Assembly (NCBI GenBank): GCA_018604165.1
Contig: CP075895.1
Span: 2,041,001 to 2,105,000 of the forward strand
Reading direction: 5' to 3'
From: Chitinophagaceae bacterium LGM1
GTDB taxonomy: Bacteria > Bacteroidota > Bacteroidia > Chitinophagales > Chitinophagaceae
Length of the DNA: 64,000 bases
In this document: positions 1 to 64,000 of the stretch, piece after piece
Layout: every line of letters starts with the position of its first letter
Numbering within the stretch: position 1 is the stretch's first letter
Translations under genes and position numbers: made by a program
The notes under the pieces: model-generated
Database searches by the model: none
What the model was told of the DNA's origin: nothing
Seen by the model: only the letters and a program-made list of their open reading frames with translations

Positions 1-914
1 TGTTTATCAGAAAATTTACCCAACAATATACTTACGTTCAGTTCGTAGCCCAATATAATGACCATCGTATTGAGCCACACCCACACCATAAACGCCATCA
101 ACGAGCCGATAGAACCATATACTTTGTTGTAGTTGATAAAGTTATTGACCATGAAGAAAAATACCACCGTTGTAATAATGCTTAAAACAGTAGCAAATAC
201 TGACCCCGGCGACACGAAACCAAAACGATGCACCATAGACGGCCCGTAGGAATAAATAATAGAAATCATGGTAAATATCAATCCGATGAGTATCAGCATA
301 CTCAGCAACTTTACAACTATTACGTTATTAAACACACTCAGTATCAAACCATTCAAGGCTTCACTCTGCAATATCAATGCGGCAAGGCTTATGATGGCTA
401 TACATATCAGCATCAATGTGAGCTTTATAGACACCCATCTACGTCGCAAACCGGAACGCTTGACGTGTATAGACGTACCCCTATCAAAAGCATTCATCAG
501 CCCCATCATCCCGTTCGATGAGAAGAACAAGGTAAACAAGATACCATAAGACAATACATCCCTATGTTCAGTATTCAGAAAGTCTATAATAATACCAGAT
601 ACACTTTTGTAAATCCCCTCGGGCAATACCAATAGTTTTAAAGTATCTAAGATGGTAACCTGTACATTGTCTAATGGCAGGTAGGGTAATAGCGAAAAGA
701 GGAATAGCAATGTAGGTGGTATGGCCATCAAAAAATTGTACGTAACGGCTGCTGCCCGTACATTGATTTTGGTATTGGACACCTCTTTGAAGAAAAACCT
801 GGCAACATCAAACAACGACACCCCCTGAAAGCCGGGCAATATGGCACTTTTCGCCCAATTGGTAAGCAGCTTAACGGGTGGTAGTTTCAGAATGGTTGCT
901 TCCAGCCTTGTCAT
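1..914 (-). CDS. YihY/BrkB-family inner membrane protein (partial, C-terminus cut by window edge)
   Basis: An open frame runs on the minus strand from an ATG at 914 to the window edge without a stop (about 304 codons). The translation begins MTRLEATILKLPP and carries the family's typical features: an early 'AAAVTYNFLMAIPPTLLFLF' stretch, several hydrophobic helices, a basic loop (HVKRSGLRRRWV), and a late 'SPGSVFATVLSIITTVVFFF' helix followed by 'YGSIGSLMAFMVWVWL', which is the classic YihY/BrkB (formerly 'RNase BN') signature. These are polytopic inner membrane proteins of uncertain transport role. The gene is followed 14 bases upstream of its start by the end of the peptidase gene, also on the minus strand, so the two may be cotranscribed. 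The family call is firm; the function is not known. Confidence 0.85.
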   Translation of the reverse strand, partial: MTRLEATILKLPPVKLLTNWAKSAILPGFQGVSLFDVARFFFKEVSNTKINVRAAAVTYNFLMAIPPTLLFLFSLLPYLPLDNVQVTILDTLKLLVLPEGIYKSVSGIIIDFLNTEHRDVLSYGILFTLFFSSNGMMGLMNAFDRGTSIHVKRSGLRRRWVSIKLTLMLICIAIISLAALILQSEALNGLILSVFNNVIVVKLLSMLILIGLIFTMISIIYSYGPSMVHRFGFVSPGSVFATVLSIITTVVFFFMVNNFINYNKVYGSIGSLMAFMVWVWLNTMVIILGYELNVSILLGKFSDK

Positions 915-928
915 ACCGCAAATTACGG

Positions 929-3103
929 CTAAAGATTGCTGAGAATGAAATCTGTCATTCTTTTATATAAATGCGGTCTGGCATTACCACCAGATATGCC
1001 GTGGTTGCGGTTGGGGTAATACTCTCCGTCAAACTCTTTATTGGCTTTTATCAGCGCATCGGTCATCATTACGGCATTTTGAAAATGCACATTATCATCT
1101 GCTGTACCGTGTATTAACAGATACTTAGCTTTCAGGTTACCGACCATCTTTTCGGGAGCATTGTTATCATAACCCTCTGCGTTTTCTTTCGGTGTGCGCA
1201 TGTAGCGTTCTGTATAGATATTGTCGTAATACCGCCAATTGCTAACGGGTGCTACTGCAATTCCCATCTTAAACACATCAGCTACTTTCATTACACAGGT
1301 GCTGCTCATAAAACCACCGTAGCTCCAGCCCCAGATGCCTATACGTCCTTTTTCAACATAACTCTGATTACCCAGCCATTTGGCTATGGCTATCTGGTCT
1401 TCGCTCTCATACTTACCCAGTTGCAGGTATGTTTTCTTTTTAAACTCCTCTCCACGAAACCCCGTACCTGTACCATCTGCACAAAACACAATGTAGCCTT
1501 TCTGTGCCAGCATCTGATGCCAGAAGAAATCGCGCACTGGGAAACGGTCTGCTACTTCTTGTGAGCCAGGACCACTGTATTGATACATCAGTACTGGGTA
1601 TTTTTTGTTCGGGTTGAAGTCCGGTGGTGTTATCATCCATGTATTGAAAGTGCGCCCGCCGTCCAGTTCTATTTCTTTGATGGCTATGTTACCCAAATCA
1701 AACTCTTCCATCTTGGCTTTCAGGTCTTTATTATCTTCCAGCGTTTTGATTATTTTACCATCGGCAGTTCGTAAGTAGAATACTGGTGGTTGGTTTATCC
1801 TTGTGTGCTTGTCTAAGAAATATTGATAGCCCTCAATAGCAGTAATACCATGTGTACCATCTTCGGGGGTGATTGTTTTTCTCTGTTTGCCTTCCCAGTT
1901 CACTACATATAGCTTGCGCTCAATAGGGCTTTTTTCAGCAGCTACATAATACACTTGTTTACGCTGTTTATCTACACCTGTTATATTTGCAATATCGTAT
2001 TTACCGGGTGTCAGGTCTGTAAGTTTCTTTTTCTTCCAGTCCCAACGATGCAGGTGGGTGTAGCCACTTACTTCGCTGGTAAATATGAATGAGCTGTTAT
2101 CGGGCAAAAACTGTATGTTATCATTTACCTCTACATAGTACTTATTCTCTTCCGTGTATATCACTTCCGATTTGCCATCTGCTGCATTGGCAAACAACAA
2201 TTCCAATTTGTTTTGCAGCCTGTTCATACGATAGATGCAAAGTATATTCGGGCTGTTCGTCCATTTTATGCGAGGTATATACTGGTCGGTTTCTGTACCA
2301 ATATCTGCTTTTACAGTATTGCCAGTGGCATATTCATAGAGCTTTATGTCAACAATAGAATTAGGTTCACCTGCCTTGGGGTATTTATAGTTGTAGTTTT
2401 CAGGGTACAAGTTTCCGTACATAGGCATACTGAATTCAGGCACATTGCTTTCGTCAAAGCGGTAATAAGCTATATACTTGCCGTCGGGCGACCATTCAAA
2501 TGCACGTGTAAATCCAAATTCTTCTTCATACACCCAGTCGCAATTGCCATTAATGATTTTATTCCATTCACCATCTGCCGTTACCTGTTTGCTTTCACCA
2601 TTATAAAAATCAATGGTGTACAAGTTGTTGTTCTTTACATAAGCCACTCGCTGCCCATCTGGAGAAAAAGTCGGGTGCAATACTTTTTCGTTATCTACTT
2701 CAGCTATTGTTTTTGTAGCTATATCATATACATAGGCTTTGTAAAATGCAGAGTGACGATACACGCTCTGCCCCTCGTTCAGTAGCAATATCTTTTTTTC
2801 ATCATCGCTGAAATGATAACTTTCAAACTTCACACGCTTTCCGCCAACCATTAAGTTACTATTGTCGAACAACACACCTGCTTCCGCACCTGTTTCTATG
2901 TTGTACTTTTTAATGATTTGTGTATCACCCAGTTGCTCGGTTTTTGAATAGTGTTTACCATCTTTCATGCCATTGAAGCCTGGTACACTCTTTATCTTAA
3001 ACGTGCCGTTTTTAAATAAGTCGTCAAGCGTTATTTGCTTTTTGCTTTGCGCAGTAGCTAACTGACAAATGAATAACGCGGCTATGAGCAGTATGTGTTT
3101 CAT
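929..3103 (-). CDS. Dipeptidyl peptidase IV-type S9 serine peptidase
   Basis: 724 residues with an N-terminal signal peptide (MKHILLIAALFICQLATAQ), a DPP IV N-terminal eight-bladed propeller, and a C-terminal alpha/beta hydrolase. The catalytic triad is visible: Ser594 in GWSYGG, Asp669 in HGTADDNVHFQ, His701 in NRNHGIS. The propeller carries the DW-x-YEEEFG motif whose glutamates hold the substrate N-terminus, which marks true DPP IV rather than other S9 members. It should release X-Pro or X-Ala dipeptides from peptide N-termini in the periplasm or outside the cell, supporting growth on peptides. A TATTTTTG -7-type element (complement of 3121-3128) lies about 18 bases upstream of the ATG. 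Length and residues are normal for the family. Confidence 0.95.
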   Translation of the reverse strand: MKHILLIAALFICQLATAQSKKQITLDDLFKNGTFKIKSVPGFNGMKDGKHYSKTEQLGDTQIIKKYNIETGAEAGVLFDNSNLMVGGKRVKFESYHFSDDEKKILLLNEGQSVYRHSAFYKAYVYDIATKTIAEVDNEKVLHPTFSPDGQRVAYVKNNNLYTIDFYNGESKQVTADGEWNKIINGNCDWVYEEEFGFTRAFEWSPDGKYIAYYRFDESNVPEFSMPMYGNLYPENYNYKYPKAGEPNSIVDIKLYEYATGNTVKADIGTETDQYIPRIKWTNSPNILCIYRMNRLQNKLELLFANAADGKSEVIYTEENKYYVEVNDNIQFLPDNSSFIFTSEVSGYTHLHRWDWKKKKLTDLTPGKYDIANITGVDKQRKQVYYVAAEKSPIERKLYVVNWEGKQRKTITPEDGTHGITAIEGYQYFLDKHTRINQPPVFYLRTADGKIIKTLEDNKDLKAKMEEFDLGNIAIKEIELDGGRTFNTWMITPPDFNPNKKYPVLMYQYSGPGSQEVADRFPVRDFFWHQMLAQKGYIVFCADGTGTGFRGEEFKKKTYLQLGKYESEDQIAIAKWLGNQSYVEKGRIGIWGWSYGGFMSSTCVMKVADVFKMGIAVAPVSNWRYYDNIYTERYMRTPKENAEGYDNNAPEKMVGNLKAKYLLIHGTADDNVHFQNAVMMTDALIKANKEFDGEYYPNRNHGISGGNARPHLYKRMTDFILSNL

Positions 3104-3239
3104 AAACTGTATTAAAGCCCCAAAAATAGCTTCAATAGTGCAGAGTTAAAACATTATAGAAAAGTTAAAAGGGTGATAAAATGGGGGAATGAGGCAATAG
3201 TGACTATACAGTGCCGTTATCACATGAAAAACAACTATT

Positions 3240-3737
3240 ATGAAAAAGATTCTTTTTGCTGCATTTATTACGACATGTAGCCTGCAAACGTATGCTTGTA
3301 CTTCCACAGCAGAAGCTCCGCCACCACCACCAGATGTAACAGACATTAAACCCGGTAGTACAACCCAACAACAGGCCGAAGAAAAATTAGGAGAACCGAA
3401 TACGATACAAAATGATGGTAATAAACAACGATGGATGTATAGCAGTCAGAGCAATCATATACTATTAGTATGGGACAAAACCACTAAGCAACTGCTCGAA
3501 TACACATATTCCGCAAAAGCAGCTGCCAATGACATTGATAATGATTTGTTTTGTAAACTAAATGCAGGCACTTCTAAAACAGAAGATGTGCTTACACTAC
3601 TTGGCAATCCGAGCGAGTATAGAACAACTGAAAATAATCAGTTACTGATGTACAGGTATAAGAATACTATGTTGAGATTAAACTTCAAGGATGATTTATT
3701 GCTGAATATGGATATTTCCATAAAAGCAAAAAGCTAA
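3240..3737 (+). CDS. Secreted/lipoprotein-like protein with two BamE/SmpA-like repeats
   Basis: 165 residues starting MKKILFAAFITTCSLQTYAC, with Cys20 in a lipobox-like setting, followed by a proline-rich linker (APPPPPD). Two similar halves follow: 'IKPGSTTQQQAEEKLGEPNTI...WMYSS' (about 36-70) and 'LNAGTSKTEDVLTLLGNPSEY...LMYRYKN' (about 105-150). Each has the G-[TS]-x(5-6)-LLGxP-x(n)-[WL]xY pattern of BamE/SmpA-type domains, so this looks like an internal duplication of that fold. No function is assigned; in the family, related domains act in outer membrane assembly or as inhibitors. It stands alone, with its own terminator immediately downstream. The lipoprotein prediction depends on Cys20 being the first mature residue. 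Confidence 0.7.
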   Translation: MKKILFAAFITTCSLQTYACTSTAEAPPPPPDVTDIKPGSTTQQQAEEKLGEPNTIQNDGNKQRWMYSSQSNHILLVWDKTTKQLLEYTYSAKAAANDIDNDLFCKLNAGTSKTEDVLTLLGNPSEYRTTENNQLLMYRYKNTMLRLNFKDDLLLNMDISIKAKS

Positions 3738-3750
3738 AATATACGCACAA

Positions 3751-3778
3751 AAAATCCCTTGAGTAATCAAGGGATTTT
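3751..3778. terminator. Rho-independent terminator, probably bidirectional
   Basis: A perfect 12-bp stem (AAAATCCCTTGA / TCAAGGGATTTT) with a GTAA loop lies between the convergent BamE-like gene and clpS, with A and T runs on both sides. Confidence 0.85.
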
Positions 3779-3799
3779 TCACTTATAATATTATATAGG

Positions 3800-4102
3800 T
3801 TAATAATCTATTGTAGCCTGTATGCCTCTGTCTATGAGGGCTTCTGCTTGCGGGCGTAATATTTCAAACGTGCCTTTCTTCACACCGCATTTGCCTTTGT
3901 GGTGTATTATCAGGGCGCATTGTTCTGCTTGTTCGGGGTAATGGTCGCATATTTCCATCAGCGACTCTATCACATGGTCGAAAGTATTTACATCATCATT
4001 CCAAACAATCAGGTTGTGCATTTCTTCCACCAGTACATCCTGGTCTGCATCTTCCTGTGTTTGCCACTGAATACCACCAAATTGATATTCTCTCGAACTC
4101 AT
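3800..4102 (-). CDS. clpS: ATP-dependent Clp protease adaptor ClpS
   Basis: About 100 residues from the ATG at 4102 (MSSREYQFGG...). The core 'LIVWNDDVNTFDHVIESL' is the ClpS signature in which the Asn-Asp region binds N-degron substrates, and 'HHKGKCGVKKGTFE' is the second conserved segment that contacts the ClpA/ClpC N-domain. The protein delivers substrates with destabilising N-termini to Clp protease in the cytoplasm. A TTG 21 bases further upstream is in frame but lies inside a TATATTTG -7 promoter element (4121-4128), so the ATG at 4102 is the better start and leaves only a short leader. Convergent with the neighbour at 3240-3737. Confidence 0.93.
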   Translation of the reverse strand: MSSREYQFGGIQWQTQEDADQDVLVEEMHNLIVWNDDVNTFDHVIESLMEICDHYPEQAEQCALIIHHKGKCGVKKGTFEILRPQAEALIDRGIQATIDY

Positions 4103-4120
4103 TGAACGTATAATTTTTTG

Positions 4121-4128
4121 CAAATATA
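4121..4128 (-). promoter_or_regulatory. Bacteroidota-type -7 element of clpS (TATATTTG)
   Basis: Minus-strand TATATTTG matches TAnnTTTG and ends 19 bases before the chosen ATG of clpS. The in-frame TTG within it is therefore unlikely to be a start codon. Confidence 0.5.
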
Positions 4129-4218
4129 AGGGAACTCAAGTTAATAAGAATCGAGATTATTGGGATTAATGGATTAACAGGATAATTGAAACTACTTTTG
4201 TGTGCATAATAATATATC

Positions 4219-4788
4219 GTGGACAAACAGCATAATCGGGCAAATCGTGGTTTTACCAAAAAGTCAATGGACGAACTGGAGCGATTGACAGCAGCAGAAA
4301 TGAAAGTGGCTGCCAAACACCGAATAGTTGTGATAATGGACGATGTGCGTAGTATGCACAATGTAGGTAGTGCGTTTCGTACGGGCGATGCTTTTGCTAT
4401 TGATGCGCTGTACCTCTGTGGCTACACACCTACCCCACCCCATAGGGATATTCATAAAACAGCCCTCGGTGCTACGGAAACGGTTAGCTGGATGCACTTT
4501 CCCACTACGCTGGATGCTGCCAACCATGCCAAAGGAGCAGGGTATAAGATATATGCTGTAGAGCAGGCACACGGTAGTACCATGCTGCAAAACCTTGCAT
4601 GGAATGGTGAGCCTATTGCCTTGGTATTTGGCAATGAGGTAAGCGGTGTGAATGAAGAAGTACTGACAATGGCAGATGGCTGCATAGAGATACCTCAATT
4701 CGGCAGCAAGCACTCGCTGAATATATCCGTAAGTATGGGTGTGGTACTTTGGGAAATGGTCAGAACGCAACGCAGAGAGCAGCCGTAA
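4219..4788 (+). CDS. SpoU/TrmH-family RNA 2'-O-methyltransferase
   Basis: 189 residues. The SPOUT knot motifs are clear: 'DDVRSMHNVGSAFRTGDAFAI' (motif 1), 'ALVFGNEVSGV' (motif 2) and 'IPQFGSKHSLNISVSMGVVLWE' region (motif 3), which bind S-adenosylmethionine in the trefoil knot. It lacks the N-terminal substrate domain of RlmB, so it is a minimal catalytic-domain enzyme; the RNA target cannot be told. The GTG at 4219 is favoured because a TACTTTTG element (4193-4200) lies 18 bases before it; an ATG at 4267 (MDELERL) is the alternative. Its last 29 bases overlap the convergent porin gene. Confidence 0.85.
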   Translation: MDKQHNRANRGFTKKSMDELERLTAAEMKVAAKHRIVVIMDDVRSMHNVGSAFRTGDAFAIDALYLCGYTPTPPHRDIHKTALGATETVSWMHFPTTLDAANHAKGAGYKIYAVEQAHGSTMLQNLAWNGEPIALVFGNEVSGVNEEVLTMADGCIEIPQFGSKHSLNISVSMGVVLWEMVRTQRREQP

Positions 4789-5842
4789 CTACACCGTTGT
4801 TATTAACGGGCTTACCTTGTCTACTGAAAGTAAAATAGTCAGGGCTCCTGTAGTATTTGCCCTCAATTCTCAACAAGGCATTTTTTGTAATGCTGTAATC
4901 AAGGTTCATGCTGTAACCTGTTACTTCAAACCATCTGTGGTTGGGGTTAATTACTATAATACCATAATAATCATTATACTGTTCATACCTACATGCTATA
5001 GCTAATTTACTATTCATAGAATATTTAGCAATAACCGCCCAAGTATATACTAATAAGTAAAGGCTGGTATCTTTTACATATTGCTCTGCTCCAATATCAT
5101 AGGCAGCAGCTATTTCTATTTTTTTAATAGGGCTATACGTTGCATAAAAATTATGATACCATCGCCAACGCCTGCTGCTATCGGGTTGCAAATTGCACAC
5201 GATGTTGCTGTAGTTGAGTGTTAGTTTATCATTTGGCTTGTAGGTTATTTGTCCGCCAAATGCAGGTGTATTGTTGCCCGGGGTACGTTGTATGTTTTGC
5301 CATCCATTCAATGCCAGCAAGGCTATGTACCATTTTTCGTTGCGGGTAGTATAGTTCAGCTTTGCGCCAGTTTCGTAATAAGGAGAATTGTCTGCCATCA
5401 GGCTACGGGTTAGCGTCAGGTTATCTTTACCAATAGCCGTTTCCATACCAATGTGCGATTGCATGATGCCCGCATCCAGCCACAAATCGTGCTTGCGGCT
5501 TAGCCTTACACCTGCATTGGCTTCAAATATATTCTTTAATACACCAGGCTCGTTGGCAAGGTTGGCATTGGCATACGTACCTGTCATCAATGCGATGTTG
5601 GCTCTCACTTTCTTACTATAGTAGTTGGCTTTCAGGTAGGCTAGGTTCAGGTTCACCTCGTTGTGCCTGTTATGAGATACAATGTACGATGGGCGATTGT
5701 TGTCTTGTGGCTGGTTGATGTCGTAGCCATAATAGATTTCTCCGTAAGCAGATAGTTTTATAGTAGGCTTATCTTGTGCTAACAACATTGTAGAACATAG
5801 CACAAGCAACAATATAGATTGTATTAATACCCTCACAGTCAT
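4760..5842 (-). CDS. Outer membrane beta-barrel porin of the BBP2/OmpL-like type
   Basis: 360 residues with a signal peptide ending LLAQ, then alternating aromatic/polar strands typical of a barrel. The early segment 'AYGEIYYGYDINQPQDNNRP' and the 'GIMQSHIGMETAIGKDNLTLTRSL' region match what I recognise as the BBP2 (OmpL-like) porin group common in Bacteroidota. The last residues end in an aromatic (CVAF), as usual for barrels recognised by the Bam machinery. Substrate is unknown. It is the only outer membrane protein in its neighbourhood, and its 3' end overlaps the convergent methyltransferase gene by 29 bases. Confidence 0.75.
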   Translation of the reverse strand: MTVRVLIQSILLLVLCSTMLLAQDKPTIKLSAYGEIYYGYDINQPQDNNRPSYIVSHNRHNEVNLNLAYLKANYYSKKVRANIALMTGTYANANLANEPGVLKNIFEANAGVRLSRKHDLWLDAGIMQSHIGMETAIGKDNLTLTRSLMADNSPYYETGAKLNYTTRNEKWYIALLALNGWQNIQRTPGNNTPAFGGQITYKPNDKLTLNYSNIVCNLQPDSSRRWRWYHNFYATYSPIKKIEIAAAYDIGAEQYVKDTSLYLLVYTWAVIAKYSMNSKLAIACRYEQYNDYYGIIVINPNHRWFEVTGYSMNLDYSITKNALLRIEGKYYRSPDYFTFSRQGKPVNNNGVVTAALCVAF

Positions 5843-5892
5843 AAAGCACTAAACTAATATTAATCATCCCAATACACAACCTTGCATTTCCC

Positions 5893-5900
5893 TAACTTTG
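5893..5900 (+). promoter_or_regulatory. -7 element (TAACTTTG) of the cysteine desulfurase gene
   Basis: TAACTTTG fits TAnnTTTG and lies 9 bases before the ATG at 5910, predicting a very short leader. The TTG inside it is in frame with the gene and could be mistaken for a start. Confidence 0.55.
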
Positions 5901-5909
5901 CAGCCTGAT

Positions 5910-7043
5910 ATGCAACGGATATATTTTGATAATGCAGCTACCACTGCATTAGATACACAGGTACTGGACGCGATGATGCCATATATGACGGAGAAATTCG
6001 GCAACCCCTCATCTATCTATTCATACGGTAGGGAAACTAAGATGGCTATTGAAAGCGCCCGAAAATCTGTTGCTAAGATATTACATGCCAACCCCGGTGA
6101 AATATTCTTTACATCGGGCGGTACGGAAAGCAGCAATACAGCCATACACGCATCTGTAAGAGATTTGGGATGCACCCGCATCATATCATCTGCCATAGAA
6201 CACCACGCTACCCTGCATACGGTAGAATACATCCATAAAACAGGACAAGCAAAGCTCGACTTTGTAAACCTGACGGCTAACGGACATATAGACCTGCAAC
6301 ATCTGGAAGTATTATTATCTGGCAGTAGCGATAAAACACTCGTAACGCTGATGCATGCCAATAATGAGATTGGCAACCTGCTGGATGTAAAAGCAGTAGG
6401 CGAATTGTGCCGTAAGTACAACGCCATTTTCCATTGCGATATGGTACAGACCATAGGCCACTACCCCATCAACCTGCACGATATATATATACACTTTGCC
6501 AGTTCGGCAGGGCACAAGTTTCATGGGCCAAAGGGAGTAGGCATATTGTATGTAAATGAAGATATTAAAATACAACCCATGCTCAACGGCGGCTCTCAAG
6601 AGCGCAATATGCGTGCAGGTACAGAAAACCTATATGGTATTGTAGGCTATGCAAAAGCACTGGAAATAGCTACAGAACGATACGAGCAAGACAGCCAATA
6701 CATGCAAGGCCTGAAAAACTACATGATAAACAAGTTGCAAGCTACCTTCCCAAACATATTGCTGAATGGAGATGTACAAGGCAATAGCCTCTATACTGTA
6801 TTAAATGTTGGCTTCCCGCTTACAGACAAGGCTGATATGCTGCTCTTTAATCTGGATATGGCAGGTATATGCGTAAGCGGCGGTAGTGCTTGCAGTAGTG
6901 GTGCCAACAGCATCAGCCATGTAATACAGGCACTCTACCCCGAAAAAGCAGCTACTGTTGTACCCATTCGCTTTTCTTTTTCAAGGCATAATACTGAGGC
7001 AGAGATTGACTTTGTAGTTGATAAGTTGCAAGGCATGATATAG
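5910..7043 (+). CDS. Cysteine desulfurase (NifS/IscS family)
   Basis: 377 residues from ATG 5910 (MQRIYFDNAATTALD). PLP-binding Lys203 sits in SSAGHKFHGPKG, the PLP-ring His in 'AIEHHATLH', and the catalytic Cys328 in GGSACSSG, the mobile-loop arrangement of IscS/NifS (group I) enzymes. It converts cysteine to alanine and passes persulfide sulfur to Fe-S scaffolds or tRNA thiolation. No isc or suf genes are adjacent, so it acts as a stand-alone gene here. In-frame sequence upstream of the ATG is part of the promoter and is not counted. Confidence 0.92.
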   Translation: MQRIYFDNAATTALDTQVLDAMMPYMTEKFGNPSSIYSYGRETKMAIESARKSVAKILHANPGEIFFTSGGTESSNTAIHASVRDLGCTRIISSAIEHHATLHTVEYIHKTGQAKLDFVNLTANGHIDLQHLEVLLSGSSDKTLVTLMHANNEIGNLLDVKAVGELCRKYNAIFHCDMVQTIGHYPINLHDIYIHFASSAGHKFHGPKGVGILYVNEDIKIQPMLNGGSQERNMRAGTENLYGIVGYAKALEIATERYEQDSQYMQGLKNYMINKLQATFPNILLNGDVQGNSLYTVLNVGFPLTDKADMLLFNLDMAGICVSGGSACSSGANSISHVIQALYPEKAATVVPIRFSFSRHNTEAEIDFVVDKLQGMI

Positions 7044-7118
7044 GTATTTATCCTCAACTTTTTCTTGTTAATGATTGGTTAACCTATTGCAAATCTGTTG
7101 TTAACCCATCCTTGTTTT

Positions 7119-7150
7119 TTGCTACCTGCCACGTAACAGTAGCATATTTG
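7119..7150 (+). promoter_or_regulatory. Candidate promoter for the 31-codon ORF
   Basis: TTG (7119-7121), 21-base spacer, CATATTTG (7143-7150). It differs from the consensus at one position of the -7 element but matches the other exosortase-locus promoters. Confidence 0.4.
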
Positions 7151-7187
7151 CAGTTACAGTATTTTGAAACAATCAAAACAACGAAAA

Positions 7188-7283
7188 ATGAGTATTATCA
7201 AGCGTTTCATCGCAAACATCGTAGAGCTGACGCGCATAGACCGTGTACAGATGTCGGTTTGGGACAAGTCAATTTATCAGTAA
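7188..7283 (+). CDS. Candidate 31-residue small protein upstream of the exosortase locus
   Basis: An ATG at 7188 opens 31 codons (MSIIKRFIANIVEL, ending MSVWDKSIYQ) to a TAA at 7281. Codons match the highly expressed genes of the window (ATC, CGT, CTG, GTA, GAC). The N-terminal half would form an amphipathic helix with basic residues; there is no signal peptide. A CATATTTG promoter element lies 37 bases upstream and the ORF is followed by an AT-rich hairpin (about 7292-7312) before the first substrate gene. I do not recognise it. It may be a real peptide, a leader peptide, or chance. Confidence 0.35.
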   Translation: MSIIKRFIANIVELTRIDRVQMSVWDKSIYQ

Positions 7284-7355
7284 AAACAGTGCGTCTTTTT
7301 CTGCAAAAAAGATGTTATCTGTATATCATCCTATCCGTTAAACACACAGAAATGT

Positions 7356-7386
7356 TTGTTTAGATAATCTTCTGTTTTCATATTTG
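7356..7386 (+). promoter_or_regulatory. Promoter of the first sorting-substrate gene
   Basis: TTG (7356-7358), 20-base spacer, CATATTTG (7379-7386) followed by TGCTACAG. The first in-frame GTG (7386) overlaps the -7 element, so the downstream ATG at 7413 is the start. Confidence 0.5.
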
Positions 7387-7412
7387 TGCTACAGAAAATA
7401 ATAAGCACATTT

Positions 7413-7634
7413 ATGAAAATCTTCCTTTCAGCCAGTATTATCCTGCTTACCATCATGCTGGTGTTACCATCCGTTGCCGAGGCACACTATTCTTACTGTA
7501 CAAGCACCAGGTGTTATTGCGGTGGTGGTTATGCCGTGCCGTTAGACGGTGGTTTGAGCCTTTTAGCCGTTGCTGGTGTAGGTTATGGTGTTAGCCGGTA
7601 TAGGGCAAAAAAGAGAGAAAACAAAGGCAAATAA
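7413..7634 (+). CDS. Mini exosortase substrate with PID-CTERM-like sorting signal (1)
   Basis: 73 residues. Signal peptide about 1-24 (MKIFLSASIILLTIMLVLPS...AEA), then an 18-residue core H-Y-S-Y-C-TSTR-C-Y-C-GGG-YAV, then the sorting signal: PLDGG motif, a hydrophobic helix (LSLLAVAGVGYGV) and a basic tail (RYRAKKRENKGK). This tripartite ending is what exosortases recognise; the P-[IL]-D-G-G form is, from memory, what family databases call PID-CTERM in Bacteroidota. After processing, only a peptide with three cysteines would remain. It precedes the exosortase gene by less than 0.4 kb and has its own promoter. The TTT/GTG-extended start overlaps the promoter and is rejected. Function unknown; a surface peptide or a structural anchor are both possible. 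Confidence 0.85.
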   Translation: MKIFLSASIILLTIMLVLPSVAEAHYSYCTSTRCYCGGGYAVPLDGGLSLLAVAGVGYGVSRYRAKKRENKGK

Positions 7635-7687
7635 GCGTTCGGCACAGTTTATGTAATGTAAACTGCTGGTTAATAAGAGGTATTTTC

Positions 7688-7718
7688 TTGCCTGATATGC
7701 AAGAAAAAGGGATATTTG
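7688..7718 (+). promoter_or_regulatory. Promoter of the second sorting-substrate gene
   Basis: TTG (7688-7690), 20-base spacer, GATATTTG (7711-7718) followed by TGCC. It shares ATATTTGTGC and the spacer with the promoter at 7356-7386. Confidence 0.5.
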
Positions 7719-7752
7719 TGCCTATCCTCGAAAAATAAAAAACGACGCTCGT

Positions 7753-7980
7753 ATGAAAAAAGTCCTCTATTCTGTTACGGCATTGTTGCTGGTAGCCATG
7801 CTGGTACTGCCTTTGAGCAGTTTTGCCCACACTACATGGTGCAATACTAAATATGGCTGGAGTTGTAACTGTGGCGGCGGTGGCTACGCTGTTCCGCTGG
7901 AAGGTGCAGCAGCTTTATTGATTGCCGGTGCTGCCGGTCTAGGCATCAAAAGGTTCAGAAGCAACAAAAAAAGCAAATAG
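7753..7980 (+). CDS. Mini exosortase substrate with PID-CTERM-like sorting signal (2)
   Basis: 75 residues. Signal peptide about 1-25 (MKKVLYSVTALLLVAMLVLP...SFA), a 22-residue core H-TT-W-C-NTKYGWS-C-N-C-GGGG-YAV, and a sorting signal with PLEGA, the helix ALLIAGAAGLGI and a basic tail KRFRSNKKSK. It is clearly paralogous to the gene at 7413: both cores share H-x-x-aromatic-Cys, then C-x-C-G(3-4)-YAVPL, although signal peptides and tails differ. The canonical PxDGG has become PLEGA. It lies 30 bases upstream of the exosortase start, so probably transcribed with it from its own promoter and from any read-through. Confidence 0.87.
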   Translation: MKKVLYSVTALLLVAMLVLPLSSFAHTTWCNTKYGWSCNCGGGGYAVPLEGAAALLIAGAAGLGIKRFRSNKKSK

Positions 7981-8010
7981 ACATAGCTTTATACATACTG
8001 CAGATAAGAG

Positions 8011-8538
8011 ATGAGTACCGAAACCAATAGCATTGCAGGTAAAATACTCCCTGCTAATATCAGACCTATCCTCATTAGGGGTATATTATTGGTTGTAGGG
8101 TGGACTTTACTATATAAATACGTTTTAGCACCTGCAGGCATACCAGACAATCAGTTGAGTAAACTGGTACAGATTGGTACTGCCGAATTGCTATCTTGGT
8201 TTTACCCCAACGTTACCCAAACAGGCACAGTAGTATTGATAGATGGCATACCGTCTGTAAGCATCGGGCATCAATGCAACGGGCTGGAACTGAACGCCTT
8301 GTATGTTGGTTTTATGTTATGTTTCCCCAGTAGCTTTAAGAAGATATTGATATATACTATCATAGGCTTTACAGCCATATACCTGCTGAATGTGGTACGC
8401 TGTGCTGTACTGGCAGTTATGTACATAAACCACAACGACCTGACCGATTTTGCCCACCACTATGCTTTCAAATTAGTGATATACGCTGTAGTGTTTTATG
8501 GCTGGGTGCTTTACTCTAAAAAACCTGCCTCAAAATGA
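8011..8538 (+). CDS. xrtX: Exosortase (XrtX-like), transpeptidase/cysteine protease of the sorting system
   Basis: 175 residues, polytopic, with the exosortase/archaeosortase catalytic set: Cys89 in IGHQCNGLELNA, Arg130 in LNVVRCAVLA, and His149/His150 in FAHHYAFKLV. The four or five hydrophobic helices place these at the outer face of the inner membrane. The enzyme cleaves at the sorting motif of its substrates and is presumed to join them to an acceptor. It is much shorter than proteobacterial EpsH (about 300 residues), like other Bacteroidota exosortases. Two substrate genes lie directly upstream, the partner membrane protein overlaps its stop by 4 bases, and no polysaccharide genes are adjacent. 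The XrtX subclass is assigned from context and recollection; exosortase itself is firm. Confidence 0.9.
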   Translation: MSTETNSIAGKILPANIRPILIRGILLVVGWTLLYKYVLAPAGIPDNQLSKLVQIGTAELLSWFYPNVTQTGTVVLIDGIPSVSIGHQCNGLELNALYVGFMLCFPSSFKKILIYTIIGFTAIYLLNVVRCAVLAVMYINHNDLTDFAHHYAFKLVIYAVVFYGWVLYSKKPASK

Positions 8539-8942
8539 AAACGAAGAACCGCATCATATTTTGGTTGGTTTTCATCATCGTTTCGACACTCTGTTGGATT
8601 GATTATCAATACTTTACAGAGGGACATGCACACCTTATCACCCCATTACAAAGGCAAATAGGGCATATTGTGGTATTGGCTGTAATTGCCCCTGTTGGCT
8701 ACATAGGTTGGGGATATTATGGTGTAAAGTGGATACAGAAACTATGGTTAGTTTCGCATGTGGCAACCATTGGTATTATCGGTGCTATAGGGCTTGTACA
8801 ATGGAAGACAGGTGTATTCGGTACTACCTTTCTCGACCAGGTAAGCAGCCTGCGCCTGTTCTTTACCAGCCCGCTACCCTATTTCATGCTCTACATCATA
8901 CACAAAGCCGTGTACACACAACAACAACATGGCAATAAATAA
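8535..8942 (+). CDS. Exosortase-associated four-helix membrane protein (XrtX-associated type)
   Basis: 135 residues with about four transmembrane helices (8-24, 40-62, 68-90, 100-125) and no recognisable catalytic motif. Its ATG overlaps the exosortase TGA (ATGA at 8535-8538), which implies translational coupling and a shared complex. I recall an 'XrtX-associated membrane protein' family occurring in exactly this position in Bacteroidota. It may hold the exosortase, present the acceptor or help export. A conserved 'FTSPLPYFMLYII' stretch sits near the C-terminus. The operon probably ends here, since a strong rpsL promoter begins 12 bases after the stop. Confidence 0.75.
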   Translation: MKTKNRIIFWLVFIIVSTLCWIDYQYFTEGHAHLITPLQRQIGHIVVLAVIAPVGYIGWGYYGVKWIQKLWLVSHVATIGIIGAIGLVQWKTGVFGTTFLDQVSSLRLFFTSPLPYFMLYIIHKAVYTQQQHGNK

Positions 8943-8953
8943 TTTATCTTTTT

Positions 8954-8983
8954 TTGTTGGTTTTGCAAAAAAGTTTACCTTTG
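8954..8983 (+). promoter_or_regulatory. Strong promoter of rpsL-rpsG
   Basis: TTG (8954-8956), exactly 19 bases, TACCTTTG (8976-8983): a perfect match to the Bacteroidota housekeeping consensus TTG-N19-TAnnTTTG, placed 33 bases before the rpsL ATG. Confidence 0.75.
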
Positions 8984-9016
8984 CAGTCCTTAAAAAATAA
9001 TATAACGGTATAGCAA

Positions 9017-9397
9017 ATGCCTACTATTCAACAATTAGTTCGTAAAGGTCGTACGCAAATCCGCGCCAAGTCAAAGTCTCGTGCTTTGGATGCTTGTCCT
9101 CAGCGTCGCGGCGTATGTACCCGTGTGTACACTACTACTCCAAAGAAACCAAACTCTGCCTTGCGTAAAGTTGCCAAAGTGCGTCTGACAAACAAGATAG
9201 AGGTTATCGCATACATTCCGGGTGAAGGTCACAACCTGCAAGAGCACTCTATCGTGCTGATACGCGGTGGTCGTGTGAAGGATTTACCGGGTGTACGTTA
9301 CCACATAGTACGTGGCGCGCTGGATACTGCGGGCGTTAAAGACCGTAAGCAAAGCCGCTCTAAATACGGTACTAAGAAAGAAAAAGCTAAAAAATAA
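9017..9397 (+). CDS. rpsL: 30S ribosomal protein S12
   Basis: 126 residues, full length, starting [12 protein letters not shown]. The decoding-centre loop [13 protein letters not shown] (about 39-51) carries Lys at the positions altered in streptomycin-resistant strains, and the second loop [12 protein letters not shown] is also wild type, so no resistance change is seen. S12 is in the 30S accuracy centre. It begins a two-gene unit with rpsG, 31 bases downstream. Codon use is biased towards optimal codons, as expected. Confidence 0.98.
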
Positions 9398-9428
9398 TAT
9401 TTAATATAATTAAAGCCAATCATAAACG

Positions 9429-9896
9429 ATGAGGAAGGCACAAGCAAAAAAGCTCCCTTTAGCACCGGATCCTAAATTCAACGACAAAAACGTTACACGT
9501 TTCGTTAACTGCCTTATGTGGGGTGGTAACAAAACTGTTGTGTTGAGTGCATTTTACGACGCGCTGGATAAAGTAAGCCAAATAACAAGTGAAGACGGGT
9601 ACGAAGTGTGGAAACGCGCTTTGACAAACGTAACCCCTGCTGTTGAAGTACGTAGCCGCCGTATAGGTGGTGCTACCTTCCAGATACCTACAGAGGTACG
9701 CCCCGACCGCAAAATATCGCTGAGCATGAAATGGCTTATCCGTTTCAGCCGCGAGCGCAACGGTAAAACAATTGCCGACAAGCTGGCTAACGAAATAGTA
9801 GCAGCTGCAAAAGGCGAAGGTGGTGCTTTCAAAAAGAAAGAAGACACACACCGTATGGCAGAAGCTAACAAAGCATTCAGCCACTTTAAAGTATAA
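9429..9896 (+). CDS. rpsG: 30S ribosomal protein S7
   Basis: 155 residues beginning [19 protein letters not shown], ending ...KAFSHFKV. S7 nucleates assembly of the 30S head and contacts E-site tRNA. The conserved '[15 protein letters not shown]' and 'ALRWL-like' ([11 protein letters not shown]) segments are present. In most bacteria fusA and rpsJ follow; here a strong terminator follows within 25 bases and no elongation factor G gene is in the window, so the str operon is interrupted after rpsG. Confidence 0.98.
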
Positions 9897-9920
9897 TTTA
9901 AGACACTTACTATACCAACA

Positions 9921-9944
9921 AAGCCGTCCTTTCCAGGATGGCTT
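9921..9944 (+). terminator. Rho-independent terminator of rpsL-rpsG
   Basis: Stem AAGCCGTCCT / AGGATGGCTT with a TTCC loop, followed by TTCTTTTTG. It closes the ribosomal unit. Confidence 0.85.
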
Positions 9945-9988
9945 TTCTTTTTGTGTTACGGCACATTAACTGCGATAGTACTCCCAAT

Positions 9989-10135
9989 GTTCCGTAGGAA
10001 CAAAAGCTTTGTAGAAAATACGTAATAGAATATAATCCGTCCTGTAGGGACGAAACAATGTGTATTGTTCAACCCCTAAGGGGTTGTGGTCGTTCATTGA
10101 TTGATGCGCTACAAAGCTTTAGCCCCAATGGGGCT
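9989..10135. repeat. Cluster of four small palindromes inside a 12-bp inverted repeat
   Basis: Within 150 non-coding bases there are four hairpin-forming palindromes: 9989-10001 (GTTCCGTAGGAAC), 10038-10052 (CGTCCTGTAGGGACG), 10071-10085 (AACCCCTAAGGGGTT) and 10121-10135 (AGCCCCAATGGGGCT). The inner two are enclosed by a perfect 12-bp inverted repeat, AAAGCTTTGTAG (10003-10014) and CTACAAAGCTTT (10109-10120). The arrangement resembles REP/BIME-type extragenic palindromic elements of Bacteroidota rather than coding sequence. No gene was found in 9945-10156. Confidence 0.6.
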
Positions 10136-10156
10136 TTGGTCTGCATGATAAAAAAA

Positions 10157-10179
10157 CTGCCCACGAATATCGCGGGCAG
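10157..10179 (-). terminator. Terminator of the third sorting-substrate gene
   Basis: Stem CTGCCC-A-CG / CG-C-GGGCAG with an AATAT loop; on the minus strand it is followed by a run of seven T. Confidence 0.8.
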
Positions 10180-10205
10180 CTCTCCATTATTTTATACAGT
10201 CTTTG

Positions 10206-10412
10206 TTAAGCCTTTGCTTTAGCAGGTTTGTTCTTCATATACATGCGTACACCATACGCTACACCAGCCAGTGCCAGTAAACTCATGCCACCATCCAGCG
10301 GGGCTGCATACGGCTCTACATCGGGGTCAAAGCCAGGGCCGAATGCCGAAGCCTGTACACTGCTCAACACCATCACTACTACGAATACTAATAATACTTG
10401 TAAGTTTTTCAT
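10206..10412 (-). CDS. Mini exosortase substrate with PID-CTERM-like sorting signal (3)
   Basis: 68 residues. Signal peptide about 1-23 (MKNLQVLLVFVVVMVLSS...ASA), a short acidic, cysteine-free core (FGPGFDPDVEPYAA), then PLDGG, hydrophobic MSLLALAGVAYGV and a basic tail (RMYMKNKPAKAKA). The sorting signal is nearly the same as in the substrate at 7413, so it should be processed by the same exosortase, 1.7 kb away across rpsL-rpsG. It is monocistronic, on the opposite strand, with its own terminator. The different core suggests that the sorting signal, not the core, is the shared feature of the set. Confidence 0.82.
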   Translation of the reverse strand: MKNLQVLLVFVVVMVLSSVQASAFGPGFDPDVEPYAAPLDGGMSLLALAGVAYGVRMYMKNKPAKAKA

Positions 10413-10553
10413 CTTTTCTGTTTTTATCTCTTTATGTAATAAATCTGCTTGTTTCGTTTGTGTTGTAAAAGTACTACCAGTCTATACGTTTAACCTAAGA
10501 TGCGAGGTTGCTTAACCCCTCTTTCACATACTGTTTGCAAGCAGTTAACAAAA

Positions 10554-10584
10554 AGCGGATAATGGTTTTCAGCCACTACCCGCT
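10554..10584 (-). terminator. Terminator of the propeller-protein gene
   Basis: Imperfect 12-bp stem AGCGGATAATGG / CCACTACCCGCT with a 7-base loop, just beyond the stop codon of the gene at 10596-13697. Confidence 0.65.
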
Positions 10585-10595
10585 TCTGTTTCAGT

Positions 10596-13500
10596 TTATT
10601 GTTTTATCAGTTTCTCTGTCTTGGTTGTTTTACCATCTGTTACCTCTACCATATACATACCTGTTTGCAGGGCTTGTATCGGCAGTGCTACTTCACCATT
10701 GCTTTTAGCTTTCACTTCTTGCTTAGCTATTACAGCACCCATGATGTTGGTAATAACCACTTGCAGTGTTTTACTCTCAGCACCTGCGTAGTGTAGTTTA
10801 GCTTCGGTAGTTGCAGGGTTTGGTACTAATTTCACTTCCAGCTTAGTAGCTTCTTTTGCTTTGGTAGTAGTTTGTGCTACGTTGGTAGTAGGGTTGTTTG
10901 GTTTAGTAGTAGCCTTACCTTGCATTACCAGTTCAAAACGGTTAATACCAGTAGAGGCAGTATCAGTATTTACTTCAAACCAATACTCAAAGCCCGGTAC
11001 TATTTCTTCCATCGTGTTTGTGTATTTATCGCGCAGATAGATGCGTGTACCCAATACCATATTGTATTCGCCCAATGTGAAGCGGAATTTCTTATTCGCA
11101 TTTGTATGCGCGGCAGGTACGTAGATGCCTAAACGCACTACCTGACTGTCTGTATGCTTGCGGCAATCAATAGCCATTAGCGAGTCGTCTGTACCAATGG
11201 TATAGATGCTAACATCGGGGTTAGCCATTTTCAGGCCGTCGTTGTATTCAAATGTGCCTTTAGCTGTATCGTCAAACAGCATCAGCATTTTATCCCAGAA
11301 TATGGTGCTGTCTTCTATCTTCAGTTCTACCTGTGCAGGAGCAGCAGCAGTAGATTTCAATATACCCATAGCCCCAGATGTTGCTTTACAAGATTCAGGG
11401 AATGTCATAGTACCGTTTGTCAGTACCGTCGTTACAAAAGATGCACCTGCTGGTATGATGATGCTACTCAACAATGGTATGCTGGTATAGCCACCACGTG
11501 TACCCTGGTTTGAGTTCCATACGATGATGTTGGCACCCACGCTGGTACGTGTTGTCAGCAACAGGTTGATGGGGCTTTGATATGGGTTGCCTATCAGTAC
11601 AAATGGTGTACCGCTTCCTTTAGTAAGGTTTACCGTTACATCACCCTGATTCGGCGTACCTGTCATGTCGAGCGTTACGGCGTTGGGTGTATATGCACCT
11701 GCATAGATGCCTTGCCCTTTAGAGCCACGTACCAATACACGTACTGCTTCGCACTTGTCCCAACTGTTAGCACCTGTACCGTTTGTGCTGGTAAATGCTG
11801 TCCAACCCACGTCATTAACCGTAGAGCCATTACCCGTAAGCGGATTGTACCAGAAAGCAGATGATGGGTTGCCCGGCTGGAAATCGAAGCCATTGGTAGC
11901 ACCACCTGTACCCGTAATGTCTATATCATCAGTCAGTTGGCTAAGTCCTATTGCGCTTGAAAAAGGATGGCAGATGAAACGGAAAGCCCTGCGGCCACCG
12001 GGTATGTATGTTTCAGTAGTTACGTTACCAACTATATAGCCACCTGTAGACCTGCCTTGTTTTATGTAAGCAGTACCCGAACTACTCGATTTCAATGTAA
12101 GATTGCCATTAGATGTCAGCGTGCTGTTACCTTTTATTTCTATACTACCCCAAGATATAATGTCTAATGCTGTACCCAATGTAGCTGTAGCAGTAGATGT
12201 TGAGCCCGTACCCAATACCAGCGACTCTAACGTACGGCTGCCGTTTGTAAAGTTGAGCGTGCCTGCTGTACCTGTTACTGTCAGCTTAGCATTCTGTCCG
12301 CCTGTTATAGTACCGCTACCTGTTACTGCACCACCTAATATCAATGTTGAGTTTTGCAGTGATATAGCACCTGCGTTATCAACCGCGCCCGAAATGGTAA
12401 AGTCTGTACTTGAACCCGTTAGTGTAACCAAGCCACCACTGTATATTTTTAAAGAGGCTACTGTTACGTCACTTGATATAAGCGGGTCGTTCGATTTATC
12501 AACTATGTGTACTTCTTCTGTGCTGATAGGTACTGATGCGAAAAACCAGTTACTGGCTGTATGCCAGTCTGTACTCGTTGCACCCGTCCAGGTATTGCAC
12601 AGGTTTACATAACGCAGATCGTCGTTTGTATCATCGTGGTAAGATATAGCAGGTGCACCGTTTACAAACTGCAAACAAGCATACTCGCCCACATCACCTG
12701 TTGTTTCAAAAGTAGCAGGATTGCCCCATGTAGTACCAGATGTATTGGTAGCACGTATATACTTCACGTCGTTGTTTATATTATCGTAGTAGGCTATGGC
12801 AGGGTTGCCATCTATTATTTTCAGAGAAGTGTACATACCCACATCGCCGTTTTGGTCTAACGCTACTGATGCACCCCATGTAGTACCGCTAACATCAGTT
12901 GCACGCGCAAAACGCAAATCGTCATTCGTATCGTCGTAGAAAGAAATAGCAGGGTTGCCGTTTACTATAGCCATAGAGCAGTAAAGCCCTACTGTGTTAG
13001 ACGACTGTACCACTACCGGTGAACCCCACGTGCTGCCAGTATTGTTAGTAGCACGTACATACTCCATATCGCCATTGCTTACATCATAATATGCTATGGC
13101 AGGGTTGCCGTTTACTATCTGCATAGATGCAAACCAACCAACTGTACCCGAAGATTGTACAACAACAGGTGTACCCCATGTGCTGCCTGTAGTATTGGTA
13201 GCGCGTACAAATTCTAAATCATCATTACTCTCATCAAAATATGCTATGGCAGGGTTGCCGTTTACTACTACCAGTGATGTGTATTTACCAACATCGCCAC
13301 TTGATGTTACCGTAACAGGTGTACCCCATGTGCTGCCGTTCGCATCGTTGGCACGTACATACATCAGGTTGCCATTGGTTTGGTCGTAGTAAGAGATAGC
13401 CGGGTTGCCACTTACAATAGCCATAGAGGTAAACTCACCCACAAAGTTGGAAGACTGTATTGTTATGGGGCTACTCCATGAAGAACCGGCTGCATTCGTA

Positions 13501-13697
13501 GCACGGATGTATTTCAGGTCACCTGCTGTTTCGTCGAAGTAAGACATGGCAGGATTGCCGTTTACAATAATCAGCGAAGATGATTCACCCACCATGTTGC
13601 CGCTGTTATCTAATAGCTGCGGGGTGTTCCAGTTTTGGGCAATAGACTGGCTGACTGTGCCAATGATTGCCATTACGAGGAAAAGATACTTTTTCAT
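10596..13697 (-). CDS. T9SS-exported protein with a seven-repeat propeller and a beta-helix-like region
   Basis: About 1033 residues from the ATG at 13697 (MKKYLFLVMAIIGTVSQSIAQ, a clear signal peptide; upstream in-frame codons lack one). Residues about 22-370 hold seven repeats of about 49 residues with the core NGNPAI[SA]YYD...DL.YVRAT..GSTWG.P. The N-terminal NWNTPQLLDNSGN supplies the W-x-x-P strand missing from the last repeat, which suggests velcro closure of a seven-bladed propeller. Then comes a Gly/Ser/Thr-rich region resembling a right-handed beta-helix, and a globular part with 'SFTT..NGTMTFP'. The last 80 residues (LVPNPATTEAKLHY...KTEKLIKQ) are a type A T9SS sorting domain. It is probably an adhesin-like or binding surface protein; ligand unknown. 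Confidence 0.85.
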   Translation of the reverse strand: MKKYLFLVMAIIGTVSQSIAQNWNTPQLLDNSGNMVGESSSLIIVNGNPAMSYFDETAGDLKYIRATNAAGSSWSSPITIQSSNFVGEFTSMAIVSGNPAISYYDQTNGNLMYVRANDANGSTWGTPVTVTSSGDVGKYTSLVVVNGNPAIAYFDESNDDLEFVRATNTTGSTWGTPVVVQSSGTVGWFASMQIVNGNPAIAYYDVSNGDMEYVRATNNTGSTWGSPVVVQSSNTVGLYCSMAIVNGNPAISFYDDTNDDLRFARATDVSGTTWGASVALDQNGDVGMYTSLKIIDGNPAIAYYDNINNDVKYIRATNTSGTTWGNPATFETTGDVGEYACLQFVNGAPAISYHDDTNDDLRYVNLCNTWTGATSTDWHTASNWFFASVPISTEEVHIVDKSNDPLISSDVTVASLKIYSGGLVTLTGSSTDFTISGAVDNAGAISLQNSTLILGGAVTGSGTITGGQNAKLTVTGTAGTLNFTNGSRTLESLVLGTGSTSTATATLGTALDIISWGSIEIKGNSTLTSNGNLTLKSSSSGTAYIKQGRSTGGYIVGNVTTETYIPGGRRAFRFICHPFSSAIGLSQLTDDIDITGTGGATNGFDFQPGNPSSAFWYNPLTGNGSTVNDVGWTAFTSTNGTGANSWDKCEAVRVLVRGSKGQGIYAGAYTPNAVTLDMTGTPNQGDVTVNLTKGSGTPFVLIGNPYQSPINLLLTTRTSVGANIIVWNSNQGTRGGYTSIPLLSSIIIPAGASFVTTVLTNGTMTFPESCKATSGAMGILKSTAAAPAQVELKIEDSTIFWDKMLMLFDDTAKGTFEYNDGLKMANPDVSIYTIGTDDSLMAIDCRKHTDSQVVRLGIYVPAAHTNANKKFRFTLGEYNMVLGTRIYLRDKYTNTMEEIVPGFEYWFEVNTDTASTGINRFELVMQGKATTKPNNPTTNVAQTTTKAKEATKLEVKLVPNPATTEAKLHYAGAESKTLQVVITNIMGAVIAKQEVKAKSNGEVALPIQALQTGMYMVEVTDGKTTKTEKLIKQ

Positions 13698-13834
13698 GTT
13701 TGTACTGTTTTGATCGTTTTTCATTTTATGAATACAGCACGAATGTAGCCTCAGGTATATAATACATTCAAAAAATACAGCTTCGTTAACGCCCGTTTTG
13801 CAAGTGGTTAACGGGTGATTAACAAGTTGCGCCA

Positions 13835-13935
13835 ACCCCTAAATCCCTGCCTGCGGCAGGCAGGCCCTTAAGGGGACTTTTTTTGTTGTAGTACCCCTAA
13901 TCCCCCATGCAGGGGACTTTCCCTTAGGTTTTTAT
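13835..13935. repeat. Hairpin-rich intergenic repeat
   Basis: The stretch contains a 9-bp stem with a 1-base loop (13846-13864, CCTGCCTGC G GCAGGCAGG), the palindrome CCCTTAAGGG (13865-13874), and two diverged copies of an 'AcCCCTAAtcCC...GGGGACTTT' unit (13835-13880 and 13892-13921). Such units are dispersed in Bacteroidota genomes. Nothing codes here. Confidence 0.5.
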
Positions 13936-13960
13936 AGTTTTTTGATGCCTAAATAAATAT

Positions 13961-13992
13961 TTTTAGATTAATCTAAAATAATAATACCTTTG
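13961..13992 (+). promoter_or_regulatory. Metal-repressor-like operator overlapping the TonB receptor promoter
   Basis: A perfect 18-bp palindrome, TTTTAGATT/AATCTAAAA (13961-13978), ends 6 bases before a TACCTTTG -7 element (13985-13992); the receptor ATG is at 14000. The palindrome covers the spacer and -33 region, the ideal place for repression. Its shape resembles DtxR/MntR-family boxes (TTTAG...CTAAA). The identity of the regulator is inference. Confidence 0.6.
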
Positions 13993-13999
13993 TACCATA

Positions 14000-16012
14000 A
14001 TGAAGAAATATCTATTTATAATATACCTCTTTAACAGCCTCTACACATCTGCACAAACCACCAAAGACACGCTGGACGATGTAGTGGTAACAGGTACGAT
14101 GAAAGAAATGAGCCGTAAAGACAGCCCCATACCTGTAGAAATTGTTACGGCCAAATTCTTTAAAAAGAACCCCACCCCCAGCCTGTTTGAAGCCGTAGGT
14201 ATGCTGAACGGCGTACAACCCCAACTGAACTGCAACATCTGCAACACGGGCGATATACACATCAACGGCATGGAAGGCCCCTATACCATGATACTGATAG
14301 ATGGTATGCCCATCGTCAGTGCATTATCTACCGTATATGGGCTGAATGGCATACCCAATAGCATGGTAGACCGTATAGAAGTGGTAAAAGGACCTGCATC
14401 ATCGCTCTATGGCTCTGAGGCTATGGGGGGTATCATCAACGTCATTACCCGCAACCCCAACAATGCCCCACTACTAAGTGCCGATGTATTTGCTACCAAC
14501 TGGCAAGAGTATAATGCAGATGTGGCTACCAAACTGAAACTGGGTAAGCTGAATACCATGCTCGGTGTTAACTATTATAACTACAACACACCAATAGATA
14601 ACAACAAAGATGGCTTTACAGATGTAACACTGCAAAACCGTATTTCGGTATTTAATAAGTGGACGGTGCAGCGCAAGGATTATAAGATAGCATCGCTGGC
14701 GGCAAGGTATGTGTATGAAGACCGCTGGGGCGGGCAAATGAACTGGACACGTGACTACAGGGGTAGTGACAGCATCTACGGAGAAAGCATTACCACTAAA
14801 CGCGTAGAGCTGATAGGCATGTATCAACTACCTGTGCGAGAGCGCATCATTACCCAATACTCTTACAACTATCACCATCAGGATAGCTACTACGGTACTA
14901 CACCCTACCTTGCCAACCAGCAGGTAGCATTCGTACAGGCATATTGGGATAAGCGGGTGAATGATAAACACAACTTGCTGCTAGGCGCATCGTACCGCTA
15001 TACGGTGTATGACGATAATACACCCGCTACACAAACAGCCGATGGTAAAAACAATGCACCTGCCACTACCCCACTACCAGGCGTGTTTGTACAAGACGAA
15101 TGGGCGGTGAGCGATAAACATAAAATACTACTCGGCTATCGGTACGACTACGACCGTAATCATGGCAGCATACAATCGCCCCGCCTTGCCTACAAATGGG
15201 CACCGAATAGTGATAACGCCATACGTGCCAGTGTGGGTACGGGCTACCGTGTAGTGAACCTGTTTACAGAAGACCATGCCGCACTGACAGGTGCGCGGCA
15301 AGTGGTGATAAAAGAAACACTGAACCCCGAACGCTCTTACAATGCCAACCTGAACTATAACAGAAAACAGGTAATAGGGCGTGGATTTGCTACTATAGAT
15401 ATTACCGGGTTTTACTCTTACTTTACCAATAAAATAAATGGCGACTTTGATACAGACCCCGATAAGATAATATACGACAACCTGAAAGGGCATGCCATAT
15501 CTCGCGGTATATCGCTGAACCTTGAAGGCAACTTCAGCATACCGCTACGGGTGATGGCGGGTGTTACCTATATGAATGTGTACCAGATGGAAGATACAGG
15601 TACTGGGCTGTTTAAAACCATACAGATACAAGCACCGCAATGGAGTGGCAACTTTGCCATTACCTACACACTGCCGCGTGGCTTTATGATAGACCTGACG
15701 GGCAAATGGAATGGCCCCATGCGCCTGCCACTGCTACCCAACGACTACCGCCCCGAATACTCGCCCTGGTTTTGCATAGCCAATGTGCAGCTTACTAAAC
15801 GCATTGGCAAGCAGGTAGAAGTGTATGGTGGCATCAAAAACCTGCTGAACTTCGTACCCCAAAACCCCATCATCCGTGCGCACGACCCGTTTGATAAAAA
15901 AGTAAACGACCCCATAGACAACCCACAAGGCTACACCTTCGACCCCAGCTACAACTATGCATCCCTGCAAGGTATGCGCGGCTTTGTTGGCATTAGGTAT
16001 ACGATGAAGTAG
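14000..16012 (+). CDS. TonB-dependent outer membrane receptor, probably metal or siderophore uptake
   Basis: 670 residues with signal peptide (1-18), TonB box region about 24-33 (TLDDVVVTGT), a plug domain ('ILIDGMPIVSALSTVYGLNG', 'IEVVKGPASSLYGSEAMGG') and a 22-strand barrel ending in ...FVGIRYTMK. The plug holds a Cys-x-x-Cys pair (Cys78, Cys81 in NCNICNTGDI), which is characteristic of a subgroup I know from Bacteroidota but whose ligand I cannot name. The promoter palindrome just upstream argues for control by a divalent-metal-sensing repressor, hence iron, manganese or a metal chelate. It is monocistronic; no inner membrane transporter is beside it. Confidence 0.9.
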   Translation: MKKYLFIIYLFNSLYTSAQTTKDTLDDVVVTGTMKEMSRKDSPIPVEIVTAKFFKKNPTPSLFEAVGMLNGVQPQLNCNICNTGDIHINGMEGPYTMILIDGMPIVSALSTVYGLNGIPNSMVDRIEVVKGPASSLYGSEAMGGIINVITRNPNNAPLLSADVFATNWQEYNADVATKLKLGKLNTMLGVNYYNYNTPIDNNKDGFTDVTLQNRISVFNKWTVQRKDYKIASLAARYVYEDRWGGQMNWTRDYRGSDSIYGESITTKRVELIGMYQLPVRERIITQYSYNYHHQDSYYGTTPYLANQQVAFVQAYWDKRVNDKHNLLLGASYRYTVYDDNTPATQTADGKNNAPATTPLPGVFVQDEWAVSDKHKILLGYRYDYDRNHGSIQSPRLAYKWAPNSDNAIRASVGTGYRVVNLFTEDHAALTGARQVVIKETLNPERSYNANLNYNRKQVIGRGFATIDITGFYSYFTNKINGDFDTDPDKIIYDNLKGHAISRGISLNLEGNFSIPLRVMAGVTYMNVYQMEDTGTGLFKTIQIQAPQWSGNFAITYTLPRGFMIDLTGKWNGPMRLPLLPNDYRPEYSPWFCIANVQLTKRIGKQVEVYGGIKNLLNFVPQNPIIRAHDPFDKKVNDPIDNPQGYTFDPSYNYASLQGMRGFVGIRYTMK

Positions 16013-16130
16013 CTTTTTGTGTTAGGTTGTTAGTTATTATGGTCGTTATACCGAACGCAGAGAGATATCTGTTAGGCTTTTGTAATGCCGATTTGAAGAG
16101 AGGAGACATATTATTTTGCTTTACAGAAAT

Positions 16131-16597
16131 CTTAGCGTCTTTGCGGTAAAAAATATCCGAGTCATGGCGAAGTATGAAGCCATCTCACGAAATGCTGGGT
16201 TGTATTATATTTACAGTATGCACACTGGCGGGGCAGTATATATTCTTTCTTCACCAAACAAAAACACCTTGTATGTTGGTGTTACGTCAAGCCTGCCCAA
16301 CCGCGTAATAGAACATCAACAGAAAAAGTATGCGAAAGCATTTACAGCGCGATATAACTGCGTAGTGCTTGTTTATTATGCATTGTTTGAATACATAGAA
16401 GATGCCATAAAAGAAGAAAAACGGTTGAAAGGCAGTAGTAGAATGTATAAAGAGCAGTTAATTCATAAAATGAACCCTTACTGGAAAGATTTATCTAACG
16501 AACTATACTAACATCACTTATGCCGTGAGATGGCTTCGTACCTCGCCATGACTCGTGTTTTTTTGTGTTCCCCTTAGCGACTTTGCGGTAAAAAAAC
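16131..16597. repeat. Nested repeat frame around a GIY-YIG gene
   Basis: Outer direct repeats at 16131-16153 and 16573-16597 (CTTAGCG-[TA]-CTTTGCGGTAAAA) enclose inner 32-bp inverted repeats at 16158-16189 and 16524-16555 that differ at only 2 positions. The inner unit begins CGAGTCATGGCGA and ends GCCATCTCACG; related copies occur at 17533, 17750, 17894, 21469 and (inverted) 29791. A further repeat type (16054-16095, 'gagatatCTGTTAGGCTTTTGTAATGCCGATT'-like) precedes it. Confidence 0.75.
16218..16511 (+). CDS. Small GIY-YIG nuclease domain protein
   Basis: 97 residues from the ATG at 16218 (MHTGGAVYILSSPNK). The GIY-YIG core is seen as V-Y-I-L ... L-Y-V-G-V-T, with Arg in 'LPNRVIEHQ', Tyr in 'YNCVVLVYY' and the metal-binding Glu in 'EDAIKEEKRLKG'. 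The length is that of the single-domain family (UvrC-N-like/YhbQ type), with no DNA-binding domain. These may act in repair or as selfish nucleases. The frame is open further upstream, but that part lies in the dispersed repeat and is rejected. The gene sits exactly between inverted copies of that repeat. Confidence 0.85.
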   Translation: MHTGGAVYILSSPNKNTLYVGVTSSLPNRVIEHQQKKYAKAFTARYNCVVLVYYALFEYIEDAIKEEKRLKGSSRMYKEQLIHKMNPYWKDLSNELY

Positions 16598-16627
16598 TAC
16601 TTTCTACTAACTACTAAAGACTTTCTA

Positions 16628-17494
16628 CTACAACCAATCCGCCACATCGCTGCCATCATTATACCCGCACAACACTTTACTAACCGTGCAGTTGGGTATA
16701 TGCTGCGCTATGGCAAGCCACTTGTCGTACGCGCCCGCATCGGGGAAGAGGACTACACGCCGCCCGCGTAGCACCCCACACTTATCGGCATGCAGATTGT
16801 GCGCCCCACCCGTAGCCAGCCACAGGTATTGCGGCAGGTGTATGCCCGCTATCAGTGCCGTCTTCTCGCTCTCGGCTATGGCTACAGGTCGGGTATCGGT
16901 AGCCAGCAGATGCTCGCCAAACAAACACTGCCTTAGCTCGTAGCCCTGTAGCTTGTGCAGGCTGTGTACCCAACGCACGGCAGGTGTACCGTCTTTCTTG
17001 CGTTTGCCCGTGTGCTTGTCGTACGCCATTACCTTGCCAGCCCGTATGCGGTTGGTAGCATCTATTTGCCAGAATATTGTATCGTTGTCATGCGTGCCTA
17101 TGCGGTAATCATCTATCGCACGTTCTACCGCTGCAAAGCCATAGGTATGGAGCAGGTACTGTACCAGATGATTGTTGTTATAACAGCAGAGCGATTGTTG
17201 ATGGATAGCAGCGAGTTGGGTAGTATGCGACAATGTGCCGATGCGATGATGCGATAATGGCTGGGTGTAAACCATTTTTACTTTTGAATTTTGACTTTTT
17301 ACTTCTGTGTAATCAGGCTTTTGATGATAGCCGCATTGCTGCTCTCTGTTGCATCGCCCGATGTCTGTACCCAAGTGTTGCCCCGTGCAGGTATCTATAT
17401 AGCGTACAAAAGACTGCTTTGTACCACATTGCGGACAGGTATAGCGTGTGTGCCTGCCCTTGTAGGGCTGTAGTGTGTAACGATAGGTTTTCAT
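16628..17494 (-). CDS. DUF6371-type primase-like protein (zinc ribbon plus Toprim-like)
   Basis: 288 residues. N-terminal zinc ribbon (YTCPQCGTKQ..., then GRCNREQQCGYH), a middle region, and a C-terminal Toprim-like part: 'VAIAESEKTALIAGI' with the acidic residue, 'LATGGAHNL', and 'GRRVVLFPDAGAYDKW' with the D-x-[DG] metal motif, ending at the extreme C-terminus. I recognise it as the DUF6371 group, commonly found on Bacteroidota mobile elements beside RepA-like ATPases. It probably helps prime or initiate replication of an element. The segment at 17276-17306 encodes 'TEVKSQNSKVKM', from a GAATTTTGACTTTT repeat that has entered the frame. Confidence 0.7.
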   Translation of the reverse strand: MKTYRYTLQPYKGRHTRYTCPQCGTKQSFVRYIDTCTGQHLGTDIGRCNREQQCGYHQKPDYTEVKSQNSKVKMVYTQPLSHHRIGTLSHTTQLAAIHQQSLCCYNNNHLVQYLLHTYGFAAVERAIDDYRIGTHDNDTIFWQIDATNRIRAGKVMAYDKHTGKRKKDGTPAVRWVHSLHKLQGYELRQCLFGEHLLATDTRPVAIAESEKTALIAGIHLPQYLWLATGGAHNLHADKCGVLRGRRVVLFPDAGAYDKWLAIAQHIPNCTVSKVLCGYNDGSDVADWL

Positions 17495-17532
17495 TGTTGG
17501 TTGGTTTGGTTGTGTGGTGATTATTTATTGTG

Positions 17533-17730
17533 TCATGGCGAGGGACGAAGCCATCTCACGAAATGAGTGGTTTGTCCTACACGGGTGTATTGCTGCGCTG
17601 CTATGCCTTCGCTTCCTTTCTTTCTTTTGGCAGCAAAAGAAAGAAACAAAGAAAAGCTGCCATAGACCAATGACAGAAAGGTCTATGGGGGCTATCTATT
17701 AGGCTCCGTTACTACTGTGCTGCCAAGCTG
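17533..17730 (+). repeat. About 200-bp hairpin repeat, copy 1
   Basis: It begins with the GTCATGGCGA...CATCTCACGAAATGAGTGGTTTG unit and continues into a strong 13-bp stem (TTTCTTTCTTTTG / CAAAAGAAAGAAA, 17618-17647, GCAG loop) and a 9-bp stem (CCATAGACC / GGTCTATGG, 17660-17688). A near-identical inverted copy is at 29624-29827. No gene lies in 17495-18060. Confidence 0.75.
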
Positions 17731-17749
17731 AACAATACTACTTGCTCCT

Positions 17750-18051
17750 GTCATGGCGAGGTACGAAGCCATCTCACGTTAACATGAGCCCTTACAATGT
17801 GAGATTATTCCGCTTCGCTACATGAGAAAAGTTGCTTTGTCAGCAGCTACGCACAAAGGCTTTGTTATGCTTCCGCGCAATGACTCGTGGTGTGTCATGG
17901 CGAGGAGTTGCGAGCCCGCCAAGCAGCAAGCATGGGTACGAAGCAAAGCCATCTCCCCAACAAAGCTATCATTCCGACGATAGGAGGAATCTGTTGGGCT
18001 TTAGTACTGCCGATTGGGCGGATTTTTCACTTCGTTCAGAATGGCACAGTA
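17750..18051. repeat. Run of dispersed non-coding repeats
   Basis: Contains two further copies of the GTCATGGCGAG unit (17750-17778 and 17894-17956, the second expanded inside) and a different palindromic unit at 17979-18043 that starts CATTCCGACGATAGGAGGAA and ends CACTTCGTTCAGAATG, with the 'CTGTTGGGCTTTAGTACTGCCGATTG' type middle. I see no coding sequence here. Confidence 0.6.
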
Positions 18052-18060
18052 GTTAAAAAT

Positions 18061-18894
18061 TCAATCTCTATTATGTTTTTCATCTCCAAGTCTGTTTTTA
18101 GGTTTTTCACTATGAATTTCAGAATCTATCAAGTTGTAGAAGCCTTGTTTATTGTTTAAAAGAGTATCATAAGGCTCAATGATGAATTCAGTAATTTCAT
18201 TCTTATCTATTGTATACTCTTGACCAATAGTTCCAATGTATGGACTAATTACTGTAGTAGAAATGTTAGTTAATTTATTGTACTCTGATACTTTCCTATA
18301 AAATTTATATCTTAATTTTTGTAAAGTTTTTTTGCTGTTAACTTTTATCAACTTCCCTCTAAAATCTTCAAGAACAGAATCAAAATCAACAACTTTCATT
18401 TGTTCAATAGCATCTATACTGTCTACTTTTCTCTTTTCTTTTTTAGCTTCTATATCTAAGCGTAATAGTTCTATTTCTGAAATTAATTTTTCTTTTTCTA
18501 AACTATCAGTAACATCATCTTTCATTTTATTATCAACAACTTGTTTTATAACTTCAGATATTCCATTTATTGCTATTGTCGTTGGAGCGAGAAAGATGGC
18601 TGTTATTAATGCTACTTTTACAGTACTAGAAATAGAATTATTCTTATTGATGTTTTTTGTTGCAATCCTATATCTATTAATTAAACCACCTTCTAGTCTT
18701 GGTTCTACTTCAATAAAAATATCATGACCACATGTCTTTGCGATGTTTTCTAATAGACGAATAAAATTCAACTCACAATTATTCTGGAGTTTGGCGTCCA
18801 TATAATGAGAATCATCTCTAAACTTATAATGCAATTCAAAAAAACAAAAATCTACCATTCTTATTTGACCACTCATATTGATATTATATAACAT
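18061..18894 (-). CDS. Unrecognised single-pass membrane protein of the accessory island
   Basis: 277 residues from the ATG at 18894 (MLYNINMSGQIRMVD); an in-frame GTG at 18939 lies in the iteron array and is unlikely, and MSGQIRMVDF (18876) is another candidate. N-terminal soluble part to about residue 85 ('FHYKFRDDSHYMDAKLQNN...ENIAKTCG'), one hydrophobic helix near 92-112 (VKVALITAIFLAPTTIAING), a charged coiled coil near 120-175 (EKEKLISEIELLRLDIEAKKEK), then a C-terminal domain. No family recognised. The base composition is clearly more AT-rich than the flanking genes, which suggests transfer. The same six-iteron palindrome precedes it and the neighbour gene. Confidence 0.7.
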   Translation of the reverse strand: MLYNINMSGQIRMVDFCFFELHYKFRDDSHYMDAKLQNNCELNFIRLLENIAKTCGHDIFIEVEPRLEGGLINRYRIATKNINKNNSISSTVKVALITAIFLAPTTIAINGISEVIKQVVDNKMKDDVTDSLEKEKLISEIELLRLDIEAKKEKRKVDSIDAIEQMKVVDFDSVLEDFRGKLIKVNSKKTLQKLRYKFYRKVSEYNKLTNISTTVISPYIGTIGQEYTIDKNEITEFIIEPYDTLLNNKQGFYNLIDSEIHSEKPKNRLGDEKHNRD

Positions 18895-18912
18895 TATGAC
18901 AATATTTGTTTT

Positions 18913-18963
18913 GTTCACCTGTTCAACTTGTTCAACCACTTGAACGAATTGAACAAACTGAAC
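18913..18963. repeat. Six-iteron palindrome, copy 1 (3 GTTCAAC + 3 inverted)
   Basis: GTTCA(A)C units begin at 18913, 18921 and 18930, and inverted TTGAAC units lie at 18940, 18949 and 18958, spaced 8-9 bases and centred at GTTCAACCACTTGAAC (18930-18945). The block lies upstream of the gene at 18061-18894. Copy 2 is its inverted counterpart at 20084-20135. Confidence 0.8.
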
Positions 18964-18967
18964 AAGA

Positions 18968-20050
18968 TTAACTTATGAATTTAAAGCTCTCAAACACCCA
19001 TTGAATAGCTTGTGATAGCTCGTGTGTTAAGACTAATTTCTCTGCCTTACCTTTTATATCAGAAAACCAACGATGCAATTTTGATTTATCAGGGTTTTCC
19101 TGATGGGTTAACTCATCCTTAATCATAGAGAAACAAGTAATAAGGTCTTGCCTTATTTCGTTTGTATTATCATTTGCTTCTCTTATCAGCTTTACTATTT
19201 CATCAATCTTTGATATTTGTTCGTTTCGTATTTTAAATGAGTTTGATATTGTAATATTGGTATGATGTGAGTTATCAGACAAGTCCTCAAAACTTATATT
19301 TTCACCAATGGCTTTTGAGTTGACAGCACTTACTGTATGCGGTGTATGATTGCCACCTGTTTGTATATATATATTAGGTTGTGTAGATACTCCTTTACCT
19401 TTTGCTAACTCTTCTGCAATTCGCTTAAAATACTCGGCATTATTTTTCTCAATTTCTTTTGCAGTCTTTTCAAGCATTAAATTATTACGCATTGCTGTCA
19501 GTCGGTTTTTGAGCGTAGTTAGCACTAAACTATGCTCTGATTGTGTTAGCACAGCAGGCATATCTTCAAAACTATCTTGTTGCTTTACTTTCTCTATATA
19601 TTCTTTTATATCATTCCGAATATTCTCTATTTCTACTTTGTTGTATTCTTCATCTAATGTAAACTTGAACGCAATTTTATCTTTAGCAGAATTATCAATT
19701 GATATAGAAACTTTATAGCCTTTTAGTTTTGCATATTGCTCAAAGCCAATAAGCAAATCAGTAAACATTGCTTTTACATTTTCAGGCATTTGAACAATTA
19801 TGTATTTATTCGAATTTGTTGTATAGGTTGCTAAAAAAGCTCTTCTATATTGTAGAAATCGCAACGTTATTAAAAACAATAACAGAACTAAAACACCAAT
19901 TGTAGCATATAGACTCTTTTTATAGTCAACTTCAAAAACTACATAGTATATAGATATGACCATAACAATTAACATTAATACTAATGCTAATATGTAACCC
20001 ACTTCGACAGTAAATCCACGTATTATTTTAGACTTTTGTTGGTTTTTCAT
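18968..20050 (-). CDS. Unrecognised two-helix membrane protein of the accessory island
   Basis: 360 residues from ATG 20050. Two transmembrane helices near 18-40 and 45-65, then a basic turn (RFLQYRRAF) and a cytoplasmic part: an alpha/beta-looking region (about 75-150, 'YIIVQMPENVKAMFTDLL'), a helical segment (about 160-215), an Asn/Thr/Ser-rich segment ('NIYIQTGGNH...NSKAIGENISFEDL', about 225-270), and a C-terminal helical domain (KIDEIVKLIREANDNTNEIR...FSMIKDEL). No known family; the 'sensor stalk plus small helical C-domain' shape is reminiscent of effector-type proteins, but that is a guess. Strongly AT-rich. Flanked on both sides by inverted copies of the iteron palindrome. Confidence 0.7.
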   Translation of the reverse strand: MKNQQKSKIIRGFTVEVGYILALVLMLIVMVISIYYVVFEVDYKKSLYATIGVLVLLLFLITLRFLQYRRAFLATYTTNSNKYIIVQMPENVKAMFTDLLIGFEQYAKLKGYKVSISIDNSAKDKIAFKFTLDEEYNKVEIENIRNDIKEYIEKVKQQDSFEDMPAVLTQSEHSLVLTTLKNRLTAMRNNLMLEKTAKEIEKNNAEYFKRIAEELAKGKGVSTQPNIYIQTGGNHTPHTVSAVNSKAIGENISFEDLSDNSHHTNITISNSFKIRNEQISKIDEIVKLIREANDNTNEIRQDLITCFSMIKDELTHQENPDKSKLHRWFSDIKGKAEKLVLTHELSQAIQWVFESFKFIS

Positions 20051-20083
20051 AACCTTTTATAATTATATAAATATACAATTTCT

Positions 20084-20135
20084 GTTCAACCTGTTCAACT
20101 CGTTCAAGTGGTTGAACAAGTTGAACATGGTGAAC
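20084..20135. repeat. Six-iteron palindrome, copy 2 (inverted relative to copy 1)
   Basis: GTTCAA units start at 20084, 20093 and 20102; inverted TTGAAC/TGAAC units at 20112, 20121 and 20131. The central 16 bases (GTTCAAGTGGTTGAAC, 20102-20117) are the exact reverse complement of the centre of copy 1. It lies 33 bases upstream of the start at 20050, over or next to its promoter region. Confidence 0.8.
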
Positions 20136-20146
20136 AAAGCAAACAG

Positions 20147-21187
20147 CTATTCTTTTAAATAATTGTTTACGGTAGCAACACTTACGTCTAAGATTTCGGC
20201 TATCTCACGTTGTGTCATTCCCTCATCTTGTAGTTGTTTAGCTCTGCGTATCTTATCCGTACGCGCATCATCAACTTCCCTCAAATGCTCGCCCTCATCC
20301 CCAAAGCCTGTGAGTTTGAATTGCAGAAAGTTGTAGGGCTTTTCTATACGGCACAGGGCTACGTTGCGCTCGTGGTAGCGAAACTCTTTGGAGCGTGTCT
20401 TTATCTGCTTCAGGTAGCGCAGGCTGCGGTCGGTAGCACTCTCGCCTATGCAAAAGCTGCTATCGCAAAAAGACATCAGCATCTTGCTGCCCTGCAGGTC
20501 GTTGCGGGTAAGGGGTTTGCTGGCATCGCGCTTGGGTGTATGTGCCAGTGCCAGTATGCTCAGTCCGTAGCGCTTCTTCAGCTCCTTCAGGTGCTTCATC
20601 AGCGGCAGCGCATCTTTAGCTTTCTCCGTTTCTTGCCGCAAGTATGTAATATTGTCAATAATCAACACCTTCGCACCCGTTGTCATCACCGTAGTGGCAA
20701 TGCTATCGTGCAGGTAGTCTTCCATGTATTCATACCCGTCGGGTACTACCATTTCGGGGTCTATCTCGGCACGCTGCATATTGTGCGAAAACGAGTAGTG
20801 GTGCTGATAATCTACACTGTAGCGCAGTTCAAACTGTTTGTCAAACAGCTCAAAGTCGAAGTAAATAACGGGCTGCCTGTCTGCCGTCATCATAAAGCCC
20901 TCTATGGGCATACCACGGCTGATGCTGTCTGCTATCTGCACGGCCAGTATGCTCTTGCCCGTGTTGGTGTCTGCAAACAATATGCACAGTTCGCCCTCGT
21001 ACCACAGCTCGTCGAAGAGCATTTGCGGTATGGGGCGCAGGCTGGCTTCGTACATCCATTTGTTGGCCGTCTTTACGATGAACATACCCGTATCGGGTGG
21101 CTGGTTCATTATCTCGTTATACTCCGCCAGTATAGCATCTTTCATGGCTTGCCCGCTTGGGGGCTGTTGTTGGTTTTGGTGTTCCAT
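20147..21187 (-). CDS. RepA-like hexameric AAA/RecA-fold ATPase with C-terminal helix-turn-helix
   Basis: 346 residues. Walker A ADTNTGKS (72-79), Walker B VLIIDNI (about 175-181), and the 'LSILALAHTPKRD' sensor region with 'DLQGSKMLMSFCDSSFCIG' match RepA/DnaB-like single-domain helicase loaders of plasmids and integrative elements. The C-terminus (DEGMTQREIAEILDVSVATV) is a helix-turn-helix, so it may bind origin or promoter DNA itself. It pairs with the primase-like gene at 16628 as a replication module. No integrase, relaxase or partition gene is visible. Its composition is closer to the chromosome than that of the two membrane genes beside it. Confidence 0.8.
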   Translation of the reverse strand: MEHQNQQQPPSGQAMKDAILAEYNEIMNQPPDTGMFIVKTANKWMYEASLRPIPQMLFDELWYEGELCILFADTNTGKSILAVQIADSISRGMPIEGFMMTADRQPVIYFDFELFDKQFELRYSVDYQHHYSFSHNMQRAEIDPEMVVPDGYEYMEDYLHDSIATTVMTTGAKVLIIDNITYLRQETEKAKDALPLMKHLKELKKRYGLSILALAHTPKRDASKPLTRNDLQGSKMLMSFCDSSFCIGESATDRSLRYLKQIKTRSKEFRYHERNVALCRIEKPYNFLQFKLTGFGDEGEHLREVDDARTDKIRRAKQLQDEGMTQREIAEILDVSVATVNNYLKE

Positions 21188-21730
21188 ATCTGTATGGATT
21201 TTTAAAAAAGTTTACGGTTAAAAAAAGAATAGTGAAAAACTGCAACGTAGCTGTTGCCTGCGAAAATGCTATGTTTTAAAGGGTGCATGTACCCTTGAGC
21301 TGCCCGTTTGTATTAGTATGCACCGCAGACGCGCATATATTGGTGATATATATCGGGTACAATATTACGTACAATTATTGAACATTTGTACAACAATAAT
21401 ACAATCATACAACAAAAAACGTTGTAATGCAGACAGGGCAAGGAAAGAAAATTTTTAACTTATTACCCGTCATGGCGAACGAGAGCAGCGAGTGTTGCCA
21501 TCTCAAGAAATGAGGGTATTGTGTTTCGTGAGATTACCACGTCGCTATGCCAACGCTGTGGCTATGCAATAGCTCCTCGTAATGACGCGAGTTTTTTTAA
21601 CCGCAAAGACGCTAAGGCGCAGAGCAACTTATGTTGTGCAAGCACTCATTCCGTAAGATGGCTTCATACTTCGCAACTCCTCACAAAGTCGCAAAAAGCC
21701 CCTAATCCATACAAATGTGGATAACTTTTC
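21188..21730. repeat. Gene-free stretch with dispersed repeats
   Basis: No gene is supported. The GTCATGGCGA unit recurs at 21469-21512, and an opposed copy (CGTGAGATT...TCGTAATGACGCG) at 21526-21590 makes a long imperfect inverted pair. The 'TTAACCGCAAAGACGCTAAG' unit is at 21597-21625, in inverted orientation to the copies around 16131 and 16573. Short TTTGTACAA motifs occur at about 21383. Confidence 0.6.
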
Positions 21731-21772
21731 TGTACAAATGTGTAATATTTGTACAAAACGTTTATATCTTTG
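21731..21772 (+). promoter_or_regulatory. recA promoter with candidate SOS-type operator
   Basis: A perfect inverted repeat TGTACAAAT-N7-ATTTGTACA (21731-21739 and 21747-21755) ends 10 bases before a TATCTTTG -7 element (21765-21772); recA begins at 21808. The location fits a LexA-type operator. The motif does not match the LexA boxes I know from other phyla, so the assignment is inference. Confidence 0.5.
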
Positions 21773-21807
21773 AAAAAAATTAGTTTAGCAGTTTAAATCA
21801 CAACACA

Positions 21808-22806
21808 ATGGCAGCAGACGACAAATTAAAAGTATTAAAGCTCGCTCTCGACAAGATAGAGAAAGACTATGGCAAGGGCTCGGTGATGATGTTGGGCGAC
21901 AAGCAAAAAGACAGTATAGACACCATCAGCACGGGTTCTTTAGGTTTGGATGTAGCATTGGGTGTGGGCGGCTTTCCGCGCGGGCGTATTATAGAGATAT
22001 ACGGCCCTGAATCTTCGGGTAAAACAACCATCGCTATACACACCATAGCAGAGGCGCAAAAGAAAGGTGGTATCTGCGCTATAATAGATGCCGAACACGC
22101 TTTTGATGCCAGCTATGCACGCAAGCTGGGGGTAGATATAGATAACCTCATCATCTCTCAACCAGACTATGGCGAGCAGGCATTGGAAATAGCTGACAGG
22201 CTGATATCATCAGGCGCTATAGATGTGGTAGTGATAGACTCTGTAGCCGCCCTTGTACCCAAAGGCGAATTGGAAGGCGAAATGGGCGATAGTAAGATGG
22301 GCCTGCAGGCACGCCTTATGAGTCAGGCATTGCGTAAACTCACAGCTACCATCAGCCGTACGGGTTGTTGCTGCATATTCATCAACCAGCTACGCGAAAA
22401 AATAGGTGTCATGTTCGGCAACCCCGAAACTACTACGGGTGGTAACGCCTTGAAGTTCTACGCTTCTGTACGTTTAGACATTCGCCGCATCAGCCAGATA
22501 AAAGACGGTGATGTAGCCAGTGGTAACCGTACCCGTGTGAAAGTGGTGAAGAACAAAGTAGCACCCCCTTTCCGTCAGGTAGAGTTTGACATTATATTCG
22601 GTGAGGGTATCAGCAAAATAGGTGAGATAATAGATATGGGTGTGGAACTGAACATACTGCAAAAAAGCGGTTCATGGTTCAGCTACGGCGAAAGCAAGAT
22701 AGGACAAGGGCGCGATGCCGTAAAACAATTCCTGACAGACAATGCAGAGGTGGCAGAAGATATAGAAGCGCAGATACGCGCTGCACTACAACCTGCGGAA
22801 GCTTAG
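21808..22806 (+). CDS. recA: Recombinase A
   Basis: 332 residues, intact. Walker A GPESSGKT (66-73), the MAW region, Walker B '[12 protein letters not shown]', loop L1 '[20 protein letters not shown]', loop L2 '[22 protein letters not shown]', and an acidic-poor short C-terminus. It forms the filament for strand exchange and stimulates LexA-type autocleavage. Slightly shorter C-terminal tail than E. coli, as usual in Bacteroidota. It is monocistronic, with its own promoter and a terminator 100 bases downstream. The accessory island ends directly upstream. Confidence 0.98.
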
Positions 22807-22907
22807 TTGATACGTCAATAGGTTAAATAGTTAACACCTTAGTTGTTGTACCAACTATTTACAACAGCAACCGATAAATAAATTTTTTGGGTTAGTAATA
22901 CAAAAGA

Positions 22908-22931
22908 AACGCCTCGTTTTCACGAGGCGTT
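22908..22931. terminator. Terminator between recA and the M16 peptidase gene
   Basis: Stem AACGCCTCG / CGAGGCGTT with a TTTTCA loop, A run before and T-rich after, between two convergent genes. Confidence 0.85.
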
Positions 22932-22956
22932 GTTCTTTATAATACTATCTCTGATA

Positions 22957-25779
22957 TTACGATGCAGGATACAGCACGGCAACAAAATCATTCTTACCAT
23001 TAAAGAGCATATTGGCTGCTTCTTTTATGTCGTTTGGTGTCAGGCTATCTACCCATTTGTCGTAGTCAAACAGGTTTTTGCGCTGCTTGCCCCAAAACAT
23101 AATGGACTCCATCTTCTCGTTCCAGAAGCCGTTTTCTTTCATCTTATCTCGGCGTTGCTCATGCCATTGCATTTTTACCTTGTCAAGGTCTTTCGCATCG
23201 GGGCCGTTCTTCTTAATGTTTGCCACCACTTCTTTGGCAGTAGTCAGCAGTTTGTCAACATTCTCTGGTCCGCAAGGCAGGTACAGGCTTGCACTGTAAC
23301 GCTCGTAGGGGTATTGAGATACATTGGCACTATAACCACCCGTATAGATACCGCCCAACTTCTCGCGCAATTCTTCTATCACTTTTATGTTCAGTATCTC
23401 TGCCAGTGCATTCATCTTCAGGTTCAGGTCTTCAGAGTACTTTGTTTCGCCATTGTACATAGCCAGTATCAGGCTTTGCTTTTCTTCCCCGCGTTTGAAT
23501 TGGATATTGTGTACACCCGTTACAGGCCTCACACCATTGTCTTTGAAAGCAGGTGTTTTACCGCTTACAGGCAGGCTGGCTATGTAAGTTTCTAACAGTG
23601 GCTGCACGGCTGTCATCTGTACATTACCTGTTATAAAAAACTCCATACCGTCCACATTGCCAAGCTCTGTATCGTATATTTCCATTGCACGGTTCAGGTT
23701 GATGGCATCGTAGTATTCTGCCTTAGGTACTGCAATAGGTGCAAGGGGGTTTTTATTATACATCACACTATACAGCGTATCAATAAATGCAAATTGCGGA
23801 TTGGCAGACATGAATTGCAATTGTGTCTTTTGCTTATCTACAAATGCTTTAAAGAGGGCTTCGTCTTTGCGTGGCTGTGTCAGCTTCAGGTACATCAGTT
23901 GCAGCATGGCTTCAAAGTCTTTCACCGTACTGTTGCCTGTTACGCTGTTAGATATATCTCCGATGCTTCCACCTGCACGTATGCTTTTACCAGCCAGTGC
24001 TTTTTCAAGGTCTGTGGGAGAGAAGCTGCCATAGCCCATAGCACCTACTACCTGCGTAGCATATTGCACACTATATCTGTCTGCCACGCCATAGTTGCTC
24101 ATGCCACCTTTGCGCACACCACGCAATAGTATCTCATCACTCTTAAAGTCGGTAGGCTTGATGGTTACTTTCACACCATTGCTTAATACATAAGTTGTAG
24201 AACCAAATTCTTTATCCTCTTGTTTAGATACTACTTTGCCTGGCGTTGGTTTTTTATCCAGCAGGTTTTCAGCTACTACTTTTTCTTCCATAGCAGATAC
24301 TTTCTGCTCAAAGCCTTTCTTAGTCATAGCCAGCAGTTGGGCATCTGTTACCATTTGTCCTGCACCTTGTTGTGGCCCTGTTATCAGCGAAAAGGTATTC
24401 ATATTCGCCATCCAGCTTTTTACATCTGCGTTTAGCTCCCCAACGGTTATACCGGGCAATAATTGTTTGTAGTATTCGTATTCTTTCTCAATGCCTGGTA
24501 TGGGTTCGTCTTCCAGAAAATTGCGTACATACTCACCTACCAGCGAGCCACTCTCTGTAGTATTACGCTCGTTGTACAATTTCTCTACCATGCTCATCAT
24601 GCTTTTCTTCACCCTGTCCAGTTCGCTGATGGTAAAACCGTGTTCTTTAGCCCTTATTAATTCAGCCGTCAGCGCATTCATCGCTTTCTCAGGGCCATCA
24701 GTGCCGTACATAGCAAAGGCAGACAGGCTTTCGTAGCCACGTGCCCAACCATCATAACCCACAGCCGCATACGGGAAAGGCGGATTGCTGCTGCGCGACA
24801 GGTCGCTCAGGCGTAAATTCCACATTTGTGTTATCAGTGATTGTTTCAGGTTGTCGCGGTAGCCACCCAGCGTGCTTTCGTCCCCTTTCTTAACAGAGGG
24901 GAATATGATTTGCAATTGGAAATTGGTAGCTTCTTTATCCGTCAGCACCATCGCTTCTGATGTTGTACGTGCAGGTATAGCAAATTCTTCGCGCTTGCGT
25001 TCTTTGCTTGGGTTTTTCATACCCTCAAAGTGCTTCTTCAGGTACTTCATGGCAGTAGCCTCATCTATATCGCCTACTATAGCAACAGCCATCAGGTTGG
25101 GCCTGTACCATTCGCGATAGAAACGGCGTATCACATCGTACTTAAAGTTTTTGAGTATATCGTCTTTACCAATTGGCAAGCGGCTGGCGTATTTAGAGCC
25201 TGTCATCAGTTTGGGCAGGTATTTATCCAGCATACGCATATCTGCACCTTTACCCATACGGCTTTCTTCCAGCACCACACCACGCTCATCGTCTATGTCT
25301 TTATCCATCAACAGCGCGTTGTGAGCCCAGTCTTCTATTATCTGGAAACCTTTATCAAGGTTGCCCTCTTTATCGGTAGGTACGGGTAGTATATATACTG
25401 TTTCGTCGAAGCTGGTATAGGCGTTCAGGTCTGCACCAAACTCCACACCGATAGATTGCAGATAACTCACCAACTCATTCTTCGGAAAGTTTTTACTACC
25501 GTTGAAGTTCATGTGCTCCATGAAGTGCGCCAAACCCTGCTGGTCGTCATCTTCCAGTACAGAGCCTGCATTTACTACCAATCGTAGCTCCACTTTCTTC
25601 TCGGGCTTCGAGTTGGGACGTATGTAGTATGTCAGCCCGTTTGCAAATTTGCCTTTCGTCACCTTGGGGTCGAGTGGCAATTTTGCTTTCAGGTCTTGCG
25701 CTAGCGCATTAGATGCACACACGGCCAGTACGGCAACTGCCACCAACCGTTTTTTGAAAATGCTTAATATAGGTTGCAT
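22957..25779 (-). CDS. M16-family (pitrilysin-type) zinc peptidase, secreted
   Basis: 940 residues: signal peptide (MQPILSIFKKRL...NALAQ), then an N-terminal M16 domain with the inverted zinc motif HFMEH (His85, Glu88, His89) and the distal Glu expected in 'ERGVVLEESRMG', followed by a second, catalytically inactive M16 half. This is the two-domain 'clam shell' of about 900 residues. It should degrade peptides in the periplasm. It stands alone. The length and motif are normal. Confidence 0.94.
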   Translation of the reverse strand: MQPILSIFKKRLVAVAVLAVCASNALAQDLKAKLPLDPKVTKGKFANGLTYYIRPNSKPEKKVELRLVVNAGSVLEDDDQQGLAHFMEHMNFNGSKNFPKNELVSYLQSIGVEFGADLNAYTSFDETVYILPVPTDKEGNLDKGFQIIEDWAHNALLMDKDIDDERGVVLEESRMGKGADMRMLDKYLPKLMTGSKYASRLPIGKDDILKNFKYDVIRRFYREWYRPNLMAVAIVGDIDEATAMKYLKKHFEGMKNPSKERKREEFAIPARTTSEAMVLTDKEATNFQLQIIFPSVKKGDESTLGGYRDNLKQSLITQMWNLRLSDLSRSSNPPFPYAAVGYDGWARGYESLSAFAMYGTDGPEKAMNALTAELIRAKEHGFTISELDRVKKSMMSMVEKLYNERNTTESGSLVGEYVRNFLEDEPIPGIEKEYEYYKQLLPGITVGELNADVKSWMANMNTFSLITGPQQGAGQMVTDAQLLAMTKKGFEQKVSAMEEKVVAENLLDKKPTPGKVVSKQEDKEFGSTTYVLSNGVKVTIKPTDFKSDEILLRGVRKGGMSNYGVADRYSVQYATQVVGAMGYGSFSPTDLEKALAGKSIRAGGSIGDISNSVTGNSTVKDFEAMLQLMYLKLTQPRKDEALFKAFVDKQKTQLQFMSANPQFAFIDTLYSVMYNKNPLAPIAVPKAEYYDAINLNRAMEIYDTELGNVDGMEFFITGNVQMTAVQPLLETYIASLPVSGKTPAFKDNGVRPVTGVHNIQFKRGEEKQSLILAMYNGETKYSEDLNLKMNALAEILNIKVIEELREKLGGIYTGGYSANVSQYPYERYSASLYLPCGPENVDKLLTTAKEVVANIKKNGPDAKDLDKVKMQWHEQRRDKMKENGFWNEKMESIMFWGKQRKNLFDYDKWVDSLTPNDIKEAANMLFNGKNDFVAVLYPAS

Positions 25780-25960
25780 AGTTGTTGATTAAGGCAACAA
25801 AAGAAATAAAATATAACGTCAATGTCTAATGAATACGGGAATTTAATTGCTAAAAAAATGTTATACCTTATAGCCACAAATCGTAATAACTTAACCACAT
25901 CATTTTCGGCAAGATGGGTAATCGCTTATCTTCGCCACACCAAACTATATTATTAACAGC

Positions 25961-27349
25961 ATGGCACTTATCAAATCAATATCGGGCATCAGAGGTACAA
26001 TAGGCGGGAAACCGGGCAATGGCTTATCACCAATAGACGTGGTAAAATACACTACCGCATACGCTGCATGGATTAAGGAACAAAACAAAGGAAAGAAAGT
26101 AATAATTGGCAGGGACGGGCGCATATCTGGAGAGATGGTGCGCAACCTTGTTGCAGCTACCTTGCAAGGCTGTGGATTGGACGTAGTGGATTTGGGACTA
26201 AGCACCACCCCAACCGTAGAGATGGCAGTGAAGATAGAAGCAGCAGCAGGCGGTATAATACTAACCGCCAGCCACAACCCCAAAGAATGGAATGCCCTGA
26301 AACTACTTAACAACGATGGCGAATTTCTGAGTGCAGAAGCAGGACAATGGATATTGGACTTTGTAGCTAATACAGAACCCGATTATGCAGATGTAAACCA
26401 TCTTGGCAGTCTGCAACACGACGACACCTACATACAAAAACATATAGACACCGTATTGGCACACCCGTTGGTAGATGTAGAAGCCATCAGGGCGAAGAAC
26501 TTTAGTGTAGTGGTTGACCCTGTAAACTCTACCGGCTCGCTATCTGTACCACAACTGCTGCGTGCATTGGGTGTAGAAAATATTACAATCATAAATGAAG
26601 AAGTAACAGGGCGTTTTGCACACAACCCCGAACCACTACCCGAAAACCTGACAGAGCTTTGTAATACAGTAGCGAAGAAAAACGCACACCTCGGCATAGC
26701 TGTTGACCCCGATGTTGACCGACTGTGTTTTGTATGTGATGATGGCAGCCTGTTTGGTGAAGAATACACTCTCGTAGCTATTGCAGACTATATATTGAGC
26801 CATAAGAAAGGCAATACAGTATCTAACCTGTCATCTACCCGCGCTTTAAGGGATGTTACCGAAAAACACGGTGGGCAATACTACCCAAGTGCTGTTGGCG
26901 AGGTGAATGTGGTGAAGAAGATGAAAGAAGTAAATGCCGTGATAGGTGGGGAAGGCAATGGTGGGGTAATAGTACCCGAACTGCACTACGGGCGAGATGC
27001 GTTGATAGGCATAGCCCTGTTTCTGACACACCTCGCAAAATTCGGCAAGAGCATCAAGACACTACGCGGTACATACCCCGATTACTTTATCTCTAAAAAC
27101 AAAATAGAACTGAATGATGGTGTGGATGTAAAACACATCTTCGGGCAGATAAAAGAAAAATACAGCAAGCAACCCATTAATATCGAAGATGGCTTGCGCA
27201 TAGATTTTGACAGCGACTGGGTGCACCTGCGTACATCCAACACAGAACCCATCATACGCATCTATGCCGAAAGCACAAACGAAACAACTGCCAACAATGT
27301 TGCTAAACGCATTATGGCAGATATTGGTGAAATGATGTTTGCTAAATAA
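25961..27349 (+). CDS. glmM: Phosphoglucosamine mutase / phosphohexomutase
   Basis: 462 residues. Phosphoserine loop TASHNP with Ser104, metal loop DPDVDR (about 245-250), sugar loop 'GGEGNGGVI', and phosphate-binding loop 'RTSNTEPIIRIYAES'. The closest group in Bacteroidota is GlmM (glucosamine-6-P to glucosamine-1-P for peptidoglycan), although phosphomannomutase/phosphoglucomutase specificity cannot be excluded by eye because of the 'GEGNGG' form. A TATCTTCG element (25927-25934) lies upstream. Next gene starts 65 bases downstream. Confidence 0.85.
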   Translation: MALIKSISGIRGTIGGKPGNGLSPIDVVKYTTAYAAWIKEQNKGKKVIIGRDGRISGEMVRNLVAATLQGCGLDVVDLGLSTTPTVEMAVKIEAAAGGIILTASHNPKEWNALKLLNNDGEFLSAEAGQWILDFVANTEPDYADVNHLGSLQHDDTYIQKHIDTVLAHPLVDVEAIRAKNFSVVVDPVNSTGSLSVPQLLRALGVENITIINEEVTGRFAHNPEPLPENLTELCNTVAKKNAHLGIAVDPDVDRLCFVCDDGSLFGEEYTLVAIADYILSHKKGNTVSNLSSTRALRDVTEKHGGQYYPSAVGEVNVVKKMKEVNAVIGGEGNGGVIVPELHYGRDALIGIALFLTHLAKFGKSIKTLRGTYPDYFISKNKIELNDGVDVKHIFGQIKEKYSKQPINIEDGLRIDFDSDWVHLRTSNTEPIIRIYAESTNETTANNVAKRIMADIGEMMFAK

Positions 27350-27414
27350 GAGCTAACGAGTAACAAGCATACAGAAGTCAGGGCATGGTGTCCTGACTTT
27401 CTTAATACAAACAG

Positions 27415-28926
27415 TTGACAAACAATAACACATACGATGTAGTGATAGCAGGTGGCGGGCTGGGCGGTATGCTCTGCGCAGTGATACTTGCCAAAGAGGG
27501 TATGAAAGTATGTGTACTGGAGCGTGATAAACAGATAGGTGGCTGCCTGCAAACTTTCTCTTTCAACAAAAAAGTATTTGACAGTTGTGTACACTACATA
27601 GGCGGGCTTGGTGAGGGGCATACCCTACATACCATACTGCAATATGCAGGTGTGATGGACAAGCTATTGCTGAAGGCTTATGATGCTAATGCATTTGACA
27701 AAATAGCTTTTGGCGATGAAGAGGTGATGTACCCCCACGCACAGGGGCTTGACAATTTTGTAGAGCAATTGCTACCCTATTTCCCCGAAGAAAAAGATGC
27801 ACTGCAAAAATACATTAAAACCGTTACAACTGTCAGCGACCATTTTCCACTATACAGATTAAGAACTGGCAGTGCCGATGAAAAAGCAGCCGTGAGCAGC
27901 TGGGGCGTTACCCAAACCCTGCAAGACATTACAAGCAATACCAAACTGCAAAATGTATTGGCAGGCAACAACCTGCTATATGCAGGCGTGGCAGAGCGTA
28001 CACCATTCTATCTACATGCATTGGTAACAGAAAGCTATATACACAGCAGCCATAAAGTAATGCCGGGCAGCAGCCAGCTATCTAAATACCTGTGGCAAAC
28101 ATTGCAACAACATAGTGGTGAGATACACCGCAATGCGGAAGTAGTAAAGCTGGCAGAAGAAAACGGCAGCATCACCTATGCCGAAACCGCAGACGGGCAA
28201 CGCTACTACGGTAAGCAGTTTATAGCCAATGTAGCCCCCGAAGTATTGCTCGATTGGGTGGATAGCCCGCTATTTCGTACCGCATACCGTAAGCGTATAA
28301 AGGGATTAGAACAAACCATATCTACCTTTATGCTGAATGTAGTGCTGCAACCCCGCGCTGTACCCATGCGCCATCACAACATCTACTGGCACGCTAACCA
28401 AAACGTATGGGATGCTGTACAATACCAAACAGGACAATGGCCTGCCAACTATGCGGCTTTCTTTACAGAAGATGCACAGAACGCGGGCTATGCCGAAAGC
28501 ATATCCATCCTTAGCTATATGCATTATAGTGAGGTAGCACCTTTTGAACACATCATCAACCGTACAGGGCATGAGCAAGACAGAGGTGATGCGTACGCGG
28601 CTTTTAAAGAAATACGTGCAGAATTGTTGCTCGATAAACTATACCAACGCATACCCGAAATGAAAGGCAACATCGTAGCACAAAGCACCGCCACACCCCT
28701 CACCTACCGCGACTACACAGCCACGCCCAAAGGCAGCCTCTATGGCATCCTCAAAGACATCAACAAACTTGCTGAAACAAGTATAGCCGCCCGCACCAAA
28801 ATACCCAACCTGCTACTGACAGGGCAAAACGTAAACCTGCATGGCGTACTCGGCGTAAGCATTACTGCATTAGCAACCTGTGCCGAGTTGGTGGGGATGG
28901 AGTATTTGTTGGGGAAAATAAAGTAG
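27415..28926 (+). CDS. FAD-dependent phytoene desaturase/retinol saturase-like oxidoreductase
   Basis: 503 residues. Dinucleotide fold at the extreme N-terminus (DVVIAGGGLGGMLCAVILAKEG) and a C-terminal FAD motif ('LLLTGQNVNLHGVLGVSITALAT'). It resembles CrtI/CrtN and all-trans-retinol 13,14-reductase-like proteins; in Bacteroidota these take part in carotenoid, flexirubin or lipid saturation chemistry, so the substrate is open. The start must be the TTG at 27415: an in-frame stop lies at 27403 and no ATG or GTG occurs before the GxGxxG motif. No carotenoid genes are adjacent. Confidence 0.85.
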   Translation: MTNNNTYDVVIAGGGLGGMLCAVILAKEGMKVCVLERDKQIGGCLQTFSFNKKVFDSCVHYIGGLGEGHTLHTILQYAGVMDKLLLKAYDANAFDKIAFGDEEVMYPHAQGLDNFVEQLLPYFPEEKDALQKYIKTVTTVSDHFPLYRLRTGSADEKAAVSSWGVTQTLQDITSNTKLQNVLAGNNLLYAGVAERTPFYLHALVTESYIHSSHKVMPGSSQLSKYLWQTLQQHSGEIHRNAEVVKLAEENGSITYAETADGQRYYGKQFIANVAPEVLLDWVDSPLFRTAYRKRIKGLEQTISTFMLNVVLQPRAVPMRHHNIYWHANQNVWDAVQYQTGQWPANYAAFFTEDAQNAGYAESISILSYMHYSEVAPFEHIINRTGHEQDRGDAYAAFKEIRAELLLDKLYQRIPEMKGNIVAQSTATPLTYRDYTATPKGSLYGILKDINKLAETSIAARTKIPNLLLTGQNVNLHGVLGVSITALATCAELVGMEYLLGKIK

Positions 28927-28953
28927 ATTAGAAATCTAAACAATTCTTCGATT

Positions 28954-29550
28954 ATGACTGATTATGATTATTTAATCAAACAATTAAATCTGTTGATTGG
29001 TTTTTTGGACGTTTCAGATGAGGATGTGTATATGAAAATAAAGCATCATGACAGATTTAACTTAGGACTTACAATAGAACAACTATATGAAACAAACTAT
29101 AATAATTACTCAAATCATATATGCACTTCAGCATTACTCTTAGGATTTGCACATTTCGAAGATTTCATAACAAAATGCATTATAAAAATATTGACAATTT
29201 CACCTGAAAAAAACAAGCACAAAATTTCTTATAAAGAAATCAATTCTGAAAAAGAGAATCTTATTAATTATTTAGCATGTGAACGCACAAGAGGTATGAC
29301 TTTTGTTGATAAAATAAAACTTATTGAGAACGAGTACTCTCAATTAGATAAACAGCTCATTATTGATGTTAGATTAGTAAATGACATAAGAAATTGCTTA
29401 ATGCACAATAATGGAATTGCTGATGAAAGAATTAGTTCAATATTTATTAAAGGCGAGAAAATTATCTTGTCTTCTGGTGATGTAAATAACTACGGACTAA
29501 AAGCCAGAAATTTTGCAACTCAACTTTGGGCTAAAATATCAAACTATTAG
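28954..29550 (+). CDS. Orphan HEPN-domain protein
   Basis: 198 residues, mostly helical, with Arg146-x4-His151 (DIRNCLMHNNG), the R-x4-6-H active-site pair of HEPN ribonucleases, preceded by 'FEDFITKCIIKIL'. This is the MAE_28990/RiboL-PSP style of HEPN. Such proteins are toxins or RNA-cutting effectors in conflict systems, but no antitoxin (MNT or other) gene adjoins it. It is conspicuously AT-rich relative to both neighbours and ends 70 bases before a large dispersed repeat, which suggests recent gain. Whether the domain is active is inference from the motif only. Confidence 0.7.
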   Translation: MTDYDYLIKQLNLLIGFLDVSDEDVYMKIKHHDRFNLGLTIEQLYETNYNNYSNHICTSALLLGFAHFEDFITKCIIKILTISPEKNKHKISYKEINSEKENLINYLACERTRGMTFVDKIKLIENEYSQLDKQLIIDVRLVNDIRNCLMHNNGIADERISSIFIKGEKIILSSGDVNNYGLKARNFATQLWAKISNY

Positions 29551-29623
29551 TTACTTGCTCCACATTTCCTATTACTATAAATGGAGCAGTGTAGCAAAAA
29601 AACACGAGCAAATAGTAATCCAT

Positions 29624-29827
29624 AGCTTGGCAGCACAGTAGTAACGAAGCGTAATAGATAGCCACCATAGACCTTTCTGTCATTGGTCTATGGCAGCTTT
29701 TCTTTGTTTCTTTCTTTTGCTGCCAAAAGAAAGAAAGGAAGCGCAGGCAAGAGCGTGGGAAAAGGCTCATGTAGAGCAAACCACTCATTTCGTGAGATTG
29801 CTTCACTATCGTTCGCAATGACGCGAG
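29624..29827 (-). repeat. About 200-bp hairpin repeat, copy 2 (inverted to copy 1)
   Basis: Near-identical reverse complement of 17533-17730, including both hairpins (13-bp and 9-bp stems) and the terminal TTCGTGAGATTG...AATGACGCG unit (29791-29827). The two copies are 12 kb apart. Confidence 0.75.
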
Positions 29828-29837
29828 TATACAAACA

Positions 29838-29866
29838 AAAAAGCGGCAGCCATCGCACCGCTTTTT
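29838..29866 (-). terminator. Terminator of the deoxyhypusine-synthase-like gene
   Basis: Stem AAAAAGCGG / CCGCTTTTT, downstream of the stop on the minus strand. Confidence 0.75.
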
Positions 29867-29895
29867 GAATTTTGATTTTTTACTTTTGAATTAAC

Positions 29896-30870
29896 TTACC
29901 ACCCCAACAGATACGCGAATATCAATGGAGCAACGATAGTAGCATCGCTTTCTACAATGTATTTTGGTGTGTTGATATCCAACTTGCCCCAAGTGATTTT
30001 TTCATTGGGTACTGCACCGCTGTAAGAACCGTAAGACGTTGTGCTATCGCTTATCTGACAGAAGTAACTCCAGAAAGGCACATCGTGCCATTCAAGGTCT
30101 TGGTACATCATAGGCACTACACATATCGGGAAGTCGCCTGCTATACCACCACCTATCTGAAAGAAGCCAACACCTTTACCACTGCTGTTGGCACGATACC
30201 ATTCGCTCAGCCATACCATGTATTCAATACCACTCTTCATGGTACTTGCTTTCAATTCACCTTTTATGCAGTACGATGCAAAAATGTTGCCCATCGTGCT
30301 GTCTTCCCATCCCGGTACTATTATCGGCAGGTTCTTTTCGGCAGCGGCAATCATCCAGCTATTTTTGGGGTCTATCTCGTAATCAGGTTTCATCACCTCG
30401 CTCAGCAGTAGTTTGTACATATACTCGTGCGGAAAGTAACGCTCACCTTTATCCTCAGCATCTTTCCATATTTTATGTATATGCCTCTGTATGCGGCGGA
30501 ATGCCTCTTCTTCGGGTATGCAAGTATCCGTTACGCGGTTGAAACCACCTTCCAGCAGTTCCCACTCGTCTTGCGGGCTCAGGTCGCGGTAGTTGGGTAC
30601 ACGCTTGTAGTGTGTATGTGCCACCAAGTTCATGATGTCTTCTTCAAGGTTTGCACCTGTACAGCTAATGATGGCTACTTTATCCTGACGTATCATTTCT
30701 GCCAGCGATATGCCCAACTCTGCGGTACTCATAGCACCTGCCAGCGATACCAGCATTTTACCACCTTCCAGCAAATGTGTTTCGTAACCTTTAGCGGCAT
30801 CTACCAATGCAGCGGCGTTGAAGTGGCGATAGTGGTGTTGTATAAACTGAGAAACAGGACCCTTTACCAT
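29896..30870 (-). CDS. Deoxyhypusine synthase-like protein
   Basis: 324 residues. Carries the DHS-family core: 'GGKMLVSLAGAMSTAELG', 'DKVAIISCTGANLEEDI', 'LPIIVPGWEDSTMGN', and the lysine that forms the covalent intermediate in 'AVPNEKITWGKLD' (Lys296). In eukaryotes the enzyme transfers aminobutyl from spermidine to eIF5A; bacteria have no eIF5A, so bacterial members are thought to act in homospermidine or polyamine metabolism. The exact reaction here is unknown. A TATCTTTG -7 element (30952-30959) sits 80 bases upstream. Monocistronic. Confidence 0.88.
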   Translation of the reverse strand: MVKGPVSQFIQHHYRHFNAAALVDAAKGYETHLLEGGKMLVSLAGAMSTAELGISLAEMIRQDKVAIISCTGANLEEDIMNLVAHTHYKRVPNYRDLSPQDEWELLEGGFNRVTDTCIPEEEAFRRIQRHIHKIWKDAEDKGERYFPHEYMYKLLLSEVMKPDYEIDPKNSWMIAAAEKNLPIIVPGWEDSTMGNIFASYCIKGELKASTMKSGIEYMVWLSEWYRANSSGKGVGFFQIGGGIAGDFPICVVPMMYQDLEWHDVPFWSYFCQISDSTTSYGSYSGAVPNEKITWGKLDINTPKYIVESDATIVAPLIFAYLLGW

Positions 30871-31025
30871 GATTTGCTATGATTTTAAATGATAACTATG
30901 ATTGCAATAATTGTTGCGATACTGACATTGAATAGCCAGCTTTTCGGAGCGCAAAGATAATTGATTAATAGAAACTACATTGCTACCCCTACCCTATATG
31001 ATGGTTAAAATAACATGAATAAAAA

Positions 31026-31049
31026 AGCAGACAGCCTAAACTGCCTGCT
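31026..31049 (-). terminator. Terminator of the citrate synthase gene
   Basis: Stem AGCAGACAG / CTGCCTGCT with a CCTAAA loop; on the minus strand it is followed by six T. Confidence 0.8.
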
Positions 31050-31087
31050 CATTACTTATTACTTTATACTTACGACTTACTACTAAA

Positions 31088-32407
31088 CTAAGCCGTTGCC
31101 TGGCTCTTTGCTATAAATTTCTTCACCCACTCTGTAGTCATAGATTTCGGACGTTCTATCGGGAAGCCCAAAGCCCTGTCCCAGCAGAGGCTTGCCAGTA
31201 CACCCAGTGCACGGCTCACGCCAAACAATACAGTGTAGAAATCTTCTTCCACCAAGCCATAGTGTTTCAGCAATGCACCAGAGTGTGCATCTACGTTAGG
31301 CCATGGGTTTTTGATTTTGCCTGTGCTCTCCAGTATCGGTGGTGCTACTTCATACACATTCCATACTGTTTTTACAGTTGGGTCGTCAGGACAATGTGTT
31401 TTTGCAAACTCCATTTGTGCTGTAAAGCGCGGGTCAGTTTTACGCAATACAGCGTGTCCGTATCCTGGTACTACTTTACCTGCTGTCAATGTATCTTTTA
31501 TATACTGTGCTATCTGCTCTTTAGTAGGCTCTAATGTGCCAAGGTTCTCCTGAAGCTCCTCTATCCAACGGATAACTTCCTGATTTGCCAAACCATGCAG
31601 CGGACCAGCAAGCCCTGTCATACCTGCACAGAAAGACAAGTAAGGGTCGCTGAGTGCAGAGCCTACAAGGTGTGTTGCATGTGCAGATACGTTACCACCT
31701 TCGTGGTCGGCATGTATTGTCAGATACAAGCGCATCAGTTCTTTAAAGCTCTCGTTATCGTAGCCCAGCATATGTGCAAAGTTGGCACTCCAATCGAGCA
31801 TACCATCAGGCTGTATATGTTCGCCGTTTTTGTATTTGCGGCGGTAGATGTAAGCTGCAATACGTGGCAGGCGTGCTATCAGCGTCATGGTATCTTCGTA
31901 CACATAATCCCAATATTCTTTTTTGCTGATGCCCTCTTCGTATGCTTTTGCAAATTTAGACTCTGTTTGCAGTGCAAGTACAGCTATGCAAAACTGTGTC
32001 ATAGGGTGTGTGGCAACAGGTAGTGCTTCGATAGAAGCAAATACGTGGTTGGGTACGTGCGAACGGCGCGCCCATGTAGCAGAGATGTGTTCTGTATTCT
32101 CCAATGTTGGCACTTCGCCAGTCAGCATAAGGTAAAATAAACCTTCTGGTAATGGTTCGCTACCACCTTCCGCATGTGGCAATTTCTCTCTCAATTCAGG
32201 AATAGAATAACCACGAAAACGGATACCCTCGTTTGAATCGAGCAAAGATGTTTCGGTAATAAGGCCGGGAATACCACGCATACCCTGATAGGCCTGCGCT
32301 ATTGTTACCTTATCCAGTTCCATTTCACCATGCTCTGCAATGATGCTCTTGATTTCTTTCGCTTGTTCGTCAGCTACTGCTTTGAACTTATCTTTTACGT
32401 AACCCAT
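31088..32407 (-). CDS. gltA: Citrate synthase
   Basis: 439 residues. Conserved catalytic regions: His in 'HADHEGGNVSAHATHLVGSA', His in 'VPGYGHAVLRKTDPR', and Asp in 'NVDAHSGALL', corresponding to the two histidines and aspartate of the active site, plus the Arg of 'LFGVSRALGVLAS'. The N-terminal extension with 'GIPGLITETSLLDSNEGIRFRGYSI' resembles the eukaryote-like type I citrate synthase. It condenses acetyl-CoA and oxaloacetate, opening the TCA cycle. A TACCTTTG element (complement of 32450-32457) is 43 bases upstream of the ATG. No other TCA genes adjacent. Confidence 0.95.
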   Translation of the reverse strand: MGYVKDKFKAVADEQAKEIKSIIAEHGEMELDKVTIAQAYQGMRGIPGLITETSLLDSNEGIRFRGYSIPELREKLPHAEGGSEPLPEGLFYLMLTGEVPTLENTEHISATWARRSHVPNHVFASIEALPVATHPMTQFCIAVLALQTESKFAKAYEEGISKKEYWDYVYEDTMTLIARLPRIAAYIYRRKYKNGEHIQPDGMLDWSANFAHMLGYDNESFKELMRLYLTIHADHEGGNVSAHATHLVGSALSDPYLSFCAGMTGLAGPLHGLANQEVIRWIEELQENLGTLEPTKEQIAQYIKDTLTAGKVVPGYGHAVLRKTDPRFTAQMEFAKTHCPDDPTVKTVWNVYEVAPPILESTGKIKNPWPNVDAHSGALLKHYGLVEEDFYTVLFGVSRALGVLASLCWDRALGFPIERPKSMTTEWVKKFIAKSQATA

Positions 32408-32583
32408 ATTTTCTATTAAAAGCTGTATATGCCTTTTTTTAACGCACCCAAAGGTAAGGAAAGCAGGCTATTTTTTCTGGCACGAATCAATAATTTATTA
32501 CATACCCGTCTGCAAACCCATTTTATAACATTGAAACACAACGAATGTTGAGGGAATTAATGTTTTGTTATAAGACTATTACC

Positions 32584-33078
32584 CTACTTAACTATACCTG
32601 CATTGCAGTTAGCTCCGTACAAAGCTCTTCCAGCTTCTTTAGCAAAGTTTTTATGTTTACTGAAAATATCCCAAAACCATAATCTTTGCATTATTTCTAT
32701 TGTTAACTTCTTGATGGTTGTAGCCTGTGGGCTGATTTCAGCGTACTGAAAAGAATATACATCCGGATACCCAACAGGGAATTGACCTAAAGTAAAAACA
32801 CTGAGGACAAAGCCTTGTCCACAAGCCCTTCGTACAGTATCCAATGGATATAGTTTTATCTTGGTAAGTGTTGTACTGTCGTTACTAATGTTATATATGT
32901 TAGAATACTTGAAGATGTTAAATTCTTTAGATAACTCAGCGTTAATTACATAAACTGTAGTAGTTGGTTGTTTCAATGGTGTTTTCCTGTATTCTTTAGG
33001 AAAAATCCTATAAGAATGACATGAAGTCAATGAAGTAACAATCAAAACCAAAATAGGATTTAGTAATATACGTTTCAT
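32584..33078 (-). CDS. Hypothetical lipoprotein
   Basis: 164 residues from the ATG at 33078 (MKRILLNPILVLIVTSLTSC); an ATG 33 bases further upstream lacks a good signal sequence. A lipobox (LTSC) precedes Cys20, so it should be lipid-anchored in the envelope. Cys near 98 and 158 might pair. No family recognised. It lies 33 bases from the recF stop on the same strand and could be cotranscribed, although it has no link to DNA repair. Confidence 0.6.
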   Translation of the reverse strand: MKRILLNPILVLIVTSLTSCHSYRIFPKEYRKTPLKQPTTTVYVINAELSKEFNIFKYSNIYNISNDSTTLTKIKLYPLDTVRRACGQGFVLSVFTLGQFPVGYPDVYSFQYAEISPQATTIKKLTIEIMQRLWFWDIFSKHKNFAKEAGRALYGANCNAGIVK

Positions 33079-33111
33079 GAGGACTAAAGTTATGAAGTTT
33101 ACCCAATACAA

Positions 33112-34245
33112 TTACAACGCAATCATCCCCACTTCTACCCCATCTCCAAATGCATTGCGTACCCTTTCAGCATGGGTGTCAGTTAGTATCACCTGCCCGA
33201 AGTCTTCTCCGCGTATTATTCGCAACAGAGCTTCCATACGGCTCTGGTCTAGCTTTTCAAACACATCATCCAGCAATAAGATAGGTTTATAGCCCAGCAC
33301 CCCGCTCAGGTATTTGTACTGTGCCAGTTTCATGGCAAACAAAAAACTCTTCTTTTGCCCTTGCGAGCCGAAGGCTTTTACAGGCGTATTGTTCAGCAAT
33401 AGTTGCAGGTCGTCTTTATGTATGCCTCGCAGGGTGCGTTGCAGGCGCATATCGTGTTGCAGTCCGTCTTTCAGCAGCGTTGCCAGTGTTTGTTGTTGCA
33501 AGTCGCTTTGGTAGGTTATGTGTACTGCTTCTTTGCCATCAGTCAGTTGTGCATACAAGCCTTGCAGATAAGGCAAAAACAAGGCTATAAACGCATTGCG
33601 CTTCTCATATATATATGTACCGTCGCCAGCCAGTTGTGCATCGTAGTATTCCAGCGTTGTATAGTCTGGCGTAGCACTGTTGGCATATTGTTTCAGCCAC
33701 GCATTGCGCTGCTGCAATATCCTCTGGTAACGCATCAGGCATTCCAGATAGCCCTTGTCAGTCTGGCTCAATATGCTGTCTATCCACTTGCGGCGGGGTT
33801 CGCTGCCGTCGTTTACCAATTCCAGGTCGTCAGGGGCTATCATTACGGCAGCATATTTGCCAATATGGTCAGTTGGTTTTTCATACTCTACCCCATCAGC
33901 TTGCAGTTCTTTCTTGCCTTGCTGCCATTTGCAGACGATTGTTGATTGGTTGATTGGTTGATTAGTTAATATGTCAATAGGTTCACCTGTTAACATATTG
34001 ACTTTTTGCCCTTTTGATTGAAACACCCCCTCTACCCTGAAGCCATCGAGCCCCATCTGCACGCAGTTTTGCTGGTAGGCAGTAAAATAGCTCTTGGTAT
34101 AGCAAAGGTAGTACACCCCGTCCAACAGGTTGGTTTTGCCACAGCCATTAGCACCTGTAATACAGGTGATGGGGGCATCAAATACAAAGCTGCGCGACGA
34201 ATAGTTGCGAAATTGTACTAATGTTATCTTCTTAATTGATGACAA
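33112..34245 (-). CDS. recF: DNA replication/repair protein RecF
   Basis: About 377 residues from the TTG at 34245 (MSSIKKITLVQFRNY...), which gives the family-standard N-terminus; an in-frame GTG at 34281 would add 12 atypical residues, and no ATG is available. SMC-type ATPase with Walker A 'ITGANGCGKTN', the signature 'SQGQKKSFLFAMKLAQ', and Walker B 'PILLLDDVFEKLD'. RecF loads RecA at gaps. Around residue 100-115 is a short unusual insertion (ILTNQPINQSTIV). The gene is divergent from pdhA across only about 50 bases, so their promoters overlap. Confidence 0.93.
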   Translation of the reverse strand: MSSIKKITLVQFRNYSSRSFVFDAPITCITGANGCGKTNLLDGVYYLCYTKSYFTAYQQNCVQMGLDGFRVEGVFQSKGQKVNMLTGEPIDILTNQPINQSTIVCKWQQGKKELQADGVEYEKPTDHIGKYAAVMIAPDDLELVNDGSEPRRKWIDSILSQTDKGYLECLMRYQRILQQRNAWLKQYANSATPDYTTLEYYDAQLAGDGTYIYEKRNAFIALFLPYLQGLYAQLTDGKEAVHITYQSDLQQQTLATLLKDGLQHDMRLQRTLRGIHKDDLQLLLNNTPVKAFGSQGQKKSFLFAMKLAQYKYLSGVLGYKPILLLDDVFEKLDQSRMEALLRIIRGEDFGQVILTDTHAERVRNAFGDGVEVGMIAL

Positions 34246-34296
34246 GCGAAAAAAGCAGCGAAAGTTTTTATATTTTCGCACAAATTTAAAAAAACA

Positions 34297-35289
34297 GTGC
34301 AGACTCCTTTCGGAAAAGAAACATATCTATACTGGTACGAAATTATGCTATTGTTGCGCCGCTTTGAAGAAAAGACGGGACAGCTATACGGTATGCAGAA
34401 AATACGTGGTTTCTGCCACTTGTACATAGGGCAGGAAGCAGTAGCCGCCGGCACCATGACTGCCATCCGCGATGATGACAATATGATAACCGCCTACCGC
34501 GACCACGGGCTGGCCATAGCCAAAGGCATGAGCCCTAAAGAATGTATGGCCGAATTGTATGGTAAAGCTACAGGCTGTACTAAAGGCAAAGGCGGTAGTA
34601 TGCACTTCTTCAGCAAAGAAAAACGCTTTTTTGGCGGACATGGTATAGTTGGCGGACAGATAGGGCTTGGTGCTGGTATTGCATTTGCAGATATGTACCA
34701 TAACAACGACCGTGTAACTGTTTGTTATTTTGGTGATGGTGCTGCACGTCAGGGCTTGTTGCACGAAACCTTCAACATGGCTATGCTTTGGAACCTGCCC
34801 GTGATATTTGTTTGCGAAAACAACTATTACGCAATGGGGACATCTATAGAGCGTACATCTAAAACACTGGACATATACCGACTGGCAGATGCGTATGATA
34901 TGCCTGCCGACAGTGTAGATGGTATGAGCTGCGAGGAAGTACACAAAGCTATGGAGCGTGCTGTAAGGCGCGCGCGCGAAAAAGGCGGACCGACTTTCCT
35001 TGAAGTGAAAACTTACCGCTATCGTGGACACTCTATGAGCGACCCTGCTAAATACCGTACTAAAGAAGAGGTAGAAGAATATAAAGATAAAGACCCCATC
35101 AATCAGGTGCTGAAAACCATTATGGACAACAAATGGGCTACAGAAGCAGAGATTGAAGCCATCAACGAAAAAGTAAGGCAGGAAGTAGAAGAAAGCGTAC
35201 AATTTGCAGAAGAAAGCCCTTGGCCTGATGATAGCGAATTGTACAAGGATATTTATGTTGATGAAAACTATCCGTACATCACCGACTAA
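34297..35289 (+). CDS. pdhA: Pyruvate dehydrogenase E1 component, alpha subunit
   Basis: 331 residues. Thiamine-diphosphate motif starts at 'VCYFGDGAARQGLLHETFNMA' and ends '...VCENNYYAMGT', and the phosphorylation-loop-like 'YRYRGHSMSDPAKYRTKEE' is present. The GTG at 34297 is the natural start (QTPFGKETYLYWYE follows); no in-frame ATG precedes it. The E1 beta gene is not in the window, so the complex is split across loci, as often in Bacteroidota. It decarboxylates pyruvate and transfers the acetyl group to E2. Followed 48 bases later by a TPR protein gene. Confidence 0.95.
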   Translation: MQTPFGKETYLYWYEIMLLLRRFEEKTGQLYGMQKIRGFCHLYIGQEAVAAGTMTAIRDDDNMITAYRDHGLAIAKGMSPKECMAELYGKATGCTKGKGGSMHFFSKEKRFFGGHGIVGGQIGLGAGIAFADMYHNNDRVTVCYFGDGAARQGLLHETFNMAMLWNLPVIFVCENNYYAMGTSIERTSKTLDIYRLADAYDMPADSVDGMSCEEVHKAMERAVRRAREKGGPTFLEVKTYRYRGHSMSDPAKYRTKEEVEEYKDKDPINQVLKTIMDNKWATEAEIEAINEKVRQEVEESVQFAEESPWPDDSELYKDIYVDENYPYITD

Positions 35290-35337
35290 TTTTTTGAAAA
35301 CCAATCATTGACTACATACAAATTACAAATACAATAA

Positions 35338-36033
35338 ATGGCAAACTCAGCTAGAAACAAACCGGGAACAACCCAGGCAGCAGAAGCAGATGAATCGAAA
35401 GTTTTAGACAACCTGCTGGCTAAATATGAAGCCAACAAGAAACGCATCAATACCGTAGTAACAGTTATACTGGCTGCAGTTGTAGGATACTTTGCTTACA
35501 CAAAACTGTATAACGAACCACGTGAGCAAAAAGCAGCTACTGCTATGGCTTTTGCACAGCGCTACTTCGAGGCAGACTCTGTAGACAAAGCCCTGAATGG
35601 TGACGGTCAGCATAAAGGTTTCTTGTTTGTAATGAAAAAATACAGTGGCACCAAAGCTGCCAACCTTTGTCATTATTATGCAGGCGTTTGTTACCTGATG
35701 AAAGGCGATTTCAAAAACTCCATCAAACACTTGGAAGATTTTGACGGTAACGGCTCAATGGTAGAATACGTTGCCGCAGGTGTATTAGGAGACGCCTATA
35801 TGGAAACTAACAATACAGCAAAAGCCATAACTGCTTATGAAAAAGCGATAGGCAATACAAAAGATGATTTGCTGACACCTGTGTATATGCTACGATTAGC
35901 AACATTGTGTGAGATGAGCAATAAAAAAGATGATGCTAAGAAATATTATCAGAAGATAAAAGATGAGTTTCCACAGAGCGAACAAGCAAGGGAAATTGAC
36001 AAATATCTTGGCCGTTTGGGCGAACACGATTAA
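35338..36033 (+). CDS. TPR-containing single-pass membrane protein (YfgM-like)
   Basis: 231 residues. A cytoplasmic N-terminus, one transmembrane helix near 40-56 (INTVVTVILAAVVGYFAYT), then a periplasmic region with about three TPR units, e.g. 'AANLCHYYAGVCYLMKGDFKNSIKHLEDFD' and 'YVAAGVLGDAYMETNNTAKAITAYEKAI'. This is the YfgM type of tail, thought to aid export or periplasmic chaperoning. In Bacteroidota this gene commonly neighbours ribH and recF. Terminator follows within 25 bases. Confidence 0.8.
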   Translation: MANSARNKPGTTQAAEADESKVLDNLLAKYEANKKRINTVVTVILAAVVGYFAYTKLYNEPREQKAATAMAFAQRYFEADSVDKALNGDGQHKGFLFVMKKYSGTKAANLCHYYAGVCYLMKGDFKNSIKHLEDFDGNGSMVEYVAAGVLGDAYMETNNTAKAITAYEKAIGNTKDDLLTPVYMLRLATLCEMSNKKDDAKKYYQKIKDEFPQSEQAREIDKYLGRLGEHD

Positions 36034-36055
36034 TATTTTAAACGTTTTATTGAAG

Positions 36056-36087
36056 TCCCCTTTTTACCTTTACCGGCGAAAAGGGGA
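36056..36087 (+). terminator. Terminator upstream of ribH
   Basis: Stem TCCCCTTTT / AAAAGGGGA with a 14-base loop, followed by TTTTCTTTT. The T run merges with the ribosome binding region: the ribH ATG is only 9 bases beyond the stem. Confidence 0.7.
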
Positions 36088-36096
36088 TTTTCTTTT

Positions 36097-36612
36097 ATGG
36101 CACAATCAGCACACAGCGCATCATTATTAGACACTTCAGGGTTAAATTCATTAGCATTTTCAAGAGTAGCTATTGTCTCAACCGAATGGAATGAAAAAAT
36201 AATCGAAGAACTTATTAATGGTGCTCAAAGAATATTTGACAAGTTTAATGTCAATGTTTACTACCGTATTAAAGTTCCAGGCGCTTTTGAGCTACCATTC
36301 GCCTGTAAACAATTATGGGAGCATACCTATACTGATAATCAATATGCCCCTGAAGCTATAATCGCTTTCGGCACGGTAATACGCGGCGGCACCCCCCACT
36401 TCGACTATGTGTGCAAGGCTGTAACAGAAGGCATTACCCAACTAAACCTTGACCTGCCCATACCTACCATCTTCGGGGTACTGACTTTAGACAACGAACA
36501 ACAGGCATGGGAGCGCCTTGGTGGCATACATGGGCATAAGGGCGAAGAAGCCGCCATCACAGCATTGAAGATGATAAAAAACAGCCGTATGCTTGCCAAC
36601 CCTGCAAACTGA
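36097..36612 (+). CDS. ribH: 6,7-dimethyl-8-ribityllumazine synthase
   Basis: 171 residues. Conserved motifs 'VSTEWNEKIIEELINGA', 'VPGAFELPFACKQL', 'AFGTVIRGGTPHFDYVCKAVTEGITQL', 'IPTIFGVLTLDNEQQAWER' and 'HKGEEAAITAL' are intact. The His in TPHFDY is the catalytic base. It condenses the diaminouracil with dihydroxybutanone phosphate in riboflavin synthesis. No other rib gene is adjacent. The first third of the gene is visibly more AT-rich than the rest. The start follows a terminator stem by 9 bases. Confidence 0.95.
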   Translation: MAQSAHSASLLDTSGLNSLAFSRVAIVSTEWNEKIIEELINGAQRIFDKFNVNVYYRIKVPGAFELPFACKQLWEHTYTDNQYAPEAIIAFGTVIRGGTPHFDYVCKAVTEGITQLNLDLPIPTIFGVLTLDNEQQAWERLGGIHGHKGEEAAITALKMIKNSRMLANPAN

Positions 36613-36643
36613 TTATATTTATACCGTAAAGACGAACCATTAC

Positions 36644-37366
36644 ATGACGAAAGTACAACTCTTCATACCTTGCTTTGTAGACCAGCTATACCCGCAAACG
36701 GGTATGAACATGGTAAAAGTGCTGGAAAAGCTGGGCTGCGAAGTGTCTTACAATACCAAACAAACCTGTTGCGGGCAGCCAGCCTTCAACGCGGGTTATT
36801 GGGATGAAACCAAAGCAGTTGCCAAAAAATTTCTGTACGATTTTGATGGTGAAGGCTATATCGTTGGCCCCAGTGGTTCTTGCACAGGCTTTGTACGCAA
36901 CTACTACGACAAGATGCTTGGCGACAGTGCCGAACACTTATTGAGTGATAAAGTGCGGGGCAATATGTATGAGTTTACAGAGTTTCTGACACAGGTATTG
37001 AAGATAGAAGATATTGGTGCTGCTCTTGAAGGGAAAGCTACCTACCACGATGCCTGTGGCGCACTACGTGAGTGTGGCATTAAACATGCACCACGCCAAT
37101 TGCTGCGCCATGTAAAAGGACTGGAAATGGTAGAGATGAAAGAATGCGAAACCTGCTGTGGCTTTGGTGGCACGTTTGCTGTTAAGTACGAGTCTATATC
37201 ACTTGGTATGGCGCAAACCAAAGTGCAGAGCGCATTGGAAACAGGGGCGAAGTATATGATAACAACAGACGTATCGTGTATGATGCACGTACAAGGCTAT
37301 ATAGAAAAGAACAACCTGCCCATACAAACCATGCACATAGCAGATGTGCTGGCAAGTGGCTGGTAG
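36644..37366 (+). CDS. LutA/LldE-type (Fe-S)-binding oxidoreductase subunit
   Basis: 240 residues from the ATG at 36644 (MTKVQLFIPCFVDQL). Two CCG cysteine-rich domains: 'QTCCGQPAFNAGYWDE' and 'ETCCGFGGTFAVK', which bind Fe-S or heterodisulfide-type clusters, as in LutA of lactate utilisation and HdrB. The partner subunits LutB and LutC are not in the window. It may take part in lactate or glycolate oxidation. An in-frame earlier start is unlikely because it overlaps ribH. Confidence 0.9.
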   Translation: MTKVQLFIPCFVDQLYPQTGMNMVKVLEKLGCEVSYNTKQTCCGQPAFNAGYWDETKAVAKKFLYDFDGEGYIVGPSGSCTGFVRNYYDKMLGDSAEHLLSDKVRGNMYEFTEFLTQVLKIEDIGAALEGKATYHDACGALRECGIKHAPRQLLRHVKGLEMVEMKECETCCGFGGTFAVKYESISLGMAQTKVQSALETGAKYMITTDVSCMMHVQGYIEKNNLPIQTMHIADVLASGW

Positions 37367-37389
37367 CTACCATCTTTTCAAAAGAAATT

Positions 37390-37420
37390 AAAAGGGTATA
37401 TACAATGTATATACCCTTTT
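37390..37420. terminator. Bidirectional terminator
   Basis: Perfect 14-bp stem (AAAAGGGTATATAC / GTATATACCCTTTT) with an AAT loop, between convergent genes. Confidence 0.85.
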
Positions 37421-37440
37421 ACTATTAAACATCTTGCTGA

Positions 37441-37851
37441 TTACAACAACGTAGCGTCGAGCGTTATCTCACAATTATATGCTTTTGATACGGGGCAGTT
37501 TGCTTTGGCATCTGCTGCACATTCCTGAAACTGCTCTGCAGTGATACCCGGCACTTTAGCCTTCAATGTCAGTTCGCTTTTGGTGATGGCACCGTTATCT
37601 AAGGTAATAGCGCAATCAGTATGTATTTCATCAGGTGTAAAGCCTGCTGCACCCAATACAAAAGACAACTTCATGCTGAAGCAACCTGCATGTGCAGCAG
37701 CCATCAGTTCTTCAGGGTTGGTACCTGTTCCGTTCTCAAAACGAGAGCTGAAAGAATATTGTGTTTTATCAAGTACTGTGCTTGCAGTAGTCAGGTGGCC
37801 ATTGCCTTCTTTGCCAGAGCCGTTCCATACGGCAGTTGCTGTGCGTCTCAT
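37441..37851 (-). CDS. OsmC/OhrA-family peroxiredoxin
   Basis: 136 residues. Redox pair Cys57 (AAAHAGCFSM) and Cys119 (AKANCPVSKA), with Glu48 in 'GTNPEELM', is the OsmC/Ohr arrangement that reduces organic hydroperoxides with dithiol donors. The Ala-His-Ala spacing is nearer the OsmC subgroup than OhrA. A TACCTTTG element (complement of 37872-37879) lies 20 bases upstream. Monocistronic, with its own terminator. Confidence 0.9.
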   Translation of the reverse strand: MRRTATAVWNGSGKEGNGHLTTASTVLDKTQYSFSSRFENGTGTNPEELMAAAHAGCFSMKLSFVLGAAGFTPDEIHTDCAITLDNGAITKSELTLKAKVPGITAEQFQECAADAKANCPVSKAYNCEITLDATLL

Positions 37852-37961
37852 ATGCGTTTTAGTTTAGGCAGCAAAGGTAATATGGCAATTGCAGTATTGA
37901 TATAAACTTAATATTAATATTTTAAATAGAAAACATCTTTTTAATAACCACCTGCTTTCTT

Positions 37962-37969
37962 TACTTTTG
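37962..37969 (+). promoter_or_regulatory. -7 element of prs (TACTTTTG)
   Basis: TACTTTTG lies 18 bases before the ATG at 37988 and contains a TTG that is in frame with prs, so the longer reading frame is not the real start. Confidence 0.5.
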
Positions 37970-37987
37970 CAGCCTATTCCCCAAAAA

Positions 37988-38938
37988 ATGTTCATGCAGC
38001 AGCCTTCTGTTAAAATATTCTCCGGTACAGGTTCTACCTACCTTGCCGAGCAGATTGCCAAATCGTTTGGTAAGAAATTAGGTAACCTCGCCATCCCAAA
38101 GTTCAGCGATGGTGAGTTTCAGCCAGTGTTTAATGAGTCTATACGTGGAGATTATGTTTTCCTTGTACAGTCAACATTTGCCCCGTCTGATAACCTGATG
38201 GAATTGCTAATGATGATAGATGCTGCACGCCGTGCTTCGGCTGGCTACATCACGGCGGTTATCCCCTACTTCGGCTTTGCCAGGCAAGACAGGAAAGATA
38301 AGCCCCGTGTGGCTATTGCATCTAAACTCGTAGCCAACCTGCTGACAACGGCCGGTGCAAACAGGGTGATGACGATGGACTTGCACGCTCCGCAAATACA
38401 GGGTTTCTTTGATATTCCGGTTGATCACTTGGATAGTTCAGCGATTTTCATACCATATATTGAAAATCTTAAGATGGAAAACCTTATCTTTGCGTCCCCC
38501 GACGTGGGTAGCACCAACAGGGTACGCGAAGTTGCCAAGTATTTTGAGCTGGATATGGTTATCTGCGACAAGCAACGTAAGCGCGCCAATGAGATTGCTG
38601 CCATGACGGTAATAGGCGATGTAAGCGGCAGGCATGTAGTGTTGATAGATGATATTTGTGATACGGCAGGAACGCTCAGCAAATCGGCAGCTATACTGAA
38701 AGAACGTGGTGCATTATCTGTACGCGCTTTCTGTACACATCCGGTACTGAGTGGTAAAGCATACGAAAACATAGAGAGCTCCGAATTGGAAGAACTGGTT
38801 GTTTGCGATACTATACCGCTGAAAGGGGAATGTTCGAAAATAAAAGTATTGCCAACGGCAGAGCTCTTTGCAGTAGCCATCCGCAATACGTTTGAGAACA
38901 AGTCCATTAGTTCTTTATTTATACACGGGAAAAAATAG
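37988..38938 (+). CDS. prs: Ribose-phosphate pyrophosphokinase
   Basis: 316 residues from ATG 37988 (MFMQQPSVKIFSGTGS; ATG 37994 is equally possible). Intact PRPP synthase motifs: 'DGEFQPVFNESIRGDYVFLVQS', 'PYFGFARQDRKDKPR', 'VMTMDLHAPQIQGFFDIPVDHL', and the PRPP loop 'VVLIDDICDTAGTLSKSA'. It makes PRPP from ribose-5-phosphate and ATP for nucleotides and histidine. It precedes rplY, a common pairing, but a 200-base gap lies between them. Confidence 0.96.
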   Translation: MFMQQPSVKIFSGTGSTYLAEQIAKSFGKKLGNLAIPKFSDGEFQPVFNESIRGDYVFLVQSTFAPSDNLMELLMMIDAARRASAGYITAVIPYFGFARQDRKDKPRVAIASKLVANLLTTAGANRVMTMDLHAPQIQGFFDIPVDHLDSSAIFIPYIENLKMENLIFASPDVGSTNRVREVAKYFELDMVICDKQRKRANEIAAMTVIGDVSGRHVVLIDDICDTAGTLSKSAAILKERGALSVRAFCTHPVLSGKAYENIESSELEELVVCDTIPLKGECSKIKVLPTAELFAVAIRNTFENKSISSLFIHGKK

Positions 38939-39147
38939 GTTGCCGAGTTGACCTGTTCATTAGTTGATTAGTTTCATAAACTTATTAACAAGTCAACAAA
39001 TCAACCAATCAACTGAATTATAACGACTGTTTAAACAAAAAAACCTGTCCGCCGCATCAATGGCGTACATCATTTAGTTAACTACCATTTCAACGTCCGT
39101 ATGTTCGACGGGTATTCGCACGGTGTTGAAATACAAAACTTTTAAAA

Positions 39148-39738
39148 ATGAAAGTTGTAAAAATTGAAGGAACAAGCAGAAGCGAACACGGTAAAACAGT
39201 AACACGCCGTCTTCGTTCTGAAGGACTGGTACCTGCTGTAATATACGGCGGTAAAGAAACAGTACATTTCAGCGCACCACAACTGGCTTTCCGCCCGTTG
39301 GTGTACACGCCCGATTTTCAGTTGGCAGAAGTAAGTGTAAATGGTAAAACATACACTTGCATTATGAAAGATTTGCAGTTTGACGTACTGACAGACGAAC
39401 TGAGCCACGTAGATTTGCTGGAACTGGTAGATGATAAAAAAGTTATCGCCAACCTGCCATTGAAGTTTGTAGGACAGCCTGCAGGTGTGAAGGCGGGCGG
39501 ACGTCTTGAGGTGAAAGTAAAAAGCCTGAAGGTGCGCACACTGCCTAAGTTTTTGAAAGAAAACATAGAAGTAAACATCGATAGCCTGGAGCTGAACGGT
39601 AACGTACGTGTACAGGACGTAGTAGCAGGAGAATTGGAAATCATGAACTCTCCGCGTATTCCTATCGCATCGGTAGTAATGACACGTGCCCTGAAACAAG
39701 CTGAGAGCGAAGATGCTAAAGCTGGTGCTAAGAAATAA
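39148..39738 (+). CDS. rplY: 50S ribosomal protein L25 (Ctc type)
   Basis: 196 residues, the long Ctc-type form: an N-terminal 5S rRNA-binding L25 domain ('IEGTSRSEHGKTVTRRLRSEGLVPAVIYG') and a C-terminal TL5-like domain ('LEVKVKSLKVRTLPKFLKENI...SLELNGNVRVQDV'), ending in a low-complexity Ala/Lys tail. It binds 5S rRNA. The 200 bases upstream (38941-39147) hold 'caatcaacca'-type runs and no gene. A terminator follows. Confidence 0.93.
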   Translation: MKVVKIEGTSRSEHGKTVTRRLRSEGLVPAVIYGGKETVHFSAPQLAFRPLVYTPDFQLAEVSVNGKTYTCIMKDLQFDVLTDELSHVDLLELVDDKKVIANLPLKFVGQPAGVKAGGRLEVKVKSLKVRTLPKFLKENIEVNIDSLELNGNVRVQDVVAGELEIMNSPRIPIASVVMTRALKQAESEDAKAGAKK

Positions 39739-39759
39739 GTCTTTACTTATTCAACATAC

Positions 39760-39789
39760 AAATCCCCGATTATCGCTAATCGGGGATTT
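39760..39789. terminator. Terminator between rplY and the FG-GAP protein gene
   Basis: 13-bp stem AAATCCCCGATTA / TAATCGGGGATTT with a TCGC loop, followed by TCTTTTTT. Confidence 0.85.
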
Positions 39790-39816
39790 TCTTTTTTATG
39801 TGTTATTGTCTTTGTA

Positions 39817-42054
39817 CTATTTCATAATGCTCACAGGTACAACAGACTGGTTGCCTGCACACTGTGCAATACAGTAATATACACCTTGTGCAAGGTTAGC
39901 AACATCTAACTGAACGGATGTTGCATTTAAATCAGCAGTTACTCGCTTCACCAATTGGCCCGTAACAGATAATAGTTTTACTTCAACAGGGCCATTAGTA
40001 AAAGCAGCGTTCCATGCTATGGTAATGTTGTTGCTTGCTGGGTTAGGATACACATCCACCTTATATTTTGTACTTGCAATATTATCTATGCCAACATTAA
40101 AGTATTGCTTGTACATAACTACCCCACCACTAAAACTGCCAATCATCATTTCTTTCTTGCCATCATTATCTATATCTGCTACAAAGGGTGCTGCACGTTG
40201 ATGCACATTGATGTAGCAATAGTTAGAATCCAACCTGTTGTATTTTGTAAAATTAGTACTCGTAATGCTATCGTATCTGTAAACCGTGCCGCCTTGTGTA
40301 CCTAACAACAGGTATTCTTTACCCGAATCATCAATTTTCCCGATAAATGGCACTACGTATGTATACACATTTCCTTCTTCAAAAATTTTAATACCACCAA
40401 GCGTATCTGTTACTTTAAAGAAAGATGGCAGTCCACCCGATGTAGTATTTCTGAAGTAATATAAATTGCCCATCTGGCTACCAACCACAAGGTCATTTTT
40501 GCCATCTTTATTCAGGTCATAAATAAACGGTGCTGCATAATCACCGACATCCAAAGTGCCAAACTGATCATTCAACAATGTGGGGAATCCATATACAGGC
40601 GTCATTGTATTATTTGATGCATTGTTTTTATAAAAGCTGATGTAACCATCTCCCTTACCAAGTACCAGGTCATCAACGCCATCACCATCAAGGTCTCCGA
40701 ATGACAAAGATGTACCTCTGATATTAGTTGTAAACAAATTAAGGAAATCAGGATTTTTTAATTCAAAAGACTGAACACTTGAAGTTGAGGTATTCTCGTA
40801 ATAATTAATTCGGGCCCTTAATGTACCATTCGACTCTTGATAATAACCTTCTGTTGCTACAAACAAATCAAGTTTGCCATCTTTGTTATAGTCATACATA
40901 GTGGGTACAGAACCTGTTCCTGCATCTATCATATCCTGTATTAGCAGAGAATCTGTAGTAAAAGAAAAAGCAGGTGATGTATTGCTGCCGGTATTTCTGT
41001 AATAAGATACGCACTTATAGTTTTCTGTATTATCAAGCCTTGGGGTGAAGACCATATCTTTTTTACCATCATTATCCATATCTACCCAGTGCGCAATAGG
41101 CATCATAGACATTTGTAGTTTCTTACCGTTATTGCTGCCCCATGCAGTGTCTTGTGCTATAATGGTATCTATAGATTTACCATACTCTACCCTGCCGTTT
41201 TTCAGAAATTGAATATCGGAAAACGAAACATTGCCATTAAATAAATCAAGGTCGCCATCTCCATCATAATCTACAAGGCATACGGTATTACCTGCGTGCG
41301 TTGTCTTGCATGTTACACCCCATTGTCCGCAGTTTTGTGCAAGGTGCATAGTACGCTCATACAATTGCAATGTCCTTCCCCAACATTCATCTTTCAAGCA
41401 CATGCGCATACTGTCTTTTGACAAACCGTCTTCTTTTTCGCAGTTGCGGTAGAAAGACATACGGGTACCGACAACATCATACGTCACTACATCCAGATCA
41501 TCATCTTTATCCACATCACCAATAGCTGGTATATCTATTGGCGCTACATAACAATTCACTAGTCCCGAACCCGGTAGATTATATCTCAGCTCCCTGTAAA
41601 ATGTAAAATGCAGCTTGTTGTTATTGTAATATCCTTTGTATACACTTACACCGCCCATGCCTTTATGAAATAAATCAGGTATACCATCCCGATTATAATC
41701 TTCCATCTTCATATAATCTACAACTAATGGAAAAGTTATAGCAAATTCAGGACGGTATTCATAAGCAGGATTACCGGCAATGCTGCTGGTATTGATAAAT
41801 GTTTTAACACTTCCGTATCTGCCTACTCTGTCATATACGGCCATATCTTTAATACCATCGTTATTCAGGTCTGCAATACATATTTGCGGATTGTTAAACC
41901 CACCTGCCCAAGCCAAGGTTTGCTTTCGCCCGTTCGCCCATACATCGGGCGGTGTGGTATTAGGGAGATAAATCTGTGTTGGCGTTTGCGCATAAGTACC
42001 CTGCAAGGGTATTATTAATGCTAACAATAGGGTCGATTTCAAAAAACTCTTCAT
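39817..42054 (-). CDS. T9SS-exported FG-GAP/VCBS-repeat protein
   Basis: 745 residues: signal peptide (1-22), then about nine FG-GAP units, each with a calcium-binding D-x-[DN]-x-D-G-x-x-D core, e.g. 'IADLNNDGIKDMAVYD', 'WVDMDNDGKKDMVFTP', 'FGDLDGDGVDDLVLGKG', 'VADIDNDGKKEMMIGS', which fold as an integrin-like propeller. The C-terminus (YKVDVYPNPASNNITIAW...CIAQCAGNQSVVPVSIMK) is a type A T9SS domain. It is exported across the outer membrane and probably anchored there. Ligand unknown. It is the only gene between the rplY terminator and the SDR gene. Confidence 0.9.
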   Translation of the reverse strand: MKSFLKSTLLLALIIPLQGTYAQTPTQIYLPNTTPPDVWANGRKQTLAWAGGFNNPQICIADLNNDGIKDMAVYDRVGRYGSVKTFINTSSIAGNPAYEYRPEFAITFPLVVDYMKMEDYNRDGIPDLFHKGMGGVSVYKGYYNNNKLHFTFYRELRYNLPGSGLVNCYVAPIDIPAIGDVDKDDDLDVVTYDVVGTRMSFYRNCEKEDGLSKDSMRMCLKDECWGRTLQLYERTMHLAQNCGQWGVTCKTTHAGNTVCLVDYDGDGDLDLFNGNVSFSDIQFLKNGRVEYGKSIDTIIAQDTAWGSNNGKKLQMSMMPIAHWVDMDNDGKKDMVFTPRLDNTENYKCVSYYRNTGSNTSPAFSFTTDSLLIQDMIDAGTGSVPTMYDYNKDGKLDLFVATEGYYQESNGTLRARINYYENTSTSSVQSFELKNPDFLNLFTTNIRGTSLSFGDLDGDGVDDLVLGKGDGYISFYKNNASNNTMTPVYGFPTLLNDQFGTLDVGDYAAPFIYDLNKDGKNDLVVGSQMGNLYYFRNTTSGGLPSFFKVTDTLGGIKIFEEGNVYTYVVPFIGKIDDSGKEYLLLGTQGGTVYRYDSITSTNFTKYNRLDSNYCYINVHQRAAPFVADIDNDGKKEMMIGSFSGGVVMYKQYFNVGIDNIASTKYKVDVYPNPASNNITIAWNAAFTNGPVEVKLLSVTGQLVKRVTADLNATSVQLDVANLAQGVYYCIAQCAGNQSVVPVSIMK

Positions 42055-42139
42055 ACGGTTTGTTTTACTGAATATATCAGATATAAATTTAATAAAAAAA
42101 GCAACGCAAAACGCTTTGCATTCAACTTATTACAGACGG

Positions 42140-42952
42140 TTAATAACCCTTCAGAGGTGAGTTAGGTTCAGTTAAAAAGTGATTAAAAACCAGCTTATCT
42201 GCCCATTTTGGGAAAAGCTTGTTTATCCATACCGTCAATTTGCCCTGTGTCGTCATCACAATCGTGCGTTTGCGGTGTTTTACTCCATCCAATATGATGC
42301 TCGCACATTGCTCCGCACTCATCAGTTTACCCTCGTCAAGGGGCGTTTCTCCCTGCGCGCTACCGTCTGCACTGCGGGCTACATTGCGTATGTTGCTGGC
42401 TGTAAACCCTGGCGATACCCACATAACGTGTGCACCTGTTTGATACAACTCGGTACGCAAAGCTTCCAAAAAGCCCTGCATGGCAAATTTGGATGCCGAA
42501 TACCCTGTACGTGCTGGTAATCCCCTAAAGCCTGCAATAGATGATACACCCACTACCACACCCTTATTTTCACGAATGGATTTGATGGCATACTTCGTAC
42601 AATACACTGTACCCCAAAAGTTTATGTCCATCAGTTCACGTATCACTTGCAGGTCGGCATGTTCAAATAGCGCACGCATACTGATGCCTGCATTGTTTAT
42701 CAGCACATCTACCCTGCCCCATTTAGCTAGGGCAGTTTCTATAAATCGTTTGCAATCTTCTTCTTTACTTACATCAGCCGCCATATACAGCACATTATCA
42801 TCTTCCTTGCCGATAGCCTCTTTCAGTTTATCCATATTGCGGGCGCATACTGCTACATACGCCCCCTGCTGCAAGGCAGCCAGTGCCAATGCCTTACCAA
42901 TACCCGATGACGCACCTGTAATGGCTACTACTTTATCGTTGAGCAAATACAT
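42140..42952 (-). CDS. Short-chain dehydrogenase/reductase
   Basis: 270 residues. Rossmann motif TGASSGIG (12-19), NNAG (87-90), catalytic Ser138 with Tyr151-x3-Lys155 (GYSASKFAMQ). It has an Arg39 after the second strand that could favour NADPH ('VCARN'). The C-terminal half with 'WVSPGFTASNIRNVAR' is typical of the DHRS7/SDR-type oxidoreductases. Substrate unknown. Minus-strand, with no obvious operon partner. Confidence 0.9.
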   Translation of the reverse strand: MYLLNDKVVAITGASSGIGKALALAALQQGAYVAVCARNMDKLKEAIGKEDDNVLYMAADVSKEEDCKRFIETALAKWGRVDVLINNAGISMRALFEHADLQVIRELMDINFWGTVYCTKYAIKSIRENKGVVVGVSSIAGFRGLPARTGYSASKFAMQGFLEALRTELYQTGAHVMWVSPGFTASNIRNVARSADGSAQGETPLDEGKLMSAEQCASIILDGVKHRKRTIVMTTQGKLTVWINKLFPKWADKLVFNHFLTEPNSPLKGY

Positions 42953-43358
42953 ATTTGTAATAAAAAAGTAAAGTTAATGCTTACACTTATCTCTATGATA
43001 ATTAAAACAAGACTTATACATACTAAAAAGATATGCACAACTGTTGATTAATTAAGTACCACCAAACATCACAACTAACATTGCGAATACCTAAATTCAC
43101 TATCAGCAGTTGAGGCAGAGATAATATGTGGTGTGTAAACTTGCCTGCCACACTTACCGGTAGGTACGCAGGCAGCGACTGAAGACGATAAGCAACGCGG
43201 CAAAAGCGGCGCGTAGCACAGCCCCCGAAAACCGTACATATGCGGGCGGGTGTTGACAAATGAGGAAGTGATACCGGACTTTATAATTAGTTAACAACCG
43301 TTATTGTACGGTTTTTGTAAACTTACAGGCATTAATAGTTTTTAAACCCAGCAATACA
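42953..43358. other. Gene-poor stretch with a GC-rich, structured islet (43135-43260)
   Basis: AT-rich flanks surround about 125 bases of higher GC with an inverted repeat (GCCTGCC at 43143 region and GGCAGGC-type complements near 43170, 'TACCGGTA' palindrome at 43157-43164). An open minus-strand frame (43023-43259) runs across it, but its start is weak and I recognise no product. Alternatives are a structured RNA or a remnant of a mobile element. No promoter is clear. Confidence 0.35.
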
Positions 43359-44372
43359 TTGACTGAAGCAATCATCAATCTTGACACGGTTAACCCCATT
43401 GAATTTTTCGGCGTTAACAACAGCAAATTCGACATTCTCAAACGCAAATTCCCACTGCTCAAAATCCTCTCGCGCGGCTCGCAGATAAAGCTGTCAGGGC
43501 AGGCATCAGAAGTGTCTAACGCGCAAACACGCATTGGGCAATTGGTAAAGTATCTGGAGCGAAACGGACATCTTTCAGAAAACTACTTTGCCGAGATATT
43601 GGGCGAAGATGAAAATGGAGAAAGCGTAGTAACAGTAGAAAACGAAGCCAATAACGACATATTGGTTTTCGGCCCGAATGGCAAAGTAATACGTGCCAAA
43701 ACGGCTAACCAAAAGCTGTTGGCTACCGTTAGCGAAAAGAACGACATTATTTTTGCAATAGGCCCGGCAGGCACAGGTAAAACCTATACTGCTGTAGCAT
43801 TGGCAGTACGTGCGCTCAAAAATAAAGCTGTTCGTAAAATCATTCTTACACGCCCTGCTGTAGAAGCTGGCGAAAGCCTCGGCTTCTTACCCGGTGATTT
43901 AAAAGAAAAGATTGACCCGTATCTACGCCCACTGTATGATGCGTTGGACGATATGATACCAGCCGATAAGCTGAACTATTATATGGCCAACCGTATCATA
44001 GAAATTGCACCATTAGCATATATGCGTGGCCGTACGCTCGACAACTCATTCATCATACTGGATGAGGCACAGAACACGACTGACCTGCAGCTAAAAATGT
44101 TCCTGACGCGTATTGGCCCGAGTGCCAAAGCCATCATCACGGGCGATATGTCGCAAGTGGATTTGCCCAAAAATCAAAAGTCGGGTTTACTGAAAGCTAC
44201 CCGCATACTGCAAGGCATTGAAGGTATCGCGCAAATACAACTGGACGAAGCAGACGTTGTTCGTCACCGTTTGGTAAAACACATCATCCGCGCATACGAC
44301 AAAGACCAAGTAGCCGAAGAGCAAAAAGAAGAAGAAAACAAACAGGCATTCAGAAACCTGCCAAAGCAATAA
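43359..44372 (+). CDS. PhoH-family ATPase
   Basis: 337 residues, starting at TTG 43359 (MTEAIINLDTVNPIEFFG) because no in-frame ATG precedes and the N-terminus matches the family. N-terminal KH-like region (40-65), Walker A GPAGTGKT (135-142), 'RPAVEAGESLGFLPGDLKEKIDPYLRPLYDALDD', 'FIILDEAQNTT' Walker B, and the 'GPSAKAIITGDMSQVDLP' sensor. PhoH-type proteins are probable RNA-associated ATPases, often near ybeY; ybeY is not seen here. Acidic and Gln-rich C-tail. Confidence 0.93.
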   Translation: MTEAIINLDTVNPIEFFGVNNSKFDILKRKFPLLKILSRGSQIKLSGQASEVSNAQTRIGQLVKYLERNGHLSENYFAEILGEDENGESVVTVENEANNDILVFGPNGKVIRAKTANQKLLATVSEKNDIIFAIGPAGTGKTYTAVALAVRALKNKAVRKIILTRPAVEAGESLGFLPGDLKEKIDPYLRPLYDALDDMIPADKLNYYMANRIIEIAPLAYMRGRTLDNSFIILDEAQNTTDLQLKMFLTRIGPSAKAIITGDMSQVDLPKNQKSGLLKATRILQGIEGIAQIQLDEADVVRHRLVKHIIRAYDKDQVAEEQKEEENKQAFRNLPKQ

Positions 44373-44380
44373 AATAATAA

Positions 44381-44400
44381 GAGCCACTGTATAGTGGCTC
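44381..44400 (+). terminator. Terminator after phoH-like gene
   Basis: Stem GAGCCACT / AGTGGCTC with a GTAT loop, then TTTTATTT. Confidence 0.8.
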
Positions 44401-44415
44401 TTTTATTTATTTATG

Positions 44416-45426
44416 TTATTCTGTAACGGCGATACGCTTTACTGCTATTATTCTATTCGTATTGTCACTAACCCTTACCACATATACGCCAGATGCAAAA
44501 GGCGTTTGAATATCTACAGCTATATTATTTTTCGCTTTCACAGCTTGTGCTTGTAATAATCTACCTGACAAATCGTACAATGATACTGTATAGTTGCCAT
44601 CATTCACTCCTATATTATCAATATACAATACACCATCTGCAAAATAGCACCTCAACTTATTAACACTGCTTACACTTTGTATGCTGGTAGGCTTTTTGTA
44701 CAACATCCTTGCTCGTTTATCAGAAAATCCACCTACGCTAAAAGAGTCTAACTTGAATACAGCAAAATTAGAAACCGTATCGTACCACCAGTAAGATGAG
44801 GTAATAGCTATGAAAGTTTGTTTTACACCAGGTGATATTTCAAATGAGTCTGCCTGATACTGATAAATTTTCAGCCGCAATACATTATTGTAAGTAACAT
44901 TTCCGGGTAGCTTTAACGTACCATAACCATCAGCTATTACCTTACCAAAACCACCGCCTGTTACAGGTGTCCCACTAAAGGCGCTTGAATCTTCAAAAAC
45001 ATCTGTGGCGGAGTCCGTATATTTCATTGGCCTGTTGGCAAACATGGCACTGTTTTTTGTATAATAAGAAACAGTATTGCGTGATGAATCTGCAAACCCT
45101 ATAAGAAAATTGTTATTAGCTGTTTTTTGATAATAGTAATACCTACCATCAGAATGACGCTCTGTAATATCTGCGCCTGTAAAAACACTACCCCATGTGG
45201 TTGAAGCAGGAGATACGATGCTAATACGCATTGTATCTGATAATAAGGCAACATTAGAAAAATCCCAAGTAATGTTTGCTCCTGAGTTGCCAGCTTGCAT
45301 ACCGCTTTCATCAACATCTACATAAGTAGCATTATCACCAAGAGTAAAGTTGTCAAGATTGTTATAGCTTCTTTGAGCAAATACTGCAATAGGAAATGTT
45401 AGTAATACAACTAATAGTTTTTTCAT
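44416..45426 (-). CDS. T9SS-exported hypothetical protein
   Basis: 336 residues from the ATG at 45426 (MKKLLVVLLTFPIAVFAQ signal peptide; in-frame codons upstream lack one). A beta-rich middle with Tyr/Asp/Ser, no recognised domain, then a type A T9SS domain about residue 255-336 (YFADGVLYIDNIGVNDGNYTVSLYDLSGRLLQAQ...VKRIAVTE). The usual PNP-type linker is absent and the domain begins directly after the 'IQSVSSVNKLR' segment. It may be a surface-bound or secreted structural protein; function unknown. Confidence 0.75.
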   Translation of the reverse strand: MKKLLVVLLTFPIAVFAQRSYNNLDNFTLGDNATYVDVDESGMQAGNSGANITWDFSNVALLSDTMRISIVSPASTTWGSVFTGADITERHSDGRYYYYQKTANNNFLIGFADSSRNTVSYYTKNSAMFANRPMKYTDSATDVFEDSSAFSGTPVTGGGFGKVIADGYGTLKLPGNVTYNNVLRLKIYQYQADSFEISPGVKQTFIAITSSYWWYDTVSNFAVFKLDSFSVGGFSDKRARMLYKKPTSIQSVSSVNKLRCYFADGVLYIDNIGVNDGNYTVSLYDLSGRLLQAQAVKAKNNIAVDIQTPFASGVYVVRVSDNTNRIIAVKRIAVTE

Positions 45427-45563
45427 CCTTCTTTTTTCCATCAAATAACACAAAGGACATACCACGCAATCAAAAAAAAACTAAACAATACAGAAAATAT
45501 CTAACCAACAATTAAGAATACATAAATCAGAATATGATAGTAAATTAGCTGACGAAAACACAA

Positions 45564-45977
45564 ATGGATATGGCATTTCTCAGCAAACTCGGCAAGTACA
45601 ACAATGCGGCATTATTAATAATGAGGCTTGGCTTGGGCTTTATGATGATACTGCACGGCTACCCTAAACTGTCGGGGGGTGCAGAGCGTTGGGAAAAATT
45701 AGGTGGTGCAATGAGCCATATCGGCATCAAATTTATGCCTGTAGTTTGGGGCTTTATGGCAGCTATTACCGAAACGGTTGGCGGGCTATTCTTCTTATTG
45801 GGTTTATTTTTTCGCCCTACTTCATTCTTATTATTCTTTACCATGCTGGTAGCTGCTGCCATGCATCTCGGCTCGGGCGATACGTTGATGGATGCTTCTC
45901 ATGCAGTTGAGCTATGCATCGTATTTCTTGCCATGATTATCATAGGTCCCGGAAAGTATGCCGTAGATAAGGGATAA
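45564..45977 (+). CDS. DoxX-family membrane protein
   Basis: 137 residues with four transmembrane helices and the DoxX pattern: 'LIMRLGLGFMMILHGYPKL', 'GIKFMPVVWGFMAAITETVGGLFFLLGLF', and 'HAVELCIVFLAMIIIGPGKYAVD'. DoxX proteins associate with thiosulfate or peroxide-stress oxidoreductases in some bacteria, with unknown role here. ATG at 45564, monocistronic, divergent from the T9SS gene upstream. Confidence 0.9.
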   Translation: MDMAFLSKLGKYNNAALLIMRLGLGFMMILHGYPKLSGGAERWEKLGGAMSHIGIKFMPVVWGFMAAITETVGGLFFLLGLFFRPTSFLLFFTMLVAAAMHLGSGDTLMDASHAVELCIVFLAMIIIGPGKYAVDKG

Positions 45978-45982
45978 GGAAA

Positions 45983-46378
45983 TTATGCTGCATGGTTATG
46001 CGCATGTGGCAGTTGATACACCACATTATCTTGCAGCGATGCCTTGATGCCGTCTATTATATTGTCTGATATTATCTTATGCTTTTTGCCTTGTGCCCTT
46101 GCTGGTGTTACAAGGTACACATCATCTTCAGATACTGTATAGATAACTGGCAAGTCTGCCAATTCCTTGTCTTTCAATATGCTATGGTATGCTTTGGTAG
46201 TGCCGGCATCAGGTTCTTCAGGATTGATGAATACAATATCCGGATGTACTTCATTTACCATCTCGTGTAGCAGGGTATCTTCGCAGGTATATACCATAAA
46301 GCCTCTGTCTTTCAGCATTTCTGCATCTGATACGGGTAAGCCTTTCTGATTACTTACCATTAATACTTTTAAACGCAT
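45983..46378 (-). CDS. Degenerate response-regulator receiver domain protein
   Basis: 131 residues, a single REC-like fold: 'VLMVSNQKGLPVSDAEMLKDRGFMVYTCED', 'VHPDIVFINPEEPD', 'LPVIYTVSEDDVYLV'. The phospho-acceptor position is Asn52 and the N-terminal acidic pair is missing, so classic phosphorylation is unlikely; it may be a pseudoreceiver. The C-terminal tail is His-rich (HAHNHAA). No histidine kinase lies near. Convergent with the DoxX gene, 5 bases apart. Confidence 0.65.
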   Translation of the reverse strand: MRLKVLMVSNQKGLPVSDAEMLKDRGFMVYTCEDTLLHEMVNEVHPDIVFINPEEPDAGTTKAYHSILKDKELADLPVIYTVSEDDVYLVTPARAQGKKHKIISDNIIDGIKASLQDNVVYQLPHAHNHAA

Positions 46379-46498
46379 ATCTACTCAGTTTTTACGAGTT
46401 ACTTATTACTAGTATACGTAAGAAAAACTATGCCAGTTTGCGTTAAAAGTTTACCAAATGCAGGTTTTAACATTTTATATGACAGTAAGATGATACTG

Positions 46499-46873
46499 TT
46501 ATATAAACCCCCGTCTGCGTTTTGCTGTGGCGTTATTCTTAAGCAACTGTGTTTGCTGTACGTAGCTATCTATTAAAACAGCCAAAGCAGCAATATGTTT
46601 ATCCGCATATTCTTTTAACAATTGTTTGGTAACCATCGTTTCCGGATTCAGCGTGCAGGATATGGTATAGTCAACTACTTCGGTGTCTTTCTCTCGCCAC
46701 CTGATTTCTGATATTGTACTCCACTGAAAACCCGTCCTGCAAAGGAAAGTGATAGAAAAGTCTGTATTGCCTATTACCCTGTAATCGGCTTTGTGGTTGG
46801 CAGATATTACTGCCGTTGCAAAACTCATTTGTATAGCCGTATACGCTACCGATAAAAACTCTTTACTAATCAT
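46499..46873 (-). CDS. Conserved hypothetical protein
   Basis: 124 residues, no signal or membrane segment, with a mixed alpha/beta look ('MISKEFLSVAYTAIQMSFATAVISAN', 'SEIRWREKDTEVVDYTISCTL') and a basic C-tail (KRRRGF). Good codon use and an ATG start. I do not recognise the family. It stands alone between the receiver and the transporter gene. Confidence 0.5.
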   Translation of the reverse strand: MISKEFLSVAYTAIQMSFATAVISANHKADYRVIGNTDFSITFLCRTGFQWSTISEIRWREKDTEVVDYTISCTLNPETMVTKQLLKEYADKHIAALAVLIDSYVQQTQLLKNNATAKRRRGFI

Positions 46874-47033
46874 AGATAAACCTCCGATATAAATCTCATC
46901 AATTAAGGTTATCTCAACGTCAACTGTGGTTTACCAAATCTTTACGGTATTATTAAGATGCGGACTGGCAGCCAATCCATGTATTGCAAACTCTTATCTA
47001 TTATCATTAGATTTACTGACAGAAAACACAGAC

Positions 47034-47813
47034 ATGATACGCAACATACTCAACGACAAGCCTACCAAACTGTTTCTATTCATAGCATCCTTCTTTGTAG
47101 CCAATGCACTGATAGCAGAATGTATAGGTGGCAAGCTGTTTTCATTAGAGCGGTTGTTGGGTATGACACCACACCCGTTTTCGTTATTAGGAGAAGAGGG
47201 GCTGACCTACACCCTGACCTGTGGGGTACTGCTTTGGCCGCTTGAGTTTGTGATGACGGACATTGTAAACGAATACTATGGCCCGAAAGCCGTAAGGCGT
47301 ATATCATACATAGCCGTAGTGCTTATCTGCTATGCATTTGTTATGTTCTACCTTGCTATACACGTACCGCCCAATACAGAGTTTTGGGTAGGTAGCCGTG
47401 CGGCCGATGGCGTACCAGATATGCAGGCAGCTTTCAGTGGTATATTCGGGCAAGGAATGTGGATTATTGTTGGTAGCCTTACGGCATTCTTAGTCAGCCA
47501 GTTGCTGGATGTTTGGGTATTTCATAAAATAAAGAAAGTAACGGGCGAGAAGAAAGTATGGCTACGCGCGACAGGTTCTACATTAGTATCGCAATTCATA
47601 GATAGTTTTATCGTACTATTCATAGCTTTCAAAATAGGCAATGGATGGAGTTTTCAACGCGTATTGGCAATAGGTTTGGTTAACTACAGTTATAAAGCAT
47701 TAATGGCGTTATTACTAACGCCATTAATCTACTTTATTGAAAACCGTATTGAAAAATATCTTGGTAAAGACACTACCCGCGAAATGAAAGCGGCTGCGAT
47801 GTCTGCAGATTAA
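47034..47813 (+). CDS. yhhQ: Queuosine precursor transporter (YhhQ/VUT family)
   Basis: 259 residues from ATG 47034 (MIRNILNDKPTKLFLFIASFFVANALIAE), six or seven membrane helices with the family markers 'EFVMTDIVNEYYGPKAVRRI', 'VSQLLDVWVFHKIKKVTGEKKVWLRATGSTLVSQFIDSFIV' and 'KALMALLLTPLIYFIENRIEKY'. It imports preQ0 or preQ1. The tgt gene at the right end of the window fits the same salvage pathway. Its stop overlaps by 4 bases with the convergent neighbour. Confidence 0.9.
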   Translation: MIRNILNDKPTKLFLFIASFFVANALIAECIGGKLFSLERLLGMTPHPFSLLGEEGLTYTLTCGVLLWPLEFVMTDIVNEYYGPKAVRRISYIAVVLICYAFVMFYLAIHVPPNTEFWVGSRAADGVPDMQAAFSGIFGQGMWIIVGSLTAFLVSQLLDVWVFHKIKKVTGEKKVWLRATGSTLVSQFIDSFIVLFIAFKIGNGWSFQRVLAIGLVNYSYKALMALLLTPLIYFIENRIEKYLGKDTTREMKAAAMSAD

Positions 47814-49657
47814 TATTCTCTTGTACGAGGTTTGTATTTATTGTTACTAAGCCTGTAAGTCATGTTCAGTTGCACTGACGGTGTACGGAACAGCTCTTTC
47901 GACACAATGTATGCCCCTTTCGTCTTTACATTATCCCATATTGGTTGAGACAAGCGCAGGTCGAAACCAGTGCCAGGTGACAATTGATAACCTATGCCCA
48001 ACATATACCCCATTGTGAAGCGTGCATTAAAGTCATCATAAGCTAATTTCTTATTTTCTCCCCATTGAGATGTGAGACCTACAGCACTGCCAGCATTAGT
48101 AACATACTCTTTAGCATGTGCGTTTTCTTTCTCATCTACCTTCACAGCAAAGTTGTATGCAGTATTCACACCTACAAACATATTAATGCGTTTGGCTGAA
48201 TAACGTAAAGCTATAGGCAATTCAATCAACGAAGAAGATGTGATATTGAATGCATGCTCAACAGAATCCCAACCATAGCTGTAATTATTGTTTCCAAGAT
48301 ACTCATCACGATCAAAATCGCGCCTTTTGTAATTATTCATCAGTGATTTGCCATTACCAAAACGATATGCGTATTTCAATTCTGCAAACATACCCCAGCG
48401 TTCATTTATGTCCATCATACCAACTACACCAAAGTTGATGCCCATCATATTATAAGAACCGAGTGTGCTGCTGACACCACCCATTAAGCCAGGATGGAAT
48501 GTAACACCCGAAAGGTTCATTTTGGCGTTCTCTACCATTTGCTCAAAGCGCCTAGGATTGTAGTTTTTATTTTTATAGTTCTTACTGCTAATCTTCTTAT
48601 CTGCAAGTGCTACAACTTGTTCTTCTTGTTTATAAGCTGACGGCGCCGCAGCAGCAGGTATTATCTCATTTGTAGCAGGGGCTGCGGCCAATAAGGCATC
48701 GCTACCAACGTATTTTTCAGTAGCCAGTTTGCCCATAGCAACTGTATCTACTTTGCGTACGCCTTTTCGATTGCTTTCTTTAGTAGCTATCATGTTGATA
48801 GAGTCTACTTTCTTGTTTTCCTTTGTGTAGCGCGGGTTAGTAACTTCTGGCGGCAGTTGCACCCTTGCAGGCTGCTGTGTATTACTCCTAGATGCAAAGT
48901 TGCGGTCTGGGGTTGTAGACATACCATCTTGCTTGTTTATTGCCAAGGCAGCCGCTTCCTGTGTTGGAGTAGCGGTTGATGATTTGGTAACTGTCGCTAC
49001 TATACCTGCATTATTTATATTATTAGGTCTATTGTTATTCGTTGTAGTGTTGTTTTGCTCTTTGCCTGCCTGTTCGGTAGGTTTGTTGCTGTTTGTTGCT
49101 GTTATCGCATCGTTGTTGCGTTGTGGTTGCAGGTTATTATTGTTTGTATTAGATGATGTGTTAGCAGCAATCAGTTTTTCAGTACTTGTAGAAGGTGTAT
49201 TTGTTATTGCAACAGACGCTTTTGTTGCATTTTGTTGCATTTTTTCTGTTTGCTGATTTTTTGTTGCCGATTGTTGCTGTTTTTCAGCAGGCTGTGTATT
49301 TGTTGCTGATGATACAGGTAGATTGTTTGTGGTTGCTTCGTTGAGCGATACACCAGAAAGTAAGCCCTTGCCGTTGCTACTATTATTAGCTACAAATGCA
49401 GCATCGCCGGCAGTTTGTTTGTTGTCGCTGAACGACTGGTAAGCTTGGTAACCACCAATGGTAGCTGTAGCCAGCAGCAGCAAGCCACCAGCATAGGTGA
49501 GCATACGCTTCCAATTGTAGCCGGCTGCTACACGCACTGGTTCCTCTTTATCGAGTAACTCACGCATACGCAACCATGCCCCCGCACGCTCCTCTTCTTC
49601 ACCGCCACTCAGGCGCTGCCTCACCAGGTCATCTATGTTAATCATGTTTTTATCCAT
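47810..49657 (-). CDS. Inner-membrane-anchored protein with C-terminal outer-membrane-type beta-barrel (candidate anti-sigma partner)
   Basis: 615 residues with four parts: a short charged cytoplasmic region (1-50, 'IDDLVRQRLSGGEEEERAGAWLRM'), one transmembrane helix near 53-69 (LTYAGGLLLLATATIGG), a long Asn/Thr/Gln/Ser-rich linker (about 75-330), and a C-terminal beta-barrel of the porin-T/OprF-like 'outer membrane beta-barrel' kind (about 385-615, 'FGVVGMMDINERWGMFAELKYAYRFG', ending NMTYRLSNNKYKPRTREY). It follows the ECF sigma gene by 11 bases. That position, and the cytoplasmic N-terminus with TM, fit an anti-sigma factor; but no ZAS motif is seen. If correct, one chain links the inner and outer membranes. 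Confidence 0.8.
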   Translation of the reverse strand: MDKNMINIDDLVRQRLSGGEEEERAGAWLRMRELLDKEEPVRVAAGYNWKRMLTYAGGLLLLATATIGGYQAYQSFSDNKQTAGDAAFVANNSSNGKGLLSGVSLNEATTNNLPVSSATNTQPAEKQQQSATKNQQTEKMQQNATKASVAITNTPSTSTEKLIAANTSSNTNNNNLQPQRNNDAITATNSNKPTEQAGKEQNNTTTNNNRPNNINNAGIVATVTKSSTATPTQEAAALAINKQDGMSTTPDRNFASRSNTQQPARVQLPPEVTNPRYTKENKKVDSINMIATKESNRKGVRKVDTVAMGKLATEKYVGSDALLAAAPATNEIIPAAAAPSAYKQEEQVVALADKKISSKNYKNKNYNPRRFEQMVENAKMNLSGVTFHPGLMGGVSSTLGSYNMMGINFGVVGMMDINERWGMFAELKYAYRFGNGKSLMNNYKRRDFDRDEYLGNNNYSYGWDSVEHAFNITSSSLIELPIALRYSAKRINMFVGVNTAYNFAVKVDEKENAHAKEYVTNAGSAVGLTSQWGENKKLAYDDFNARFTMGYMLGIGYQLSPGTGFDLRLSQPIWDNVKTKGAYIVSKELFRTPSVQLNMTYRLSNNKYKPRTREY

Positions 49658-49668
49658 ATGGATAAAAT

Positions 49669-50244
49669 TTATTTTTTTAAATGTAATTGCAACTTTTCAA
49701 TCTTGTCTTTCAGTATTCTTCGGCCTTCAGAAAGGTGCCATTTAGATGTACCCTCGCTGATGCCCAACATCTTGCCAATCTCTTTATGCGAAAATCCTTC
49801 CATTACGTACATATTAAAGACAGACCTTGTAGCCCCCGGCAGCGATTGCACCAGTTCCAGCAGTTGGGCATAATACAACCTGTCTGCATGGTCTTTCTGT
49901 ACGTACTGGTCTTTTTCAACCAACATTATCTTTTCATTGTATCGCGCGTTTTGCTTTACATAGTCAGATACTGCATGGAAAACGATTTTCCTTAACCAAC
50001 CTTCAAAAGAACCCTGAAACGTATACTGGTCTATCTTTTGGAACGCCCTTAGGAAGCCATTATTCAATACTTCTTCCGCTTGCTCCGTATGATCTATATA
50101 CCGCCTCACAACACCCATCATTCGTGGGTAGAAAAGATGATACAGTTTCTCCTGAGCGCTGCGCTGGTTGCGCATACACCCATAAATGAGTTCCTGTAAC
50201 TCGTTTGTCTGCCCGGGTACCGTATAAGTCAATGCGATAGACAA
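49669..50244 (-). CDS. ECF-type RNA polymerase sigma factor
   Basis: 191 residues. Sigma region 2 ('KLYHLFYPRMMGVVRRYIDHTEQAEEVLNNGFLRAFQKIDQYTFQGSFEGWLRKIVFHAVSDY') and region 4.2 ('MEGFSHKEIGKMLGISEGTSKWHLSEGRRILKDKIEKL') are intact. The only good start is TTG 50244. It heads a two-gene unit with the membrane-spanning barrel protein. A possible ECF-style promoter (TGTAAC at 50309-50314 and CGTATA at 50292-50297 on the minus strand, 11 bases apart) suggests autoregulation, but the spacing is short. Confidence 0.92.
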   Translation of the reverse strand: MSIALTYTVPGQTNELQELIYGCMRNQRSAQEKLYHLFYPRMMGVVRRYIDHTEQAEEVLNNGFLRAFQKIDQYTFQGSFEGWLRKIVFHAVSDYVKQNARYNEKIMLVEKDQYVQKDHADRLYYAQLLELVQSLPGATRSVFNMYVMEGFSHKEIGKMLGISEGTSKWHLSEGRRILKDKIEKLQLHLKK

Positions 50245-50390
50245 GTAACGGGAATTAAAGATTTCCTACGATATAGACTGTAAATGTGCTATATACGTTG
50301 GGTTGCCCGTTACATTTTTAAAAATAGATTAAAAAATTAGAGTATAAAACAGGGTAATGGGATTTAATTTATAAAAAACTTATAAGAAAA

Positions 50391-50421
50391 AACCACTATT
50401 TGAAATGCTCAAATAGTGGTT
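50391..50421 (-). terminator. Terminator of the lipoprotein gene at 50441
   Basis: Perfect 13-bp stem (AACCACTATTTGA / TCAAATAGTGGTT), AATGC loop; on the minus strand followed by TTTTTTCTTA. Confidence 0.85.
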
Positions 50422-50440
50422 AAAATGCAATTAAAATATA

Positions 50441-50998
50441 TTAGATGGTCTTGCTTCCTGTAGGTTCTATTTTCACATTATCAAGGTTAATGTTCAACCT
50501 TTCAATCATGTATGTACGGTTGTTTTTATCATCATCATCAAAAGGCATTTTGATGTACAATACAGGCTTAAACTTGCCAGGATAATGTTGATAATAAGGT
50601 TGCAGATCGATGTTATCAAGTGCCCCTTCAAAAGAAAACATATTATTAGCAGCGTTCTTTTTTACGATAGGTACTTCCACGCTATCCCTATCAGTAATCT
50701 TCATATAAGCCCTTACTTCAATGAAATTGCCAACCACTTTTACATCAACACCGTTTTTATCGCTCGTACACAAATCAACAAAAGTTTTATCTGAATATTT
50801 CAGAATAACCCATTCCCATTCTTTTAATTCATAAAAACGCCAATAAGATTCATATTCGCGAGCTTCTGTTACCTTAATAGACTGATTGGGGGCGCTCGTA
50901 CATTTTGGTGTTATGTAAGAAGCCTCAGTCCTATCGCATGATGATGAGAAAATCACAGAAGCTATTGCTAATGGATAAAAAAACGATTGTAGTTTCAT
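50441..50998 (-). CDS. Hypothetical lipoprotein
   Basis: 185 residues with a lipobox (SVIFSSSC, Cys21). The rest is a beta-rich domain with 'YWRFYELKEWEWVILKYSDKTFVDLC', and a late stretch 'FKPVLYIKMPFDDDDKNNRTYMIERL'. No family recognised; the shape recalls lipocalin-like or copper-resistance-like small barrels but that is not supported by a motif. It lies between the sigma locus and the B12 operon, on the same strand as both, with its own terminator. Confidence 0.6.
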   Translation of the reverse strand: MKLQSFFYPLAIASVIFSSSCDRTEASYITPKCTSAPNQSIKVTEAREYESYWRFYELKEWEWVILKYSDKTFVDLCTSDKNGVDVKVVGNFIEVRAYMKITDRDSVEVPIVKKNAANNMFSFEGALDNIDLQPYYQHYPGKFKPVLYIKMPFDDDDKNNRTYMIERLNINLDNVKIEPTGSKTI

Positions 50999-51161
50999 AC
51001 TTTATTTATGTTATTCGGGCTGTGAAATTAGTCTTTTTTACAATAATGTTATAGCAAGATAATACATAAAATTGTATAGAATATGCCATCGTCATACAAA
51101 ACTAATTAAAATTCTGATAATCAACTACTTAAATTGGTTATACCATACCATTAACCCTATA

Positions 51162-53090
51162 TTATAAAATCATTAAGCGCATCCCCATCAACCAGTTGAT
51201 ACCCGGCATTGGCCTTGCATTTACAACACTATAGCTTAGGTTGAACACATTGTTGCATTGTACTGTCAATTGCAGTTGATAATGGCTGAAAGGTACGGTG
51301 TACAGCAACTGTATATTACCAGTATTATAGGGCATCAACCATTGCGATTCGTCCACCGTCAGGAAACGGTAACCTGTATAGGTATGGTTGTAATTGACGT
51401 AGAAACCGCGATACGAAAAACCAATATTGCCCTGCCCGTTGTATCGTGGGGCATAAGGTATTTGTTTACCAATGCTACCATCGCCTGCGACATTACTGGC
51501 AATGGTAGTTGATAACGTATAGGCTGTGTTGACACCTATGTGCCACTGCCACTTGCCTATTGTAATGGTGAGTTTGTTATCTGTTTCAACCCCTCGGCTA
51601 TGCACAGTAGCTATGTTGTGTGGTGTCCATATTGCACCACCAAACCACAATATCCAGTTGTCAATTACGCGGTTGAATGCTGACAATTCGTGATGAAGTA
51701 CAATCTTATTTTTTGTGGACGTACTTACTGCATACCCACCATCAGCACTCCATCCCTTTTCGGGTTGCAGGTTGCGGTTGCCACCGGGATTGTAATACAG
51801 TTCATTGAGCGTAGGTACTCGATACGTGCGCTGTGCATTGGCTTTAATGTTGAGCCAATCGGTTAGGGCGTAAGCGGCATTGATGCCGGGCAATACATAG
51901 CTGTTATCATCTACCACCTCTCCACGCAGGTTGATGGCTGTTTGCAGATTTTTTATACCTGTAAACAGATAATTGAATGCAGCAGCGTATCTGTTTTGTG
52001 TATTGGTGTTTTTGACGCTTGCACTATCTACCCATGCAATGGTTACAGGTAGCGTGAGCATAAATTTATGACTGCTACCAGCTTGATAACTGAAAGTAGC
52101 GTCTGCATACAATTGATTAGTGCTATTTTTATTATTAAGCAATGCCAATGTATCGCGATAGTGCATCGCATCGCGGATGTAAGATAGCTTTGCAGATGTG
52201 TGTACACGCCCAGTACGTTGCCATGTTGCCAATAGCCTTAATGATTCATCTCGTTGGTTTTTCAACGATTGTGTCTCGAACAACGCACGTGGTATTTCCC
52301 TATAGTACTGCTGATACCATGCAGTAAGTGCAACGGTATTTCTTTCATTGGCTTTATACCCTATTTGTAACAAACCTGTGCCACTGCTCAACTGTGCATT
52401 TGTCATGCGCTTATCAGTACCTGCATCGTTGTAAGAAAAATTGTTTTGTGCAGACTGCCCGAAGATCTTAGCAGCTACAAACCATTTGCACGATGCGTAT
52501 GACGTACGCGCACCCAACTGGTATTGACTAAAGCTACCTGTAACAGCAGATACTGCATAGCGAAACCGGGCATTGGCATCAAAATACGGTTGTTCATTTT
52601 CTACCACCAATGCCCCGCCCACATTACCACTACCCCACATAGCTGCAGAGCTACCATATACCACCTGCACACGCTGCAAGAGCGATACCGGCAACAGTGA
52701 AACATCTGATATGCCCATTGCTGCATTTTGTAAGGGTACACCATTCCAATACACCTGCGACTGTGCGGCAGATGCACCACGGAAACTGAGTGTTGCCAAG
52801 CCATTGATGCCATAGCTCTTTATAAATACAGGTGTTTGCTGGCTCAATAAATTAGCAACGGATTGAAACTGGTATTGTTGTAGTGTGATGCTATCTATGG
52901 TAGTGATTTTCTGACCGGGTGCGTAGGTATTAATACGCTCATCTGCAGACTGTACATTTTTTTTTCGCCCTTTTACACGTACTTCTTTCAGCGTATCGGT
53001 AGTGCTTTGCCCCGATGCGCAGGTAAAAGAAAGCAGTGCCGCGAGTAACGACACTACCATTCTGCTCACCGTGAAAGGGGATGTGTACAT
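51162..53090 (-). CDS. btuB: TonB-dependent receptor, BtuB-like (vitamin B12)
   Basis: 642 residues: signal peptide to about 28, TonB box 'LKEVRVKG', plug domain ('SVANLLSQQTPVFIKSYGINGLATLSFRGASAAQSQVYWNGVPL', 'VQVVYGSSAAMWGSGNVGGALVVEN') and a barrel ending MGMRLMIL. Plug details fit BtuB-type receptors. Last gene of a three-gene unit, 7 bases after the propeller lipoprotein, under a cobalamin riboswitch, so B12 or another corrinoid is the likely cargo. The BtuF/BtuCD transporter is not in the window. Confidence 0.85.
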   Translation of the reverse strand: MYTSPFTVSRMVVSLLAALLSFTCASGQSTTDTLKEVRVKGRKKNVQSADERINTYAPGQKITTIDSITLQQYQFQSVANLLSQQTPVFIKSYGINGLATLSFRGASAAQSQVYWNGVPLQNAAMGISDVSLLPVSLLQRVQVVYGSSAAMWGSGNVGGALVVENEQPYFDANARFRYAVSAVTGSFSQYQLGARTSYASCKWFVAAKIFGQSAQNNFSYNDAGTDKRMTNAQLSSGTGLLQIGYKANERNTVALTAWYQQYYREIPRALFETQSLKNQRDESLRLLATWQRTGRVHTSAKLSYIRDAMHYRDTLALLNNKNSTNQLYADATFSYQAGSSHKFMLTLPVTIAWVDSASVKNTNTQNRYAAAFNYLFTGIKNLQTAINLRGEVVDDNSYVLPGINAAYALTDWLNIKANAQRTYRVPTLNELYYNPGGNRNLQPEKGWSADGGYAVSTSTKNKIVLHHELSAFNRVIDNWILWFGGAIWTPHNIATVHSRGVETDNKLTITIGKWQWHIGVNTAYTLSTTIASNVAGDGSIGKQIPYAPRYNGQGNIGFSYRGFYVNYNHTYTGYRFLTVDESQWLMPYNTGNIQLLYTVPFSHYQLQLTVQCNNVFNLSYSVVNARPMPGINWLMGMRLMIL

Positions 53091-53097
53091 ACACTGA

Positions 53098-54180
53098 TTA
53101 ATTAAAATAAAAATTGCCAGGCCCTACCCCAACGCTAAAACTGTGCAGCTGCTTACCATCTGTACCATACACGCCAACTGTGCCTTTTTGTATAAAGCCT
53201 TTAGGGTCGCCCACATATATTTTATCCGTCTTGGGTTCTACACCCAATGCCCAAAAATATTGAAAGTTTTGCGCGGGGATGAAAGCGGTTGATGGCAGCA
53301 AATTATCGTCAATACCCAATTTATAAATACCATTATTTGTAGTACCACCATTGTAATCTACTTCTATAAAATAAACTACATCACCAGCATTATTACATAC
53401 TGGTTTGATGGCATCTACCTTATTTGCAAAGTAGATGGTTTTCAATACTGCATCATTTGGTTGTATAACCGTGAACGCACTATGCTTGCCCTTGTGTACA
53501 TTGCCCGATAGCACCCACAGATTATTGTTCTTATCTACCACCATGCCATGTGGCGCGCGATTGTTGATGGGTATAGTTTTTTCGAGCTTATCTGTATTTA
53601 CATCTATGGCGTAGATATTACCACAAGCAGTATCCCAATTGCAGATGTAAGCTTTGCCATTTCTCAACAACATGGTTTCGGGATTTTGATACGGCATATC
53701 GAAACTACCGGTAACCTGCATAGCCTGCGGGTTGATGATATATACTTTGTTGCTGAACAAGGTAGATACATACGCTTTAGTATCACTAATGCGCAGTATA
53801 TAACGTGGCTTGGGTATGCTGATAGTACCCACCTGCTTGTGGTTTGCGGTATCTAATACTATTATCTTGTCTGAATTGTTGATGCAGAGAAACAATCTAC
53901 TGTCTATGCGGGTAACACTCTGCAATACATCGCCCAACTTAGCACCTGCATTGGCAGCTTCGTATATATTGCCGTGCTCGGTATTGTTGGTATAGTTGTA
54001 CAGATACAGGCTGCTGTTGCCATTGCTGAGGCTGCCCTCACATGCAATGTAGAGGTTGCCGCTTGCTGTTGGTGCGGGTGCAGACGTATCAGGTACTGCC
54101 GGCTTGTCTTTTACACAAGCCGACAGCAGCGATACGGTAAGTACAAATACTATTATATTTTGGATATACGCTCTACCCAT
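53098..54180 (-). CDS. btuG: BtuG-like B12-binding surface lipoprotein (YncE-like beta-propeller)
   Basis: 360 residues with a lipobox (LLSAC, Cys22) and a proline/threonine linker, then about seven propeller blades of the YncE/DUF5074 kind ('LYIACEGSLSNGNSSLYLYNY', 'VTRIDSRLFLCINNSDKIIVLD', 'AYVSTLFSNKVYIINP', 'GMVVDKNNNLWVLSG'). BtuG of Bacteroides is a surface-exposed propeller lipoprotein that captures B12 with very high affinity and hands it to BtuB; this gene is in the same operon order and riboswitch context. It overlaps the upstream gene by 28 bases. The assignment rests on fold plus context. Confidence 0.8.
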   Translation of the reverse strand: MGRAYIQNIIVFVLTVSLLSACVKDKPAVPDTSAPAPTASGNLYIACEGSLSNGNSSLYLYNYTNNTEHGNIYEAANAGAKLGDVLQSVTRIDSRLFLCINNSDKIIVLDTANHKQVGTISIPKPRYILRISDTKAYVSTLFSNKVYIINPQAMQVTGSFDMPYQNPETMLLRNGKAYICNWDTACGNIYAIDVNTDKLEKTIPINNRAPHGMVVDKNNNLWVLSGNVHKGKHSAFTVIQPNDAVLKTIYFANKVDAIKPVCNNAGDVVYFIEVDYNGGTTNNGIYKLGIDDNLLPSTAFIPAQNFQYFWALGVEPKTDKIYVGDPKGFIQKGTVGVYGTDGKQLHSFSVGVGPGNFYFN

Positions 54181-55823
54181 TTATTGCCATTGGTATCGGT
54201 AACTACAAGATAATACACACCCGTAGTAAGTGATGCAACAGATACTTGATTATTTACCAGTGTGCTGTGTTTTACCACACTACCTTTCATATCTGTAATG
54301 GTTGCAAACAATTCGCCCTGCGGTTGTTGTTTGAAAGATACCTGTACATAATTGCTGGCAGGGTTGGGGAACACTTGCAGGTTCATACCGCTGGCAACAG
54401 TTGGTACAGTTGTTGGCCATTTCAGATACATAGCACCTACGGCATCTAAATCGAAGCCACCAGTGCTGATGGGTGTAGGATACGGGTCGTTTATCTTACG
54501 TCCGTTTTTGTCTGTCTGTCCGTGTACACCAGTAGAACCAACTACATCCACCAAGCGGATGTGTGTAATGTTATTGATGTCTAAGCCGGGTGTCCCTGCC
54601 AGTTCATCAAGGTCGAATGGTGTACCATAGTTGCCTATGTATTTACCTGCCAGATTGTGAACGGCACGTGTATTAACATAAGTACCAGCCATAGGTATCT
54701 GCACCGTATCTAATAAACTAACTGCAGGGAAGCGTGTGTAATTGATACCGTCAGAGCTTACCTCTACAAAAGCATATTCCAAAAATGCTTCTTCCGGGTT
54801 AGAGCCGTTAGCAAAACCATTTTCAAATACCACAAAGTCGGCACCAGCACCATTGTACAGTACGTTATTGAACGTAAGCACTGCCGAGCCACTATCACCC
54901 AAGCATACAAGAGAATTATCGGCAATACCCGTTGCGTTTGCCCCTTCACCAAAAGTTACCTTTCCCTGCGATTTATCTGCAATATCCAACCAGCCTTGCT
55001 GTATGGTACATTGTGCAGCCCAGCCTTTAATACTTGCATCTGTTTTGATAACAGCCGTAGTACCTGATATGGTAGCCTGCGGCGCATACGGAAAGAGGTT
55101 TTCTTGTGTAGTGAAATTGTCTATACAAAAGAATGCAGGTGTATTCATACCAAAAGAACCTACATCGCTCGAATTGAGTGAGAAGTGCAGGCTATCTACC
55201 TTGCCCAGTGGCATCAGGTTTACCCACTTCCATGTTTTCAGTATATAGTCTTTGGTATTATCTGTAAAGCGGAAGTCGGCCAGATATACTTCTATGCTAT
55301 CCTGCTTCAGCGTACCATTATTGTAACCACGTATTACGAGTTTGAACCAGTCGGCATCGTTACCTGTAGTACCGCCAAACTTTTTAGCGAATGCATCGCC
55401 ATCGCGCATACTGTTGTAGGCATAGGTACTGTTGGTAACATAAAAGCCACTTGCAAAGCCACCCTTGCCTGCGTTGATGAGTTGGATGTAATTGGATGAA
55501 CCGTTTGCTACAATGTATTTATCAGAACTGTTGTAGCCCTTAGCCGTTTTGGCAGAATACGAATTTGTATAACCACTTGTAGCACTATCCGTCATGTTAG
55601 AATAAGCGAAGCCGCTGCTCCAATACCCACCCCATGCAGAATTGTACACACATGGAAAGTGCGCCAACCCGTGGTTGAAACCCACATCGTTGCCCGAACT
55701 GGAATAGTTTTCGTAAAACGTGTCTGCCTTTGGTAATGAAAGGCTTTCAAAATCGGCTACTGTCTGTGCCTGTGTTGCCAGCGATGATGCCAGCAATGCT
55801 AAGATTAACGTAAATCTGCGCAT
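54153..55823 (-). CDS. DUF4465 / T9SS-tailed cell-surface protein of the B12 operon
   Basis: 556 residues: signal peptide (1-19, ...TQAQ), a DUF4465 region about 22-245 ('FESLSLPKADTFYENYSSSGNDVGFNHGLAHFP...WGGYWSSGFAYSNMTD'), a second beta-sandwich domain about 250-465 with 'DFVVFENGFANGS', 'HIRLVDVVGSTG', and a type A T9SS domain (MNLQVFPNPASNYVQVSF...WVERISKI). It is the first gene after the cobalamin riboswitch. DUF4465 proteins are recurrently linked to B12 loci in Bacteroidota, as auxiliary surface binders. Here the anchor is T9SS, not a lipid. Confidence 0.85.
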   Translation of the reverse strand: MRRFTLILALLASSLATQAQTVADFESLSLPKADTFYENYSSSGNDVGFNHGLAHFPCVYNSAWGGYWSSGFAYSNMTDSATSGYTNSYSAKTAKGYNSSDKYIVANGSSNYIQLINAGKGGFASGFYVTNSTYAYNSMRDGDAFAKKFGGTTGNDADWFKLVIRGYNNGTLKQDSIEVYLADFRFTDNTKDYILKTWKWVNLMPLGKVDSLHFSLNSSDVGSFGMNTPAFFCIDNFTTQENLFPYAPQATISGTTAVIKTDASIKGWAAQCTIQQGWLDIADKSQGKVTFGEGANATGIADNSLVCLGDSGSAVLTFNNVLYNGAGADFVVFENGFANGSNPEEAFLEYAFVEVSSDGINYTRFPAVSLLDTVQIPMAGTYVNTRAVHNLAGKYIGNYGTPFDLDELAGTPGLDINNITHIRLVDVVGSTGVHGQTDKNGRKINDPYPTPISTGGFDLDAVGAMYLKWPTTVPTVASGMNLQVFPNPASNYVQVSFKQQPQGELFATITDMKGSVVKHSTLVNNQVSVASLTTGVYYLVVTDTNGNKWVERISKI

Positions 55824-55960
55824 AAGAAATTGATTTAAACAATTTTTTAAATGCAGCTAATGAGAAAAATTCAGATAATAAAGAAAAGCGGGGCGTATGG
55901 AGCCTGCCTTTAACCTTATCTGTGCTTTTATTCCCGAAAGCAGCGATAAACAATATAATT

Positions 55961-56132
55961 CCAAAGGCAGGTCTTCTGACTCGCTTCACCTTTTTGCGGC
56001 CTTCCCATCCTGCTTGTAGCAGGACAGTGGCGTTGGCTTGTGCAAAAGGCTTTCTAAAGAAGCTTACAGCATCGGGTAATGTTCAGGATTTTCACCTGAT
56101 TCCCTTTTAATTCCGTTGTTGAGCGGAAACCA
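55961..56132 (-). ncRNA. Cobalamin riboswitch (aptamer)
   Basis: Reading the minus strand: GGGAATCAGGTGAAAATCCT, then GCTGTAAGC, the B12 box GCCACTG (near 56026-56032), GATGGGAAGGC, and AGTCAGAAGACCTGCC at the 3' end, in the right order and spacing for the cobalamin aptamer. It lies upstream of the T9SS/BtuG/BtuB operon (start 55823). A 9-base segment AAAGGCAGG 52 bases downstream (complement of 55903-55911) is exactly complementary to CCTGCCTTT at the aptamer's 3' edge (complement of 55963-55971), a likely switch helix. Confidence 0.95.
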
Positions 56133-56196
56133 ATGTTGACGCAAAAGTAAAAAGTAAAAATTCAAAAGCAAAAAGTATTTACACAGGCTATGTGCT

Positions 56197-56946
56197 TTAC
56201 TCTGCAATGCGTTGGCGTACAGCCTCGTAAAGTATCATACCAGCAGCTACAGATACATTCAGAGAGTCGAATTGAGCAGCCATGGGTATGCGTATCAGTT
56301 TATCGGCACGTTTCAGTACATCTTTGCTGATGCCCGTATCTTCTGCACCCATTACTATGCAGGATGGTATGGTAAGGTCGGCCTCGTAAACGGGTATACT
56401 GCCCCGCATTTCTGTACCCAATAGTTGAATACCATTTAGGCGCAACACATCTATTGCCTGCGGCACAGATGGTGTGCGGCAGAGCATGATTTTGTGCAAT
56501 GCACCTGCCGATGTTTTTATAGCTTCTTCGGTGAGAGATGCGGAAGATGATGTAGGTAGTATTAACCCTTGCGCACCGCAGCACAGGGCTGTACGGGCTA
56601 TAGCACCCACATTGCGCACATCGGTAACACCATCAAGCAATACAAAAAGCGGTACATCCCCTTTATCTACTACCATTGATATGGCATCCTGCAACTCTAC
56701 ATAGTGCAGCAGGCTACCCCATGCCACAACGCCCTGATGCTGTACTTTAGTAAGGTTATTCAGCTTCTCTACAGGTACTTGGCTAATAGGTATGTTGGCT
56801 TCTTTTGCCAGCTTTTTTATGGCATTTATCTCATCGCCCGTGGCAGTGCGCAGCAGGAATATTTTTTCGATAGCCTTGCCTTGCTGTATAGCCTCTAATA
56901 CTGGCTTGCGCCCTATAAGCAACGGTAAAGAACGTGCAGGTTTCAT
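56197..56946 (-). CDS. rlmB: 23S rRNA (guanosine-2'-O-)-methyltransferase RlmB-like
   Basis: 249 residues from the ATG at 56946 (MKPARSLPLLIGRKPVLEAI). N-terminal substrate-binding domain to about 85 ('IEKIFLLRTATGDEINAIKKLAKEANIP') and a C-terminal SPOUT domain: 'LLDGVTDVRNVGAIARTA', 'CIVMGAEDTGISKDVL', 'IPMAAQFDSLNVSVAAGMILYEAVRQ'. It methylates the 2'-O of a conserved guanosine in the 23S peptidyl-transferase region (G2251 in E. coli). The in-frame TTG at 56955 overlaps TATCTTTG (56953-56960) and is not used. Confidence 0.9.
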   Translation of the reverse strand: MKPARSLPLLIGRKPVLEAIQQGKAIEKIFLLRTATGDEINAIKKLAKEANIPISQVPVEKLNNLTKVQHQGVVAWGSLLHYVELQDAISMVVDKGDVPLFVLLDGVTDVRNVGAIARTALCCGAQGLILPTSSSASLTEEAIKTSAGALHKIMLCRTPSVPQAIDVLRLNGIQLLGTEMRGSIPVYEADLTIPSCIVMGAEDTGISKDVLKRADKLIRIPMAAQFDSLNVSVAAGMILYEAVRQRIAE

Positions 56947-57087
56947 TGGTTGCAAAGATACATTTTGAAGCGGGATTTGCAGCTTGCCTGTCGAAAGCAG
57001 GTATTAATGCGTTTAAGGGTGTACCAATTATTTGCTATAACAAGCAGATGAAGTATGAGATTAGCGATTTTGATTTATTTTCACCCT

Positions 57088-59742
57088 ATGTTGAGACCTA
57101 ACCTGAATATTATTATATGTAGCTTGTTGTGCTTACTATTCATTACCGAAGTACTAGCCGCACCACAGGCAAAAATAACCACAACACCTGCATGGTTATT
57201 GAAGCGCAATCCGGATTTATCTAAACAGCCCAAAGCACAGGAAATACAAAACGGGGAATACGTTGTATTGTACGACGAGCAAGTAAATGTGCAAGCGAAA
57301 ACACGTTATTGTAAAATCAGCAAAAAGATAATCAACGAATCGGGTGTACAATCAAACTCTGAATTGTCTTTCAATTTCTCTGCTGCATATCAGCAAATCG
57401 TTTTCCACGAACTGAACATACTGCGTGATGGTGAAAAAATTAATAAACTTCAATTGTCGAACATTAAAATAATCAACAATGAGTCTTCTCTTTACAATCA
57501 CCAACTAAACGGACGATACAATGCGCTGATAATACTGGACGACTTAAGAAAAGGCGATGTGTTGGAATACGCCTACAGCATAGTTGGCGAAAACCCGATT
57601 TATGGCAATGTGTATGAAGACGTATTCACCTTTGCCAGTTACAATCCTATCATGAATTATTACACCAGCGTAATAGCCCCTGCCAACAAAACACTGCAAA
57701 TAAAAGCGTATAACAACGCTGTGAATCCCAATACAAGCACACAACAAGGAAATACAATTTATGACTGGCCTTTTAAGGAACTAAAGCCCTATGAATTTGA
57801 TGGTAATCCGCCAAGTTGGTTCAGGGCATATCCTTATGTAGAAATAACGGAGTATGCCAGTTGGAAGCAGGTAAACGATTGGGCTTTAGGGCTTGTAAAT
57901 AATTATAACTACAAGCTACCTGCCGGGCTCATTGAAAAAATAAATAAATGGCAGGCAGAGGCCGACGGCAATATGTTTGTATTTGCCAAACTGGCTACAC
58001 GATTTGTACAGGATGATATACGCTACATGGGTATTGAAATCGGCGAAAACTCTCACAAACCACACGAACCATCAGAAACTTATAACAAAAGGTATGGAGA
58101 TTGTAAAGATAAATCTATACTACTTGTAACAATACTCCGCTATGTAAACCTGCAAGCATTCGCTGCCTTTGTAAGTACAGACTTGAAAGGACATATAGAT
58201 GAACACCTACCAGGTGCCAATACTTTCGACCATGTGATTGTAAAAACAATCATTGAGGGCAAAACCATTTTTGTTGACCCCACCATACCGCTACAACGCG
58301 GGCAGTTTTTCGAGCAACAGCTTCCTGCATACGACATGGTATTAGCCATATCGCACACCACAACTTTTCCTGAAAAAATAGCCTTACAAAACAGGGGTAG
58401 CATCAGCATATCTGAAATATTTAAAGTGCCGGAAAACAACAGCACTCCAGGTAAGCTGAGTGTTGCAACTACTTATAAGTATGCCGATGCGGACGATATG
58501 CGCTATACACTGAGTAACAGCAGCCTGAAGAGTATTGCCGAAGACTACGAAAACTATTACAGAAACACATTTCAGTATGCCCAAAAAACTGACACCATAG
58601 CGTACAATGATGATACAGAACTCAACACATTAACTATTAACGAAACATACCTCATTGACTCTATATGGGAAAAGACAGACGGATATGACTTTGTACGTGC
58701 CAGTGCAAGGCCTATTTATGAAAGAATGACTGCACCCGATGACAAAGTAAAAGACAAGCCATTAGCTCAAAAATATCCTATCGATATTACCTATACAGCC
58801 ACATTCCAGATGGCTACAGAATGGAGTTTTGAAGATAAAGGTTTCAACATATTGCGTGCGTCGTATAGTTTCAATTTCAAACCGACCGTTGTAGGCAGTA
58901 CTGTGATACTGGAATATAATTTCAAAACCTTTAAAGACCATATACCGGTACATGAGTTAGAACAATACAAAAAAGACTATGACCGAATAAAAGATGCATT
59001 GGAATATGTATTGACGAACAACACTAAACTTCAAAAAAACCTTGAGAATATTAATAGCAATGGGATAGTTGCTAAAACTAACTGGATAGCTGTATTTCTT
59101 AGCATCATCACCTTGATTGGTGCTTTTTTCATATTCAGAAGAATCAACAAAACCGATACAGAACTTACATCTCATACAGAGATACCGGAAACATATAGTT
59201 GGTGGCTTATATTCCTTGGAATCCTGATTGCTGTTCGCATATGCTTGTATTTATACTCTGTAATATGGGGCGGTTACTTATCTTCTGCATCGTGGCTCAC
59301 AATGAGCGAGTTGGGAGAGACAAGACTACAATTGATATTGATGATAGAAATGATTTTCGTAAACATATGTTTCATATACTCTTGTTGGCTGATGTTTTGG
59401 TTTGTAAAACGTAGAGATATTTTTCCGAAGATGTTCATCATCTTAGCATTGGGCGAATTAGGCATCAACTTGCTGACATTTATTACAGGGCTTGTTTTCA
59501 AAACAGAGTTTGAAAGAATCAATTATGACTTAGCAGAAGAAGGCGGGAAAGCAACAGTTAAAAGCATCATATTTGTTGCTATTTGGGTTTCAGCTATTCA
59601 TATGTCATATGTTGTAAAAAAAATATTTATTGTACCCTACCGATATCTACATCCTGACAATAATGGAACTATACCTGATGTAAACGAAACAACTATTCAA
59701 CATCAACATACTGATGGAGAGGATAATTTACAAATTGAGTAA
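57088..59742 (+). CDS. DUF3857/transglutaminase-core membrane protein
   Basis: About 884 residues from ATG 57088 (MLRPNLNIIICSLLCLLFIT, signal or anchor; ATG 57055 would add 11 residues). Periplasmic DUF3857 domain (about 50-240), then a transglutaminase-like core with the Cys/His/Asp set 'YNKRYGDCKDKSILLVTIL', 'HLPGANTFDHVIVKT', 'FVDPTIPLQRG', then a further beta domain, and four C-terminal transmembrane helices (about 690-840). Such proteins probably act on cell-wall or peptide amides, or are inactive scaffolds; function unclear. It converges with the CWC gene and overlaps it by 50 bases. Confidence 0.85.
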   Translation: MLRPNLNIIICSLLCLLFITEVLAAPQAKITTTPAWLLKRNPDLSKQPKAQEIQNGEYVVLYDEQVNVQAKTRYCKISKKIINESGVQSNSELSFNFSAAYQQIVFHELNILRDGEKINKLQLSNIKIINNESSLYNHQLNGRYNALIILDDLRKGDVLEYAYSIVGENPIYGNVYEDVFTFASYNPIMNYYTSVIAPANKTLQIKAYNNAVNPNTSTQQGNTIYDWPFKELKPYEFDGNPPSWFRAYPYVEITEYASWKQVNDWALGLVNNYNYKLPAGLIEKINKWQAEADGNMFVFAKLATRFVQDDIRYMGIEIGENSHKPHEPSETYNKRYGDCKDKSILLVTILRYVNLQAFAAFVSTDLKGHIDEHLPGANTFDHVIVKTIIEGKTIFVDPTIPLQRGQFFEQQLPAYDMVLAISHTTTFPEKIALQNRGSISISEIFKVPENNSTPGKLSVATTYKYADADDMRYTLSNSSLKSIAEDYENYYRNTFQYAQKTDTIAYNDDTELNTLTINETYLIDSIWEKTDGYDFVRASARPIYERMTAPDDKVKDKPLAQKYPIDITYTATFQMATEWSFEDKGFNILRASYSFNFKPTVVGSTVILEYNFKTFKDHIPVHELEQYKKDYDRIKDALEYVLTNNTKLQKNLENINSNGIVAKTNWIAVFLSIITLIGAFFIFRRINKTDTELTSHTEIPETYSWWLIFLGILIAVRICLYLYSVIWGGYLSSASWLTMSELGETRLQLILMIEMIFVNICFIYSCWLMFWFVKRRDIFPKMFIILALGELGINLLTFITGLVFKTEFERINYDLAEEGGKATVKSIIFVAIWVSAIHMSYVVKKIFIVPYRYLHPDNNGTIPDVNETTIQHQHTDGEDNLQIE

Positions 59743-59893
59743 GACACTTAGGGCATAAGCAGTTTTCATAATTATCCTTCAAGTGCTGTAATGCATCTGT
59801 ACTTAGGGTGTATTGTGTACACCAACATTCAACAGCATCGTTCTTACATTCAAACGAGGCGAGGCATTGGGAACATTGTTTGGTGGTTGGCAT
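59693..59893 (-). CDS. Cysteine-rich CWC-family protein
   Basis: 66 residues: CSQCLASFEC...ECWCTQYTLS, then 'CLCPKCLTQF', six to eight cysteines in CxxC/CWC patterns, with the CWC tripeptide that names the small family. Likely a zinc-binding minor protein; role unknown. The ATG at 59893 is 9 bases from the lipoprotein stop at 59903, so the two form an operon, and its last third overlaps the DUF3857 gene end on the other strand. Confidence 0.7.
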   Translation of the reverse strand: MPTTKQCSQCLASFECKNDAVECWCTQYTLSTDALQHLKDNYENCLCPKCLTQFVNYPLHQYVDVE

Positions 59894-59902
59894 TTGCCAA
59901 AA

Positions 59903-60616
59903 TTAATGCAAAGGATAATCGAAATGTATGCTGTCACCTTTATAAACAAAATCGAGCGATAGCACCTGATATGCAGTACTACCCTTGTATAGGGGTAGAA
60001 TACCACTTGCATTGCCAATACCTATCGCTTTATAAAAGTATTCAAGTTTATGATCCATAGGATTTCGCATATTCCAGCTTTTCATTTTTTCACCATGTAG
60101 TACATAGCCGTCAGGTGAAGTAATATTCATGGCAGGCCATGTTATGAAAGGAACTACTGTGCCTTGATTAGCAATATCTGAAAAATCAATTGCAGGTGTA
60201 AGTGCATCAGACTCATATACTTTCATAGCTGCAGTATCTTCCCTTAACCAAATACCTGTAGGTTGTACAACAGTTTTTACATTTGTCTCTGGCGAAACGA
60301 CTGTAACTGTACCTTCATAAACATGGTAAGAGTGCCCTTTGTATAATTCTGTTTTACCCGTAGCAGATAATACATAGTATATATGATATAGTTGGTCTTT
60401 AAAACCGTCTAGATACAAGTCTGCAGGATCCATAAACGGGTAACAAACAGCTTCATCTGAAATAAAATGTATATACCATTTAGCATCCTTGGTGGGTATC
60501 AAGGCAAAATCAGGTTCTTTTGTTATTTGAGTATTTAAGTCAGGCTTTAAGGTTACTTTTTTGCAAGCAACAGCTTGTACCATAAATAGCAGCAAGAGAT
60601 AAGATATATACTTCAT
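59903..60616 (-). CDS. Hypothetical lipoprotein
   Basis: 237 residues with a lipobox (QAVAC, Cys18) and a Bacteroidota-type start MKYISYLLLLFM. Rich in Tyr and Thr with beta-strand pattern: 'KWYIHFISDEAVCYPFMDPADLYLDG', 'GKTELYKGHSYHVYEGTVTVVSP'. No family recognised. First gene of a two-gene unit with the CWC protein. Confidence 0.6.
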   Translation of the reverse strand: MKYISYLLLLFMVQAVACKKVTLKPDLNTQITKEPDFALIPTKDAKWYIHFISDEAVCYPFMDPADLYLDGFKDQLYHIYYVLSATGKTELYKGHSYHVYEGTVTVVSPETNVKTVVQPTGIWLREDTAAMKVYESDALTPAIDFSDIANQGTVVPFITWPAMNITSPDGYVLHGEKMKSWNMRNPMDHKLEYFYKAIGIGNASGILPLYKGSTAYQVLSLDFVYKGDSIHFDYPLH

Positions 60617-60657
60617 AAGGGTTGGTTTTATGATATGAAATTACAAACTGTAAATAA

Positions 60658-60684
60658 GAAAGGCAACCACATGGGCTGCCTTTC
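60658..60684 (-). terminator. Terminator of yebC
   Basis: Stem GAAAGGCA(A)CC / GG(GC)TGCCTTTC around an ACAT loop, 24 bases after the yebC stop on the minus strand; the T run after the stem is weak. Confidence 0.55.
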
Positions 60685-60707
60685 AATATGATATTACAGT
60701 ATAATGA

Positions 60708-61418
60708 CTATCCCATGTTATGAAACACTTGCTGTACGTCGTCGTCTTCTTCTACCCTTGCTATCAGCTTAAATACATCTTGTGCCTGCTCGTCTGTAAC
60801 GGGCACTGTATTCTGGGGCAACCACTCCAGTTCTGATGATATCGGCGTGATGCCTTTTTCTTCTAGTGCCTTTTGCATATTACCAAAGTCTTCAAACGCG
60901 CAACGCACTATCAGTTTACCCTCGCTGTCTTCGCCCAGTTCTTCCAGCCCATAGTCTATCAGTTCCAGTTCCAGATCTTCGGCACTCAATCCTTCAGGGT
61001 TCAGTTTGAAGACGCCAAGGTGCTTGAAAAGAAATGCTACCGAGCCGCTATTGCCCAATGCACCGCCGCCTTTATTGAAATGCGAACGCACATTGGCAAC
61101 GGTACGTGTCGTATTATCTGTAGCCGTAACCACCAATATAGCCACACCATGCGGGGCATAACCTTCGTACAGCACCTCGTCGTAGTTGCTGGTATCTTTA
61201 CCCAATGCGTTTTTGATGGCCGACTCGATACGGTCTTTCGGCATATTGAAAGACTTGGCATTCTGCATCACACGGCGCAGCATGGGGTTTGTGTCAGGGT
61301 CGGGGCCACCTTTCTTTACAGCAATGGCTATTTCCTTACCCACACGGGTGAATTGTTTTGCCATACGGTCGTAACGCGCAAACATGGCAGACTTCCTTAC
61401 TTCAAATATCCTACCCAT
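60708..61418 (-). CDS. yebC: YebC/PmpR-family DNA-binding or translation-associated protein
   Basis: 236 residues: 'SAMFARYDRMAKQFTRVGKEIAIAVKKGG', 'PMLRRVMQNAKSFNMPKDRIESAIKNALG', 'YEGYAPHGVAILVVTATDNTTRTVANVRSHF', 'GALGNSGSVAFLF' are the standard motifs. The N-terminus is a variant (MGRIFEVRKSAMFAR) of the usual MAGHSKWANIK, as seen in the Bacteroidota-type TACO1 relatives. It has been described both as a transcription regulator and as an aid to proline-rich translation. No ruvC neighbour. Confidence 0.93.
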   Translation of the reverse strand: MGRIFEVRKSAMFARYDRMAKQFTRVGKEIAIAVKKGGPDPDTNPMLRRVMQNAKSFNMPKDRIESAIKNALGKDTSNYDEVLYEGYAPHGVAILVVTATDNTTRTVANVRSHFNKGGGALGNSGSVAFLFKHLGVFKLNPEGLSAEDLELELIDYGLEELGEDSEGKLIVRCAFEDFGNMQKALEEKGITPISSELEWLPQNTVPVTDEQAQDVFKLIARVEEDDDVQQVFHNMG

Positions 61419-61663
61419 ATATTAGCTATATCTTGTTTATCTGTTTTTCAGGCTGCAAAAATAATAATCCTACCCGTGATGCGAAAAATATTTATATACC
61501 TGAAGTATATATACTTATAACAATCTGCCGCTAAACACCCTGAAACCCTTTACTGTATTACATTCCTCTGTTGGTTAACAAAGCGTTTATAAACAGGTGG
61601 TTAACCGCTTGTCGTTTTTTTGGTTAACTAATTTTAAAGCCGTCGTTAAACGAGAGTGAATAT

Positions 61664-61695
61664 TTGGGAAGGGCTGCCCCTTGCCCCCATATTTG
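61664..61695 (+). promoter_or_regulatory. Candidate promoter of the 32-codon membrane peptide
   Basis: TTG (61664-61666), 21-base spacer, CATATTTG (61688-61695). Same form as the promoters in the exosortase locus. Confidence 0.4.
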
Positions 61696-61777
61696 TATCA
61701 ACAAAGGAAAAAACACAAATAATAACACAACTACGGAAGCAGCCTTTCAAAACAAAACACAATAAAAAACACAAGTC

Positions 61778-61876
61778 ATGCAACAAGCTACTCACATCCG
61801 CAAATCAGCGATTACGCAAAAAATCATGTTGTTTGTTTCTATCATCACTTGCGTGGTGCTGGCAGTGAATTTGTAA
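61778..61876 (+). CDS. Candidate 32-residue single-pass membrane peptide
   Basis: ATG at 61778 opens 32 codons (MQQATHIRKSAITQK, then IMLFVSIITCVVLAVNL) to TAA at 61874. The basic N-terminus and 17-residue hydrophobic C-terminus would insert as one helix with the N-terminus in the cytoplasm. Its own promoter lies 82 bases upstream and a GC-rich terminator (61884-61931) starts 8 bases downstream, so it is a discrete transcription unit. I do not recognise it. It could also be a leader or type I toxin-like peptide. Confidence 0.5.
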   Translation: MQQATHIRKSAITQKIMLFVSIITCVVLAVNL

Positions 61877-61883
61877 GACTTAC

Positions 61884-61933
61884 AAACCGGGTGGCGGTTT
61901 TCATGCGATTACGTTTTCCACTGCCCGGTTTTT
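61884..61933 (+). terminator. Terminator after the 32-codon ORF
   Basis: Stem AAACCGGG / CCCGGTTT with a 32-base loop (containing a smaller GTGGCGG fold), followed by a T run and C. Confidence 0.65.
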
Positions 61934-61964
61934 CTTCGTTCTCTCTTATCCTCTATATGTAATG

Positions 61965-61986
61965 AAGCCCCTTTTCCAAGGGGCTT
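61965..61986. terminator. Terminator between the small ORF and rsmG
   Basis: Perfect 9-bp stem AAGCCCCTT / AAGGGGCTT, TTCC loop, followed by ATTTTATTTTTT. It may serve both converging units. Confidence 0.7.
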
Positions 61987-61989
61987 ATT

Positions 61990-62616
61990 TTATTTTTTCA
62001 CATACAGCACGTACTTATCTTCAAACAGCGGTTCGGGGAAAATATCGTGAACGCTCCATGCGGTAGGCTTGAGGCCCGATGTTTTTATTTCTTCTTTCAG
62101 GTCACCACCTTTCAAGCATATCAGTCCATTGGGTAGCTCTTCGCTTCGCTGCCCTTTGCGTAGCAAGGGGCTTATCCATTTCCACAAATCGCCCAGTGGG
62201 GCTACTGCGCGCGATACAGCATAGTCGAACGTGCGACCCTTTATCTCCTCTACCCGGCTATGTATGGCTGTTACATTTTTCAGCCCAATAACATCTGCTA
62301 CGCCCTGCACTACTTTTATTTTTTTACCAATACTATCGCTCAATAAAAACGTTACTTGCGGAAACATTATAGCCAACGGTATGCCGGGGAAACCGCCACC
62401 TGTGCCTATATCTACCACCTGTGTACCATCTTCAAAATTGCAGACAGCCGCAATAGCCATTGAGTGCAGCACATGGCGTGTATACAGAGAATCTATATCC
62501 TTGCGAGATATGACGTTTATCTTCTCGTTCCAGTCTTTATACAATTCTTCCAACTGCCCTATTTGTTGCAGTTGCACATCCGTAAAGTCGTCGAAGTATT
62601 TAAGTATTATGTCCAC
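61990..62616 (-). CDS. rsmG: 16S rRNA (guanine(527)-N7)-methyltransferase RsmG
   Basis: 208 residues. S-adenosylmethionine motif 'VVDIGTGGGFPGIPLAI', with 'WNEKINVISRKDIDSLYTRHVLHS' upstream and 'FDYAVSRAVAPLGDLWKWI' downstream, match RsmG/GidB. It methylates G527 of 16S rRNA. The GTG at 62616 is the likely start (MDIILKYFDDF); it overlaps by 10 bases with the stop of the glycosyltransferase gene, so translation may be coupled. Confidence 0.94.
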   Translation of the reverse strand: MDIILKYFDDFTDVQLQQIGQLEELYKDWNEKINVISRKDIDSLYTRHVLHSMAIAAVCNFEDGTQVVDIGTGGGFPGIPLAIMFPQVTFLLSDSIGKKIKVVQGVADVIGLKNVTAIHSRVEEIKGRTFDYAVSRAVAPLGDLWKWISPLLRKGQRSEELPNGLICLKGGDLKEEIKTSGLKPTAWSVHDIFPEPLFEDKYVLYVKK

Positions 62617-63749
62617 CTTGTTTTGTTTTTAAAAAATATATAGGGTGAAAGCGCAAAGTTATATATCATCCAGCCAACATCTGCCAACAGAAATGGTAGT
62701 ATGCTGTTTCTTTCGCCCGTCAATTTGCAGGCTTGTTGTTGTATCAATATGTTCACCATTATCCTCACGAGCATTACCCCCAAAGCCATTTGCCAAGCAG
62801 GTGTAAACAATAATAGTATGCAACTCATCCATGCAAGGCTGTGTGTAAGTGCATATAGTGCCAGCAATAGTTTGGTGCTTGTCTTATAATACTTACCTGT
62901 AGATACATGGCGTTGCTTTTGTTGCAGCCATGCAGCCCATGTTTGCTTGGCAGGACTGGCGGTAGTAGCATGGGGCGTGGCTACGATAGCCATGTTATCG
63001 GCATCTGCTACTGCATTAATAAGCAAATCATCATCTCCCGAAGGCAGTTGCGTCCATACAGGTGATTGTTGTGCTTTCAGTAAGGCTGTTTTGGTACAGG
63101 CAAGGTTACGCCCAACAGCCATATAGGGCTTGCCCGATAACGCATAACCTGCATATTGAATAAACGTATGCAAGGTCTCCCAACGGATAAACGCATTCAG
63201 CATACCACTGTTGTATTGATACGCTCCATAACCCGCTACTATCTCTTTGCCATCGTGCAGCGGCGCTACCATTGCTGCCAGCCAGTTATCACTTGCGGGT
63301 TGGCAATCGGCATCTGTCAGCAGCAAGTAGTCGGTATCTGCTTGGGCAAGCGCCTTACTAAGGGCATATTTTTTACCCGGCAGTGTACGCATTTCATCGA
63401 CAGCTATATGTATGATGTCAAGATGCTGATATTGTGCTTTGAATCTATCTAAAACAATGGCAGTATCATCGGCAGAGGCATCGTTTACTACCAGTACCCT
63501 ATACATAGCATTACCAGCCGCATTACTGTATCTTTGCGCCATTATTGCTGGTAGGTTGGCTTGTAGGTTTTGGGCTTCGTTCTTAGCACAGATGATGACA
63601 GTTACTTGGTGGAGAATGGGAAGTTTTGAATTTTGAATTTTGAATTTTGAATTCGTCAGGGAAAACAACTGCCCGAAAAAGAACAAGGCATACCCCAACT
63701 GAATGGTAATGCTGAGCAATAATACCGGAACTAATACCTCGTTGAACAC
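62607..63749 (-). CDS. Family 2 glycosyltransferase, membrane-bound
   Basis: 380 residues. N-terminal helix (VLVPVLLLSITIQLGYALFFFG), GT-A domain with 'VTVIICAKNEAQNL', 'VLVVNDASADD', D-x-D-type 'LLLTDADCQPASDNW', 'GDDDLLIN', a QxxRW-like 'QQKQRHVS', and three C-terminal helices. Similar enzymes synthesise glycolipids or polysaccharide. Just after the first helix is the segment 'SLTNSKFKIQNSKLP', encoded by GAATTTTGAATTTTG-type tandem units (63629-63654). Start is GTG 63749. The substrate is unknown. Confidence 0.85.
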   Translation of the reverse strand: MFNEVLVPVLLLSITIQLGYALFFFGQLFSLTNSKFKIQNSKLPILHQVTVIICAKNEAQNLQANLPAIMAQRYSNAAGNAMYRVLVVNDASADDTAIVLDRFKAQYQHLDIIHIAVDEMRTLPGKKYALSKALAQADTDYLLLTDADCQPASDNWLAAMVAPLHDGKEIVAGYGAYQYNSGMLNAFIRWETLHTFIQYAGYALSGKPYMAVGRNLACTKTALLKAQQSPVWTQLPSGDDDLLINAVADADNMAIVATPHATTASPAKQTWAAWLQQKQRHVSTGKYYKTSTKLLLALYALTHSLAWMSCILLLFTPAWQMALGVMLVRIMVNILIQQQACKLTGERNSILPFLLADVGWMIYNFALSPYIFFKNKTRWT

Positions 63750-63823
63750 GGGTACAAAATAAGTATTAAGTAGTAAGTAATAAGTATAAAGTTGTGTGCA
63801 AATACAACTGACAGAACAGAAAA

Positions 63824-64000
63824 ATGGATTTTGAACTTAAAGCCACCGACAGTAATAGCAAAGCTCGTGCAGGGGTAATAACCACCGCACACGGGCAGAT
63901 AGAAACGCCCATCTTTATGCCGGTAGGTACAGTAGGCAGCGTAAAAGCGGTAACACAGCAACAACTGCATACAGAAGTACAGGCGCAGATTATCTTGGGT
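63824..64000 (+). CDS. tgt: tRNA-guanine transglycosylase (partial, N-terminus)
   Basis: First 59 residues: [20 protein letters not shown], then '[23 protein letters not shown]', which is the start of the Tgt TIM barrel, cut by the window edge. Tgt exchanges guanine-34 for preQ1 in tRNAs. It is on the plus strand, divergent from the glycosyltransferase. The queuosine precursor transporter at 47034 serves the same pathway. Confidence 0.93.

Follow-up and report, generated by a model that had tools for sequence, protein, structure and literature searches.

An XrtX-like exosortase locus of Bacteroidota with peptide-sized candidate substrates and type IX secretion neighbors

An exosortase locus in a member of the Chitinophagaceae includes genes whose products consist of a signal peptide, a very short core, and a C-terminal sorting signal. 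The locus lies in a 64,000-nucleotide stretch of DNA from Chitinophagaceae bacterium LGM1 (contig CP075895.1, positions 2,041,001 to 2,105,000), which is called the window here and whose numbering is used for all features described below. On balance, we consider it probable that this locus unites an XrtX-like exosortase and its membrane partner with dedicated, peptide-sized substrates, and that it makes short, cell-bound peptides that support growth on surfaces, possibly together with adhesins sorted by the type IX secretion system (T9SS). The kind of system is known, as PID-CTERM and XrtX already exist as NCBIfam models. However widespread this sorting system appears to be, it seems little studied, and its enzyme appears to handle only tiny proteins the size of peptides. 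Our literature searches found no paper that names PID-CTERM, or exosortase together with XrtX, and the descriptions of the NCBI models may mention the short length. The links proposed herein are also absent from the available portions of four relevant publications (PMC10936215, PMC7468200, PMC1569441, and PMC12188702).

Genes at the locus

Two adjacent tiny genes open the locus. The first (7413..7634, + strand) encodes a PID-CTERM protein of 73 amino acids and the second (7753..7980, +) a PID-CTERM-like protein of 75 amino acids, and the open reading frames are as an earlier note on this DNA had described them. Each product carries a signal peptide, a Cys-containing core of about 18 or 22 residues, the motif PLDGG or PLEGA, a hydrophobic stretch, and a tail rich in Lys and Arg, where signal peptides and cleavage sites were called by a simple scripted rule and no predictor. 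A gap of 118 bp separates the two tiny genes, and another of 30 bp separates the second from the gene for the XrtX-like exosortase (8011..8538, +; 175 amino acids). The exosortase gene in turn overlaps by 4 bp the gene for an associated membrane partner (8535..8942, +; 135 amino acids).

Farther along, a third tiny PID-CTERM protein of 68 amino acids, which has no Cys, is encoded on the opposite strand (10206..10412, −). Situated 184 bp upstream of it, on the same strand, is the gene for a large T9SS type A-sorted protein (10596..13835, −; up to 1079 amino acids, with an uncertain start) that scores above the cut-offs of both TIGR04183 and PF18962. On the other side of the locus lies a gene for a NifS/IscS-like cysteine desulfurase (5898..7043, +), which recurs in 11 of 81 loci under comparison. 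We regard this enzyme as a lineage-specific neighbor and do not think that it is part of the exosortase system.

The three tiny genes evolve as proteins rather than as chance open reading frames, because nonsynonymous differences are far rarer than synonymous ones. In eight comparisons with close relatives (L111 to L115; locus and genome handles are ours), pS ranges from 0.54 to 0.87 and pN from 0.09 to 0.22, and for tiny protein 1 versus its L112 counterpart dN is 0.26 and dS is 1.21. Tiny protein 2 has orthologs in L111 to L115 with pN well below pS, and tiny protein 3 is conserved in L111 and L112.

The cores themselves vary widely. Among 108 distinct proteins from the loci, the rule-based cleavage site gives a median core length of 15 residues (range 0 to 138), with 92 cores of 30 residues or fewer and with Gly, Pro, Asp, and Asn as the commonest residues. 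It had been suggested that the processed product is a three-cysteine peptide. This description holds for tiny proteins 1 and 2 and their counterparts in L111 to L115, whose cores by the same rule start with His and keep at least three Cys residues, with the qualification that the script placed the site of tiny protein 1 in the window two residues before the His. It fails as a general rule, as any Cys at all occurs in 22 of the 108 cores and three or more in 13, and 11 of those 13 come from the window and L111 to L115. Judging from these sequences, the three-cysteine core is a lineage-specific trait. In some signal proteins (from L117, L118, L119, and L128), the core is long, of low complexity, and rich in Asn, Asp, and Gly; these cores include the 138-residue maximum.

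The exosortase and its partner

The window enzyme is a member of the exosortase/archaeosortase superfamily. It scores 51.6 bits against the TIGR04178 signature (cut-off 23), and Cys89, Arg130, and His149 are invariant in an alignment of 22 sequences. His150, which had been pointed out along with these three, is at least 90% conserved in the same alignment. Against the XrtX model (NF046081) the enzyme reaches 130.2 bits, which is under the curated cut-off of 170 bits. Because that cut-off is exceeded in none of the 147 family genomes either, we call the enzyme XrtX-like. It also lies under the cut-offs for XrtF (TIGR04128; 57.6 versus 90 bits) and for the Pfam family Exosortase_EpsH (PF09721; 24.9 bits versus a gathering score of 25.7).

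AlphaFold2 models of the exosortase and of the partner have mean pLDDT values of 90 and 95, respectively. Searches of the PDB with the two models gave no match with E ≤ 0.001, and a search of PDB sequences with the exosortase sequence gave none at E ≤ 1. The partner had no match listed at E ≤ 10 in NCBIfam or Pfam. Its coupling to the exosortase extends well beyond the window: a homolog is found in 76 of the 80 named exosortase loci, which are the 80 best among 149 relatives identified.

Size of the signal carriers

In the LGM1 genome (3,322,193 bp in one contig), two exosortases pass the signature cut-off, and four PID-CTERM matches have E values below 0.01. A lineage-specific signal profile, built from signals of the lineage with the genome's own four included, recovers the same four at E ≤ 4e-16, and the next best match in the whole genome is at E 0.77. 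All four lie in frames of 77 to 94 codons. The gene for the fourth protein (64 amino acids, with a core of about 7 residues) immediately precedes that for the second exosortase. The two profiles revealed no larger protein with the signal in this genome. Among weaker matches, L019 and L020 were rejected as internal to long frames, and L338 (E 0.77, in a frame of 483) was dropped.

Small size is also the rule more broadly. The PID-CTERM signal occurs in 76 of 392 phylum genomes and 50 of 147 family genomes (E ≤ 0.01), and median open frames among the matches listed are 81.5 codons for the phylum and 84 for the family. Of 300 matches listed (150 phylum and 150 family, 8 of them common to both, with lengths transcribed by hand), 298 are in frames shorter than 200 codons, one is in a frame of exactly 200, and one is in a frame of 995 (genome G166). 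Thus, the claim that the substrates are essentially only sorting signals has stood up to a proteome-wide search for other carriers with two profiles, in which the many large proteins that would speak against it did not appear.

The long frame in G166 (L328, G166:C1:2165500-2171000) encodes a membrane protein that ends in a PID-like tail. It is a genuine long protein and the one clearly large carrier among the matches listed, and we take it to be MSEP-CTERM-like.

These data bear on the idea that the tiny genes are decayed remnants of once larger substrates, and that the real targets carry a signal missed by the profiles. Tiny protein 2 would fit such decay, since its PID_CTERM score of 18.3 bits falls below the NCBIfam cut-off (NF046080, 26 bits) that tiny proteins 1 and 3 exceed with 37.6 and 36.5 bits, and the related tail on the 995-codon protein would fit as well. 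However, pN lies far below pS for the tiny genes of the window, two profiles reveal no larger carrier in the same genome, and the phylum carriers are nearly all tiny among the matches listed. We therefore judge decay to be very improbable, and the reading of the tiny proteins as dedicated substrates is retained.

Co-occurrence with the exosortase

Signal and enzyme tend to occur in the same genomes. Of the 147 family genomes, 47 have both an XrtX-like match (E ≤ 1e-6; 51 genomes) and a PID-CTERM match (E ≤ 0.01), 3 have the signal only, 4 have the exosortase only, and 93 have neither (Fisher p 6e-30, with phylogenetic dependence left in). At the level of the locus, 43 of the 80 named loci have a tiny signal gene no more than 1.5 kb from the exosortase, and 48 do when PIN/PLN-type variants are included. 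The other 32 loci, some of which are on short contigs, have no such gene nearby, and this counts against the dedicated-substrate reading.

Two sets of loci merit separate mention. Variants with P-[IL]-N occur on small proteins beside the exosortase in Mucilaginibacter and other Bacteroidota (L163, L166, L170, L176, and L185). Furthermore, a contig labelled Verrucomicrobia (JAFEGT010000109.1, L159) carries a T9SS-like tail, a tiny PID gene, an exosortase, and a partner, which reflects either mis-binning or transfer.

Rather than being substrates, the tiny proteins might remain in the membrane as permanent two-helix subunits, with a role in regulating or assembling either the exosortase or the T9SS. 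Their two hydrophobic segments with almost no soluble domain would suit such a role, as would their linkage to both the exosortase and T9SS cargo. Yet the conserved part is the motif, helix, and basic tail typical of sorting signals, and in some genomes the copies far outnumber the exosortases, as in G499 with 17 signal matches versus 4 exosortase matches. A subunit role thus seems unlikely to us, and we continue to treat the tiny proteins as probable exosortase substrates.

Association with type IX secretion cargo

Apart from the partner, the neighbors met most often when the gene neighborhoods of homologs are compared are large proteins that carry a type IX sorting tail. For 20 of 29 tiny genes of the phylum sample and 16 of 24 of the family sample, a frame with such a tail ends upstream on the same strand, at a distance of no more than 700 bp; both samples are the best-scoring loci taken one per genome (30 and 29 loci) rather than random draws, and seven of their tiny genes have no upstream frame to test. 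Among the named exosortase loci, the pairing holds for 16 of 50 tiny genes, and in the window for 1 of 2; both counts are partly circular, as the tail profile was built from those very loci and the window. Relative to the background of 47 tails among 736 frames of at least 200 amino acids in the named loci (pairs included), binomial p values for the pairing are 7e-18 (phylum), 3e-14 (family), and 5e-8 (named loci).

The curated T9SS model TIGR04183 confirms all 10 of the tails checked from the phylum and family samples. It also adds three phylum cases that the tail profile missed (next to L027, L031, and L043), which brings the phylum count to at least 23 of 29, a lower bound with L026, L038, L044, and L048 not settled by the family scan. 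In L033 and L036, the neighbors are metabolic genes instead of T9SS cargo. Among 10 tails from the exosortase loci and the window, five exceed the TIGR04183 cut-off and five fall just under it (19.6 to 22.9 versus 23). The Pfam domains of the cargo proteins vary and include laminin G, fibronectin III, lamin tail, FG-GAP, and NHL, or none at all. In one locus (L347, G191:C1:2750600-2761200), the pair of a T9SS-cargo gene and a tiny PID gene occurs twice in tandem, and the two tiny proteins are identical throughout the last 85 residues printed.

The earlier note had also proposed a role distinct from that of polysaccharide-linked exosortases. This proposal gains partial support from the finding that the only near-universal neighbor is the partner and that a recurrent one is a T9SS-sorted protein.

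XrtF and a candidate target in Flavobacterium johnsoniae

A related signal accompanies the exosortase XrtF. In 14 chosen Flavobacteria-like genomes, most weak PID matches are tiny proteins with P-I-[DN] signals; the remainder, which are internal or other matches, were set aside. A profile built from 12 such tiny proteins (A3) was searched in 149 Flavobacteriaceae genomes representing 148 genera. At E ≤ 1e-3, the variant signal is present in 94 of 103 genomes with XrtF and in 0 of 46 without it (p 9e-30, with phylogenetic dependence left in), and the counts are 90 of 99 versus 0 of 46 when the four genomes that supplied profile rows are removed. At E 0.01, they become 99 of 103 versus 1 of 46. 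Nine XrtF-bearing genomes have no match at E ≤ 1e-3, of which two have none better than E 0.1 and one has none at E ≤ 1. Moreover, a signal match lies at most 50 bp away from 9 of 12 exosortase matches below the XrtF cut-off. Within the genus Flavobacterium, 260 of 299 genomes match the variant signal (E ≤ 0.01), and no frame among the 150 matches listed is longer than 129 codons. Weak matches in L206 and L214 are Flavobacterium two-helix proteins that have a CAMC motif and no P-I-D signal, and these probably form a separate family.

We take genome G755 to be that of Flavobacterium johnsoniae: porZ measures exactly 2283 bp there, and the gene for the XrtF partner measures 447 bp when counted from the first suitable Met; both equal the complementing insert sizes given in the available part of the published study (PMC10936215). 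The single signal match of this genome at E ≤ 0.01 is an 80-codon gene (710501-710743, −) whose product of roughly 80 amino acids ends in GLPINQDLPYLIAAGLLLGTAVIYRNKIKKASI and has no match listed in NCBIfam at E ≤ 10. The flanking genes are 196 and 329 codons long. By crude gene calling, the tiny gene precedes porZ (Fjoh_0707) by 57 calls, and subtracting 56 from the porZ tag leads to Fjoh_0651; with this caller, the count from xrtF to porV is 108, versus 107 by locus tags. The complementing insert for Fjoh_0651 is 434 bp including the promoter, according to the portion of the report available (PMC10936215), and an 80-codon gene fits within it. Of the six nearest genes, only one other fits (three places on, 138 codons), with 17 bp to spare, and four genes of 96 to 98 codons located 7 to 11 places away would need a larger counting error. 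By this gene counting, the tiny signal gene is very probably Fjoh_0651.

This placement is of interest because the targets of XrtF are stated as not yet known (PMC12188702) and its substrates are left to future research in F. johnsoniae (PMC10936215), as far as the accessible parts of both papers go. According to the same portion of the latter study, deletions of xrtF (Fjoh_1448), the partner gene (Fjoh_1449), and the hypothetical gene Fjoh_0651 have identical entries in Table 2, which covers sand colonization, biofilm, zorbs, and community tests; losing any one of the three impairs biofilm formation by this soil bacterium in the same manner. The mutants lacking porU, porZ, or Fjoh_0334 share these entries as well, and therefore the Fjoh_0651 phenotype is not diagnostic. 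One candidate XrtF target can now be named, and it has already been deleted and complemented in a laboratory strain, such that the proposal is testable with existing mutants.

Proposed function

The pre-peptide would be exported by Sec, after which signal peptidase would leave a short core tethered by the C-terminal helix. The exosortase might then cut at P-L-[DE]-G and pass the core, typically of 10 to 25 residues, to a lipid or glycan acceptor. The resulting short peptide would stay bound to the cell surface, where it could support growth on surfaces, perhaps together with large T9SS-sorted adhesins. That the peptides serve such adhesins is suggested by gene position and by the resemblance in biofilm phenotype between T9SS mutants and exosortase mutants.

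A different fate for the peptide is conceivable. AgrB acting on AgrD is a model for the maturation of a peptide signal, and the exosortase could likewise be a membrane cysteine protease that trims a pre-peptide, which is then released as a diffusible signal. The size of the pre-peptides, the short cores, and the membrane cysteine enzyme all fit such a maturase, and the Cys-rich cores of the window lineage could cyclize. However, the cores are low in complexity and variable. Moreover, in a pool of about 75,000 mutants, insertions in xrtF, the partner gene, and Fjoh_0651 became depleted, as described in the available part of PMC10936215. Neighbors that make the product thus seem not to rescue them in trans, which speaks for a product that stays on the cell and against one that diffuses as a signal, with the caveat that structure on sand may limit sharing of the product in a pooled screen. 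We find release as a signal quite unlikely and favor retention of the peptide at the cell surface.

We also tentatively put forward a broader idea, which we regard as possible and less than probable: the XrtX and XrtF exosortases of Bacteroidota might make surface-bound peptides that are dedicated partners of large T9SS-sorted proteins, with each gene pair uniting one giant T9SS adhesin and one exosortase peptide, such that two unrelated C-terminal sorting systems contribute to one surface structure. Fjoh_0651 would then be the target of XrtF in F. johnsoniae.

Comparison with known systems

The closest known counterpart is the XrtX/PID-CTERM system (NF046081/NF046080), whose models are the best NCBIfam matches of the window exosortase and of all three tiny proteins, whereas the window exosortase and one of the substrate candidates score below the NCBI cut-offs. 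The EpsH/XrtA and PEP-CTERM system shares with the window the logic of the signal (motif, helix, and basic tail) and the Cys, Arg, and His residues, to judge from the available part of its description (PMC1569441). According to that same portion, PEP-CTERM proteins are diverse, low in Cys (0.4%), and number a median of eight per genome. The systems differ in that EpsH/XrtA acts alongside such diverse proteins and the carriers found here are only peptide-sized, a comparison in which the PEP-CTERM side is taken from that partial description.

The XrtF system of F. johnsoniae (TIGR04128/TIGR04127) resembles the window in having an exosortase gene followed by that of a membrane partner, both of similar size, and, as with the XrtX-like enzyme, tiny proteins with a variant signal co-occur with XrtF. 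Unlike in the window, the tiny gene of F. johnsoniae is far from xrtF. Homology between the window partner and the XrtF partners was considered and set aside, as hhalign gives weak similarity only, with a match over 35 columns at a probability of 28%.

The fourth system for comparison is T9SS type A sorting (TIGR04183), whose cargo genes often directly precede tiny PID-CTERM genes. Its sorting enzyme is PorU, which differs from an exosortase, and its C-terminal signal is also different; the link observed here is one of gene position only. Taken together, the comparison suggests that peptides can be the dedicated substrates of an exosortase and that there is a connection between exosortases and type IX secretion.
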